Below are positions 1 to 45,005 of a stretch of 45,005 bases of DNA, piece after piece (the stretch's first letter is position 1; every line of letters begins with the position of its first letter). Under the pieces are notes generated by a model. That model ran no database searches and was not told the origin of the DNA. It worked only from the letters and a program-made list of their open reading frames with translations. Both the position numbers and the translations under genes were made by a program. Source of the stretch: Gammaproteobacteria bacterium. Its GTDB lineage: Bacteria; Pseudomonadota; Gammaproteobacteria; Chromatiales; Chromatiaceae. The stretch is taken from positions 1-45,005 of the forward strand of contig JAABSM010000024.1 of the NCBI GenBank assembly GCA_011390365.1, in the 5' to 3' direction.

Positions 1-1
1 C

Positions 2-3000
2 CGTAGTCGGCTGGTGGGGGATTTGGTGGGAACCCTGTTCAAGTCCTACGGCCAGATGGCCAATGCCGAGGGCGGCGGCTATGTGGAGTTTGACGAAGGG
101 TTGCGGGTGATGACCCAGCACGCCAAGGACCTGGGCTATGACGGGGTGATCCTGTTTCTGGATGAGCTGATCCTGTGGCTGGCCAGCCGCTTGTCGGATC
201 AGGCCTTCATCCATAACGAGATCCAGAAGGTGGTGAAGCTGGTGGAGACGGGCATCCCCCGCGCCCTGCCGCTGGTGAGCTTCATCGCCCGCCAGCGCGA
301 CCTGCGGGAGTTCGTGGGGGATCAGTATTCCGGGGTGCAGCAGACCATCCTCAGCGATTCCCTGAAGCACTGGGAGGGACGCTTCCACACCATCACCCTG
401 GAGGATCGCAACCTGCCGGTGATCGCGGAGAAGCGGCTGTTGCGGCCCGTGGATGAATCGGCGCGGGCGGCCATCGACCAGGCCTTCGCCCAGACCGAGA
501 AGATGCGCGAGGAGGCCTTCAGCCTGCTGCTGACCAGCCAGGGCGACCGCCAGCAGTTCCGCCAGCTCTACCCCTTCAGTCCGGCCCTGATTCAGGCGCT
601 GGTGGCCCTCTCCTCGGCCCTGCAACGGGAGCGCACGGCGCTCAAGGTGATGTTGCTGTTGCTGGTGGAGCAGCGCGAGACGCTGGAGCTGGGCAAGGTG
701 ATCCCGGTGGGGGATCTGTACGATGTCATCGCCTCGGAGGCGGAGCCCTTTTCGGAGCAGATGCGGCTGCACTTCGACAATGCCCGCCTGTTGCTGGAGC
801 GCAAGCTGATTCCACTGCTGGAGGGGGAGCACAGGCTGGAGTCCGTGGCCCTCGATGGACTGGCGGCGGACGATCCGGCGCGTCAGGCCTTCGCCAACGA
901 CCTGCGGCTGATGAAGACCCTGCTGCTCGCCGCGCTGGTACCCGAGGTGGAGAGCTTCAAGCTGCTCACCGCCACCAAGCTGGCGGCGCTGAACCACGGC
1001 ACCATCCGGTCGCCCATCCCGGGCCGCGAGGCCCAGACCGTGTTGCAGAAGTGCCGCAAGTGGGCGGGCCAGGTGGGGGAGATCAAGATCTCGGACGACG
1101 CCAATCCCGCCATCGGCATCCAGCTCTCCGGGGTGGATACCGAGAGCATCATCGAGCAGGCGCGCATCAACGATAACGAGGGCAACCGTCGTCGCATGAT
1201 CCGGGAGATGGTGTTCGAGGCCTTCGGCATTCGCGACGACAATCAGCTCTTCATCGAGCATGAGTTCCTGTGGCGCGGCACCCGACGGCGGGTGGAGGTG
1301 GTGTTCCAGAACATTCGCGAGATCAGCGATTACGGCTTTTTCGAGGCGCGGGGCGATGAGTGGAAGGTGATCGTCGATTTTCCCTTCGACAGCGGCACCT
1401 ATTCGCCCACCGACGACCAGGCCAAGGTGCGGGAATTCGAGGCCGAGGGCGGCCAGAGCCGGACCCTGTGCTGGCTGCCCTACTTCTTCAGCGACAACGC
1501 CCAGAAGGGCCTGGGCAAGCTGGTGGTGTTGCAGGAGATCCTCAAGAGCGAGGACAGCTACAACCGTTACAGCGCCCATTTGAGCCCCCAGGACCGGGCC
1601 AGCGCCCGCACCCTGCTGGATAACCAGCGCAGCCAGTTGCGCCAGCAGATTCGGGATTACCTGATCGGGGCCTATGGGGTGGCGGCGCCTCAGCAGGGGA
1701 GCCTGCAACACGACGGGCTGTTGCAGAACCAGGTGATGTCGCTGCAACCCGGCTTCACCCCCAAGCTGCCCCAGGGCGCCACCATGCAGAAGGCCTTCGA
1801 GCAGTTGTTGGGGCAGGCGCTGGCCTTTCAGTATCCGGACCACCCGGAGTTCGAGGCCGAGGTGCGCATCACCGATCTGGGCAAGGTGTTCACCGAGCTG
1901 CGGCGGGCGATTCACGCGGAGAACGGGCGCATCGATGTGGAGAGCCCGCTGCGCCCGCTGATGCGGCAAATCGCCCAGCCCCTGAAGCTGGGCGAGATGC
2001 ACGAGCGCCACTTCATCTTCAAGCCCGACTGGCCCCAACATCTAGCGCGAGAGATTGCGCGGGATGCCGAGGGAGACGATGGGCTGACGGCGGCGGCCCT
2101 GCGCCGGGCCATGGACCTGCCCAAGCCCAAGGGGTTGCCGACGGAGGTGCGGAATCTGTTGATTCTGGTCTTCGCCGAGCATGGCCAGTATGCCTTCACC
2201 CTGCATGGCGGTCCCTTCGACGATGTGAACCTGAAGGGGATCCGCGACGAGCTGGTGTTGATCCGCCAGGAGTTGGCCGAGCCCCAGACCTGGAAGGCGG
2301 CGGTGGACAACGCCGGCGCGCTGTTCGGGGTTACGGTCAGCCCGCTGCGCACCGCCAATAATCAGAACGATCTACAGAAGAAGGTCCGAGAGGAGGTATC
2401 GGGGCTGCTGGAGGATTGCCGAAGCCTGGTGGGCGAGCTGGAACCCCTGTGCCGCAAGCTGGCCCTCCCGGCCGACGCCAATCGGCTGCGCAATGCCCAA
2501 CTGGCGGTGGAGCTGCTGGAATCCCTGACCAAGCTGGAGGGGCCGGAACTGGCGGGGGCGCTGGCGGCGGTAAAACCCGTCACCTCGCTGCCGGCGCTGG
2601 CCGCCAGCCTCCAGTCCGCCAACCGGGTGAGCCATGCCCTGGCGGATAACAACTGGGCGCTATTGGAAGGCGTGTGGCAGAGCCATCCCGAGGAGAGCAA
2701 GGCGATCCGCAAGGCGGTGATCGACGCGCTGGCGGCGGATGAGTTGGTGATCCGGCTGGCGGAGGCGCTCAGGCAGGCGCAGCGGGATGCGACGGCGGTC
2801 CTGACCCAGGCGCAACCCAAGCCGCCGGAACCGCCCGTTGCCCCGAAACCACCGCAACCAGGCAAGAAGGTGCTGCGCAGCGAGTCCAAGCAGGGGCTGA
2901 ACGCGGATCAGGCCCGCGCCCTGCTCGGCGAGATCGAGCAGGAACTGAGCGGGGGCGTGACCCTGGATATCGAATTCACCCTGACCCGGGACGAGGCCCA

Positions 3001-3007
3001 GTCGTAA
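2..3007 (+). CDS. pglY: PglY/BrxC-family BREX ATPase, 3' part (5' end outside window)
   Basis: Large P-loop ATPase subunit of a BREX phage-resistance system. The frame is open to the left window edge, so the gene starts upstream; the first in-window GTG at 14 is unlikely to be the true start. About 1000 codons remain. A Walker-B-like stretch (VILFLDEL, Asp at 161-163) is visible; the Walker A motif must lie off the window. The C-terminal part is rich in Ala/Gln/Leu helices with a proline-rich linker (about 2815-2865) before a short conserved tail. The stop overlaps the pglZ start by one base (TAATG), so the two are translationally coupled. The assignment rests on the coupled pglZ and on brxD and brxHI downstream, plus similarity to PglY as I remember it; BrxC of a type 6 system is the alternative. 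Base composition is like the host core genes, not AT-rich. Confidence 0.75.
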   Translation, partial: RSRLVGDLVGTLFKSYGQMANAEGGGYVEFDEGLRVMTQHAKDLGYDGVILFLDELILWLASRLSDQAFIHNEIQKVVKLVETGIPRALPLVSFIARQRDLREFVGDQYSGVQQTILSDSLKHWEGRFHTITLEDRNLPVIAEKRLLRPVDESARAAIDQAFAQTEKMREEAFSLLLTSQGDRQQFRQLYPFSPALIQALVALSSALQRERTALKVMLLLLVEQRETLELGKVIPVGDLYDVIASEAEPFSEQMRLHFDNARLLLERKLIPLLEGEHRLESVALDGLAADDPARQAFANDLRLMKTLLLAALVPEVESFKLLTATKLAALNHGTIRSPIPGREAQTVLQKCRKWAGQVGEIKISDDANPAIGIQLSGVDTESIIEQARINDNEGNRRRMIREMVFEAFGIRDDNQLFIEHEFLWRGTRRRVEVVFQNIREISDYGFFEARGDEWKVIVDFPFDSGTYSPTDDQAKVREFEAEGGQSRTLCWLPYFFSDNAQKGLGKLVVLQEILKSEDSYNRYSAHLSPQDRASARTLLDNQRSQLRQQIRDYLIGAYGVAAPQQGSLQHDGLLQNQVMSLQPGFTPKLPQGATMQKAFEQLLGQALAFQYPDHPEFEAEVRITDLGKVFTELRRAIHAENGRIDVESPLRPLMRQIAQPLKLGEMHERHFIFKPDWPQHLAREIARDAEGDDGLTAAALRRAMDLPKPKGLPTEVRNLLILVFAEHGQYAFTLHGGPFDDVNLKGIRDELVLIRQELAEPQTWKAAVDNAGALFGVTVSPLRTANNQNDLQKKVREEVSGLLEDCRSLVGELEPLCRKLALPADANRLRNAQLAVELLESLTKLEGPELAGALAAVKPVTSLPALAASLQSANRVSHALADNNWALLEGVWQSHPEESKAIRKAVIDALAADELVIRLAEALRQAQRDATAVLTQAQPKPPEPPVAPKPPQPGKKVLRSESKQGLNADQARALLGEIEQELSGGVTLDIEFTLTRDEAQS

Positions 3008-5730
3008 TGGAGGCGGTGGCGCCCGGGCCGGTGGCGGCCCAGTTGCAGGCGATCCTCGACCAGGACCCGGCGGCGGACCGGATCGCGCTGGTGTGGCACG
3101 AGCCGCTGATACCGAGCGAGCTGGACCATCAACTGGGCGCCATTGCCATGCGGCTGGTCTGGTGCCCTTCGCAGCTGGCGATGCGGGAGCAGTTGGTGGA
3201 GCAGCAGTTGATGGAGCATCAGGGCGGCTCGCGGCGGCTGGTGCTCCTCTCCCCCTTCAACGCCAGTCAAATGGCCAAGGATCTGCTGGCCCGGCTGTGG
3301 GCCAACGAGCCCAGGCACATCAGCCCCTGGCGCACCCTGCAACAGCTGCTGCGGGTGGCGCAGATCGATCCGCGTCTCACCGGCAAGGGGTATCGCTGGA
3401 TCGCCGAGACCCTGTTGGACTGCCACGACCGCTACCGCTCGCGGATCCGCTTCGGCGAGGTGCTGGATTTCGATCAGGCCTGGCGGGCCTTGGCCATCGG
3501 GCTGCTCGATTACCAGGAGCCGGCGGTGGATCTGGAGTCGCTGCTGAACTGGTCCCTGCAAGCAGGAGCGGCGGAGCGGGCCGCCGCCGCACCCGAGCCG
3601 GTGGTGGAGCATTTGAATGGCTGGTTGGGACCCCGGTTGGGAGAGACGGCGGCGCTGATCCAGCTGTTGTGGCGGCAAGGCCATGCCGGGGCGCTGGTCT
3701 CCATCGGGCTGGCGTGCGACCTGCTCTACGACCCGGAGCAGCGACTGGATCAGGCGATCTTTCAGGCCCGCGGGGCCTTTCGCGAGCGCTACCTGGGCGG
3801 GGCGGCCATCGGCGAGGAGGTGCTTGCAGGGTTCGGCCAACGGGCCCGGGATTCCATCCGCCGCCAGTTGAGCCAGGGTGAACGCAGTAGGCTGGCGGGG
3901 GCGCTGGGCCAGGCGGAGCAGGCCCTGGCCAGCCTGGATGCCATGGCGCTGGTGGCGCGTTCGGATCTGCTGATCGGGGCCTTCGAGCAGCGGCTGAATG
4001 GATTCGCTGAGGCGTTGGCCCAGGCGCTGAAGGGCAAGCGCGACAAGACCGCCGAGCTTGGAGCAGCGCTGGAGGCCTTGCGCCGTCATCAATTGGCGGA
4101 AGTACGCAAGGATCAGGTAGGCGCCGCCGAACTGGCGGTGCGCCTGTGCGGTTGGCTGACTCGGGTTTCGTTGGAATCCAAGGGCGTCACCGAGTTGATC
4201 CGGGGTTTTGTTGCCGATGGCGGCTTCGTGGATTGGGCGCGCAGCCGAATCTGGGCCGGCGACGAACACGAGGCGGTGAGCCAGGCCTATGGCCTGCTGC
4301 TGAAGAAGGTGACGGAACGGCGCGAGGGGATGAATCAAAGGCTGGGCGCCCAGCTGGATGCCATTGCCCGGGGGGATCGTCTGGGGGCGGGCATCTGGCC
4401 GGTGGAGCAGGCCCTGGACGGAGTCATCGCGCCGTTGGCGAAGCAACACCCGTTGTTGTTGCTGGTGCTGGACGGCATGAGTCAGGCGGTCTACCGGGAG
4501 TTGGCGGACGACCTGTTGCGCCGCCATTGGGTGGAGCTGCAACGCAGTGACGCCGAAGGACCGGAGTGCCTGATCGCCGCCCTGCCCTCCATCACCCGCA
4601 TCAGTCGTTACGCCCTATTGGCCGGAAAATTGGGCGAAGGCGGGAGTGGTGACGAGAAGAAGGCCTTTTCGGGCCATTCGGGACTGCGCGGCGTCTGTTC
4701 CACCAAGTTTCCACCGCGACTTTTCCACAAGGCGGATCTGCAACAGGAGGGCAGCGGCGCACTCTCCAGCAATGTCCGAGAGCTAATCGCCGGTAGCGAG
4801 CATCGGGTGATCGGCGCGGTGATCAACGCCATCGACGATCAATTGAGCAGCAACGCCCAACTCGCCATCCGTTGGGGCGTGGAATCCATCTCGCTGTTGC
4901 GCCACATCCTGGAGGCGGCCCGGGAATCGGGGCGGATGGTGATCCTGACCAGCGACCATGGGCACGTATTGGATCACGACATGAAGTATCGCAAGAGCAG
5001 TGGCGACGCGGAACGTTTCAGGAGTGCCGACGAAAAGCCCTCGGCGGATGAGGTGCTGGTGGAGGGCGAGCGGGTTGTACTGCCGGGCCAGCGAGTACTG
5101 CTACCCTGGTCGGAGCGGGTGCGCTACGGCAAGCAAAAGATGGGCTATCACGGCGGCGCCAGCCTGCAAGAGCTGGCGATCCCCTTCGGCGTGTTTCGCA
5201 ACGCGGGGGAAACCGAGGTGATAGATGGCTGGCAAGAGGCCCCTCGACAGGAGCCTTCCTGGTGGCGACTTCAAAAAGAAGTCGAGACGCCGGAGTCGAA
5301 GCCGGCGCCGACCGTAATCCCGCCGAGCAAACCCTCATCGGGTAAAAAGGCCAAGCAGGAAGGGCAGATGGGGGACCTGTTCGAGCAACCCCCGGCCGCA
5401 CCGAGCGCCGAAGCAGAACCGCAAGACTGGATCGAGGCATTGCTGAACTCGCCGGTGTACGCCGAGATGAAGGCGCGCGCCGGGCGGGTGACCATTCGCG
5501 AGGAGCAATTACGCCAATTGCTGCAACTGCTGCAAGCCGGCGGCGGACAGCAGATGCCCGCCGCCATCGCCGAGCAGCTGAACCTCCCGGCCATTCGGGC
5601 CAACGGTTTCCTGGCCGGGGCGCAGAAGGTCCTGAATGTGGACGGCTACGCCGTACTCACCATCGACCGCGCCTCCAGGACCGTCCGGCTCAATATCGAA
5701 TCCTTGAAGACGCAATTCGAGATTGATTGA
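3007..5730 (+). CDS. pglZ: BREX alkaline-phosphatase-like protein PglZ
   Basis: PglZ is the hallmark BREX protein, a member of the alkaline-phosphatase superfamily needed for phage exclusion and host methylation. This one has 907 residues. The N-terminal half is helical and carries no motif I recognise. The phosphatase-like core spans about residues 480-730: a strand ending in LVLDGMS (Asp489), TSDHGH (Asp650, His651, His653) and YHGGAS (His715), which fit the metal-ligand positions of the superfamily. A Pro/Lys-rich linker (about 765-800) leads to a C-terminal helical domain. The ATG overlaps the upstream stop by one base, so the start is secure. The gene ends 11 bp before a REP/RAYT insertion that separates it from brxD. 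Calling it PglZ is firm; catalytic activity is inferred from the retained residues. Confidence 0.9.
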   Translation: MEAVAPGPVAAQLQAILDQDPAADRIALVWHEPLIPSELDHQLGAIAMRLVWCPSQLAMREQLVEQQLMEHQGGSRRLVLLSPFNASQMAKDLLARLWANEPRHISPWRTLQQLLRVAQIDPRLTGKGYRWIAETLLDCHDRYRSRIRFGEVLDFDQAWRALAIGLLDYQEPAVDLESLLNWSLQAGAAERAAAAPEPVVEHLNGWLGPRLGETAALIQLLWRQGHAGALVSIGLACDLLYDPEQRLDQAIFQARGAFRERYLGGAAIGEEVLAGFGQRARDSIRRQLSQGERSRLAGALGQAEQALASLDAMALVARSDLLIGAFEQRLNGFAEALAQALKGKRDKTAELGAALEALRRHQLAEVRKDQVGAAELAVRLCGWLTRVSLESKGVTELIRGFVADGGFVDWARSRIWAGDEHEAVSQAYGLLLKKVTERREGMNQRLGAQLDAIARGDRLGAGIWPVEQALDGVIAPLAKQHPLLLLVLDGMSQAVYRELADDLLRRHWVELQRSDAEGPECLIAALPSITRISRYALLAGKLGEGGSGDEKKAFSGHSGLRGVCSTKFPPRLFHKADLQQEGSGALSSNVRELIAGSEHRVIGAVINAIDDQLSSNAQLAIRWGVESISLLRHILEAARESGRMVILTSDHGHVLDHDMKYRKSSGDAERFRSADEKPSADEVLVEGERVVLPGQRVLLPWSERVRYGKQKMGYHGGASLQELAIPFGVFRNAGETEVIDGWQEAPRQEPSWWRLQKEVETPESKPAPTVIPPSKPSSGKKAKQEGQMGDLFEQPPAAPSAEAEPQDWIEALLNSPVYAEMKARAGRVTIREEQLRQLLQLLQAGGGQQMPAAIAEQLNLPAIRANGFLAGAQKVLNVDGYAVLTIDRASRTVRLNIESLKTQFEID

Positions 5731-5741
5731 TGCTGACTCGC

Positions 5742-5795
5742 CTCGTTACCAAGCTCTGCTTGGTAATGCCTGCGCGCCAAGCTCCGCTTGGCGTG
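5742..5795 (-). repeat. REP pair (BIME), left end, inverted
   Basis: Two adjacent palindromes: GTTACCAAG-CTCTG-CTTGGTAAT (about 5745-5767) and GCCAAGCTCCGCTTGGC (about 5776-5792). Read on the minus strand it has the same order and sequence as the pair at 6546-6598, so it is the inverted partner of the right end of the RAYT unit. Confidence 0.85.
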
Positions 5796-5897
5796 GCTCG
5801 CAAAAACCCGTAAGCTAATCGGATAAACCAAACTCTGTCGACTGGCCCAAGCATTCAGCTGCGTGGCCGTTAAGGAAACCGGCGTGACACTCGCTTC

Positions 5898-5961
5898 ACG
5901 GCAAGCAGAGCTTGCTGGACAGGCGCTTGCACCTCGTTACCAAGCAGAGCTTGGTAACGAG
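5898..5961 (+). repeat. REP pair (BIME), upstream of the transposase gene
   Basis: GCAAGCAGAGCTTGC (5901-5915) followed by a perfect palindrome at 5933-5961 with 13-bp arms (CTCGTTACCAAGC) and a 3-base loop. It has the same layout and orientation as the pair at 6546-6598, with 12 extra bases between the two hairpins. It lies 40 bp upstream of the RAYT start. Confidence 0.85.
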
Positions 5962-6001
5962 AGGTATGAGAGAAACGAAATGAGATAATGGAGGTGATCC
6001 C

Positions 6002-6535
6002 ATGGGCCGTAGCCGCTATCGAATCCTCGATGAGCAATACCCTTACTTCCACACAGCAACAATCGTCGGATGGCAGCCGGTTTTTACACGGAAAGAATCA
6101 GCGCAGATCCTGCTCGATAGTTTCACCTGGCTGCAAACCAACACGGATTTTAGGCTCCATGGCTTTGTGATTCTCGAAAATCATGTCCATTTTATCGCTA
6201 CCGCTTCTGAGCATTCGCGACGCATTCAACAATTCAAGTCGTTTACGGCAAGGAAGCTCATCGATTTACTGGAAGAACGTGGGGCTGCGACCATTTTGCG
6301 GCATCTGGCATTCTACAAACGCAAGGACAAGACGCAAAGCCAATACCAGCTCTGGCAGGAAGGAACCCACCCTGAAGAGATGGCGAACGAAACGATGCTT
6401 CGGCAACGGCTGGAATATATCCACAATAACCCCGTCGAGCGAGGCTATGTCGATACGGCAGAGCATTGGCGCTATTCCAGTGCCAGGAATTATACAGGGC
6501 AGGAAGGGCTGGTTTCGGTTGATATACTGAGTTGA
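6002..6535 (+). CDS. REP-associated tyrosine transposase (RAYT, IS200-like HUH family)
   Basis: A 177-residue single-strand transposase of the Y1/IS200-like group that binds and cleaves REP hairpins. The HUH metal-binding pair is present as ENHVHF (His61, His63). Downstream are several tyrosines (105, 115, 139), one of which should be the nucleophile; Tyr115 lies at about the distance from HUH expected for the family, but I cannot fix it without an alignment. The C-terminal block YIHNNPVERGYV is the usual RAYT signature. A strong ribosome site (GGAGGTGA, 5990-5997) stands just before the ATG. REP pairs flank it on both sides. The usual family motif reads PNHVH; here it is ENHVH, so this is a divergent subgroup. 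It looks intact and could be active. Confidence 0.85.
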   Translation: MGRSRYRILDEQYPYFHTATIVGWQPVFTRKESAQILLDSFTWLQTNTDFRLHGFVILENHVHFIATASEHSRRIQQFKSFTARKLIDLLEERGAATILRHLAFYKRKDKTQSQYQLWQEGTHPEEMANETMLRQRLEYIHNNPVERGYVDTAEHWRYSSARNYTGQEGLVSVDILS

Positions 6536-6545
6536 TATCGATAAC

Positions 6546-6598
6546 ACGGCAAGCAGAGCTTGCTGCGCAGGCATTACCAAGCAGAGCTTGGTAACGAG
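6546..6598 (+). repeat. REP pair (BIME), right end of RAYT unit
   Basis: GCAAGCAGAGCTTGC (6549-6563) then ATTACC-AAGCAGAGCTT-GGTAACGAG (6573-6598). The outer 34 bases match the left end of the unit exactly in reverse complement. The element ends 5 bases before the AGGAG ribosome site of brxD. Confidence 0.85.
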
Positions 6599-6616
6599 AG
6601 AACAGGAGCAAAAGAC

Positions 6617-7930
6617 TTGATCAGCAAGCAGCGCCGGGAAGACATTATCGATGCCCTGCGCCGGGGTACGGTGCCGCAATATGGGCTGGACGCGTTGGCG
6701 GTGGGGCTTGCCCGCTTTGAGCCCACCTTCAGCGAGGAGCTGCAAAAGGTCGCCCGGGGCGGCAGTCAGTTCAAGGCGATTCGCGGTGAATACGGCAGCG
6801 GCAAGACCTTCATCTGTCGTTGGCTGCGTGAACATGCCCATCGCATGGGCTTCGCCTGCGCGGAGGTGCAGGTCTCGGAGACGGAGACCCCGCTGCACCG
6901 CCTGGAGACGGTCTATCGCCGCCTGATGGAGCGCTTGACCACCGGGGACTCGTCTTCCGGGGCCTTTCGCAATGTCATCGATGCCTGGTTCTTCACCCTG
7001 GAGGAAGACGTGATCGCCCAGGGCGAGACCCACCCAGACGATGCGGAGGCCCTGGTCAAGGCCACCGATGCCCTGATGGAAAGCCGTTTGGGCGAGGTGG
7101 TGAAGAGCGCACCGGCCTTCGGCCTCACTTTACGCGCTTATCGCCATGCGATGCTGGAAGGTGAAGAAGAGATCGCCGACGGCCTGCTGGCCTGGATGGC
7201 GGGGCAACCCAATATCTCGGCGGCGGTGAAACGCTATGCCAAGATCAAGGGTGACATCGATCATTTCGGGGCCTTGAGTTTCCTGCAGGGGGTGCTGACC
7301 ATCCTGAAGGATTCGGGGCACCCGGGCCTGCTGTTGGTGCTTGATGAGGTGGAGACCCTGCAACGGATGCGCAGCGACGCAAGGGACAAGAGCCTGAACG
7401 CCCTGCGCCAGATTATGGACGAGGTGGATGCGGGGCGCTTTCCGGGGCTCTATGTGCTGATCACCGGCACGCCGCCCTTCTTCGACGGTCCCATGGGTGT
7501 CCAGCGCCTGCCGCCACTGGCCCAGCGGCTGGCCGTGGATTTTGCCACCGAGGCCCGCTTCGACAACCCTCGGGCGGTGCAAATTCGGCTGCACGGCTTC
7601 GATACCGATTCGTTGGAAGAGGTAGGCCGCAAGGTGCGCGATCTCTATGCCGCCGGGGCTGGCGAGGAACGCATCGGCGGGCGGGTGGACGATGGCTATG
7701 TCGCTGACCTCGCCCGGGCCGTGACCGGAAGCCTCGGCGGCAAGGTGGGCATCGCCCCGCGCATCTTTCTGAAAAAGCTCATCGGCGAGGTGCTGGACCG
7801 CGTGGATCAGTTCGAGGACTTCGATCCCCGGCAACACTATGCCCTGACCATCAATGACTCCGAACTAAACCCGGTAGAGCGGGCGGCCAAGGCAGCCGAC
7901 AGCGTCGATGACATCGAGCTTGATCTGTAG
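6617..7930 (+). CDS. brxD: BREX ATP-binding protein BrxD
   Basis: P-loop ATPase of the BrxD family (DUF2791), found in type 2 and type 6 BREX systems. 437 residues. Walker A is GEYGSGKT (residues 57-64), followed by a conserved helix; Walker B is LLLVLDEVE (Asp243, Glu244). I chose TTG at 6617 because AGGAG at 6604-6608 lies 8 bases upstream and the protein then begins MISKQRREDIIDALRRGTVP, the usual family N-terminus; reading from the earlier ATG at 6560 would start inside the REP hairpin and add REP-encoded residues. It is followed by a REP palindrome and then brxHI. Its role in exclusion is not known in detail; ATP binding is inferred from the motifs. Confidence 0.9.
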   Translation: MISKQRREDIIDALRRGTVPQYGLDALAVGLARFEPTFSEELQKVARGGSQFKAIRGEYGSGKTFICRWLREHAHRMGFACAEVQVSETETPLHRLETVYRRLMERLTTGDSSSGAFRNVIDAWFFTLEEDVIAQGETHPDDAEALVKATDALMESRLGEVVKSAPAFGLTLRAYRHAMLEGEEEIADGLLAWMAGQPNISAAVKRYAKIKGDIDHFGALSFLQGVLTILKDSGHPGLLLVLDEVETLQRMRSDARDKSLNALRQIMDEVDAGRFPGLYVLITGTPPFFDGPMGVQRLPPLAQRLAVDFATEARFDNPRAVQIRLHGFDTDSLEEVGRKVRDLYAAGAGEERIGGRVDDGYVADLARAVTGSLGGKVGIAPRIFLKKLIGEVLDRVDQFEDFDPRQHYALTINDSELNPVERAAKAADSVDDIELDL

Positions 7931-7935
7931 TGTTA

Positions 7936-7964
7936 CTCGTTACCAAGCGGAGCTTGGTAACGAG
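7936..7964 (+). repeat. Solitary REP palindrome between brxD and brxHI
   Basis: A perfect 29-bp palindrome: 13-bp arms (CTCGTTACCAAGC) around GGA. It is the same sequence family as the hairpins of the RAYT unit. It starts 5 bp after the brxD stop and ends 16 bp before the brxHI ATG. Its right edge forms part of the only purine-rich stretch (GAGGGG, 7962-7967) in front of brxHI, so it may affect translation of that gene. Confidence 0.9.
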
Positions 7965-7980
7965 GGGAAAAAACCATCAA

Positions 7981-10077
7981 ATGTCAGCCTTCGATCACCT
8001 TCACCCGGCGCTCCAGCACCACATCGTCAACAGCCTGGGTTGGGCGTCCCTGCGACCGCTCCAGGAGGCGACCATCGAACCGGTGCTATGCGGTGAGCAT
8101 GCCATCCTGCTGGCGCCCACCGCTGGCGGCAAGACCGAGGCGGCGATCTTTCCCGTGCTCTCTCGCATGCTCTCCGAAAACTGGCGGGGATTGAGCGTCC
8201 TCTATGTCTGCCCCATCAAGGCGCTGCTGAATAACCTAGAGCCGCGACTGGCCCACTACGCCGGTCTGCTGGGCCGCCGCGTCGGCCTCTGGCATGGCGA
8301 TATCTCGCCCTCGCGCAAAGCGAAGATGGCGGGCGATCCGCCGGATATCCTGCTGACCACGCCGGAGTCGCTGGAGGTGATGCTGGTCTCCACCCGCATC
8401 GATCATTGGCGACTCTTCGCCGATCTGCGCTGCGTGATTATCGACGAGGTGCATGCCTTCGCCGGCGACGACCGGGGCTGGCACCTGCTGTATGTGCTGG
8501 AACGGTTGAGCCATATCGCCGGACGCGAGATCCAGCGACTGGGTCTCTCCGCCACCGTCGGCAATCCGCAGGCCCTCTGCGACTGGCTGGCGGAGGGTTG
8601 GCCAAGCCCGCGAAGCGTCATCAACCCGCCCGCCGAGGGCAACGTGGAACCGGAGGTGGAGATCGACTGGGTGGGTAATCTGGACAACGCGGCGCTGGTG
8701 ATCTCCCGCCTGCACCGGGGCGAGAAACGCCTGGTCTTTTGCGACAGCCGCTCGCGGGTGGAAGAGCTGGCGATGCGTCTGCGCAATCTGAAGGTCAATA
8801 CCTTCGTCTCCCATAGCTGCCTGAGCCTGGAGGAGCGTCGCGCCGCCGAGCAGGCCTTCGCCCAGGGCGAGAATTGCGTAATCGTCGCCACCAGTACGCT
8901 GGAACTGGGCATCGACGTCGGCGATCTGGACAGGGTCATCCAGATCGATGCGCCGGCCAGCGTGTCCTCGTTCCTGCAACGTATCGGGCGCACCGGACGC
9001 CGCACCGGCAGCTCACGCAACTGCCTCTTCCTGGCGACCAAACCCGAGGCCTTCCTGCAAGGATTGGCGTTGATGCAGCTATGGTCCGAGGGTTATGTGG
9101 AGCCCATCGAGCCCCCCGCCCTGCCCTTGCACATCTTCGCCCAACAGATCATGGCGCTGACGCTGCAGGAGAAAGGCATCGGTATTGCGGACTGGCCGAA
9201 GTGGTACAGACGGTTTCCTGGCCTGAGGCAAATGACGGAAACGCAGATGCGTGAATCCATTGAATACATGATCGAAAGCGGGATCCTTCACTCCGACCAG
9301 GGCATGCTAGGCATAGGCGAAGCGGGTGAACGCCATTATGGACGCAAAAACTTCATGGAACTCTTGTCCGTATTCACCAGCCCGCCGCTGGTTCGGGTGT
9401 ATCATGGAAAACAGGAGATTGGTGAGGTCCACCAGACCACTTTCGCTATCAAGGACGACGCCCCCCCTGTTCTGACGCTTGGAGGACGCACCTGGCGACT
9501 CAAGCATCTGGACTGGAGTTCCCGCAGGGCTTACGTCGAACCCACAGATTTGCACGGCCGTTCCCAATGGTTGAGTGGAGAGCAGCCGCTGGGCTTCGAA
9601 TTATGCCAGGCGATTCCCCGCGTTCTATGCCAGGAACCCCCTCCCGTTCAGTTGTCGCAACGCGGGAAGGCATTGCTTGAAGAACTCAAAGAACAATACG
9701 AAGGTGTCACCCCCCAAAACACCCTGCTCATGGAAGGCGACGATGGACGCCTTACCTGGTGGACCTTTGCCGGCAAGATTGTCAATGCTGCGCTAGGCCA
9801 ATCTATAGCGCCCTGTGTGAATTCTTTCACCATTGGCGACCTCTACATATCCCTCAGCGGAAACTGTATTGGTTCGGAATTGGCAGATTGCATTATCAAA
9901 AGTCTAAAAAACGCCGGCCGAATCAACGTTTCCCTGGATGAAAAATTCGTTGCCGAACTGAAATTCTCGGAGTGTTTGTCTGGCCCAACTACGGAGCTTG
10001 TTTTGTGCTCTAGATACAACGTAGAAAACCTGGCACGGGTGATAACACATTACCCTATAACAAACATCCATAGTTAA
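7981..10077 (+). CDS. brxHI: BREX Lhr-like DEAD/DEAH helicase BrxHI
   Basis: Superfamily 2 helicase of 698 residues, the last gene of type 2/6 BREX operons. Walker A is APTAGGKTE (45-53), motif II is DEVH (155-158), and motif VI reads QRIGRTGRR (about 331-339), so both RecA-like domains are complete. The rest (about 390-698) is the Lhr-type C-terminal region. The ATG at 7981 gives the standard start; GAGGGG at 7962-7967 is a distant ribosome site. Base composition changes inside the gene: hand-counted 60-base lines in the first half are 57-70% GC, but lines around 9241 and 9841 are 50% and 42%. The 3' part may come from a different source. Helicase activity is inferred from motifs. Confidence 0.85.
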   Translation: MSAFDHLHPALQHHIVNSLGWASLRPLQEATIEPVLCGEHAILLAPTAGGKTEAAIFPVLSRMLSENWRGLSVLYVCPIKALLNNLEPRLAHYAGLLGRRVGLWHGDISPSRKAKMAGDPPDILLTTPESLEVMLVSTRIDHWRLFADLRCVIIDEVHAFAGDDRGWHLLYVLERLSHIAGREIQRLGLSATVGNPQALCDWLAEGWPSPRSVINPPAEGNVEPEVEIDWVGNLDNAALVISRLHRGEKRLVFCDSRSRVEELAMRLRNLKVNTFVSHSCLSLEERRAAEQAFAQGENCVIVATSTLELGIDVGDLDRVIQIDAPASVSSFLQRIGRTGRRTGSSRNCLFLATKPEAFLQGLALMQLWSEGYVEPIEPPALPLHIFAQQIMALTLQEKGIGIADWPKWYRRFPGLRQMTETQMRESIEYMIESGILHSDQGMLGIGEAGERHYGRKNFMELLSVFTSPPLVRVYHGKQEIGEVHQTTFAIKDDAPPVLTLGGRTWRLKHLDWSSRRAYVEPTDLHGRSQWLSGEQPLGFELCQAIPRVLCQEPPPVQLSQRGKALLEELKEQYEGVTPQNTLLMEGDDGRLTWWTFAGKIVNAALGQSIAPCVNSFTIGDLYISLSGNCIGSELADCIIKSLKNAGRINVSLDEKFVAELKFSECLSGPTTELVLCSRYNVENLARVITHYPITNIHS

Positions 10078-10239
10078 CGGTGCATCACGATGGCCAGAGG
10101 CATCGCGATTGAAACAGAACCGTGGTTCCCCCTTTTGACAACTGGCCATCCGCACCACGCAGGATTGATCATCACGTCACGGCAGAGGATGTCGTCACCT
10201 CTTACCCCAGCGGCAGCCACTGATCAAGCGCCCCTAAAA

Positions 10240-10470
10240 ACCACGTCTGGAGCTACTATACGTCTTTCGATTTGAACCTTGGTTCAGATGAGTCCCTGCG
10301 TCGCCGAAATGTTCAGGTTTGCCGGGTGATGGGGAATTAACCACCCTCGTCTGTTGTCCCGGTAGATCACGTCCATCATTCAGAGGCGTTTGCCATGCTT
10401 GAGCCGTATACGGTGAAAGTCGTACGTACGGTTCTGAGGAGAATAGGCTCATGATACACACCTCTGTATG
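10240..10470 (+). mobile_element. Group II intron 3' remnant (domain V and probable VI)
   Basis: Positions 10401-10434 form a 34-base domain V: GAGCCGTATA at the 5' side, an internal GTGAAAGTC and a closing TACGGTTC, matching the group II catalytic hairpin. The following stretch to about 10470 would hold domain VI (GAGG ... CCTC arms). Bases from about 10240 to 10400 resemble intron sequence between the maturase gene and domain V, but the left edge is a guess. No intron-encoded reverse transcriptase remains, so this is a dead fragment. It marks the end of the BREX island. Confidence 0.75.
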
Positions 10471-10996
10471 TCGTTAAAATTCAAAGGAACTTTGTTTCTG
10501 GTTAGGGTGCGACGGTCCCTTGGCAAGGGGCTTTTTTGCGGCACTTTGAACCCGCTCCAGCAACAGGTCCCCTTTATAGTCAAACAAACAACAGAATACA
10601 TAATGTCCAGCATATCGATGTTTTATGGAATAATCATTCGTATGTATTTTGCGCCAAGTGAACAGTAACCGTTCACCGCCTTGGCTGATTTGATCCCTCA
10701 CCCTAGCCCTCTCCCAGCGGGAGAGGGAATTTTTCGGAGGGATGTGAACGGTTACAGTGACCATCCTCTACCTCACTTTCATGTATATCACCCGGAGCTC
10801 AAGGGAACGGTAGACATCCGCACCTGAGAAATCATGGAAGGAAATTTGCTCAAGAAACAAACAAAGCTTGTGTTTGTGTTCTTTGTAATACCATGGCTCG
10901 GTTTGTGGATCATCAAATGAGCCGCAATTATGCAGCTGAGATGGGCGGAAGTCCCAACGAATCAAGGCGCATCGTGATGGGGTGTGCCACCATGGC
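10471..10996. other. Gene-free stretch downstream of the intron remnant
   Basis: No convincing gene. It is richer in AT than its surroundings. It holds a CCCTCTCCC hairpin repeat (separate entry) and a short imperfect palindrome around AAGCTTG near 10865. Short open frames here lack family signals and ribosome sites. It looks like decayed insertion material between the BREX operon and the next core gene. Confidence 0.6.
10665..10755. repeat. CCCTCTCCC hairpin repeat nested in a 12-bp inverted repeat
   Basis: The core hairpin at 10707-10727 has 9-bp arms (CCCTCTCCC/GGGAGAGGG), a 3-base loop and is followed by TTTTT (10730-10734), so it could also act as a terminator. Outer arms GTAACCGTTCAC (10665-10676) and GTGAACGGTTAC (10744-10755) are exact reverse complements. 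Same repeat family as 21012, 36102, 36182, 36342, 44880 and 44944. Confidence 0.75.
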
Positions 10997-13570
10997 TTAA
11001 CTCAATGACATTGCCAACGCGCCCCGCCGTTGTCGCAGATAGGCCTCGAACGCCGCCGCCGGCATGGGTCTGGCGAGGTGGTAGCCTTGGGCGCTGTCGC
11101 ATTGCCGTTCGATGAGAAAGCGCAGTTGCTCGTCGCTCTCGACCCCTTCGGCGCAGACCTCCATACCCAGGCTCTTGGCGAGGGTGATGGTGGAGGTGAC
11201 GATGGCGGCGTCTACCGAGTCTTCGGTGAGTTCGCGGATGAAGGATTGGTCGATCTTGAGGGTGCTGAGGGGGAAGCGCTTGAGGTAGGCGAGGGAGGAG
11301 TAGCCGGTGCCGAAGTCGTCGATGGCGATGGAGATGCCCCGCTCGCGAATCGACTCCATGACGCCAATCGCCTCCTCTACCGAATCCATGAGGATGCTTT
11401 CGGTGATCTCCAGCTCCAGGCAATCCGGGGGCAGTTGTTGGGTTCGCAACATCTCGAGCACCTCGCCGAGCAGGTTGCGCACGCGAAACTGGCGCGCCGA
11501 AAGGTTGACCGCGACCATGAGCCGGCAGCCGAAGCGGGTGTTCCACTCCCGGGTCTGGCGAATCGCTTCGCCGATCACCCAATTGCCCATGGGGACGATC
11601 AGGCCGGTCTCTTCGGCGCAGGGGATGAACTCCCCTGGCGAGACCATGCCGCCCTGCTCCAGCGGCCAGCGCAGCAGCGCCTCCATGCCAACGATGCGCT
11701 GGTCCGATAGCCGGATCTTGGGCTGGTAGTAGAGTTCGAAGACTTGGTCATCTACCGCCCGGTGGAGGTCATGGATGAGGGAGAGGCGATGCTGGGCCTT
11801 GGCGTTCATCTCCTGATGGAAGAAGCGGAAGTCGTTCTTGCCCGCCTCCTTGGCCTGATACATGGCCAGGTCGGCGTGCTTGATCAGCGCTTCGCAGGTG
11901 GCGCCGTCTTCGGGGTAGAGGGCGATGCCGATGCTGGCGCCGACACGCACCTCCCGCTGTTGCAGCCATACCGGTTCCTTGAGGGCATTCAGAATGCGTT
12001 CGGCGAGGGAGCCGATCTGTTCGGGGTGGGCGAAATCTTTAACCAGCACCACGAATTCGTCGCCGCCGAGACGGGCGAGCAGGTCGTCGTCGCGGGCGAC
12101 CCTTTTGAGGCGCGCGGCGACGGCGATCAGCAGGCGGTCGCCGGAGGCGTGGCCGAGGGTGTCGTTGACGTCCTTGAAACCGTCCAGGTCCATGTAGACC
12201 ACGCCGAGCATGCCGCCGCCGCGCTGGCGTTGCCCCAGCTCTCGCTCCAGTTGGGTATGGAAGAGGATGCGGTTGGCGAGGCCGGTAAGGGGATCGAAGT
12301 TGGCCTGCCTCCAGATGATCTCTTCCGTCTTCTTGCGCTCGGTGATGTCGGAGAAGACCGAGACATACTGATCGACGCGTCCCCGGGCGTCGTAGATGGC
12401 GTTGAGGGTCAGCCATTTGGGGTAGACCTTGCCATCCTTGCGCCGGTCCCAGATTTCCCCCTCCCAGTGGCCGGTAGCGCTGAGGGTGCGCCACATCTGC
12501 TGGTAGAAGGCCCGTTCGTGACGCCCCGAAGAGAAGACCTTGGGGTCTTTGCCGCGCACCTCGTCCAGGCTGTAGCCGGTGATGCGGGCAGCGGCGGGGT
12601 TGATCGAGACGATGCGATTGTCGCCGTCGGTGATCACCACCGCCTGGTCCATGGTGTCGAACACCCGGGCGGCGAGCTGGAGCCTGCGCTCCTGTTCGAT
12701 CTGGGCGCTAAGGTCTTCGAAAAAGGCGAAAAAGCGCCCGCCCTGGATCGGTGAGTGGGAGACGATGACCTCTATCGGCCAGTGGCTGCCATCCTTGCGG
12801 CGATGGCGGGTGCGAAAACGGGCGAAGCCGTCGCGGGTAATCTGGCGAATGCGTTCGCGGATCTCCGCCTCATCCTGCTCGGCCTCCAGATCGGCGATGT
12901 GCATCTCCAGCAACTCGTCGCGCGAGTAGCCGGACTGGCGGACATAGGCATCGTTGACCTCATGAATCCGCCCGCTCTCGTCGACCGCCCAGAACCCTAT
13001 CGCCGGGGTATTGATGGCGGCGCGGTAGACCTCCATGCCTTCCTTCAGGGCCAATTCGAAGCGCTTGCGATCGGTGATATCCCGCACTATGCCAAAAAAA
13101 AACCGCGCCCCTTTCAGTCCCAACAGGTGGGCGCTGATCTCGACCGGCATCACCGAGCCATCCTTGCGAACATGGGCCGATTCGAAGGTCAATCGTCCAC
13201 AGCGGGTGATCTGCTCGATGCGCTCCTCCACCCGCGCGGCGAACTCAGGGGTATCCAGCGAGATGACATCACGACCGACGATCTCACTCTTGGCATAATA
13301 CCCAAGACGCTCGTAAAAGGCGGGGTTGCAGTCGATGATGACGCCTTGATGATCCATCACCAAGACCCCATCACTCATGGCGTCAAAAAGGATCGCGTTC
13401 AGATCGTTCAGGGAGTGGAGGATAAGTGGCTGACGAGTATTCAAGGTAATAACGGCCTGTTGCGGGTCTTTGAAGACAGGCTGGGGTTGAGCGATATCGC
13501 TTGCCAACAGGATGCATCTAACGCGGCGAAATCCAACCGACAATCGCGGAAGAATAGCATGGGACCGCAT
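10997..13570 (-). CDS. PAS-PAS-PAS-GGDEF-EAL cyclic-di-GMP signalling protein
   Basis: Soluble bifunctional candidate for making and breaking cyclic-di-GMP; 857 residues from the ATG at 13570. Three PAS domains lie at about 56-166, 175-290 and 300-412 with typical PAS-to-PAS linkers (DITDRKR, DITERKK). The GGDEF domain (about 415-585) has an intact GGDEF at 502-506 and an inhibitory I-site, RDDD, five residues before it. The EAL domain (about 597-850) keeps EALLRW, NLSARQF, LEITES, the DDFGTGYSSL loop and the late EGVES and QGYHLARP motifs. All catalytic residues are present, so both activities are possible. No membrane segment is seen. I prefer 13570 because GGGGTGA stands just upstream; an ATG at 13630 would add 20 residues. 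It is divergent from the haemagglutinin gene. Confidence 0.9.
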   Translation of the reverse strand: MRSHAILPRLSVGFRRVRCILLASDIAQPQPVFKDPQQAVITLNTRQPLILHSLNDLNAILFDAMSDGVLVMDHQGVIIDCNPAFYERLGYYAKSEIVGRDVISLDTPEFAARVEERIEQITRCGRLTFESAHVRKDGSVMPVEISAHLLGLKGARFFFGIVRDITDRKRFELALKEGMEVYRAAINTPAIGFWAVDESGRIHEVNDAYVRQSGYSRDELLEMHIADLEAEQDEAEIRERIRQITRDGFARFRTRHRRKDGSHWPIEVIVSHSPIQGGRFFAFFEDLSAQIEQERRLQLAARVFDTMDQAVVITDGDNRIVSINPAAARITGYSLDEVRGKDPKVFSSGRHERAFYQQMWRTLSATGHWEGEIWDRRKDGKVYPKWLTLNAIYDARGRVDQYVSVFSDITERKKTEEIIWRQANFDPLTGLANRILFHTQLERELGQRQRGGGMLGVVYMDLDGFKDVNDTLGHASGDRLLIAVAARLKRVARDDDLLARLGGDEFVVLVKDFAHPEQIGSLAERILNALKEPVWLQQREVRVGASIGIALYPEDGATCEALIKHADLAMYQAKEAGKNDFRFFHQEMNAKAQHRLSLIHDLHRAVDDQVFELYYQPKIRLSDQRIVGMEALLRWPLEQGGMVSPGEFIPCAEETGLIVPMGNWVIGEAIRQTREWNTRFGCRLMVAVNLSARQFRVRNLLGEVLEMLRTQQLPPDCLELEITESILMDSVEEAIGVMESIRERGISIAIDDFGTGYSSLAYLKRFPLSTLKIDQSFIRELTEDSVDAAIVTSTITLAKSLGMEVCAEGVESDEQLRFLIERQCDSAQGYHLARPMPAAAFEAYLRQRRGALAMSLS

Positions 13571-13832
13571 GAACGTCACCCCGACCCACTCCCGCTTTTC
13601 AGGAAAAATCCACGCCAACCCGCCACTCAAAAGGCGCTAGCCACCACAATTCGATACACTCGCCTTTGTCCCGCGGTCATAACTGCGACACAGCGCAATC
13701 TTGAAACAACCCGTGCTTTACAGAAATTTTCTCGCCCGTTACGATTTATGGGAACGGACCGCAAAGGTTGTACAAACGCCACAAGCCCTGCCCTCCCCCT
13801 GGCATGCCCAATCCCGAGAAGTACCCCGAACC

Positions 13833-16800
13833 ATGAACGAAAACAGACCGACTTCAGGCGGCACAAGCGCGTTTATGCTGGTCATCGGCGGGCTGTTGTG
13901 CCTGGCGCCGCTGGCGTGGGGCGGGGTCGCCACCGACGGCACGCTGGGGGGAGCCGCGACGGCGCTGACCGGACCCGACTACCTGATCGACTCCAGCCTG
14001 GGGGTGCAATCCGGGGGCAACCTCTTCCACAGCTTCGCCGCATTCAGCGTCCGCACCGGCGAGAGCGCCACCTTTACCCACTCCGGGGCGAGCGCCATCG
14101 CCAACGTGATCAGTCGGGTAACCGGGGGCAAGCCGTCCCACATCGACGGCTACCTTGGCTCGGAGATCGCCGGCGCGGATTTCTTCTTCATGAACCCTGC
14201 GGGGGTCTTCTTCGGCCCCGATGCCATGATCGATCTCCCCGCCGCCTTCCATGTCAGCACCGGCCCTTACTTGGGCTTCGCCAATGGCGAACGCTTCCAC
14301 GCCGCGCCATCCGGCGGCGGCGTACTGTCCGCGGACGCCCCCGCCGCGTTCGGTTTCCTGGGAGAAGCGGTGGGCGATATCACGCTGGAAGGGAGTTATG
14401 TGGATTTTCCCGGCCATACCCAGGTGACCCTCGCCGGCGGCGACATCACCATCCGCGACGCGGCGATCAGCACCGCCGGATCCAACGCCGTGCTGGCGGC
14501 GGTCGGGAATGGGGCGGGCGAGATCCCCATCCAGCGCGACTTCGACCCCAGCGGCAGTTTCCCGTTTGACGCCAATGGCTCGCTGGAGATCCTCGGCTCG
14601 GCCCTGGATTGGTCCCTGGGGTGGCTGGAGGAGTCCACCGGCGGCCAGATGATCGTGCGCGCCGGGGATGCGACACTCACCGACTCCGAAATCTTCAACG
14701 ACAACATGGTGCTCGGCGGCATCGCCAGCGGCGGGGTCGACTGGCAGAGCGATACCCTGACCCTGAACGACTCCTCCTTCGCGGCGGAAAACATGGGATC
14801 CGGCCCGGGATCGCTGCTGGGCTTTCGCGTCAATGGGCGTTTTCAGGCCACTGGCAGCTTTATCACCACCGACGCACTCGACGAGGGGGATGCCGGCCTG
14901 ATCGCGATCCATGGAGACAGCGTCGATATTTCGGACAGCTACTTTTCGAGCGGTACCTTCGAGAGCGGAGATGCCGGCGACATCCAGCTGGAGGGGCGCA
15001 GCGAGGTGATGATCCATGACCTTGCCTGGATCAGCAGTGATACCAGGGCCAGCGGCGATGCCGGAAACATCTCGATCAACGGGCCGCGCATCCGCATATC
15101 CGATCTCAGCTATGTCTCGAGCGACACCTGGGGTTCGGGAAACTCAGGCAGTATTCGCCTCGACGCATCCCAGCGGATCACCGTCAGCAACGGCGGCTGG
15201 GTGAGCAGCGACTCCCTCGCCGAGGGTAACGCCGGCAACATCTCCATGCGCGCCAGCCAGGTCCAGATCGAGCAGGACAGCTATATCTCCAGCGACGCCT
15301 ACGCCTCGGGGAATGCCGGCAATATTCGCCTGCAAGGCAGCAGCGGCGTCTCCATCCACAGCGGTTCCTGGGTCAGCAGCGACGCGCTTGCCGTCACCTC
15401 CCCCGCCGGCAATGCCGGGTCGATCAGCCTGCTTGGCGGCGATATCGGCATCAGCGGCGCAAGCCGGGTATCGAGCACCACCGAGGGGCCGGGGCGGGCC
15501 GGCGATATCTCTCTCAACGGCCAGCATGTGCGCATGCAGGGCAGCGTGGTTACCAGCGAGACCACCGGCGGCGGCAGCGCCGGAACCGTGAATGTAACCG
15601 GCCAGTTCCTGAGCATGGATGCCGCCACCCTCTCCAGCGACTCCACCCCTGCCGGCGGTTCGGGCGGCGGCAACGCGGGCGAAATCGACGTCACCATCGC
15701 CGACACCATCACCCTGGGTAACAATAGCCGCATCACCAGCAGCACCAGCGGCAGTGGCGCTTCGGGCATCCTGCGCATCCTCGGCGAGCGCCGAATCGAG
15801 CTGGACGACAGCGCCATCACCACCAACACCTCGGGGTCCGGAAACGCCGGCGACATCTTCGTCACCACCGATCAACTGGCGATGAGCAACGCCCTGATCA
15901 CCAGCGATGCCCTGAGCGGAGGCGCCAGCGCCGGCGACGCGGGGGTGGTGACCATCAACGCCCGCGACAGCCTCACCCTCACCGACGACGCCCGCATCAG
16001 CAGCGAGACCCGCGGCCCCGGGGACGCCGGCAAGGTGGCCATTGATGTCGAGCGGCTGCGCCTGACCGACAGTCGCATCACCAGCGACACCTCCGCTTCC
16101 GGCGTGGCCGGGGGAGTGTCGATTCGCGCCGTCGAATTGGTCCTGGAGGCGGATGGGGTCATCTCCAGCGACTCCCGAGGACCCGGCGACGCGGGTGACG
16201 TAGAGATCTTCACTGCGTCGTTGCTGATCGACGGCGCGAATGGGGCGTGGACCGGCATCTCCAGCAAGGCCGAAGGCGCCGGCGACGGCGGCCGGGTGCT
16301 GGTGGAGGTCTCCGGCGAAGCCCTGCTGCGCAACCGGGGGTTGATCAGCAGCGACGCCCATGCCCAGGGATCGGCCGGGAATGTACGGGTCTCCGCCGCC
16401 GACCTGACGCTACTCGGCGGCGGCATCAGCAGCAGCACCCTCGACACCCGGCGCAGCGACGCCGGCGCCGCCGGTTCGGTGGCGGTCGCGGTGATCAACG
16501 ACCTGCACATGGATAACGCCGGCCACATCACCAGCCAGACCCAGGGTTCCGGCTCGGCGGGTTCCGTTGTGGTCGAAGTCGGCGGCGGCATCCGCCTGTT
16601 CAACCGGTCTCGAATCGCCACCAGCGCCGCCGATCAGTCGTCCGGGGATGCGGGTACCGTGAAGGTCGCCAGCGCCCATCTGACCATCGATGGCGGGGGC
16701 GAGATCACCGGCATCTTCAGCGGCGTTGGCGAACAGAGCAGCGGCAACGCCGGTGCGGTGGAGGTTGCGGTTCAGGAGCAGACCCGCATCTCCGATGCCG

Positions 16801-18767
16801 GCCAGATCGCCACCAGCACCGGCGCTCACGCCTCCGGCGATGCGGGTTCCGTGGCAGTCGCCAGCGCCAACCTGACCATCGATGGCGGGGGCGAGATCAC
16901 CGGCATCTTCAGCGGCGTTGGCGAACAGAGCAGCGGCAACGCCGGTGCGGTGGAGGTTACGGTGCGGGAGCAGACCCGCATCTCCGATGCCGGCCAGATC
17001 GCCACCAGCACCGGCGGCGGCTCCGCCGGCAACGCCGGCGAGGTGCGGGTGAGCAGCGGCGACCTGGCGATAGACGGCATGGGGTCGCCCGCCCCTGCCA
17101 CCGGCACCCTCAGCGAGGTCGGCGATGGCTCGTCGGGATCGGCGGGTGAGGTCTTCCTGGACATCTCCGGCGAGCTGGCGCTGGTCGACGGCGGACGGAT
17201 CGCCACCGGCGCGGGGCGCGACTCCAGCGGCGATGCCGGGCGTATCGAGGTCAGGACCGTCACCCTGCGGATCGATGCCCATGACGACGCCAATACGCCG
17301 ACCGGTCTCTTCTCCCGGGTCGAGGCGGGCGCAACCGGTGAGGTGGGGGATATCCGCATTACGGCCCGCGAGACCGCGTTGAGCCGGGGCGGAGAGATCA
17401 GCATCGCCAGCCTGAGCGAGGCCACCGCCCAACAGCAGGGCGCCAATCACCTCATCGCCCTCACCGGCGAGACCCTGACCCTGGACCGACGCTCGCTGAT
17501 CACCAGCGAAAGCCTGGGCCCCGCCGGCGCCGGCAATATCGAGATCACGATGACGGACTCCATCGAGCTGAACCGGGCCGGCATCAGCAGCGAGGGGCGA
17601 CAGGGCCGGGCCGGGGCGCTATTGCTCAATGCCGATCGCATCACCCTGGCCAACGACAGCAACCTCTCCAGCAGCATCTACGGCGCTGGCGACGCCGGCG
17701 TCATCGCCCTCCGCGCCCGCAACTTCTCCATGAGCGACAGCGGCATCGCGTCCGACACCCATGGAGATGGCGATGGCGGCAGCGTCGCGATCGATGCCGT
17801 CACCCTGACTTTCACCGATGCCGCCCGGATCACCGCCGAGAGCCACGCCAGCGGCGCGGGCGGGGAGATCGCCCTGGTCGGCGAGGAGATCCAGTTGCTG
17901 GGCGACAGCCGGATCTCCAGCAACGCCTACGCTAGCGGGGATGCGGGCAATATCTCCCTGGACGCCGCCGGGACCCTGCGCCAGATCGACAGCCGCATCA
18001 CCTCCGACACCTCGGCCAGCGGCGACGCCGGCAGCCTCTCCCTGCGCATCGGCGAGGGCATCGAGCTGGACGCGGCGCTGATCACCTCCTCCAGCACCGC
18101 CAATGCCGCAGACGCCGGGGCGGCTGGCGATATCACCATCACCAACGCCCATGGCGACATCCTGCTGCGCAACGACACCAGCATCGCCACCCGCGCCGAA
18201 TCCGCCGGCGGCGGGCGCATCCAGATCGCCGCTGAAGATGGCTGGATCTGGGGCTGGGACAGCCAGATCACCACCAGCGTGCGGGAGGGCTTCGGCGATG
18301 GCGGCAATATCGACATCGACAGCGACTACGCCATCTTCCAGGGCAGCGCGATCATCGCCAAGGCCTACCAGGGCAACGGCGGCGGCATTCACATCCTCTC
18401 CGACTACTTCATTCGCGACACCTACAGCATCCTCGACGCCTCCTCCCGCTTCGGTTATGACGGCGTGATCGAGATCGACTCCCCCGCCGCCGACGCCAAC
18501 GCCAACCTGATCACCTTCACCGCCGACTTCCTGGACGCGGAGCAGTGGGCCCAGACCCCTTGCGCGGCGCGGGTAGGGAGTCGCGGCAGCCGCCTCATCA
18601 TCGATCAGGGCGGAACGATCCCCGCCGATGCGCCGGATGACCTGCTGCCCAGCCCGCTCCCCTTGCCGCCGCTGGAGATCGACCAGGGTGCGGGCAGTGC
18701 GCCCCACAAACTGGGCGGACTCGCCCCAACCTTCACCCTCACTCAAGATTGCGAACGGCTGCCGTGA
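13833..18767 (+). CDS. Filamentous haemagglutinin-type exoprotein (TpsA of two-partner secretion)
   Basis: Large secreted beta-helix protein of 1644 residues. The N-terminus is a signal peptide (hydrophobic core about 14-28, ending LAPLAWG). The TPS secretion domain follows (about 30-160) with NLFHSF, an NVISRVTGG segment and the FFMNPAGVFFGP block typical of the family. The rest is made of SGDAGNI/SSDT repeats, partly with a clear 28-residue period near residues 395-510, consistent with a right-handed beta-helix. The C-terminal 90 residues change style, with two cysteines and a Pro-rich tail, as in relatives from cyanobacteria and sulfur bacteria. ATG at 13833 is chosen because it starts the signal peptide; an upstream ATG at 13701 would bury it. 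The stop overlaps the transporter start. TpsB should export it; its target surface is unknown. Confidence 0.9.
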   Translation: MNENRPTSGGTSAFMLVIGGLLCLAPLAWGGVATDGTLGGAATALTGPDYLIDSSLGVQSGGNLFHSFAAFSVRTGESATFTHSGASAIANVISRVTGGKPSHIDGYLGSEIAGADFFFMNPAGVFFGPDAMIDLPAAFHVSTGPYLGFANGERFHAAPSGGGVLSADAPAAFGFLGEAVGDITLEGSYVDFPGHTQVTLAGGDITIRDAAISTAGSNAVLAAVGNGAGEIPIQRDFDPSGSFPFDANGSLEILGSALDWSLGWLEESTGGQMIVRAGDATLTDSEIFNDNMVLGGIASGGVDWQSDTLTLNDSSFAAENMGSGPGSLLGFRVNGRFQATGSFITTDALDEGDAGLIAIHGDSVDISDSYFSSGTFESGDAGDIQLEGRSEVMIHDLAWISSDTRASGDAGNISINGPRIRISDLSYVSSDTWGSGNSGSIRLDASQRITVSNGGWVSSDSLAEGNAGNISMRASQVQIEQDSYISSDAYASGNAGNIRLQGSSGVSIHSGSWVSSDALAVTSPAGNAGSISLLGGDIGISGASRVSSTTEGPGRAGDISLNGQHVRMQGSVVTSETTGGGSAGTVNVTGQFLSMDAATLSSDSTPAGGSGGGNAGEIDVTIADTITLGNNSRITSSTSGSGASGILRILGERRIELDDSAITTNTSGSGNAGDIFVTTDQLAMSNALITSDALSGGASAGDAGVVTINARDSLTLTDDARISSETRGPGDAGKVAIDVERLRLTDSRITSDTSASGVAGGVSIRAVELVLEADGVISSDSRGPGDAGDVEIFTASLLIDGANGAWTGISSKAEGAGDGGRVLVEVSGEALLRNRGLISSDAHAQGSAGNVRVSAADLTLLGGGISSSTLDTRRSDAGAAGSVAVAVINDLHMDNAGHITSQTQGSGSAGSVVVEVGGGIRLFNRSRIATSAADQSSGDAGTVKVASAHLTIDGGGEITGIFSGVGEQSSGNAGAVEVAVQEQTRISDAGQIATSTGAHASGDAGSVAVASANLTIDGGGEITGIFSGVGEQSSGNAGAVEVTVREQTRISDAGQIATSTGGGSAGNAGEVRVSSGDLAIDGMGSPAPATGTLSEVGDGSSGSAGEVFLDISGELALVDGGRIATGAGRDSSGDAGRIEVRTVTLRIDAHDDANTPTGLFSRVEAGATGEVGDIRITARETALSRGGEISIASLSEATAQQQGANHLIALTGETLTLDRRSLITSESLGPAGAGNIEITMTDSIELNRAGISSEGRQGRAGALLLNADRITLANDSNLSSSIYGAGDAGVIALRARNFSMSDSGIASDTHGDGDGGSVAIDAVTLTFTDAARITAESHASGAGGEIALVGEEIQLLGDSRISSNAYASGDAGNISLDAAGTLRQIDSRITSDTSASGDAGSLSLRIGEGIELDAALITSSSTANAADAGAAGDITITNAHGDILLRNDTSIATRAESAGGGRIQIAAEDGWIWGWDSQITTSVREGFGDGGNIDIDSDYAIFQGSAIIAKAYQGNGGGIHILSDYFIRDTYSILDASSRFGYDGVIEIDSPAADANANLITFTADFLDAEQWAQTPCAARVGSRGSRLIIDQGGTIPADAPDDLLPSPLPLPPLEIDQGAGSAPHKLGGLAPTFTLTQDCERLP
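16665..17015 (+). repeat. Near-identical 159-bp direct repeat inside tpsA, period 192 bp
   Basis: 16665-16823 and 16857-17015 are almost identical, encoding twice the segment beginning VASA(H/N)LTIDGGGEITGIF and ending QIATSTG. The offset of 192 bp is exactly 64 codons, so the copy kept the frame. It is much more similar than the other repeats of the gene, so it is a recent duplication. Confidence 0.9.
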
Positions 18768-20533
18768 ACCAAAAACCTTTATCGATATGGCTGGCAAGCG
18801 GAGTACACGCCTTGGCATATGGGGCACAAACGCACAGCCCCAGGGCTGTAAGCCAAACGGCGGTCGCGACAATAACCGCCGCCATCCGCCGCGCCCGCCC
18901 GCGGGTCGGGCTACTCTCCCTCACGCTGCTGCTTGCGCCGATCCCGACCCTGGCCCAGACCTCGCCGTCCACTGATGGGGAGATGCTCTCCCAGCGCGAT
19001 GAGCTGCGCATCGAGGCGTTCCGGTTTGAGGGCAACCGGGTGATCGGTGACGCAACCTTGCAGGCCATCGCCGCCCCCTGGCGCGATCGCCCGGTTACCC
19101 TGAACGAGTTGTTCACCCTCAAGGAGCGGATCACCGGCCACTATGTGGAGCAAGGTTACATCAACTCCGGGGCGCGTATCCCCGACCAGCGCCTGAACCA
19201 GGGCCAACTGCTTATCGAGATCACCGAAGGCCGCCTGAGCCAGCTGCGCATCGCCGGCAATGATCGCCTGCGCGAGGGCTATCTGCGCCCGCGTATCGCC
19301 CCAGACGAGGAGGACGCGCCGCTGAACATGCTGGCGTTGCGGGAGCGGCTGAAGCTGATCGAGGAGAGTCGTCTGGTGGCGTGGGTGGACGCCCACCTCG
19401 CCCCCGGCCTGCGCCCCGGCGAGGCGGAGCTGGATGTGGAGATCGGCGAGGCCTCGCCCTGGCACATCGCCGCCAGCATCGATAACCATCGCCCTCCCAG
19501 CGTCGGCGCCCTGCGCGGTCGCCTGGAGATCGGCCACCTCAACCTCAGCGGCTGGGGCGACGCCCTGACCGCCCGCTACGACCTCAGCGACGGCACCGAC
19601 AACTACGCCATCGACTACAGCCTGCCCCTGAGCCGCCACGACACCACCCTCTCGCTGCATTACGAACGCACCGACTCGCTGGTGGTAGAGCCGCCGTTCG
19701 ACATCCTCGACTTCTCCAGCGAGAGCGAGATCGCCAGCCTGCGACTGCGCCACCCCCTGATCCGCGGCCTCTCCCGGGAGGTGGCCCTGGGGCTCGGCCT
19801 CAATGTCACCGAGACCCGCACCTGGCTCGGCGGCGACCCCTTCGCCTTTCCGCCCAGCCCAGCGCAATCCAAATCCACCGTCCTCAGCCTGACCCAGGAG
19901 TGGATCGAGCGCTCGCCGCAACGGGTCATCGCCGCCTACGCCTCCCTCGACTTCGGCATGGACTGGCTGGACGCCACCGATCGCCGCGGCGAGATCGGCA
20001 TCGACGGCGCGCCGACCCGCCCCAGCGATCGCGCCGACGGCCTCTTCATCGCCTGGACCGGCCAGCTCCAGTGGATGGAGAAGCTCGACCTGTGGGAGAG
20101 CCATCTGCTGATGCGCCTCAACCTGCGCTGGGCCAATGATGCCCTCCTCGCCCATAACCGCTTCGCCATCGGCGGGGCCGGCTCGGTGCGCGGCTACCGC
20201 GAGAACAGCCTGATCCGGGACGGCGGCGTCACCGCCAGCCTGGAGTGGCGTACCCCCATCGCCCGCCTCGCCATCCCCGGCATCAGCAAGACCGAGGTGG
20301 ATGGTCGCATCAGCCTGATCCCGTTTTTCGACTACGGCTACGGCCGCAACGCCCAGGGCCTCACCCCGCGACCGGATGACATCGCCAGCATCGGCCTGGG
20401 AGTGCGCTGGCAACCCAGCCCCAAGGTTCGCGCCGAACTCTTCTGGGGCCACCCATTGAAAGAGCTGGAGACGGTGGGCGAACATGACCTGCAAGACGAC
20501 GGCATCCACTTCAGCCTGACGACTCGGTGGTAG
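18764..20533 (+). CDS. TpsB outer-membrane transporter (ShlB/FhaC family)
   Basis: Omp85-type beta-barrel that exports the TpsA protein across the outer membrane. 589 residues. A hydrophobic export signal (about 48-64, ending PTLAQ) precedes a POTRA domain (about 81-155: LRIEAFRFEGNRVIG ... ITEGRLSQLRIAG). A second POTRA follows to about 240, then the barrel. The lid-loop motif VRGY is at 475-478. The C-terminus ends with an aromatic residue (TTRW), as outer-membrane proteins do. GTG at 18764 overlaps the tpsA stop as GTGA and is preferred; a TTG at 18749 is also in frame. About 45 residues precede the signal core, unusually long, so the true start is the least certain part. The gene pair is co-transcribed. 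Confidence 0.9.
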   Translation: MNQKPLSIWLASGVHALAYGAQTHSPRAVSQTAVATITAAIRRARPRVGLLSLTLLLAPIPTLAQTSPSTDGEMLSQRDELRIEAFRFEGNRVIGDATLQAIAAPWRDRPVTLNELFTLKERITGHYVEQGYINSGARIPDQRLNQGQLLIEITEGRLSQLRIAGNDRLREGYLRPRIAPDEEDAPLNMLALRERLKLIEESRLVAWVDAHLAPGLRPGEAELDVEIGEASPWHIAASIDNHRPPSVGALRGRLEIGHLNLSGWGDALTARYDLSDGTDNYAIDYSLPLSRHDTTLSLHYERTDSLVVEPPFDILDFSSESEIASLRLRHPLIRGLSREVALGLGLNVTETRTWLGGDPFAFPPSPAQSKSTVLSLTQEWIERSPQRVIAAYASLDFGMDWLDATDRRGEIGIDGAPTRPSDRADGLFIAWTGQLQWMEKLDLWESHLLMRLNLRWANDALLAHNRFAIGGAGSVRGYRENSLIRDGGVTASLEWRTPIARLAIPGISKTEVDGRISLIPFFDYGYGRNAQGLTPRPDDIASIGLGVRWQPSPKVRAELFWGHPLKELETVGEHDLQDDGIHFSLTTRW

Positions 20534-20863
20534 GATGAAGCCGGAAAGTAAAGTTACTGTGAATCTACCGAGGAGTGGCAGTCCTCTAAGGACTGCCACT
20601 CCTTGGGCTGATTCATTTCCCGAGGTGGTGCATCACTCCATGACCGTTAGCCACAGAGACACAGAGCGCACAGAGCATATTCGAGCCGCCGCATGTCTAT
20701 TCTGGAGGAATCTCCGTGGTATCAGTACCTCCGTAGCCTCCTTCGATGAATTTCCGCGACCGGCTGTGGGAGCGGTTTGCAACCGCGACGGCGGAGCCTG
20801 ATCGAAGAAGTTTCATCTTCCGGGATACTGGAATCCTCTTCATGACCGTTAGAGTCAATCCAA
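20534..20863. other. Intergenic stretch of repeat fragments between tpsB and the CHAT gene
   Basis: Contains a strong hairpin (separate entry), a CCACAGAGACACAGAG-type repeat near 20651 and a GTGGGAGCGGTTTGCAACCGC palindrome-like fragment near 20767. The 12-mer CATGACCGTTAG occurs at 20639-20650 and again at 20841-20852. No gene is supported here. Confidence 0.6.
20571..20603 (+). terminator. Strong hairpin after tpsB (14-bp stem)
   Basis: AGGAGTGGCAGTCC and its exact reverse complement enclose the loop TCTAA. There is no following T-run, so it may be a transcript-stabilising or partial stop signal and not a true terminator. The loop-proximal part (AGTCC-loop-GGACT) also occurs at 38475-38499, so it belongs to a dispersed hairpin family. 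Confidence 0.5.
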
Positions 20864-23209
20864 ATGACATACATCCGTAAAATCGGCCAAATCATCTCCT
20901 CGATACTGCTATTGGCCCTGCTGCACCCGCACCTTCACGCCGCTTCGAATGAGGCCTCGGCCCAGCGGGGCCAAGAGAATCCAACCCTGTTCCAGAACGA
21001 CCCCCCAGAAAGCCCCTCTCCCCGAGGGAGAGGGGTGAGGGCCAAGGCAACGGGAAAAGAGCTCGGCGTCAATCCCGCCGCGCAGCGCGCGGAGCACCTG
21101 GAGCGGCACCTCAGCAGGGAGGCGGAAGCCGATGCGGCCCAGCGCGCCGCGATTCGCATCCACCTCATCGCAGCCTACCGCACCCTTGGCCAGCCGCGCC
21201 GGGCCATCCCCCACGCTCGCGAGCTGATGAATGAACTGGAAGGGCTTGCCGATAACCCGTCGCTAGGTGCAACAGCCGCCCAGCATGCCGCCGACCTGTT
21301 TCAATCCGTCGGCATGCCGGAACAGGCATTGCGCGCCGCCGAGTTCGGCGTTGACGCCGCCCGCCGCGACGGCGATGCGGCGCAACTGGCGGCCAGCCTC
21401 AACACCTACGGCAATGCCCTCGCCGCCCTCGATCGCCACGACGAAGCGGATGCAGCCTACCGCGAGGCCATGGAACGGGCACGGACGGCGAATCTCATGG
21501 AACTGGCCTGTCGAGCAGGGCTCAATCGGGTGCGCGGTCACCTCGCCGCCGACGACCCGCATGCCGCCGCTCGCGCCTGGCGGGAGATCGCCGGGCTTGT
21601 TGAACAGATCGAAGAAGAGTCGGAAAAGGCGCGGCTACGCCTGACCCTGGGGATCCTGGCGACCCGTTTGGGCGAGTCCCACCACGCCGAGGCCGAGCGT
21701 CTTCTAGGGCTGGCGACCAAGGTAGACGATGCCCTGACCCGCGCCATGGCCCACGGCCACCTGGCACAGCTGCACGAACAACAGGGTGAACTTGGCGATG
21801 CCCTGCGGCGGGTACGCCAGGCGATCTTTCACGGCCAGCAGCTGGCCGCGCCCCAGCTCCTCTACCGCTGGCTGCGGCTCCAGGGGCGACTGCAAAGCGA
21901 GCTGGGCGAGCCGGCCAAGGCCATCGACAGCTACCGGCGCGCCATCGCGGCACTGGAACCGGTCCGCGATACGATCACCCTGGGCTATCGCATGGCCCCG
22001 GGATCCTTCGAGGAGATGGTGCAAGAGGTCTATTTCGAGCTGGCGGACCTGCTGTTGCGCCAGGCCGAGGCCAGCGGCGACGATGCACGGCGACAGGCGC
22101 TACTGCGCGAGGCCCGCGACACCGTCGAACAGCTACGCATGGCGGAGCTGGCCAACTACTTTCAGGACGCCTGCGTGGCCGAGGCGCGCAGCCGCCAGAC
22201 CAGCCTCGACCAGGTCTCCCCCAGCAGCGCGGTGCTCTATCCGCTGGTCCTGCCCGATCGCCTCGCCCTCATCGTCAGCCACGCCGGCGACATCTTCCAG
22301 TTCACCCGCCCCGTCTCTCGCAGCGACTTGAGAGACACCACCCTGGCGTTCCGACGCAACCTGCAAACCCGCCCCCACAACCGCTTCCTCTACCAGGCGA
22401 AGACCCTTTACGACTGGCTAATCGCGCCGCTGGCGCCAGAGCTGGAGCGGCGCGGCATCGACACCCTGGTGGTGATCCCCGACGGCCCCCTGCGCACCAT
22501 CCCCTTCGCCACCCTGCATGACGGCGAGCGGTTTCTGATCGAACGCTACGCCCTGGTCACCACGCCGGGGTTGACCCTGACCGATCCCTCGCCGCTGCGG
22601 GAGGCGGAGCACCGCGCCCTGCTCGCCGGCGTCTCCGACGCCGTGCAGGACTTCTCGCCCCTGCCCGGCGTGCCTCGGGAGCTGCGCGACATCGGCGAGA
22701 TCACCGCCGGTTCCACCATCCTCAACCAGGCGTTCGGGCTGGACGCCTTTCGCCAACAGCTGCTGGAGACCCCCTACTCCGCCATTCACCTCGCCACCCA
22801 CGGCCAGTTCACCGGCGATCCGGAGACCAGTTTTCTCCTCACCTACGACGACAGGCTGACCATGGACCGCTTGCAGGAGGTGATCGGGTATGGAAAATTT
22901 CGGGAACAACCCCTGGAGCTGCTGACCTTGAGCGCCTGTCAGACTGCCCTCGGCGACGAACAGGCGGCGCTGGGACTGGCCGGCGTCGCGGTTAAGGCCG
23001 GCGCCCGCAGCGCCATCGCCACCCTCTGGTTCGTCGACGACGAGGCAACCTCGCGCGCCATGCGCGAATTCTACCAGCGGCTGTTCGGCGACGAACCCCT
23101 GAGCAAGGCGAAGGCACTACAGCAGATCCAGACCCGCCTTCTCTCCAACCCCCGCTTCGCCCACCCCGCCTATTGGGGACCCTTTCTGCTGATTGGCAAC
23201 TGGTTGTAA
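20864..23209 (+). CDS. Exported TPR-CHAT domain protein (caspase-like peptidase)
   Basis: 781 residues. An N-terminal hydrophobic segment (about 9-26, ending HLHAAS) is a likely signal peptide, placing the protein in the periplasm or outside. TPR-like helical repeats run from about 80 to 410. The CHAT domain (about 480-781) is a caspase-like C14 peptidase fold; its catalytic pair is present as HLATHG (His646) and LSACQT (Cys692). The gene follows tpsA-tpsB on the same strand after a 330-bp gap, an association I know from sulfur bacteria and cyanobacteria. It might process TpsA or another envelope protein; that is inference. Residues about 46-68 come from a CCCTCTCCC repeat inserted in frame. 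ATG at 20864 has no strong ribosome site. Confidence 0.85.
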   Translation: MTYIRKIGQIISSILLLALLHPHLHAASNEASAQRGQENPTLFQNDPPESPSPRGRGVRAKATGKELGVNPAAQRAEHLERHLSREAEADAAQRAAIRIHLIAAYRTLGQPRRAIPHARELMNELEGLADNPSLGATAAQHAADLFQSVGMPEQALRAAEFGVDAARRDGDAAQLAASLNTYGNALAALDRHDEADAAYREAMERARTANLMELACRAGLNRVRGHLAADDPHAAARAWREIAGLVEQIEEESEKARLRLTLGILATRLGESHHAEAERLLGLATKVDDALTRAMAHGHLAQLHEQQGELGDALRRVRQAIFHGQQLAAPQLLYRWLRLQGRLQSELGEPAKAIDSYRRAIAALEPVRDTITLGYRMAPGSFEEMVQEVYFELADLLLRQAEASGDDARRQALLREARDTVEQLRMAELANYFQDACVAEARSRQTSLDQVSPSSAVLYPLVLPDRLALIVSHAGDIFQFTRPVSRSDLRDTTLAFRRNLQTRPHNRFLYQAKTLYDWLIAPLAPELERRGIDTLVVIPDGPLRTIPFATLHDGERFLIERYALVTTPGLTLTDPSPLREAEHRALLAGVSDAVQDFSPLPGVPRELRDIGEITAGSTILNQAFGLDAFRQQLLETPYSAIHLATHGQFTGDPETSFLLTYDDRLTMDRLQEVIGYGKFREQPLELLTLSACQTALGDEQAALGLAGVAVKAGARSAIATLWFVDDEATSRAMREFYQRLFGDEPLSKAKALQQIQTRLLSNPRFAHPAYWGPFLLIGNWL
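21012..21043. repeat. CCCTCTCCC hairpin repeat inside the CHAT gene
   Basis: CCCCTCTCC-CCGAG-GGAGAGGGG followed by TGAGGGCC, the same family as the copies in dnaE2 and at the right window end. It encodes a Ser/Pro/Arg/Gly run just after the signal peptide and does not break the frame. Confidence 0.85.
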
Positions 23210-23289
23210 GATGTATGGAAGATGATTGACTTACCCTTCGGGTGAATTCCGCATGCGTTTTGCGCGCTCACCACGCCCTGCTGTCGGCC

Positions 23290-24252
23290 TCAGTGCTGCA
23301 TGTCGCCCCGGAGCCTGGAGACCTCTTCCACCGACAGGCCGGTGACCTTGGCGATCATGGCGTTGTCCATCTCGGTGAGGGCAATCAGGTTCCGTGCAGT
23401 GTCGCGGCTGTTTTCCACTCGCCCCTTCTCACGTCCCTCCTCACGGCCCTCCTCACGGCCCTCTCGAAGCAACTGCTCCCTCCAGTTTTCCAGGTTTTCC
23501 GCCAGCATGTCGTTGTCCTCCACCAGGCTATTGAGTTCGTTCAGGTCGATCCGGGCGCCCAGGCGTTGCAGGTGACGCTTGAGCCAGCGTGTGATCAGGG
23601 CGTCGATGCGCGCCTTGTTCGGGTCGGCCTTGATGATGGCGACGATCCGGTTCACCGCCCGTTGCAGCCCTTGCTGGCTTGGCCGGGCGTTTTCGATGCC
23701 GAAGAGACCGCTCAGCGGGGTGCCCTTGGCCTCCAGCTCTGCATCAGTATAGCGGCTTTCGTCGATCAGATAGTAGCGCAGACGCGGTTGGTAGAGTTGT
23801 AAAAAGGCCGGGGGTTCCGGTGTGATCAGCTCGTAGATGTCCTGGCGGGCGGTCCAGTTCGCGGAGCCGTTGTAGAGTACGATGGGCAGCACCGGCGGCA
23901 GGCCCTTGGCGGCGGTGGTGACCCCGGTCTTGATCAGGTGGTCGTAAAAGCAGGCCAGGTAGTGCAACAGGCGGATGGGCATGCGGTGGTCGGTGGCGGA
24001 CTGGAACTCCATCAGCAGGTAGAGAAAGACCCGCTGCTTCAGCCCCTGCCAGGTGACCTCCACCGACCACACCACATCCTCGAACTTCTCCTCGAACAGC
24101 GGGGTGATGTAGTTGCCGCTGTGATTCTTGAGGGTGGTGAAGTCCATCATGCGGGCGATTTCGGCCGGGGCGAAGCCCTCCATCAGCTGCTGGACGAACT
24201 CCGGGTGGCTGAACAGCTCTTTGTAGCCAGTGTCGTGATGGTTATGGGGCAT
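23290..24252 (-). CDS. Rpn-family recombination-promoting nuclease / putative transposase
   Basis: PD-(D/E)XK nuclease of the Rpn (YhgA-like) family, which in E. coli promotes recA-independent recombination. 320 residues from ATG 24252, which gives the standard family N-terminus MPHNHHDTGYKELF; an upstream ATG at 24294 would add 14 residues. The active-site region is KFEDVVW ... LLMEFQS (Asp, then Glu-x-Gln), and the following MPIRLLHYLACFY is typical. Near the C-terminus is the family's charged REGREEGREEGREKGR linker, encoded by 12-bp tandem repeats (two exact units at 23437-23460), then a helix-turn-helix-like end (AKVTGLSVEEVSRLRGD). No inverted repeats or partner genes are seen. Activity is inferred. 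Confidence 0.85.
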   Translation of the reverse strand: MPHNHHDTGYKELFSHPEFVQQLMEGFAPAEIARMMDFTTLKNHSGNYITPLFEEKFEDVVWSVEVTWQGLKQRVFLYLLMEFQSATDHRMPIRLLHYLACFYDHLIKTGVTTAAKGLPPVLPIVLYNGSANWTARQDIYELITPEPPAFLQLYQPRLRYYLIDESRYTDAELEAKGTPLSGLFGIENARPSQQGLQRAVNRIVAIIKADPNKARIDALITRWLKRHLQRLGARIDLNELNSLVEDNDMLAENLENWREQLLREGREEGREEGREKGRVENSRDTARNLIALTEMDNAMIAKVTGLSVEEVSRLRGDMQH

Positions 24253-24440
24253 GGTATATGGTTGGTACGGATGGGCTTTGGAATAGCGTAGCACAAGTCA
24301 GGACAGGTTGAGGCTTTAGCCCGGACGATTTCAACTATGGCCCGCCTAACACATGTATACGTTATTGTATTTAATAATCAGACTTAATCGGCGCTCATCC
24401 GCGGCCCCTATGCCGAGTTCAAGGTCAGATGTGGAAACGG

Positions 24441-25934
24441 CTACTCCCCGCAACAGCGGGGATCGAGCCCGTGCCGCCAGAACTGGCCCTCCTTTTCGAA
24501 CAGGCGACTGCTTTCGTCGGGGCCCCAGCTACCGGCGGGGTAAGTAGGAATATAGTCCCGCTCGGTGGCCCAGACCCGCAGCACCGGATCGACCACCTGC
24601 CAGGCGGCCTCCACCTCGTCGTAGCGCAGGAACAGGGAGCGGTCGCCATCGATGACATCGAGCAGTAGCTCCTCGTAGGCGTCGTTCTCGGTCTCCCCCT
24701 CGCCGCGCAGGCCCGCCTCCAGGCTGGTGTGGCGGGTGCGCATCTCCAGGCCCGGCTCCTTGACGGTCATCTCGATACGCATCGACTCCTGGGGCTGAAT
24801 GCCGAGGACGATCCAGTTCTGCTTCATGCGCTCGACCTGGGTGCCGCGAAAGAGTTGCAGGGGCGGGTGGCGAAAGCAGATGGAGATGATCGATTGCTTC
24901 TCGGCCATGCGCTTGCCGGTGCGCAGGTAGAAGGGGACGCCGCGCCAGCGCCAGTTGTCGATGTAGACCTTGAGGGCGGCGTAGGTCTCGGTGACGCTGT
25001 CACTGGGGACGTTGTCTTCTTGCAGATAGCCTGGCATCGCCTGGCCGTCGATATTCCCGGCGGCGTACTGGGCGCGAAAGGAGTGGGCGTGCACGGCGCT
25101 GTGGGGGATGGGGCGCACCGACTTGAGCACCTTGACCTTTTCGTCCCGCAGCGACTCCGCCTCCATTGAGACCGGCGGCTCCATGGCGACCAGCGTCAGC
25201 AATTGCAGCAGGTGGCTCTGGATCATGTCCCGCAACGCCCCGGCGCCGTCGTAGAAGGCGGCGCGACTGCCCACGCCGTAGGTCTCGGAGTGGGTGATCT
25301 GGACATGGTCGACGTAATTGCGATTCCACAACGGCTCCATCAGCAGGTTGGCGAAACGAAACACCAGCACGTTCTGCACCGTGCCCTTGCCCAGATAGTG
25401 GTCGATGCGGTAGATCTGATCCTCGCGCAGGTTGCGGGCGAGACGCCGTTGCAGCACCTGGGCGCTCTCCAGGTCGTAGCCGAAGGGCTTCTCCACCACC
25501 ACCCGCCGCCAGCCCCGCTCCTCGTCGAGGAGGCCCGCGCCGTTAAGGTTGTCGGTGACCACGCCGAACTCCGCCGGGCGGATGGCGAGGTAGAAGGCGA
25601 CGTTGTCGGGAAACGCGTCATTCTCGTCGATGAGGCGGGCCATGGCCGGGTAGACCTCGGCCTCGGTGATATCGCCGCGAAAGTAGTGCAAACGCTGGGC
25701 GAAACGATGAAATACCGCCTCATCGAGGCCGCCGCGGGCCTTTTCGGCGACCCAGCGCCGCACCTCTGCGACGCACTTCTCCTGGTCCCAGGGACGCCGC
25801 CCGACGGCGACGATGCGCGTCCCCTCCGGCAACTTGCCCGCCTGCTCCAGATGGTAGAGGGCGGGCATCAGCTTGACCTGGGAGAGGTTGCCGGTAGCGC
25901 CGAAGATGACGTAAGTGCATGACGGGTTGGCCAC
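24441..25934 (-). CDS. zwf: Glucose-6-phosphate 1-dehydrogenase
   Basis: Oxidises glucose 6-phosphate to 6-phosphogluconolactone with NADP, the first step of the oxidative pentose-phosphate pathway. 497 residues, normal length. The nucleotide-binding loop is FGATGNLS (residues 11-18), the family's VVVEKPFG follows, and the catalytic RIDHYLGK (about 188-195) is complete. The C-terminal dehydrogenase domain is uninterrupted. The gene lies 11 bp downstream of gnd on the minus strand, so the two form an operon supplying NADPH. The cytoplasmic enzyme should be active. No 6-phosphogluconolactonase gene is seen in the window. Confidence 0.97.
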
Positions 25935-25945
25935 GAGTGCCTCCT

Positions 25946-27394
25946 TTATACGTTATAGCTGGTAGATTTCGCCACGCCGCCGCTGCCGGTCCAGTCGGTA
26001 TGGAAGAATTCGCCTTCGGGGCGATCGACCCGCTCGTAGGTATGGGCGCCGAAGTAGTCGCGCTGGGCCTGAATCAGGTTGGCGGGCAGACGGCCGCTGC
26101 GATAGCCGTCGAAGAAGGCGAGCGCCGAACTGAACGCGGGCAAAGGCACACCGAGTCCAATGCCCAGCTCCACCGCGCGTCGCCAGCCGGGCTCCGCCGC
26201 CATCAGGGCGTCGCGAAAGAACTCATCCAGCAGCAGACTCTCCAGTTTCGCGTTGCGGCTGTAGGCGGCCTTGATATTGTCGAGAAAACGGCTGCGAATG
26301 ATGCAGCCGCCGCGCCACATCAGGGCGATATCGCCGTAGTTGAGGTTCCAGCCATAGGCCTCCGCCGCCTCGCGCATGAGCATGTAACCTTGCGTATAAG
26401 AGATGATCTTGGAGGCGTAGAGGGCATCCTTGAGGGTCGGCAGGACGCGCTCGGTGTCGCCGTCGAAACGGCGATGGGGCTTGCCGTAGAGGGCCTCGGC
26501 CTTCTCCCGTTCGCTCTTGCGCGCCGACAGGCAGCGGGCGTAGACCGCCTCGCCGATGAGGGTCAGGGGCACGCCCAGATCCATGGAGCTGATGCCGGTC
26601 CACTTGCCGGTACCCTTCTGACCGGCACGGTCGAGGATCTTGTCGAGCAGCGGTTCGCCGTCGTCGTCGAGGGTGTTGAGGATATTGGCGGTGATCTCGA
26701 TCAGATAGGAGTCGAGCTTGCCCTGGTTCCATTCGGCGAAGATCTCGGCCATGCGCGCCGCCGACAGCCCCAGACCCCGTTTCATCATGTGGTAGGCCTC
26801 GGCGATCAGCTGCATATCGCCGTACTCGATACCGTTGTGGACCATCTTCACGTAGTGGCCGGCGCCGCCCTCACCCACCCAGTGGCAACAGGGCACCCCA
26901 TCCACCTTGGCGGCGATGGCCTGGAGGATGGTCTTGATCTCGGGCCAGGCCTCGGGGTCGCCGCCGGGCATGATCGAGGGGCCATGACGGGCGCCCTCCT
27001 CGCCGCCGGAGATGCCGCTGCCGACGAAGCGAATGCCCTTGCGCGCCAGGGTCTCGCAGCGGCGATTGGTATCCAGGTAGCGGGAGTTGCCGCCGTCGAT
27101 GAGGATGTCGCCCTCCTCCAGCAGCGGCAACAGCTGCTCGATGGTCTGATCCACCGGCGCGCCGGCGCGAATCATCAGCAGAATCTTGCGCGGCCGGCGC
27201 AGCTTGTCGACCAACTCCTCCAGGGTGTAGGCCCCGTGAAGATTGCCCCGCTCCTCCTCGGCGGCGAGAAGGTCCCGGGTGCGCCCGGCGCTGCGGTTGT
27301 AGACGCAAATGCTGAAACCGTGATCCGCGATATTCAGGGCCAGATTCTGCCCCATTACCGCCAGACCGATGAGTGCGATATCCGCCTGACTCAT
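25946..27394 (-). CDS. gnd: 6-phosphogluconate dehydrogenase (decarboxylating)
   Basis: Converts 6-phosphogluconate to ribulose 5-phosphate, CO2 and NADPH. 482 residues, the long bacterial form. The NADP-binding loop is GLAVMGQN near residue 10; substrate motifs [27 protein letters not shown] and [20 protein letters not shown] are intact. The C-terminal tail ([12 protein letters not shown] ... FFHTDW) is complete. A ribosome site (GGGAGC) stands about 8 bases before the ATG. First gene of the gnd-zwf operon. The opposite strand carries a long open frame that is only a GC-rich shadow. Confidence 0.97.
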
Positions 27395-27633
27395 GATTGC
27401 GATGCTCCCAATGCGATACCCGATGAGATTAATGTGTGCTGGTCCGAGAGTAGGGCATCATGCCCCGCCAATCAACCGCCAAACGTCCCGGTCAGGATCT
27501 GGATCAACAAAGCGCGCCCGGCCACCGCGAAGCGACGACTCAAACCCCTTGAATTCCCCCGAGCAAACGGCAACAATAAGCCAAACCCAATCGAAGGCCC
27601 CCGCGGGCATATCGTGAAACGAGGTAATTGCCG

Positions 27634-28731
27634 ATGTCCGAACACTCCCCCAGGATACTGATCGTCGATGACATCCCCGAGAATCTGTTCATCGTCGAGA
27701 ACGTCCTTCAGCACAAACAGTGTGAAACGGTTTCCGTTACCCGCGGGGCGGAGGCCCTGATCGAGGCGGAAAAGGGGGGCTTCGACCTGATCCTGCTTGA
27801 CATCCTGATGCCAGAGATGGACGGCTTCGAGGTCTGCGATCGCCTCAAGCGCAACCCGGCCACCGAGCACATCCCGGTAATCTTTCTCACCGCCCTGAAT
27901 GACGACGACAACATCCTGCGCGGCTTCGAGGCGGGGGGCGTGGATTACGTCACCAAGCCGTTCCGACCGGCGGAGCTGACGGCGCGGGTGATGACCCATG
28001 TCACCCTGCGTCGGCGCGAGCTGGAGCTCTCCAGCCTGAGCGCCAGCAAGGACAAGTTCATCTCGATCATCGCCGAGGAGTTGCGCCAGCCCTTCGGCGC
28101 CCTGCGCGGCGTGCTGCGCATGCTCCACGATGAGTACCCTGACCTCGACGACGGCGACCGCCGGGAGTACATCGAGCTGTCCTACCACAACGCCGACAAC
28201 CTCTACAAGCTGATCAACGGCCTGATGACCTGGAGCGGCCTGCAGCGAGGCGTGTTGCCCTTTCGCCCCACCGCCATCGACTTGCAGGCGGCGGTGGACG
28301 ACGCCCTCCATGAGTTCGCCGACAAGATCCAGCGCAAGAGACTGGAGATCGCCGTCGAACTGGCGGAGGGGGCCGAAGTCCACGCCGACCGCGAGATGCT
28401 CGACACCATCCTGCGCAACCTCATCGCCAACGCCATCATGTACAACGTAGAGGGCGGGAGGATCCGTATTCTTGCCGAAGACGCCGGGGCGGCCTGGCGC
28501 GTGGCGGTGATCGACACCGGCATCGGCATCGACGAGGAGGACCAGAAGGGCCTGTTTCGGATCGATGAGGAGCGCCGCGGTCGCGGCACCCATGGCGAGA
28601 CCGGCACCGGCATGGGCCTGATCCTGTGCAAGGAGCTGGTCGAAAAGCAGGGCGGCGAGATCGCGCTGGAGAGTCGCGGCGGCGAGACCCGGGCCGCCTT
28701 TACCCTCCCCAGGTTTCCCGTGCGGTCATGA
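27634..28731 (+). CDS. Receiver-histidine-kinase-like hybrid lacking the phospho-acceptor His
   Basis: 365 residues. The N-terminal receiver domain (7-125) has the acidic pair Asp12/Asp13, the phosphorylation site Asp56 (LILLDILMP) and Lys108. It is followed by a dimerisation helix and a C-terminal HATPase domain (about 240-363) with N-box NLIANAIMYN, DTGIGI and TGTGMGL. In the dimerisation helix the family normally reads IIAHDLRxPF; here it is IIAEELRQPF, so Glu148 replaces the histidine. ATP binding looks intact but ordinary autophosphorylation does not. ATG 27634 with GAGG 10 bases upstream is the start. It precedes another receiver gene by 49 bp, so they likely form an operon. Confidence 0.85.
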   Translation: MSEHSPRILIVDDIPENLFIVENVLQHKQCETVSVTRGAEALIEAEKGGFDLILLDILMPEMDGFEVCDRLKRNPATEHIPVIFLTALNDDDNILRGFEAGGVDYVTKPFRPAELTARVMTHVTLRRRELELSSLSASKDKFISIIAEELRQPFGALRGVLRMLHDEYPDLDDGDRREYIELSYHNADNLYKLINGLMTWSGLQRGVLPFRPTAIDLQAAVDDALHEFADKIQRKRLEIAVELAEGAEVHADREMLDTILRNLIANAIMYNVEGGRIRILAEDAGAAWRVAVIDTGIGIDEEDQKGLFRIDEERRGRGTHGETGTGMGLILCKELVEKQGGEIALESRGGETRAAFTLPRFPVRS

Positions 28732-28780
28732 CCGGCAGCGACGCAACGCGCCCGGCAATCACGGCAGAGAGGGCTAGGTA

Positions 28781-29560
28781 ATGTATCAGAACCTGGATTA
28801 CCGTCCCTTCGTCGAGATGCTCTACCAGCTGTGCATGGATCGCAAGAGCGGCTTTATCTTCTTCTCCACCCCCGACGACGCCTGGGGCAAGATCAAGCTC
28901 CACCAAGGCAATATCATCGGTTTCGGCTATCGCTCGATCTGGGGCGAACGGGCGATCGGCGAATTCCAGAAGATCGAAACCGTACGCTGCTTTTTCCAGG
29001 AAAAAACCAAACCCGACGAGGCCGCGCCGGCGCGCGACGCCTCGCTGCCGGCGACCACCGAGCTGCTCGCCCTGCTGCTGTCGGAAGACCCTCATGCCGC
29101 CCTCGCCCGGGTCAAGCAGGACCTTGAGGAGCAGCGTCAGCAGATCGACCTGGAGGAAGCGATCACCAGACCCCATCGGGAGGCCGGTCGCAAGTCGGTG
29201 CTGATCGCCGACGACAGCCGCGTGGCGCGCGCCATTCTGAGCAAGCCGCTGGTGGTAGCGGGATACGACGTGCGCGAGGCCCGCGACGGCTTCGAGGCTA
29301 TCGGCCTGGCCCAGGACGATCCGCCCGACCTGATACTGCTCGACGTCAACATGCCCGGCATCGACGGCTTCAAGGTGCTCGACACCCTGCGCCACAATCG
29401 CCGCACCAAGCACCTGCCGATCCTGATGCTGACCAGCAACGACGGCATCCTCGATCGCCTCAAGGGCAAGATAGCCTCCTGCGACGAGTATCTGGTCAAG
29501 CCAGTGGACACCACCGAACTGCTGCAACTGGTGCGCAAGCACATCAACCTTCCCGCATAA
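28781..29560 (+). CDS. Response regulator with N-terminal PatA/DUF4388-like domain
   Basis: 259 residues, no DNA-binding domain. The N-terminal part (about 1-75: MYQNLDYRPFVEMLY ... GKIKLHQGNIIGFGY) resembles the DUF4388/PatA-type effector domain, with its hallmark strand-then-G-N-I turn. After a Glu/Gln-rich linker, a receiver domain spans about 138-257, with Asp pair in LIADDSR, phosphorylation Asp188 (LILLDVNMPG) and Lys240 (YLVKPV). It is likely a signalling adaptor that acts by protein contact. It follows the hybrid kinase-like gene, and the AEC transporter follows 27 bp after it. Confidence 0.8.
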   Translation: MYQNLDYRPFVEMLYQLCMDRKSGFIFFSTPDDAWGKIKLHQGNIIGFGYRSIWGERAIGEFQKIETVRCFFQEKTKPDEAAPARDASLPATTELLALLLSEDPHAALARVKQDLEEQRQQIDLEEAITRPHREAGRKSVLIADDSRVARAILSKPLVVAGYDVREARDGFEAIGLAQDDPPDLILLDVNMPGIDGFKVLDTLRHNRRTKHLPILMLTSNDGILDRLKGKIASCDEYLVKPVDTTELLQLVRKHINLPA

Positions 29561-29587
29561 CCCTCTTCTTTAAAGGCCCCACTTCCG

Positions 29588-30496
29588 ATGCTGGATGTAC
29601 TGGCTCAAATGGCGGCGCTGCTGATGTGCGGCATCGGCTGGCGCATCGTCCGCCCGATGGGGCTGGACGCCGATGCCACCCGCCGCGCCATCACCGGGCT
29701 GGTCTTCGCCCTGCTGCTGCCGGCGCTGGTGCTGCGGGTGCTATGGCAGGCCCCGCTCGGCAAGGAGAGCCTGTGGCTGGCGCTGATCGCCGCCGCCGGG
29801 GTGCTGTTCGGCATCCTGCTGGCGTGGCTGATCTATCGCGCCATGGGGGTGTCGCGGGTGGTGGTGGGCACCATGATCATCGCCGCCGGCTGGCCCAACG
29901 CCACCTACCTGGGCCTGCCGGTGCTCAGCGAGACCCTCGGCGAATGGGCGCAAAGCGTGGCAATTCAGTACGACCTGTTCGCCTGCACGCCATTGCTGCT
30001 GACCCTGGGGATCCTGCTGGCGCGCGCCCATGGCGAGGACCAGGACGGCGAGAGCCCGTGGATGGCGCTGCTCAAGGTACCGCCGCTGTGGGCCGCGGCG
30101 GCGGGGGTATTGCTCAATATCGGCGACGTCGAGATGACCCCCTGGACCGAAGGAGTGCTCGACAAGCTCGGCATGGCGGTGCCCAGCCTGATGCTGATCG
30201 CGGTGGGCATGGGCCTGCGCTGGGACACCCTGGGCTGGCGCCAACTACGCATCCTCGCCCCGGTCGCCCTGATCCAACTGGCGCTGACGCCGCTGCTCGC
30301 CTACTGGCTGACCGGTCTGGTCGACCTCTCCGAGCCCATGCAACTCGCCATCACCCTCGAAGCCGCCATGCCCACCATGGTCCTCGGCGTGGTGCTGTGC
30401 GACCGCTACCGCCTCGACTCCGGCCTCTACGCCGCCGCCGTCACCATCACCACCCTGCTGTCGCTGTTTACCCTGCCGTTGTGGTATGGGGGCTGA
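29588..30496 (+). CDS. AEC family transporter (auxin efflux carrier family)
   Basis: Inner-membrane carrier of 302 residues with eight to ten hydrophobic segments across its length. The N-terminal MLDVLAQMAALLMCGIGWRI, the half-way GWPNATYLGLPVL (the family's conserved Asn-Gly-Pro region) and the C-terminal LEAAMPTMVLGVVL match AEC carriers of organic acids or malonate. The substrate cannot be told. It follows two signalling genes at 27 bp and may be co-transcribed, but no functional link is evident. A near-palindrome 30 bp downstream probably ends the transcript. Confidence 0.85.
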   Translation: MLDVLAQMAALLMCGIGWRIVRPMGLDADATRRAITGLVFALLLPALVLRVLWQAPLGKESLWLALIAAAGVLFGILLAWLIYRAMGVSRVVVGTMIIAAGWPNATYLGLPVLSETLGEWAQSVAIQYDLFACTPLLLTLGILLARAHGEDQDGESPWMALLKVPPLWAAAAGVLLNIGDVEMTPWTEGVLDKLGMAVPSLMLIAVGMGLRWDTLGWRQLRILAPVALIQLALTPLLAYWLTGLVDLSEPMQLAITLEAAMPTMVLGVVLCDRYRLDSGLYAAAVTITTLLSLFTLPLWYGG

Positions 30497-30529
30497 CGGA
30501 GAAGTTGGAAGTTGGAAGACAATTGCCAC

Positions 30530-30584
30530 GGTCCTTTAGCTCTTGCCCACATATTTCACCGGAGCGGGCTAGAGCTAAAGGTCC
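30530..30584. terminator. Inverted repeat between convergent genes
   Basis: GGTCCTTTAGCTCT (30530-30543) and AGAGCTAAAGGTCC (30571-30584) pair with one mismatch. It lies between the AEC transporter and the convergent Uma2-like gene and may stop transcription from both sides. An 8-bp tandem repeat (GTTGGAAG) precedes it. Confidence 0.45.
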
Positions 30585-30590
30585 GACCAA

Positions 30591-31748
30591 TCAGGCGTCA
30601 AGAAAGCGCCGATCCCCCCGAACCCAGGCAAACCCCAACTTGCCGCCGCCGGAGAGATCCCGCATCGCCAGCTCATCGGGCCGTGCCTTGAGCCCCATCA
30701 CGGACAGCAGTCGGTTGAAGTGCTCGATCCCCTGATCCGATGAGCTAAAGGAGTGGACTAGGGTCAGGGCCAGCGGGGCCTTGAAGCGTCGCGCCTCGAT
30801 CACCGCCGAGGCGGCCCTTTGCAGCAGGGAGTACTTGATATCATCCGGCGGCGGAAAAGAGATCTCCAACTGCTCGCAGATATGGCGCAGACGCTTATCC
30901 TTGCCCTCGGAACGGGTCGCGTTCCACTCCCCCACCGTCTGACCGAATGACTCCCGCGCCTTGGCGTCGACGGTGATCGAGGCGAGTCCGGCGCGGGTCT
31001 CCGCCAGCAGCCAGATATCGTTGCGCGCCGGCCGCGCGCCGCCGGGCAGAGGCACCTGATACTCCGGCACCACGAACAGGGCGTTGGCCTCGCCGATACC
31101 CGGCGTATCGCCCAGCACCCGCGAGATCTCCGGCGGAATGCCGTTGTTTTCCTCCCAGCAATGGGCCATGGCCCGGGTCGGCATGCCCCGCTGCCAGTGC
31201 TTGTCCGGTTCCGCCAGCAGGTGTTTCCAGTCATCCGGTCCGATACTGGGCAGGAAGATCTTGCGATCGCCACCGCCACGACGCAAAGCGGTGACCAGGC
31301 GATGCTCCCCCCTTGCCTCCTCCTGTCGCCGCTTGCTCTCGCCGCCGAAGATGGCGGCGAAGTCGACCGCGACCCCCTGCCGCTCCACCTGCTCTTCATG
31401 AAAAAGATGCCTTCCCTGTTGCTCCAGCACCAGTACACTGTGACTGACCGGCTCGACCACCCAGCAGGATCGCACCCCGGCCATCTCCAGCGTCCGCGCC
31501 CGCTCCAGGCTCTCGTTCATGGTACGCCGACCATCCATGATGTCGATTGCCACCAGCGGCGCCTCGGCGACCACCTCCACATCCTTGAACAGGTCAGGAT
31601 CAAATGCCCCGCTGCGATAGATGGAGAGATCGGGGGGCGCATCCGCGGCCGCCTCCAGCGACACCGACGGCAGGCAAAGGAGCTTTTCGCTGGCGGCCAG
31701 TTGCGCCATGATGCGGGAGAGGATATAACTGCGATTGAGTGAGGCCAT
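30591..31748 (-). CDS. Uma2-like / DUF6946-like two-domain protein
   Basis: 385 residues, apparently two nuclease-like modules in one frame. The first 140 residues resemble the Uma2 (DUF820) endonuclease fold: PDLSIYRSGAFDPD, VVAEAPLVAIDIMDG, then the helix with MAGVRSCWVVEPVSHSVLVL. The Uma2 catalytic Glu position reads Asp here. From about residue 165 it switches to a DUF6946-like domain: LPSIGPDDWKHLLAEPDKHW, ALFVVPEYQVPLPGG, then TVDAKARESFGQTVGEW, whose D-A-K could be a nuclease D-x-K. The last 70 residues have no motif I recognise. Domain names are from memory. The gene stands alone. Function unknown; a nucleic-acid role is only suggested. Confidence 0.7.
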   Translation of the reverse strand: MASLNRSYILSRIMAQLAASEKLLCLPSVSLEAAADAPPDLSIYRSGAFDPDLFKDVEVVAEAPLVAIDIMDGRRTMNESLERARTLEMAGVRSCWVVEPVSHSVLVLEQQGRHLFHEEQVERQGVAVDFAAIFGGESKRRQEEARGEHRLVTALRRGGGDRKIFLPSIGPDDWKHLLAEPDKHWQRGMPTRAMAHCWEENNGIPPEISRVLGDTPGIGEANALFVVPEYQVPLPGGARPARNDIWLLAETRAGLASITVDAKARESFGQTVGEWNATRSEGKDKRLRHICEQLEISFPPPDDIKYSLLQRAASAVIEARRFKAPLALTLVHSFSSSDQGIEHFNRLLSVMGLKARPDELAMRDLSGGGKLGFAWVRGDRRFLDA

Positions 31749-31911
31749 TACGATCGATACCTGGAAATGACTGCCTGAGATAGCTGTACTAGTGCAGCAC
31801 CTATTTTTTCTCGATGGGTGAAATGAACAAAAGTTTCATTCATATTCAAAGCGTTATATGGAGTTGGCATTCATCAAAACGAACTAGGCGCCGCACTAGT
31901 TACCACACTAC

Positions 31912-32700
31912 TTACCACAACATCCGAATGCCAAGCAACACCAACAGCAGCGCAAAGACCCGCTTGAGCAGCACCCCGGGCAGACGGTGGGCCAGCGCCG
32001 CGCCCAGCGGCGCGGTGGCGACGCTGGCGAGACTGACGCCGAGCAGCGCCGGCAGGTGCAGGTAACCGACCACCGCGGGCATCTCCCGGGTCTCCTGCCA
32101 ACCGGCGATGAGAAAGCCCAAACTGCCGGCGACGGCGATGGGCAGGCCGCAGGCGGCGGAGGTGGCGATGGCCTGGCGCACCGCCACGTTGCACCATACC
32201 AGATAGGGCACGGTCATGGTGCCGCCGCCAACCCCCACCACCGCGGAGATCAGGCCGATGCCGCCCCCCACCGCGCCGTTGAAGAGACGCCCGGGCATGC
32301 CGCGGCGGGATTCGGGGATCAGATTGAGCCCCATCTGCGCCGCCACCGCCAGCGCGAAGATACCGAAGATCTTCCGCAACCCATCGCTGGGCAGCAGATC
32401 GGCGAGAAAGGCCCCGAGCAGGGCGCCGAGCAGAATGCCCGGGACCAACACGCGGAAGAGATCCCAGCGCACCGCGCCGCGCCGATGGTGGGCGCGGATC
32501 GACGAGAGGGAGGTGAAGACAATGGTGGCGAGCGAGGTGCCGATGGCGATGTGCATCACGCTGGCCGCGGGCATGTCGCCGGCGGCGAAGACCCAGGCCA
32601 GGATCGGCACGATCACCAGCCCGCCGCCGACGCCCAGGAGACCGGCGAGGACCCCGGCGAAGGCCCCCAGCAGCACGAAAACAACCAGATCGAAGGGCAT
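31912..32700 (-). CDS. TauE/SafE (TSUP) family membrane permease
   Basis: About 262 residues with two repeated halves, each beginning with a GVGGG loop: AGLLGVGGGLVIVP near the start and SAVVGVGGGTMTVP in the middle. That duplication is the TSUP signature. Eight hydrophobic segments are expected. Members export sulfite, sulfoacetate or related anions, so a sulfur role fits the host guess, but the substrate is not shown. It follows engB at 12 bp on the minus strand and is the last gene of the ppa-phosphodiesterase-engB group. GTG at 32703 is an alternative start one codon earlier. Confidence 0.9.
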   Translation of the reverse strand: MPFDLVVFVLLGAFAGVLAGLLGVGGGLVIVPILAWVFAAGDMPAASVMHIAIGTSLATIVFTSLSSIRAHHRRGAVRWDLFRVLVPGILLGALLGAFLADLLPSDGLRKIFGIFALAVAAQMGLNLIPESRRGMPGRLFNGAVGGGIGLISAVVGVGGGTMTVPYLVWCNVAVRQAIATSAACGLPIAVAGSLGFLIAGWQETREMPAVVGYLHLPALLGVSLASVATAPLGAALAHRLPGVLLKRVFALLLVLLGIRMLW

Positions 32701-32712
32701 CACGCGCCCGCG

Positions 32713-33339
32713 TCAGGCATCGCGGGTCGCGTCGCCGTCCCGCCCGAACCAGCGATCCAGCACCCGATAGGCCTCCGAGATCCCGCTGTGCTTGAGGGCG
32801 GAGAAGAGGATCGCCTCGCTCTCCACCGGCAACGCCTGCAACTCCTTCTCTACCGCGCGCAGCACGTTGAGCCCCGGCCCGCGCTTGAGCTTGTCCGCCT
32901 TGGTCAGCAACACGCACACCGGCAGCTCGCGACGCGCGCACCAGTCGAGCATGTGACGGTCGTACTCCTTGAGGGGATGGCGCACATCCATCAGCAACAC
33001 CACGCCGCACAGGCTGGCGCGCACCTCCAGGTACTCGGAGAGGGAGGCCTGCCACGCGTTCTTGACCGAGGCCGCCACCTTGGCGTAGCCGTAACCGGGC
33101 AGATCCACCAGCTTGCGGGCCTCATCCAGGGCGAAGTAGTTGATCAACTGGGTGCGGCCCGGGGTGCGGCTGGTGCGGGCGAGGGCCTTCTGGTGACAGA
33201 GGGCGTTAATGGCGCTCGACTTGCCGGCGTTGGAGCGTCCCGCGAAGGCCACCTCCATGCCCTCGTCCGGCGGGCCGTTGGCGATGCTGGAGGCGCTGGT
33301 AAGGAAGCTCGCCCCTTGATAAAAGGCTTGGCTGTTCAC
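32713..33339 (-). CDS. engB: Ribosome biogenesis GTPase EngB (YihA/YsxC)
   Basis: Essential GTPase for 50S ribosome assembly. 208 residues, the normal length. G1 is [10 protein letters not shown]3 is DLPGYG, G4 is TKAD and G5 is the SALKHSG segment. The start is GTG at 33339, which overlaps the stop of the phosphodiesterase gene as GTGA, so the two are translationally coupled. Starting at the GTG gives the standard N-terminus ([16 protein letters not shown]). The longer frame upstream is a shadow of the neighbouring gene. Cytoplasmic. Confidence 0.95.
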
Positions 33340-33863
33340 TGGTGCTCGATGCCCTTGGGCACTTCCCGCACATGAAACTCCAGCGTCGCCAGATCCGCCA
33401 GCACATAGGTCGCCGGGGCCTTGCCCACACCACCGATGGTGCCGGGATTGACCACATGGGCGGTTCCACCCTTGATGGTGGGAATGGTCTCGAACTTCAT
33501 CTTGTGGGTGTGACCGCAGCAGACGATATCCCAATCCCCGGTCGCCGCCATGGCGCGGGCATAGTGGGGATAGTGGACCAGGAAGATGCGCCGCGCCGCC
33601 AGCGTCAACCCCGCATCCATACCGTAATAGGTGATCGCGTTATCCTTGCCCGCCAGCATCCCCATGGTATAGAGATCGCCGGTATTGTTGCCGTGGATCA
33701 CATGGATCGGCAAGGCGTGCTTGAGCAGGCAATGGAGGGTGCTGGGGGCGACCACGTCGCCGCAGTGCAGCACCGCCTCGGCCCCCTCCCCCTTGGCCTG
33801 CTCAACCGCGTAATCGAGCAGCGGGATATGGTCGTGACTATCGGAGAGAATACAGACTTTCAT
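33336..33863 (-). CDS. YfcE/MJ0936-type metallophosphodiesterase
   Basis: Calcineurin-like phosphoesterase of 175 residues, close to the small YfcE/MJ0936 phosphodiesterases. Metal-binding motifs are all present: D-x-H in [12 protein letters not shown] (HCGDVV), GNN (VIHGNNTGD), HYPH and GHTH (CCGHTHK). Family members split cyclic or model phosphodiesters in vitro; the true substrate is unknown. The stop overlaps the engB start by four bases. It lies 34 bp downstream of ppa on the same strand. Confidence 0.9.
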
Positions 33864-33897
33864 GGTTCGGGTACTTCAGGATCCCAAAGGGAGCGGA

Positions 33898-34446
33898 TCA
33901 GAAGTTGGGCTTCTCCGGGGCATCCTGGTACATGCGCACGCTCTCCATGATCTCCGCCTTGGCCTCGTCCACCCCGGCCCAACCGCCGACGCGCACCCAC
34001 TTGCCCTCGTCCAGGTCCTTGTAGTGCTCGAAAAAGTGTGCGATGCGATCCAGCGCATCCTGGGGCAGGTCACGAAAGCTCTCCACCTTGCGGTAGCTCT
34101 TGCACAGCTTGTCGATGGGCACCGCCAGCACCTTGGCGTCGTCACCGGACTCATCGGTCATCTTCAGCACGCCCACCGGACGGCACAGGATCACCGACCC
34201 CGGAATCAGTGGGTAAGGGGTCAACACCAGCACATCCACCGGATCCCCATCCTTGGAGAGGGTGTGGGGCACATAGCCGTAGTTGCAGGGATAGTGCATC
34301 GCCGTCGACATGAAGCGATCGACGAACATCGCCCCCGTCTCCTTGTCCAGCTCATACTTCACCGGATCGGAATGGGCGGGGATTTCGATAATGACGTGAA
34401 TTTCGTTCGGCACGTTCGGGCCGGAACTGACTCGGTCCAGATTCAT
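33898..34446 (-). CDS. ppa: Inorganic pyrophosphatase
   Basis: Soluble family I pyrophosphatase that hydrolyses pyrophosphate to phosphate and pulls biosynthetic reactions forward. 182 residues, normal for bacteria. The active-site block [15 protein letters not shown] is complete, and [20 protein letters not shown] and [10 protein letters not shown] match the family. ATG 34446 with GGAG upstream gives [13 protein letters not shown]; a longer frame from 34479 adds 11 residues without a better ribosome site. It starts a minus-strand run with the phosphodiesterase and engB genes. Confidence 0.97.
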
Positions 34447-34546
34447 GGGATCACTCCAGATCGCTCGCGGGACGGACATCCCGGTGAGAATGGTTGAAAC
34501 TTCGCGGGGCGCTGAAGATAGCCGTTATTGGGGGATTTGTCCAGTC

Positions 34547-37500
34547 TCAGCGAAAATCCCGAGAGCGCGCCACCAGCCCACCGAGCATGTCGCTGAAATC
34601 GACCAGACGCCGGGCGACGACGTGGATCACCTCCCCTTCCCGCTGAACCTCGCCCGCCACCGCCAGCAGGCGCGCGCCGAGCAGGGCCTGGCGGTAGCGT
34701 TCGGCGACCCGCTGCCAGATGACCAGGTTGATATGGCCGAATTCGTCCTCCAGGGTGACGAAGGTGACGTTTTTCGCCCCTGGGCGTTGGCGGTTGATGA
34801 CGATGCCGGCGGTGAAGGCCTGGTCGCCGTGGTTCTTGTCGGCGATGCCCTGGGCGGTGCTGACCCCCTTGCGCTTGAGTTGCGGGCGGATCAGGGCCAG
34901 GGGGTGACTGGCGAGGGTGAGGCCGGTGGCGGCGTAGTCGGCGATCACCTGTTCCCCTTCCGACGGGGGATGCAATAAAGGCGTGGTGCGTTCCGGTTCG
35001 TCCTCCACCAGCGGCAGGGTTGGGGCGAGTCCGCTGATGTGCCAGGCGGCCTGGCGGCGATTGCCGGCGAGGCCGCGCAGGGCGTCGGCGGCGGCCAGGG
35101 CCTGACGATCGCCGGCGTCGAGGGCGGCGCGGCGGTGCAGGTCGACCAGCGAGCGAAACGGCCCCGAGGCGCGGCTCTCCGCCAGTTGTCGTCCGCCCCT
35201 TTCCGACAGGCCGCGCACCATGCACAGCCCCAGGCGCAGCGCCGGCTGGGGGCTAGTTTGGGATGGGGCGTATCGGGAGGGGCGTTCCAGGGTGCACTCC
35301 CAGTCGCTGTCGCGCACATCCACCGGGCGCACCTCCACCCCCTGCCGGCGCGCCTCGCCAACCAGCTGGGCCGGGGCGTAGAAGCCCATGGGCTGGCTGT
35401 TGAGGAGGGCGGCGAAGAAGGCTGCGGGGTGGTGACACTTGAGCCAGGCGGAGACGTAGACCAGCAGCGCGAAGCTGGCGGCGTGGGATTCAGGGAAGCC
35501 GTATTCGCCGAAGCCCAGGATCTGGCGATAGATGCGACGGGCGAACTCCTCTTCATAACCCCGTTCGCGCATGCCCTCCACCAGTCGTTGTTCGAACTTC
35601 TCCAGGGTACCGCGCTTGCGCCAGGCGACGATGGAGCGGCGCAACTGATCCGCCTCGCCGGGAGAGAAGCCGGCGGCGACCATCGCCACCTTGATCACCT
35701 GTTCCTGGAAGATGGGCACGCCGAGGGTGCGGCCGAGCACCTGGCGCACCTCTTCGGAGGGGTACTCCACCGCCTCCTTGCCCTGACGCCGCAACAGATA
35801 GGGGTGGACCATGTCGCCCTGAATCGGCCCGGGACGCACCAGCGCCACCTCGATCACCAGATCGTAGAAACAAGCCGGCTTGAGGCGCGGCAGCATCGCC
35901 ATCTGCGCCCGGGACTCGATCTGAAACACGCCGATGGTCTCGCCGCGCTGGATCATGGCGTAGGTCTCGGGGTCTTCCGGGGGGATGTTGTGGAGGCCTA
36001 GGGGAGGGATGAGGGATGAGGGATGAGGGCTGAGTTTCGAGTTCGCGGAATTGCCGGATGCTCTGCGCTTATCCGGCCTACATTCGTCAATCGAAGCAAA
36101 AAGCCCCTCTCCCCGCGGGAGAGGGGTTTGGGGTGAGGGTGCCCTTGCTTTGCCATCGGAGGCCGAACCAAGCTCCGGCATGCCCTCACCCCCGGCCCCT
36201 CTCCCTCGGGGAGAGGGGGGCTTGGTGTTTGGGCCTTGGGGGGCTCGTTTCGTAGGGCGGATAAGCGCAGCGCATCCGCCAGTCGCGGAGTTGCCGGATG
36301 CGCTACGCTTATCCGGCCTACATTTCTCAGTCGAAGCAAAAAGCCCCTCTCCCCGCGGGAGAGGGGTTGGGGTGAGGGCTCGAATGTTGGGTGAAGATCC
36401 CAGGCCGGAATCACTCTCCAATCTCCCCGCCCCCTTCGCAAGCCCCTCTTGCGAAGGAAAATCCAGTATTCGCGCCTCCTGTTCTCGAACCCCATTACCT
36501 CTTCCGAAAAAAGAGGGGCTATCCTCTTCGACACCGCCGGGCAACAGGGACGCCCCGACCGCATTGGCGACGGCCTGTTCTTGCCTGCCCCAGCCATGAT
36601 AGGCATTGAGCATCTCGAAGGCGCGGCGGATGGCGGAGAGCATGCCGAGGGCGAGGCAGTCGACCTTGAGCAGGCCCAGCGCCTCCAGGTCGTTCTTGTC
36701 CCATTGAATCACGGTGCGCCCGGGCATGGCGGCGTTTTCGATGGGGACGAGTTGGGAGAGGGGGCCACGGGAGATGACGAAGCCGCCGACATGTTGGGAG
36801 AGGTGGCGGGGGAAGCCAAGTAGTTGTCGCATCAGGGCGAAGATCATGCGCAGGGTGCGATTGGCGGGGTCGAAGCCCTGTTCGTGCAGCGCCTCGGGGG
36901 CGATGCGTTCGCCGTCCCAGCCGTACAGGGCGGCGATCAGGCGATCGCTCTGGTCGCCATCCATGCCGAACACCCGCGCCAGGTCCCGCAGCGCGCTCTT
37001 GGGGCGGTAGCTGATCACCGTCGCCGCCAGCGCCGCCCGCTCGCGGCCATATTTCCGGTAGATGTACTGAATCACCTCCTCGCGCCGCTGATGCTCGAAA
37101 TCCACGTCGATATCCGGCGGCTCGCCCCGCTCCCTGGAGATGAAGCGCTCGAACAGCATCTCCATGCGCGCCGGGTCGACCTCGGTGATCCCCAGACAGT
37201 AGCAGACCGCGGAGTTGGCCGCCGAGCCCCGCCCCTGGCACAGGATCTCCCGGGAGCGGGCGAAGCGGACGATGTCGTGGACGGTGAGGAAATAGGGTTC
37301 GTAGCTCAGCTCGGCGATCAGCGCCAGTTCGTGCTCCACCAGGCGTCGCACCTTCTCCGGCATGCCCCCGGGCCAGCGCAACCGCGCGCCCTCTTCGGTG
37401 AGCCGCCGCAAATGGTCCGCCGGCGTGGTCCCCGGCGGTACCAGTTCGGCGGGGTATTCGTAACGCAACTCATCCAGGGAGAAGTCGCATAGCTCGGCGA

Positions 37501-38239
37501 TGCGCAGGGTCTCGGCGAGGGCCTCGGCGGGAAACAGGCGCGCGATGTGGTCGCGCTCCCGCAGCCGCCGTTCGCTGTTGTGCTGCACCACCGCCCCCGC
37601 CTCGTGGATGGCCAGGCCATGATGGATGGCGCTGAGGGTATCCAGCAGGGGACGACGCCGGGCGTCGTGCATCAGCGCGCCGCCGCAGGCGACCAGCGGC
37701 AGCCCCGCCACCTCCGCCAGGCAGCGGGCATTGGCGAGGCGCGGTCGGTCCTGGCCGGCGCGGACCTGTTCGACGCCGATCCAGGCGCGCCCGGCAAAGT
37801 GGGTCGCCAACCACTCCGCCGGCTCCCGGTCGCCATCCAGACCCGGCAGCAGGATCGCCAGACATCGTTCCAACCCGGTCAGCAGATCCCCTCGCCACAG
37901 ACGATACTCCCCTTTTGGAGAGCGACGACGACCGCGGGTGATCAACGCCGACAGAGCGCCGTAGCCCTCCCGATCTCGCGCCAGCAGGACCAGCCTCGGC
38001 CCATCCGCGAGCTGGAAGCTGGCCCCGATCAGCAGCTTCAGGCCCAGCGTTTTGGCCTCGCCATGGGCGCGTACCACCCCGGCCAGGGAACACTCGTCGG
38101 TCAGGGCAAGCGCCCCGTAGCCTAGCTCATGGGCGCGCTGGACCAGCTCCTCGGGATGGGAGGCGGCTTGCAGGAAGGTGTAGTTGGAGAGGGCGTAGAG
38201 CTCGGCGTAGCCCGTCCCCGGTGGTGATTCTCTCGTCAT
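34547..38239 (-). CDS. dnaE2: Error-prone DNA polymerase DnaE2 with a repeat-derived insertion
   Basis: C-family polymerase for mutagenic lesion bypass. 1230 residues, about 190 more than usual. Domains: PHP (about 10-280: YAELYALSNYTFLQAASHPEEL), palm with DIDVDFE (about 375-383) and KVDCLALG (Asp near 525), fingers (QIESRAQMAMLPRLKP), tandem helix-hairpin-helix region and a C-terminal OB-fold (about 1130-1220: VTFVTLEDEFGHINLVIW). Residues about 551-747 (36587-35997) are not polymerase sequence: they are in-frame repeats placed between RRAFEMLNAYHGWG and LHNIPPEDPE, which are normally nearly adjacent. The frame stays open, so the protein may work with a long loop. A LexA box lies 10 bases before the ATG. 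The usual imuA-imuB genes are absent next to it. Confidence 0.92.
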   Translation of the reverse strand: MTRESPPGTGYAELYALSNYTFLQAASHPEELVQRAHELGYGALALTDECSLAGVVRAHGEAKTLGLKLLIGASFQLADGPRLVLLARDREGYGALSALITRGRRRSPKGEYRLWRGDLLTGLERCLAILLPGLDGDREPAEWLATHFAGRAWIGVEQVRAGQDRPRLANARCLAEVAGLPLVACGGALMHDARRRPLLDTLSAIHHGLAIHEAGAVVQHNSERRLRERDHIARLFPAEALAETLRIAELCDFSLDELRYEYPAELVPPGTTPADHLRRLTEEGARLRWPGGMPEKVRRLVEHELALIAELSYEPYFLTVHDIVRFARSREILCQGRGSAANSAVCYCLGITEVDPARMEMLFERFISRERGEPPDIDVDFEHQRREEVIQYIYRKYGRERAALAATVISYRPKSALRDLARVFGMDGDQSDRLIAALYGWDGERIAPEALHEQGFDPANRTLRMIFALMRQLLGFPRHLSQHVGGFVISRGPLSQLVPIENAAMPGRTVIQWDKNDLEALGLLKVDCLALGMLSAIRRAFEMLNAYHGWGRQEQAVANAVGASLLPGGVEEDSPSFFGRGNGVREQEARILDFPSQEGLAKGAGRLESDSGLGSSPNIRALTPTPLPRGEGLFASTEKCRPDKRSASGNSATGGCAALIRPTKRAPQGPNTKPPSPRGRGAGGEGMPELGSASDGKARAPSPQTPLPRGEGLFASIDECRPDKRRASGNSANSKLSPHPSSLIPPLGLHNIPPEDPETYAMIQRGETIGVFQIESRAQMAMLPRLKPACFYDLVIEVALVRPGPIQGDMVHPYLLRRQGKEAVEYPSEEVRQVLGRTLGVPIFQEQVIKVAMVAAGFSPGEADQLRRSIVAWRKRGTLEKFEQRLVEGMRERGYEEEFARRIYRQILGFGEYGFPESHAASFALLVYVSAWLKCHHPAAFFAALLNSQPMGFYAPAQLVGEARRQGVEVRPVDVRDSDWECTLERPSRYAPSQTSPQPALRLGLCMVRGLSERGGRQLAESRASGPFRSLVDLHRRAALDAGDRQALAAADALRGLAGNRRQAAWHISGLAPTLPLVEDEPERTTPLLHPPSEGEQVIADYAATGLTLASHPLALIRPQLKRKGVSTAQGIADKNHGDQAFTAGIVINRQRPGAKNVTFVTLEDEFGHINLVIWQRVAERYRQALLGARLLAVAGEVQREGEVIHVVARRLVDFSDMLGGLVARSRDFR
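35997..36587. repeat. Repeat-derived insertion inside dnaE2 (about 590 bp, in frame)
   Basis: The stretch holds three CCCTCTCCC hairpins (about 36102-36138, 36182-36220 inverted, 36342-36377), three GGATAAGCG..CGCATCC hairpins (36053-36078, 36256-36280, 36293-36318) and a GAGGGAT heptamer run (36003-36030). Two roughly 95-bp blocks, 36043-36138 and 36283-36377, are direct copies offset by 240 bp, exactly 80 codons. No stop codon arises in the dnaE2 frame. Boundaries were placed where polymerase sequence stops and restarts. Confidence 0.85.
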
Positions 38240-38246
38240 GCGGTGC

Positions 38247-38272
38247 CTATACTGTCTTTATTGACAGTATAG
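38247..38272 (-). promoter_or_regulatory. LexA (SOS) box over the dnaE2 promoter
   Basis: A perfect 26-bp palindrome with 10-bp arms (CTATACTGTC) and the core TACTGT-N8-ACAGTA at 38250-38269, the enterobacterial-type SOS box. On the minus strand TATACT (38271-38266) can serve as a -10 and TTGCTG (38293-38288) as a -35 with a 16-base spacer, so LexA would sit on the -10 and start site. The ATG of dnaE2 begins at 38239. Confidence 0.9.
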
Positions 38273-38560
38273 CCTAGCGAAGCCGACCAGCAAATGGCGA
38301 CGACCCCCTTCAAGCTAACGAGCGCGGCGGTAGCATGCAAAGCCGACTTGCCGGACGGGGCTTGCAGCCCCGTCCACACCGTTATCCGCGGGCAATGCGG
38401 TTGCGCTGGGGAATATCGATAAAGATGGGGAGGGGTGTGCAATACCCGTCCCACGGCCGGAATCGAACGCAGCACTGCCAGTCCTTCAAGGACTGGCAGC
38501 GCTACAGTGCGCCATGAAAACAGCCCCTATCCACAATGCGCTGGTTTCGAGAAGAACCCG
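38273..38560. other. Intergenic stretch with two hairpins upstream of dnaE2
   Basis: Besides the dnaE2 promoter it carries GGACGGGGCT-TGC-AGCCCCGTCC (38353-38375) and CTGCCAGTCC-TTCAA-GGACTGGCAG (38475-38499). The second shares its AGTCC-loop-GGACT core with the hairpin after tpsB. No gene is supported; short open frames here pass straight through the hairpins. Confidence 0.6.
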
Positions 38561-39133
38561 TCAAAGCTCCAACTCTCCGCCGGAGGGGGCTGGCTGTTCT
38601 GGCTGCGCCGGCTTCTCTTTGCCCTGAATCGCCTCCACCGCGTCGCCGGTAGCCTCCTTGGTCGCGTTCCAGCCCTTTTTCGTCTTGTCCACGGTCCAGT
38701 CCGCCGCCTTGCCGGCATGCTCCTTGGTACTGCCCCAGACCTCGCCCGCCCCCTCCTTGGTGTTCTCCCAACCCTTCTTGCTCTTGTCCGCGGTCCAGTC
38801 GGCAGCCTTGCCGCTGTTCTCTTTGGTGGCATCCCAGGCCTCGCCGGCGCCCTGCTTGCTCTTGTCCCAGCCCGTCTTGCCCTTGTCAGCGGTCCAGTCC
38901 GCGGCCGTGCCAACACCTTCCTTGGTGGCGTTGTAGCCCATCTTCGCCTTTTCGCCCGTCCACTCGGCGGCCTTGCCGGCGTGCTCCTTGGTGCTGTCCC
39001 ACACCTCGCCGGCGGCGTCGCCGATCTTGTCGAGCATACCCGGCTCTTCCGCATGAACGGCCATGGGGACCGTCAGCACAAGAGAGAGGGAAAAGAGTGA
39101 AATCGCGCCAGTCAATGGTTTTCTGGTGATCAT
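38561..39133 (-). CDS. Exported LEA-like 11-residue-repeat protein
   Basis: 190 residues. A signal peptide (about 1-28: [20 protein letters not shown]) should carry it to the periplasm. The rest is a run of 11-residue repeats such as [22 protein letters not shown] and [11 protein letters not shown], rich in Ala, Lys, Gly and Glu with regular Trp. This is the late-embryogenesis-abundant (group 3) style: disordered when wet, helical on drying, linked to stress tolerance in other organisms. The tail is Pro/Glu-rich. ATG at 39133 starts the signal peptide; longer frames upstream are the shadow of rnt. It is divergent from rnt. Function is inferred from repeat style only. Confidence 0.8.
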
Positions 39134-39286
39134 TTCGTTTCTCGAATGGTTGTCGTTAAGGGTTTCCATCGGCCTGGGGCGAGCACAATCGCTTCGTTCC
39201 ACTCCCCCTGCGCGGCTGTACCAGGCGCATGCGCCAAAGACGATACCCGCTGTACCCAGGCCTTCCTGTCGCTTACCATAACAGAG

Positions 39287-39928
39287 ATGGACGAACAAAA
39301 CGTAACCCCCCTTCTCAAGAATCGCTTTCGCGGCTTTCTGCCGGTAGTAGTGGATGTGGAGACCGGCGGCTTCAATCCCCAGACCGACGCCCTGCTGGAA
39401 GTGGCGGCGGTGATCATCGGCATGGACGAGAACGGCGCGCTTCATCCGGCGGAGACCGTCGCCTGCCATGTGACGCCCTTCGAGGGGGCGCGCCTGGAGC
39501 CCGCCGCACTCAAGTTCACCGGCATCGACCCCCATAACCCACTGCGCGGCGCGGTGGGCGAGCGGGAGGCGCTGAGCCAGATCGCCCAGCCGATCCGCCG
39601 GGCGGTGAAGGCGAACGGCTGCAATCGGGCGATCCTGGTAGGCCACAACGCCGCCTTCGATCTCAACTTCATCAACGCGGCGGTGGAGCGCAGCGGCTTC
39701 AAGCGCAACCCGTTCCACCCCTTCAGCACCTTCGACACCGTCTCCCTGGCGGGGCTCGCCTATGGCCAGACGGTGCTGGCGCGGGCGATGCAGGCGGCGG
39801 GTCTGGAGTGGGACAACGACCAGGCCCACTCGGCGATCTACGACGCCGAAAAGACGGCGGAGCTGTTCTGCCGCATCGTCAATCGCTGGGACCGGGTCGG
39901 AGTGCATTCAGCGACGGATTCGTTATAA
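39287..39928 (+). CDS. rnt: Ribonuclease T
   Basis: DEDD-family 3'-5' exoribonuclease that trims tRNA and other stable RNA ends; a gammaproteobacterial enzyme. 213 residues. All DEDD residues are visible: [10 protein letters not shown] (Asp, Glu), [10 protein letters not shown] (Asp) and [12 protein letters not shown] (His, Asp). ATG 39287 gives the normal N-terminus; the frame extends 47 codons further upstream but with no family sequence. It is divergent from the LEA-like gene. A TATAAT lies over its stop codon and may serve the next gene. Confidence 0.95.
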
Positions 39929-39961
39929 TCCCTGAAAAAGCATCATCGCTCTGGAGTCATC

Positions 39962-41089
39962 ATGCACAAGGTCACTATCGTAGGCGCGGGCTTCGCCGCC
40001 CTCACCGCCGCGCGCAAGCTGCGCAAACTCAACCCCCAGGCGCAGATCACCCTGGTCTCGCCGCGCCCGGAGTTCATCTACCTGCCGAGCCTGATCTGGA
40101 TCCCCTCCGGGCTGCGTCAGCCGGACGATCTGGTGGTACCGCTGAAGAACTTCTTCCGCAAGCATCGCATCGACCACCACCCCGGCAGCGCCGCCGCCCT
40201 GAAGGATGGCGGCCGCACCCTGGTCACGGATAACGGCGAGATCGCCAACGACGGCCTGATCATCGCCTCCGGCGGCCGCTTCATCAAGAAACTGCCGGGC
40301 ATCGAGCATGTCATCACCCCCTGCGAAGGCATCCCCGCGGCGGTGGCGATTCGCGACCGGCTGGCGGCGATGGAGAGCGGAACCATCGCCCTGGGTTTCG
40401 CCGGCAACCCCAAGGAGCCCACCGCGATGCGCGGCGGCCCCATGTTCGAGTTCCTGTTCGGCATCGACAGCCTGCTCCGTAAACAAAACCGCCGCGACCG
40501 TTTCAAGCTGATCTTCTTCAGCCCCGCCCCCTCGCCGGGCAATCGTCTCGGTCCCAAGGCGGTGGAGGGCTTGCTCAAGGAGATGAGGAAGCGGGATATC
40601 GAGACCCACCTGGGCCACAAGATGAAGGGCTTCACCGAGAAGAGCGTGATCACCGAGGGGGGCGAGTTCGCATCGGACCTGACCCTGTTCATGCCCGGCA
40701 TGACCGGCAATGTCTGGTTCGATGACACCGAGCTGCCCCGCTCCGAGGGTGGCCTGGTGCGCGCCGACGGCCAGTGCCGGGTGGAGGGCATGGAGCGGGT
40801 CTACGTGGCCGGCGACTCCGGCAGCTTCCCCGGTCCGGACTGGATGCCGAAGCAGGCCCACATGGCCGACCTGCAAGCCGCCGCCGCCGCCGCCAACCTC
40901 AACGCCGAACTCAATGGAGCATCACCCAGCGAGAGCTTCAAGGTCGAGCTGATGTGTATCGTCGACAGCAACGACAGCGGCATGCTGGTGGCCCGCACCC
41001 CAACGCGCAACATCGTCGCCCCCAGCTTGCGACTGTTTCACTGGACCAAGCGGTTTTTCGAATGGTGGTATCTGAGGGCTTATCGTTGA
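39962..41089 (+). CDS. SQR-like FAD-dependent oxidoreductase
   Basis: 375-residue flavoprotein of the sulfide:quinone oxidoreductase / type II NADH dehydrogenase group. The FAD-binding loop is VGAGFAALTAAR near the N-terminus and the second FAD motif VYVAGDSG is near residue 278. It has only three cysteines (121, 272, 332). SQRs use cysteines for sulfide oxidation, so the count is suggestive, but spacing cannot be checked by eye. The C-terminal HWTKRFFEWWYLRAYR is aromatic and basic and may be an amphipathic membrane anchor. ATG preceded by GGAG. Substrate unproven. Confidence 0.8.
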   Translation: MHKVTIVGAGFAALTAARKLRKLNPQAQITLVSPRPEFIYLPSLIWIPSGLRQPDDLVVPLKNFFRKHRIDHHPGSAAALKDGGRTLVTDNGEIANDGLIIASGGRFIKKLPGIEHVITPCEGIPAAVAIRDRLAAMESGTIALGFAGNPKEPTAMRGGPMFEFLFGIDSLLRKQNRRDRFKLIFFSPAPSPGNRLGPKAVEGLLKEMRKRDIETHLGHKMKGFTEKSVITEGGEFASDLTLFMPGMTGNVWFDDTELPRSEGGLVRADGQCRVEGMERVYVAGDSGSFPGPDWMPKQAHMADLQAAAAAANLNAELNGASPSESFKVELMCIVDSNDSGMLVARTPTRNIVAPSLRLFHWTKRFFEWWYLRAYR

Positions 41090-41115
41090 GCCCAATAAGA
41101 ACGTGAGTTATCGCA

Positions 41116-41400
41116 GTGGATTTCGAGTGGGATGACAGCAAGGCTCAAGCGAATGAACTCAAGCATGGGGTTGGCTTCGACGAGGCCTCCACCATTTTTG
41201 GAGATCCGCTTGAACTCACCATTTCCGACCCCGATCACTCCATCGGTGAATTTCGATTTCTCAGCATAGGGCGATCCATCGATGGAAATCTCCTGTTAGT
41301 CTCCTACACTGAACGACACCCGAACAAGATCCGCATAATCAGTGCCAGGCCGGCAACAAAACGAGAGTTCAAACACTATGAGAGACGCCAAAGCAGATAA
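41116..41400 (+). CDS. brnT: BrnT-family toxin
   Basis: 94-residue ribonuclease toxin of the RelE-like BrnT family. The opening FEWDDSKAQANELKHGVGF, with DEASTIFGDP and the C-terminal RIISARPATKREFKHYE, is the family signature. The start is GTG at 41116. The next gene overlaps its 3' end and is the likely antitoxin, although BrnA antitoxins are CopG-like and this partner looks different. Toxins of this kind cut mRNA and are held off by the antitoxin, which also represses the operon. 26 bp after the flavoprotein gene. Confidence 0.9.
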   Translation: MDFEWDDSKAQANELKHGVGFDEASTIFGDPLELTISDPDHSIGEFRFLSIGRSIDGNLLLVSYTERHPNKIRIISARPATKREFKHYERRQSR

Positions 41401-41581
41401 CGACTTGCGAGCGGAATATGACTTCACCAACGGCGTACGCGGCAAACACTTCAAGGCGTACCAAGAAGGCACCAATGTGGTCGTTATCGCTCCAGAATTA
41501 CACAAGCTATTTCCTGACTCCGAATCGGTAAACCAGGCATTGGCGGCATACGCCAGGGAGCATCATTTGATTGATGCATAA
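41378..41581 (+). CDS. Probable antitoxin partner of BrnT
   Basis: 67 residues. The ATG at 41378 lies inside the 3' end of brnT, the usual toxin-antitoxin overlap. The sequence LRAEYDFTNGVRGKHFKAYQEGTNVVVIAPELHKLFPDSESVNQAL contains a motif (YDF-NGVRGK) seen in small antitoxin-like proteins paired with several toxin families. It is not clearly the CopG-like BrnA. A longer frame from 41342 is possible but has a poorer start. Neutralisation of BrnT is inferred from overlap. Confidence 0.7.
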   Translation: MRDAKADNDLRAEYDFTNGVRGKHFKAYQEGTNVVVIAPELHKLFPDSESVNQALAAYAREHHLIDA

Positions 41582-41615
41582 CTTTTGCGTCGGCGCTGAA
41601 ATCTACCGAACAACG

Positions 41616-41861
41616 ATGAGCAAACAGGAAAAAACCCTCGCCGCGATCTTCCACGACCCGCCCAGCTCCAACATCCACTGGCGGGACGTGGAGTCGCTGC
41701 TCAACCACCTGAACGCGGAGATCGTAGCCCACGGCGCCCAACTTCACGTTACCGTCAACGGCGTGGAGGGGATGCTCCACCGCCCCCATCACGGGGCCAC
41801 TCTCAGCAAGGCGGAGATTCGGCATTTACGGGAGTTTTTAGCGGCTTGCGGGATATCGTAG
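41616..41861 (+). CDS. HicA-family toxin-like protein
   Basis: 81 residues. The pattern TLAAIFHDPPSSNIHWRDVESLLNHL, then GAQLHVTVNGVEGMLHRPHHG and a REFLAACGI end, fits the HicA double-stranded-RNA-binding toxin fold (HRPH carries the expected histidine). HicA is normally followed or preceded by HicB; none is here, so it is an orphan or has lost its partner. ATG 41616 is preferred over 41571, which would add 15 non-family residues. 34 bp after the antitoxin gene. Confidence 0.75.
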   Translation: MSKQEKTLAAIFHDPPSSNIHWRDVESLLNHLNAEIVAHGAQLHVTVNGVEGMLHRPHHGATLSKAEIRHLREFLAACGIS

Positions 41862-41866
41862 GGACA

Positions 41867-41891
41867 GGCGGATAAGGGTAGCACATCCGCC
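41867..41891. repeat. GGCGGATAAG..ATCCGCC hairpin repeat
   Basis: GGCGGATAAGGGTAGCACATCCGCC, a slightly decayed copy of the family seen at 36256-36280 (GGCGGATAAGCGCAGCGCATCCGCC is 25 bases with GGCGGAT/ATCCGCC arms) and twice more in dnaE2. It starts 5 bp after the HicA-like gene. Confidence 0.7.
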
Positions 41892-41933
41892 AAAACTCCA
41901 AGTTTACTCTTCAGCACAACTTACGAACCATAT

Positions 41934-42689
41934 CTATGGCCAGACACTCGGATTTTCCTCTACGAGCTCAAGCCGATAAGAGCTATGGGTATGCTTTACA
42001 ATCCCCACATTTGGACATATCCAATCCATGGATTGTGAACTCCCACTATTGCTTACCAATTGAATGCAACCGGAATAGAAACCAGCAGGCACAACCACAT
42101 CCTCGACAACACCATAGCTTTTACTTGAAACATTATATGAAACAGATGTTTGGCCATCATTGTTTGTGATGGAAGTATAGCTCTGCCCCCAACTAGCTCC
42201 GGGTATAACTGGGTATGGCATATATAAGTAACCAAGCTCCCCTGTTGCATCAGAATAATAAGAATTCTCGACAGTTAGCACCCATGACTCCCCATTATGC
42301 GAATATGACCTATAGCCGATATAATACAAACCATCCTCTTTTTCCTGATAGTAATATTCATATCGACTTTGATACGACTGACCTTCATATTCAAATGCCC
42401 AATATTCTACCTTTAAAGTACACTCTACACCTTCAAAAATCGCCGTCGAAAAAGACACCCAACGATAAAAAGGATCCACAGGTTCGTGATAGTGGGTAGC
42501 TAGAAGTTTAAGGTTTTTTTTTGGAAACCATACTCCCTGCTCCACTACCCCACAAGAATTTTCTTCCAAATCGGCTACCCGATCCCGAAGATCCGTAATT
42601 GCCGGACCAACATTTATTGCTTCAGCTAATACCTGGGCCGCTGCAACACTAAATACAAATCCCATGACAATAAAAATGCGCTTCACCAT
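41934..42689 (-). CDS. Secreted hypothetical protein, AT-rich orphan
   Basis: 251 residues. I do not recognise a family. It begins with a signal peptide (about 1-22: MVKRIFIVMGFVFSVAAAQV LAEA region), followed by a short coiled-coil-like stretch (ITDLRDRVADLEENS) and then a Tyr/Ser-rich beta-type domain with few charged clusters (YWAFEYEGQSYQSRYEYYY). Four cysteines are spread through the mature part. A ribosome site (GGGGG) stands before the ATG. Its base composition is much lower in GC than its neighbours, so it was probably acquired. No partner genes. It may be an envelope or exported protein. Confidence 0.7.
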   Translation of the reverse strand: MVKRIFIVMGFVFSVAAAQVLAEAINVGPAITDLRDRVADLEENSCGVVEQGVWFPKKNLKLLATHYHEPVDPFYRWVSFSTAIFEGVECTLKVEYWAFEYEGQSYQSRYEYYYQEKEDGLYYIGYRSYSHNGESWVLTVENSYYSDATGELGYLYMPYPVIPGASWGQSYTSITNNDGQTSVSYNVSSKSYGVVEDVVVPAGFYSGCIQLVSNSGSSQSMDWICPNVGIVKHTHSSYRLELVEENPSVWP

Positions 42690-42923
42690 CTATAACCCCC
42701 ATACAGATTCATTATATCAAATAAGCCAATAAAGATGACCTTATACCACCCTTTAAAATTCGTCGCAACTCCGTCGGCCCTGGGATCCTGGGGCACTCGA
42801 CAATAGCCGCCTTGCCCGGACAAAACGCTCTAGAACCTGGAGTTTACCCTCCATTTACTCATCCATTTACCCCTCGGTTTTCTCTACGTGCGCCATCCTG
42901 GCCATAAATGACACGAAACGACC

Positions 42924-43121
42924 TCAAGAAAATCCCCCTTCATCGTGGCACCTGGCAGCTTCCATCAAACCAACGCTGGGGGAGGAAGATTCTCGGCTTG
43001 CTTTATAAAAGGCTTCGAAATCAGCCGCCTCCAGCGTAATCGATACTGGTTTACAAATTTCCACCGGGAAGCTCTTCCGGGTCTTCCGCATTACAGACTT
43101 TTTAAAACCGCGATCACTCAT
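42924..43121 (-). CDS. Small ORF overlapping the rlmD stop (doubtful)
   Basis: 65 codons. The ATG overlaps the rlmD stop as ATGA, which is the form of a coupled gene, but the sequence MSDRGFKKSVMRKTRKSF has no family I recognise and includes a small hairpin (CCGGAAGAGCTTCCCGG near 43070). The gap 42690-43117 otherwise shows nothing. It could be a decayed gene or chance. Confidence 0.3.
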   Translation of the reverse strand: MSDRGFKKSVMRKTRKSFPVEICKPVSITLEAADFEAFYKASRESSSPSVGLMEAARCHDEGGFS

Positions 43122-44461
43122 AACACACGCTCGAACAGAGCAATCGACTCCACATGCGCGGTGTGGGGAAACATATCCATGACGCCGGCGGCGAGCAGTT
43201 TGTAGCCGTGGCGATTGACCAGCTCGCCGGCGTCCCGAGCCAGGGTGGAGGGGTAGCAGGAGACGTAGACGATGCGCTCAACGCCCAGCTTGGGCAGGTG
43301 CTCCAGCACCTCCAGCGCGCCGGAGCGGGGCGGATCGAGGAGGGCCTTGTCGAAGCTTTCCAGCATCCAGGGCTCCTTGTTCAGGGATTCGTAGAGATTG
43401 GCGGTGAAGTAGCGGGTATTGGTGATGCCGTTGCGTTCGGCGTTCAAGCGGGCGCGCTGGACCAACCCGGCGTCGCCCTCCACCCCCACCACCTCGGCGG
43501 CGCGGCGCGCCAGTGGCAGGGTGAAGTTGCCCAGGCCGCAGAAGAGATCCAGCACCTTGTCGTCCGCTTGCGGGTCCAGCAATTCCAGGGCGCGGTTCAC
43601 CATCAGCCGGTTGAGATCGTAGTTGACCTGGGTGAAGTCTTCGGGACGGAACTCGATGGTGATATCCTCGTCGGGCAGGGCGTAACGCAGCGCGGCCCCT
43701 GACTTCCCCTGACTCAAGGGGCGCACCGTCTCCGGCCCGCCATCCTGGATCCAGATCTCGATTCCCGCCCCCTCGCCAAATTCCAGCAGGGCCTTTCCGT
43801 CGTCCTCGCTCAGCGCTTCGAGGATGCGAAAGATGAAGATGCAGCCCTCATCCCCCATCGCCAATTCGATCTGGGGGATGCGATCGCGAATGGAGAGGCC
43901 ATCGATCAGCGCGCCGATCTCCTCCAGGTGTTCCCCCACCAACGGGTGGAGCACCTCGCAGCGAGTCAGATCCGCCAGATAGGGGGTGCCTCGCTCGCGA
44001 AAGCCCACCAGCACCTTGCCCTTCTTGGGCACGTACTTGACCCCCAGGCGCGCCTTGCGGCGGTAGCCCCAGGGCTGCTCCAGACGCAATGGCGGGAGCA
44101 CTTCGGCGACCTCGACCTTGCCGATATGGTTGAGGGCGTCAAGGAGGATCTCCTGCTTGGCGAGGATCTGTTTGCGGGAGTCGAGATGCTGCAAGGCGCA
44201 GCCGCCGCACACCCCGAAGTGGGGGCATAACGGCTCGACCCGATCCGGCGAGGGATTATTCTCCACCGATACGGCGATCCCCTCATCCAGCTTGCTGCGC
44301 TTGCCGATGTAGCGAAACATCACCCGCTCGCCGGGCAAGCCGCCATGGATGAAGGTCACCTTGCCGTCGACATGGGCGACTCCGCGGCCATCATGGGCGA
44401 GGGATTCGATCTCCGCCGCGACCGGATCGACGGGGAGTTTCTTGCGTCGGCGTCTTGCCAT
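43118..44461 (-). CDS. rlmD: 23S rRNA (uracil(1939)-C(5))-methyltransferase
   Basis: SAM-dependent methyltransferase that makes m5U1939 in 23S rRNA. 447 residues. An N-terminal TRAM domain (about 12-70) is followed by the Fe-S cluster cysteines C-x5-C-x2-C (PHFGVCGGC) with a fourth at TRCEVLH. The catalytic domain keeps SAM motif DLFCGLGNFTLP, DPPRSG and the nucleophile in YVSCYPSTLARD. Length and motifs are standard. It starts at 44461 with AGGAC upstream. No partner genes are needed. Confidence 0.95.
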   Translation of the reverse strand: MARRRRKKLPVDPVAAEIESLAHDGRGVAHVDGKVTFIHGGLPGERVMFRYIGKRSKLDEGIAVSVENNPSPDRVEPLCPHFGVCGGCALQHLDSRKQILAKQEILLDALNHIGKVEVAEVLPPLRLEQPWGYRRKARLGVKYVPKKGKVLVGFRERGTPYLADLTRCEVLHPLVGEHLEEIGALIDGLSIRDRIPQIELAMGDEGCIFIFRILEALSEDDGKALLEFGEGAGIEIWIQDGGPETVRPLSQGKSGAALRYALPDEDITIEFRPEDFTQVNYDLNRLMVNRALELLDPQADDKVLDLFCGLGNFTLPLARRAAEVVGVEGDAGLVQRARLNAERNGITNTRYFTANLYESLNKEPWMLESFDKALLDPPRSGALEVLEHLPKLGVERIVYVSCYPSTLARDAGELVNRHGYKLLAAGVMDMFPHTAHVESIALFERVL

Positions 44462-44854
44462 GGGGTGAGTTGTCCTGAGTTGTTTAATCGAAGGTCTTCG
44501 TGGATCGCCGAGCTGAGCTCCGCCAGAACCGTTTACGCTGGTTCCCGCGCGCCGCGCCGCACGTTTGCATGGCTACCACAGTCACTATTCAGGATACGAA
44601 TTAGACAGGATTAACAGGATTTTGAGGATTGACATGATGTGATTGCGGTGCCGGCTGGGAGTTGATGTATGCCCATCCCGGAACATGGCGACATCAGCTC
44701 GTTACACCAGGATATTGTTCGCGAACTGAGCATCCTGTAAATCCTGAGAAATCCTGTTAATCCTGTCTATTCTCCTTATTGCACGGTCATGCTGAATAGT
44801 AACCTACCACACAGAGATGACGGCGCGGCGCGCCGGATGGGGTTCCCATGCGGC
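44462..44854. repeat. Gene-free right end with inverted AATCCTGTTAATCCTG repeats
   Basis: AGACAGGATTAACAGGAT (44603-44620) and its exact reverse complement (44751-44768) face each other 130 bp apart, each flanked by decayed AATCCTG units (for example 44740-44750). No gene is supported between rlmD and the window end. Confidence 0.7.
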
Positions 44855-45005
44855 GAGACTGTGAAAGTATTCTGTCTTTCTCCCTCTCCCTTTGGGAGAG
44901 GGCCGGGGTGAGGGCATGATTCGAGCGCAAGTGCTTGATTCTTGCCCTCACCCCAACCCCTCTCCCTCGGGGAGAGGGGCTTTTTCAGAATACTTTCACA
45001 GTCTC
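44855..45005. repeat. Composite inverted repeat with two facing CCCTCTCCC hairpins
   Basis: GAGACTGTGAAAGTATTCTG (44855-44874) is repeated as an exact reverse complement at 44986-45005. Inside are two CCCTCTCCC elements pointing at each other (about 44880-44916 and 44944-44981), each with a GGGGTGAGGGC tail. The whole 151 bp is one large near-palindrome and may continue beyond the window. Confidence 0.85.

Follow-up and report, generated by a model that had tools for sequence, protein, structure and literature searches.

How does a long run of hairpin-forming repeats come to lie inside the reading frame of a DNA polymerase gene, and what becomes of it there? The question is raised by dnaE2 (imuC), which lies on contig C86 of a 4.26-Mb draft genome in 169 contigs (G000, here the source genome). 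The contig, 45,005 bp in full, is the whole stretch of DNA that we analyzed and is called the window below. The original prediction had described about 197 codons of dispersed repeats within the gene, and had offered a tolerated loop, removal at the RNA or protein level, or loss of gene function as explanations. Our analysis indicates that the insert is probably a stack of mobile palindromes, translated as a loop that DnaE2 tolerates.

The insertion in dnaE2

The product of dnaE2 scores 1403 bits against the NCBIfam error-prone DNA polymerase family (cut-off 939), and the PHP, alpha NTPase, finger, helix-hairpin-helix and OB domains are present. The motifs PDIDVDF (starting at aa 375) and LLKVDCL (aa 523), whose aspartates we take to be catalytic, align with the matching stretches of E. 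coli DnaE. Among the best 80 of 272 named matches, the nearest relatives are headed by a Chromatiaceae MAG, Lamprocystis purpurea and other MAGs; the parts of the gene that flank the insert are about 65 to 75% identical to the closest relatives, and the catalytic motifs are kept. The gene and the elements of its insert are as follows.

34547 to 38239, minus strand: dnaE2 (imuC), error-prone DNA polymerase, one stop-free ORF of 1230 codons
38252 to 38267, minus strand: SOS-box-like site CTGT-N8-ACAG, 12 bp 5' of the dnaE2 start codon
36008 to 36592, minus strand: net insertion of about 195 codons (aa ~550 to 744), from alignment to relatives
36489 to 36532, minus strand: decayed end, a 70% inverted arm match to 36330 to 36373 around A unit 1
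36344 to 36378, minus strand: A unit 1 (palindrome 36344 to 36366 plus tail)
36292 to 36321, minus strand: GTAG-type REP 1, inverted partner of REP 2
36252 to 36281, plus strand: GTAG-type REP 2
36104 to 36218, minus strand: A doublet, units 2 and 3 (palindrome-tail, 43-nt spacer, tail-palindrome; palindromes 36104 to 36126 and 36196 to 36218)
36052 to 36081, minus strand: REP 3
36043 to 36132, minus strand: 90-bp REP+A segment, 92% identical to a copy 240 bp away at 36283 to 36372
36004 to 36031, minus strand: short tandem, coding TCCCTCA units
36104 to 36126 and 36344 to 36366, minus strand: terminator-like hairpins on the coding strand (three on both strands together; shuffles, mean 0.9, sd 1.3)

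The SOS-box-like site, called by what we take to be the LexA consensus, is the sole match in the window; shuffled sequences had 0.22 matches on average, and 21 of 100 had one.

The insertion is real. The match of relatives to the protein stops at about aa 549 and resumes at about aa 745, and in the alignment with E. coli DnaE the flanks of the insert end at residue 574 and begin at residue 582. As predicted, two normally adjacent motifs are interrupted: the loop between SAIRRAFEML and IPPEDPETY spans 207 aa here and 10 to 14 aa in 15 of 19 aligned DnaE2 proteins, the others including G010 (25 aa), G003 (56 aa) and G048 (100 aa).

The six hairpins in two families and the 240-bp offset duplication were likewise borne out. 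Read in the coding direction, the insert consists of a stretch with the decayed inverted end, A unit 1, two inverted GTAG REPs, the A doublet, REP 3 and the short tandem. The three REP units (36052, 36252 and 36292) each form a stem-loop with GTAG at one end, and the Rfam family naRNA4 matches the REP 1/REP 2 pair, below its gathering score. The other three units (36104, 36196 and 36344) belong to a palindrome that we call A, about 40 bp long and asymmetric (CCCCTCTCCC..GGGAGAGGGG with a GGGGTGAGGG tail). They carry neither a GTAG nor a CGTC tag and their tail is GGGGTGAGGG-like, so they fall outside the GTAG/CGTC class of REPs. The 92% identity of the two REP+A segments suggests one local duplication. 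The description of the whole insert as dispersed repeats stood in part: about 280 of its 591 bp have a match at other sites in the genome, and all of these lie between 36049 and 36386, whereas 36387 to 36587, which includes the decayed inverted end, has no match elsewhere in the source genome.

The reading frame stays open across the insert, as had been claimed, with no stop in the 1230 codons. On the coding strand the dnaE2 frame of the insert has no stops, compared with 11 and 1 in the other two frames, and this frame was open in a fraction of only 0.012 of 2000 dinucleotide shuffles. The insert has a GC3 of 0.59, versus 0.85 and 0.86 in the flanks, folds strongly as RNA (z = -6.3), and would encode peptides such as LESDSGLGSSPNIR. 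In an AlphaFold2 model of aa 230 to 960 built with 50 relatives (mean pLDDT 70.0, pTM 0.68), the blocks from about aa 565 to 739 had pLDDT values of 24 to 42 and no secondary structure, while the other blocks ranged from 50 to 97 and were mostly above 70. The low values may partly reflect the insert's lack of homologs. The insert is most likely translated and tolerated as a disordered loop. Against this reading, the terminator-like hairpins of the coding strand could lower dnaE2 expression.

One loop with many fillers

The same loop has been filled repeatedly. We surveyed 150 distinct DnaE2 genes, from 77 of 211 genomes of the family, other relatives and 80 named loci (the best 80 of 272), covering the linker and two neighboring intervals; one locus with an N anchor but no C anchor was excluded, as were N-anchor matches below 48% identity (replicative DnaE). 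Twelve of the 150 genes had 15 or more extra residues at the linker. In the interval of 165 aa before it 1 of 148 genes (G051) did, and in the interval of 63 aa after it 0 of 148. No off-frame gap was found among the 150 linkers or in either neighboring interval. The residues between the anchors number 219 in G107, 201 in G000, 94 in G048, 93 in G102, 50 in G003, 48 in G211, 44 in G104, 43 in G209, 33 in G105, 29 in G215, and 22 each in G213 and G069. Comparison with relatives, which had been put forward as a check, gave a twofold answer: most have fewer than 15 extra residues at the loop, and several have different fillers of varied lengths. The insert of the source genome itself recurs in none of the aligned relatives.

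In 7 of the 12 genes the filler is a dispersed repeat of the species' own genome (G000, G048, G102, G105, G215, G107 and G104), in a search that covered these and G003, G211 and G209. The filler has 101 matches in G000 (itself included) and 18 in G048; a pooled query of eight fillers gave 116 in G102, 56 in G105, 50 in G215, 44 in G107 and 22 in G104, counts that partly represent matches to another genome's filler. The fillers of G003, G211 and G209 are not dispersed, with 2, 1 and 1 matches in their own genomes, the gene itself included. Where we read the letters by eye, the G104 filler is an inverted GTAG REP pair, and those of G107, G102 and G105 are palindrome-plus-tail units of other sequences. 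In the dnaE2 gene of G048 (L050), contig positions 74328 to 74461 hold a second insertion, farther downstream than the loop.

A palindromes and the DUF559 endonuclease

The insertion in dnaE2, which had been called the clearest anomaly of the window, is not a lone one. The pattern CCCTCTCCC-N0-7-GGGAGAGGG finds 93 A palindromes in the source genome, compared with none for the same pattern written backward, and none in the congener G001. We examined 46 sites on 24 contigs (the window and further stretches of the genome), fetched by similarity to the insert and partly to its peptide. The tail lies on exactly one side of the palindrome in 43 of them (24 left, 19 right) and on neither side in 3. 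Of 13 close pairs, 8 face inward as doublets, 76 to 92 bp apart. Sixteen of the 46 sites, a proportion that is no unbiased rate for the genome in a sample drawn by likeness to the insert, are in frame in genes whose Pfam domains surround or span the unit. The same element is thus found in frame in nine unrelated genes: dnaE2 and an MmeI-type enzyme (three units each), a polyketide synthase, an HsdR and an Eco57I-type methylase (two each), and an RND transporter, an SMC/SbcC-like ATPase, a NUDIX protein and an M61 peptidase (one each). In the NUDIX protein the unit sits in a clean insertion of about 30 aa that is absent from 9 of 9 aligned orthologs.

Further copies lie in the window outside dnaE2.

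21011 to 21043, plus strand: A-type palindrome without a full tail near the N-terminus of a CHAT/TPR protein (20864 to 23209, plus strand), in frame, peptide PESPSPRGRGVRAKA
44882 to 44985, no strand assigned: A doublet at the contig end

The CHAT/TPR protein and an AMP-ligase (L096) are likely two further genes with an in-frame unit. Both copies were excluded from the 16 sites, the former with Pfam domains only downstream of the palindrome, the latter with a decayed palindrome and no clear excess length relative to gramicidin synthetase. A 932-codon frame at L041 and a 636-codon plus-strand frame of L098, neither with a Pfam match, were rejected as spurious. A units or doublets also stand at the ends of contigs C86, C14 and C31 and at the starts of C35, C77 and C111; the assembly seems to break at A units.

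In the MmeI-type gene, a DUF559 domain lies in frame between A units (aa 590 to 692, E 4e-36), after the methylase domain and before the target-recognition domain, and we therefore looked at DUF559 genes in general. At E values up to 1e-15, the limit applied here, there were 63 matches in 53 of the 211 family genomes and two outside the family; 37 of these 65 loci, mostly the best scoring, were examined for palindromes with perfect arms of at least 8 and a loop of up to 6 within 220 bp of the gene. Such palindromes stood on both sides of the gene in 27 loci, on one side in 8 (the MmeI-type copy included) and on neither in 2, which leaves 10 of the 37 lacking them on at least one side. The arms were of one family in 25 of the 27 two-sided loci. 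Among 373 control ORFs from the named DnaE2 loci, 6 had palindromes on both sides (1 with shared arms) and 79 on one side, a difference in two-sided loci of p = 2e-28; of 24 ORFs of the window, 1 was two-sided and none had shared arms. In the loci read letter by letter, the two ends are inverted relative to each other, and the tail of each palindrome repeats half of an arm. Their sequences vary by locus (CCCCTCTCCC, CCCCCCTTT, CCCTCCCC, CCCCCGCCC) and their plan is constant. The copy in dnaE2 would consist of such ends alone, with no gene between them.

The association extends beyond the family and reaches the DnaE2 loop itself. Of 26 matched plasmid records, 12 were examined (Deinococcus, 4; Azospirillum and Synechocystis, 2 each; Sphingomonas, Shinella, Sinorhizobium and Pseudanabaena, 1 each); perfect palindromes flank the DUF559 gene on both sides in 5 of them, on one side in 5 and on none in 2. 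Two-sided cases now come from Gammaproteobacteria, Alphaproteobacteria and Deinococcota, and one-sided cases from Cyanobacteriota; in Deinococcus psychrotolerans (L360) the inverted ends are about 50 bp long with tails pointing outward. In two Synechocystis sp. B12 plasmids (L361 and L357) the DUF559 genes adjoin a PglX gene and a DUF1156 gene, perhaps restriction-type targets again. In G102, the DUF559 gene is flanked on both sides by the repeat that fills the DnaE2 loop. In G107, two DUF559 genes each have the loop repeat on one side, and the one examined has a different palindrome on its other side. A palindromes are more numerous in genomes with DUF559 (n = 53; mean 17.0, median 5) than in genomes lacking it (n = 158; mean 4.2, median 1; p = 1e-8, uncorrected for kinship). 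Of the 158 genomes without a DUF559 match at 1e-15, however, 17 have at least 10 A palindromes, with up to 79, so the presence of palindromes does not need a resident DUF559 gene.

DUF559 also occurs in frame within other restriction-modification (R-M) genes. Twelve matches lie in frames of more than 400 codons, eight of which were scanned with Pfam. DUF559 is flanked on both sides by R-M domains in two HsdR frames (G125 and G113). In four others the R-M domains lie on one side: a DNA methylase (G133), an Eco57I/MmeI-like methylase (G181), an HsdM (G224) and an HsdS (G231). By eye, two of the remaining four are HsdS-like (G082 and G205) and two are not R-M-like (G101 and G230). In the seven scanned R-M frames, DUF559 had no splicing domain around it. 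The sole candidate, a weak one, came from G136 (L332:1756-3885, minus strand), an intein-like frame with DUF559 inside and, by eye, a type III-like methylase as host; its Pfam intein match scores 22.3 bits, below the cut-off of 35.8.

An intein-like insertion occurs in a replicative polymerase as well. The DnaE1 of the source genome (contig C124; L040:2175-5246, minus strand) has one at GYGFNK/SHSAAY. With its start included, the match to NCBIfam PRK09532 reaches position 861 of 876, at a score of 39.5 bits that is far below the cut-off; repeat peptides (PPLPTGGGRGEGVEHG) lie further on, and it has no Pfam intein match. In the replicative DnaE frames of G034:C5 (L035; 1648 aa) and G027:C49 (1528 aa) the match breaks at query aa ~871 to 917, and it is possible that these carry inteins near the same site.

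Origin of the insert and relation to known systems

The history that best accounts for these observations begins with small mobile palindromes landing, probably stepwise, in a surface loop of DnaE2. The insert would then be transcribed and translated as a long, disordered loop rich in Pro, Gly, Ser and Arg, and the polymerase would presumably remain active. Selection may have purged insertions that broke the frame, so that those of stop-free length divisible by three remain. The A units could be single ends, or inverted pairs of ends, of an element built as end, DUF559 gene (a Vsr-like PD-(D/E)XK endonuclease) and inverted end. The nuclease might recognize the ends and nick or cut, the element being copied or moved perhaps via repair, with gene-less units moved in trans; in-gene landings would survive where the frame stays open and the target is a loop or linker. 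The REPs, of the classical GTAG type, may have arrived by the known GTAG route. The tolerated loop foreseen as one option is the reading that our results support: several species have filled the loop in frame, the insert is modeled as unstructured, and flanks and motifs are kept. The wider generalization hangs, in our judgment, evenly in the balance. It holds that palindromic mobile elements of a widespread class owe their movement to a small Vsr-like endonuclease, DUF559, and not to a transposase, that stop-poor ends let these elements, nuclease gene included, settle in frame in genes, notably those for R-M, and join the host protein, and that the dnaE2 loop is a recurrent landing place.

An argument can be made that DUF559 is a passenger. 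The palindromes would spread otherwise (by RAYT, recombination or slippage), and the gene would sit in, or home into, their clusters. We regard this as somewhat less likely than not. In its favor, some genomes without DUF559 have many palindromes, and in the L332 frame the domain is placed as a homing enzyme would be. Yet in 25 of 37 loci the gene is closely bracketed by a pair of one family, inverted where read, and the plan holds constant while the palindrome sequence varies between loci. RAYT is an unlikely mover of all units; the source genome has a single Y1_Tnp match, of 21.1 bits, below the cut-off of 23. That the inserts are adaptive and tune an error-prone polymerase, following a speculation on REP-tagged repair proteins in PMC3733652, appears unlikely. 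The filling of one loop in several species would fit, but the fillers differ in sequence and genes outside repair carry A units too.

The remaining alternatives concern dnaE2 itself. It is quite unlikely that the gene is decaying, with the insert as a neutral scar. The low GC3 of the insert points that way, as does the sole congener compared (G001, 89% complete), which has no close DnaE2 match; against this and the suggested loss of function stand the unbroken 1230 codons, the conserved flanks and motifs and the absence of any off-frame linker among 150. Removal as an intein or intron is very improbable, even with an intein-like insert in the genome's own DnaE1. At E values up to 1, the insert had 26 Rfam matches, none to an intron family and none at gathering score, and no Pfam or NCBIfam family, hence no splicing domain, matched it; the fillers of other species are unrelated. 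We give almost no weight to an assembly artifact. The genome is a draft in which several contigs begin or end in A units, but the flanks are joined in frame, and a filler of this kind also occurs in G102, whose genome is a single contig, which argues against such an error.

DnaE2 appears among the REP-tagged repair proteins listed in PMC3733652, where the larger REP-coded stretches are 43 to 82 aa, flexible linkers or loops are one reason given for tolerance, and, apart from recB, REP sites differ within a category. Like those intragenic GTAG/CGTC REPs, three of the six hairpins here are of the GTAG type and lie in frame in DnaE2; unlike them, the stretch is about 195 aa long, one loop recurs as the site, and half of the units are tagless. 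The dnaE2 insert by itself extends a known kind, REPs in DnaE2 genes having already been printed, and the link to DUF559 is the new part. The loop offers a natural insertion series on how much foreign sequence the core of an enzyme tolerates. We know of no mover for abundant GC-rich palindromes of this make, and the tight link makes DUF559 a candidate enzyme that can be put to a simple test. The A units resemble REPINs in occurring as singlets and inverted doublets. The likeness to REP-RAYT systems (PMC3733652) extends to the proposed full form, in which a single gene stands between inverted ends; the gene here is DUF559, not a tyrosine transposase, and A has no GTAG tag.

Other systems resemble the DUF559 loci in their enzyme. 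VsrA of Caulobacter, a Vsr-like DUF559 endonuclease with a proposed role in mismatch repair, has the Pfam domain in common with the palindrome-linked genes; the string "palindrom" is absent from the main text of that article (PMC12907096). In a Legionella study, segments with a transposase and DUF559 are hotspots of mutation and recombination (PMC12308824). Searches of one open library yielded no paper linking DUF559 to palindromes. The in-frame DUF559 domains also recall inteins. Inteins with homing endonucleases have the endonuclease read in frame with the host gene, as DUF559 is here, and differ from the seven R-M frames, which have no splicing domain. Vsr-like homing endonucleases are reportedly the subject of a 2009 paper by Dassa. 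If the reading proposed here is true, the A units would be a counterpart, outside Rickettsia, of protein-coding palindromes. The palindromic elements of Rickettsia (Ogata 2000, 2002, as related in PMC10969869) are about 150 bp long and lie in frame inside unrelated genes. The likeness is one of behavior, palindromes translated in frame in unrelated genes, and the elements described here differ in their units of about 40 bp and doublets, their linked endonuclease and their setting in a gammaproteobacterium near Chromatiaceae.
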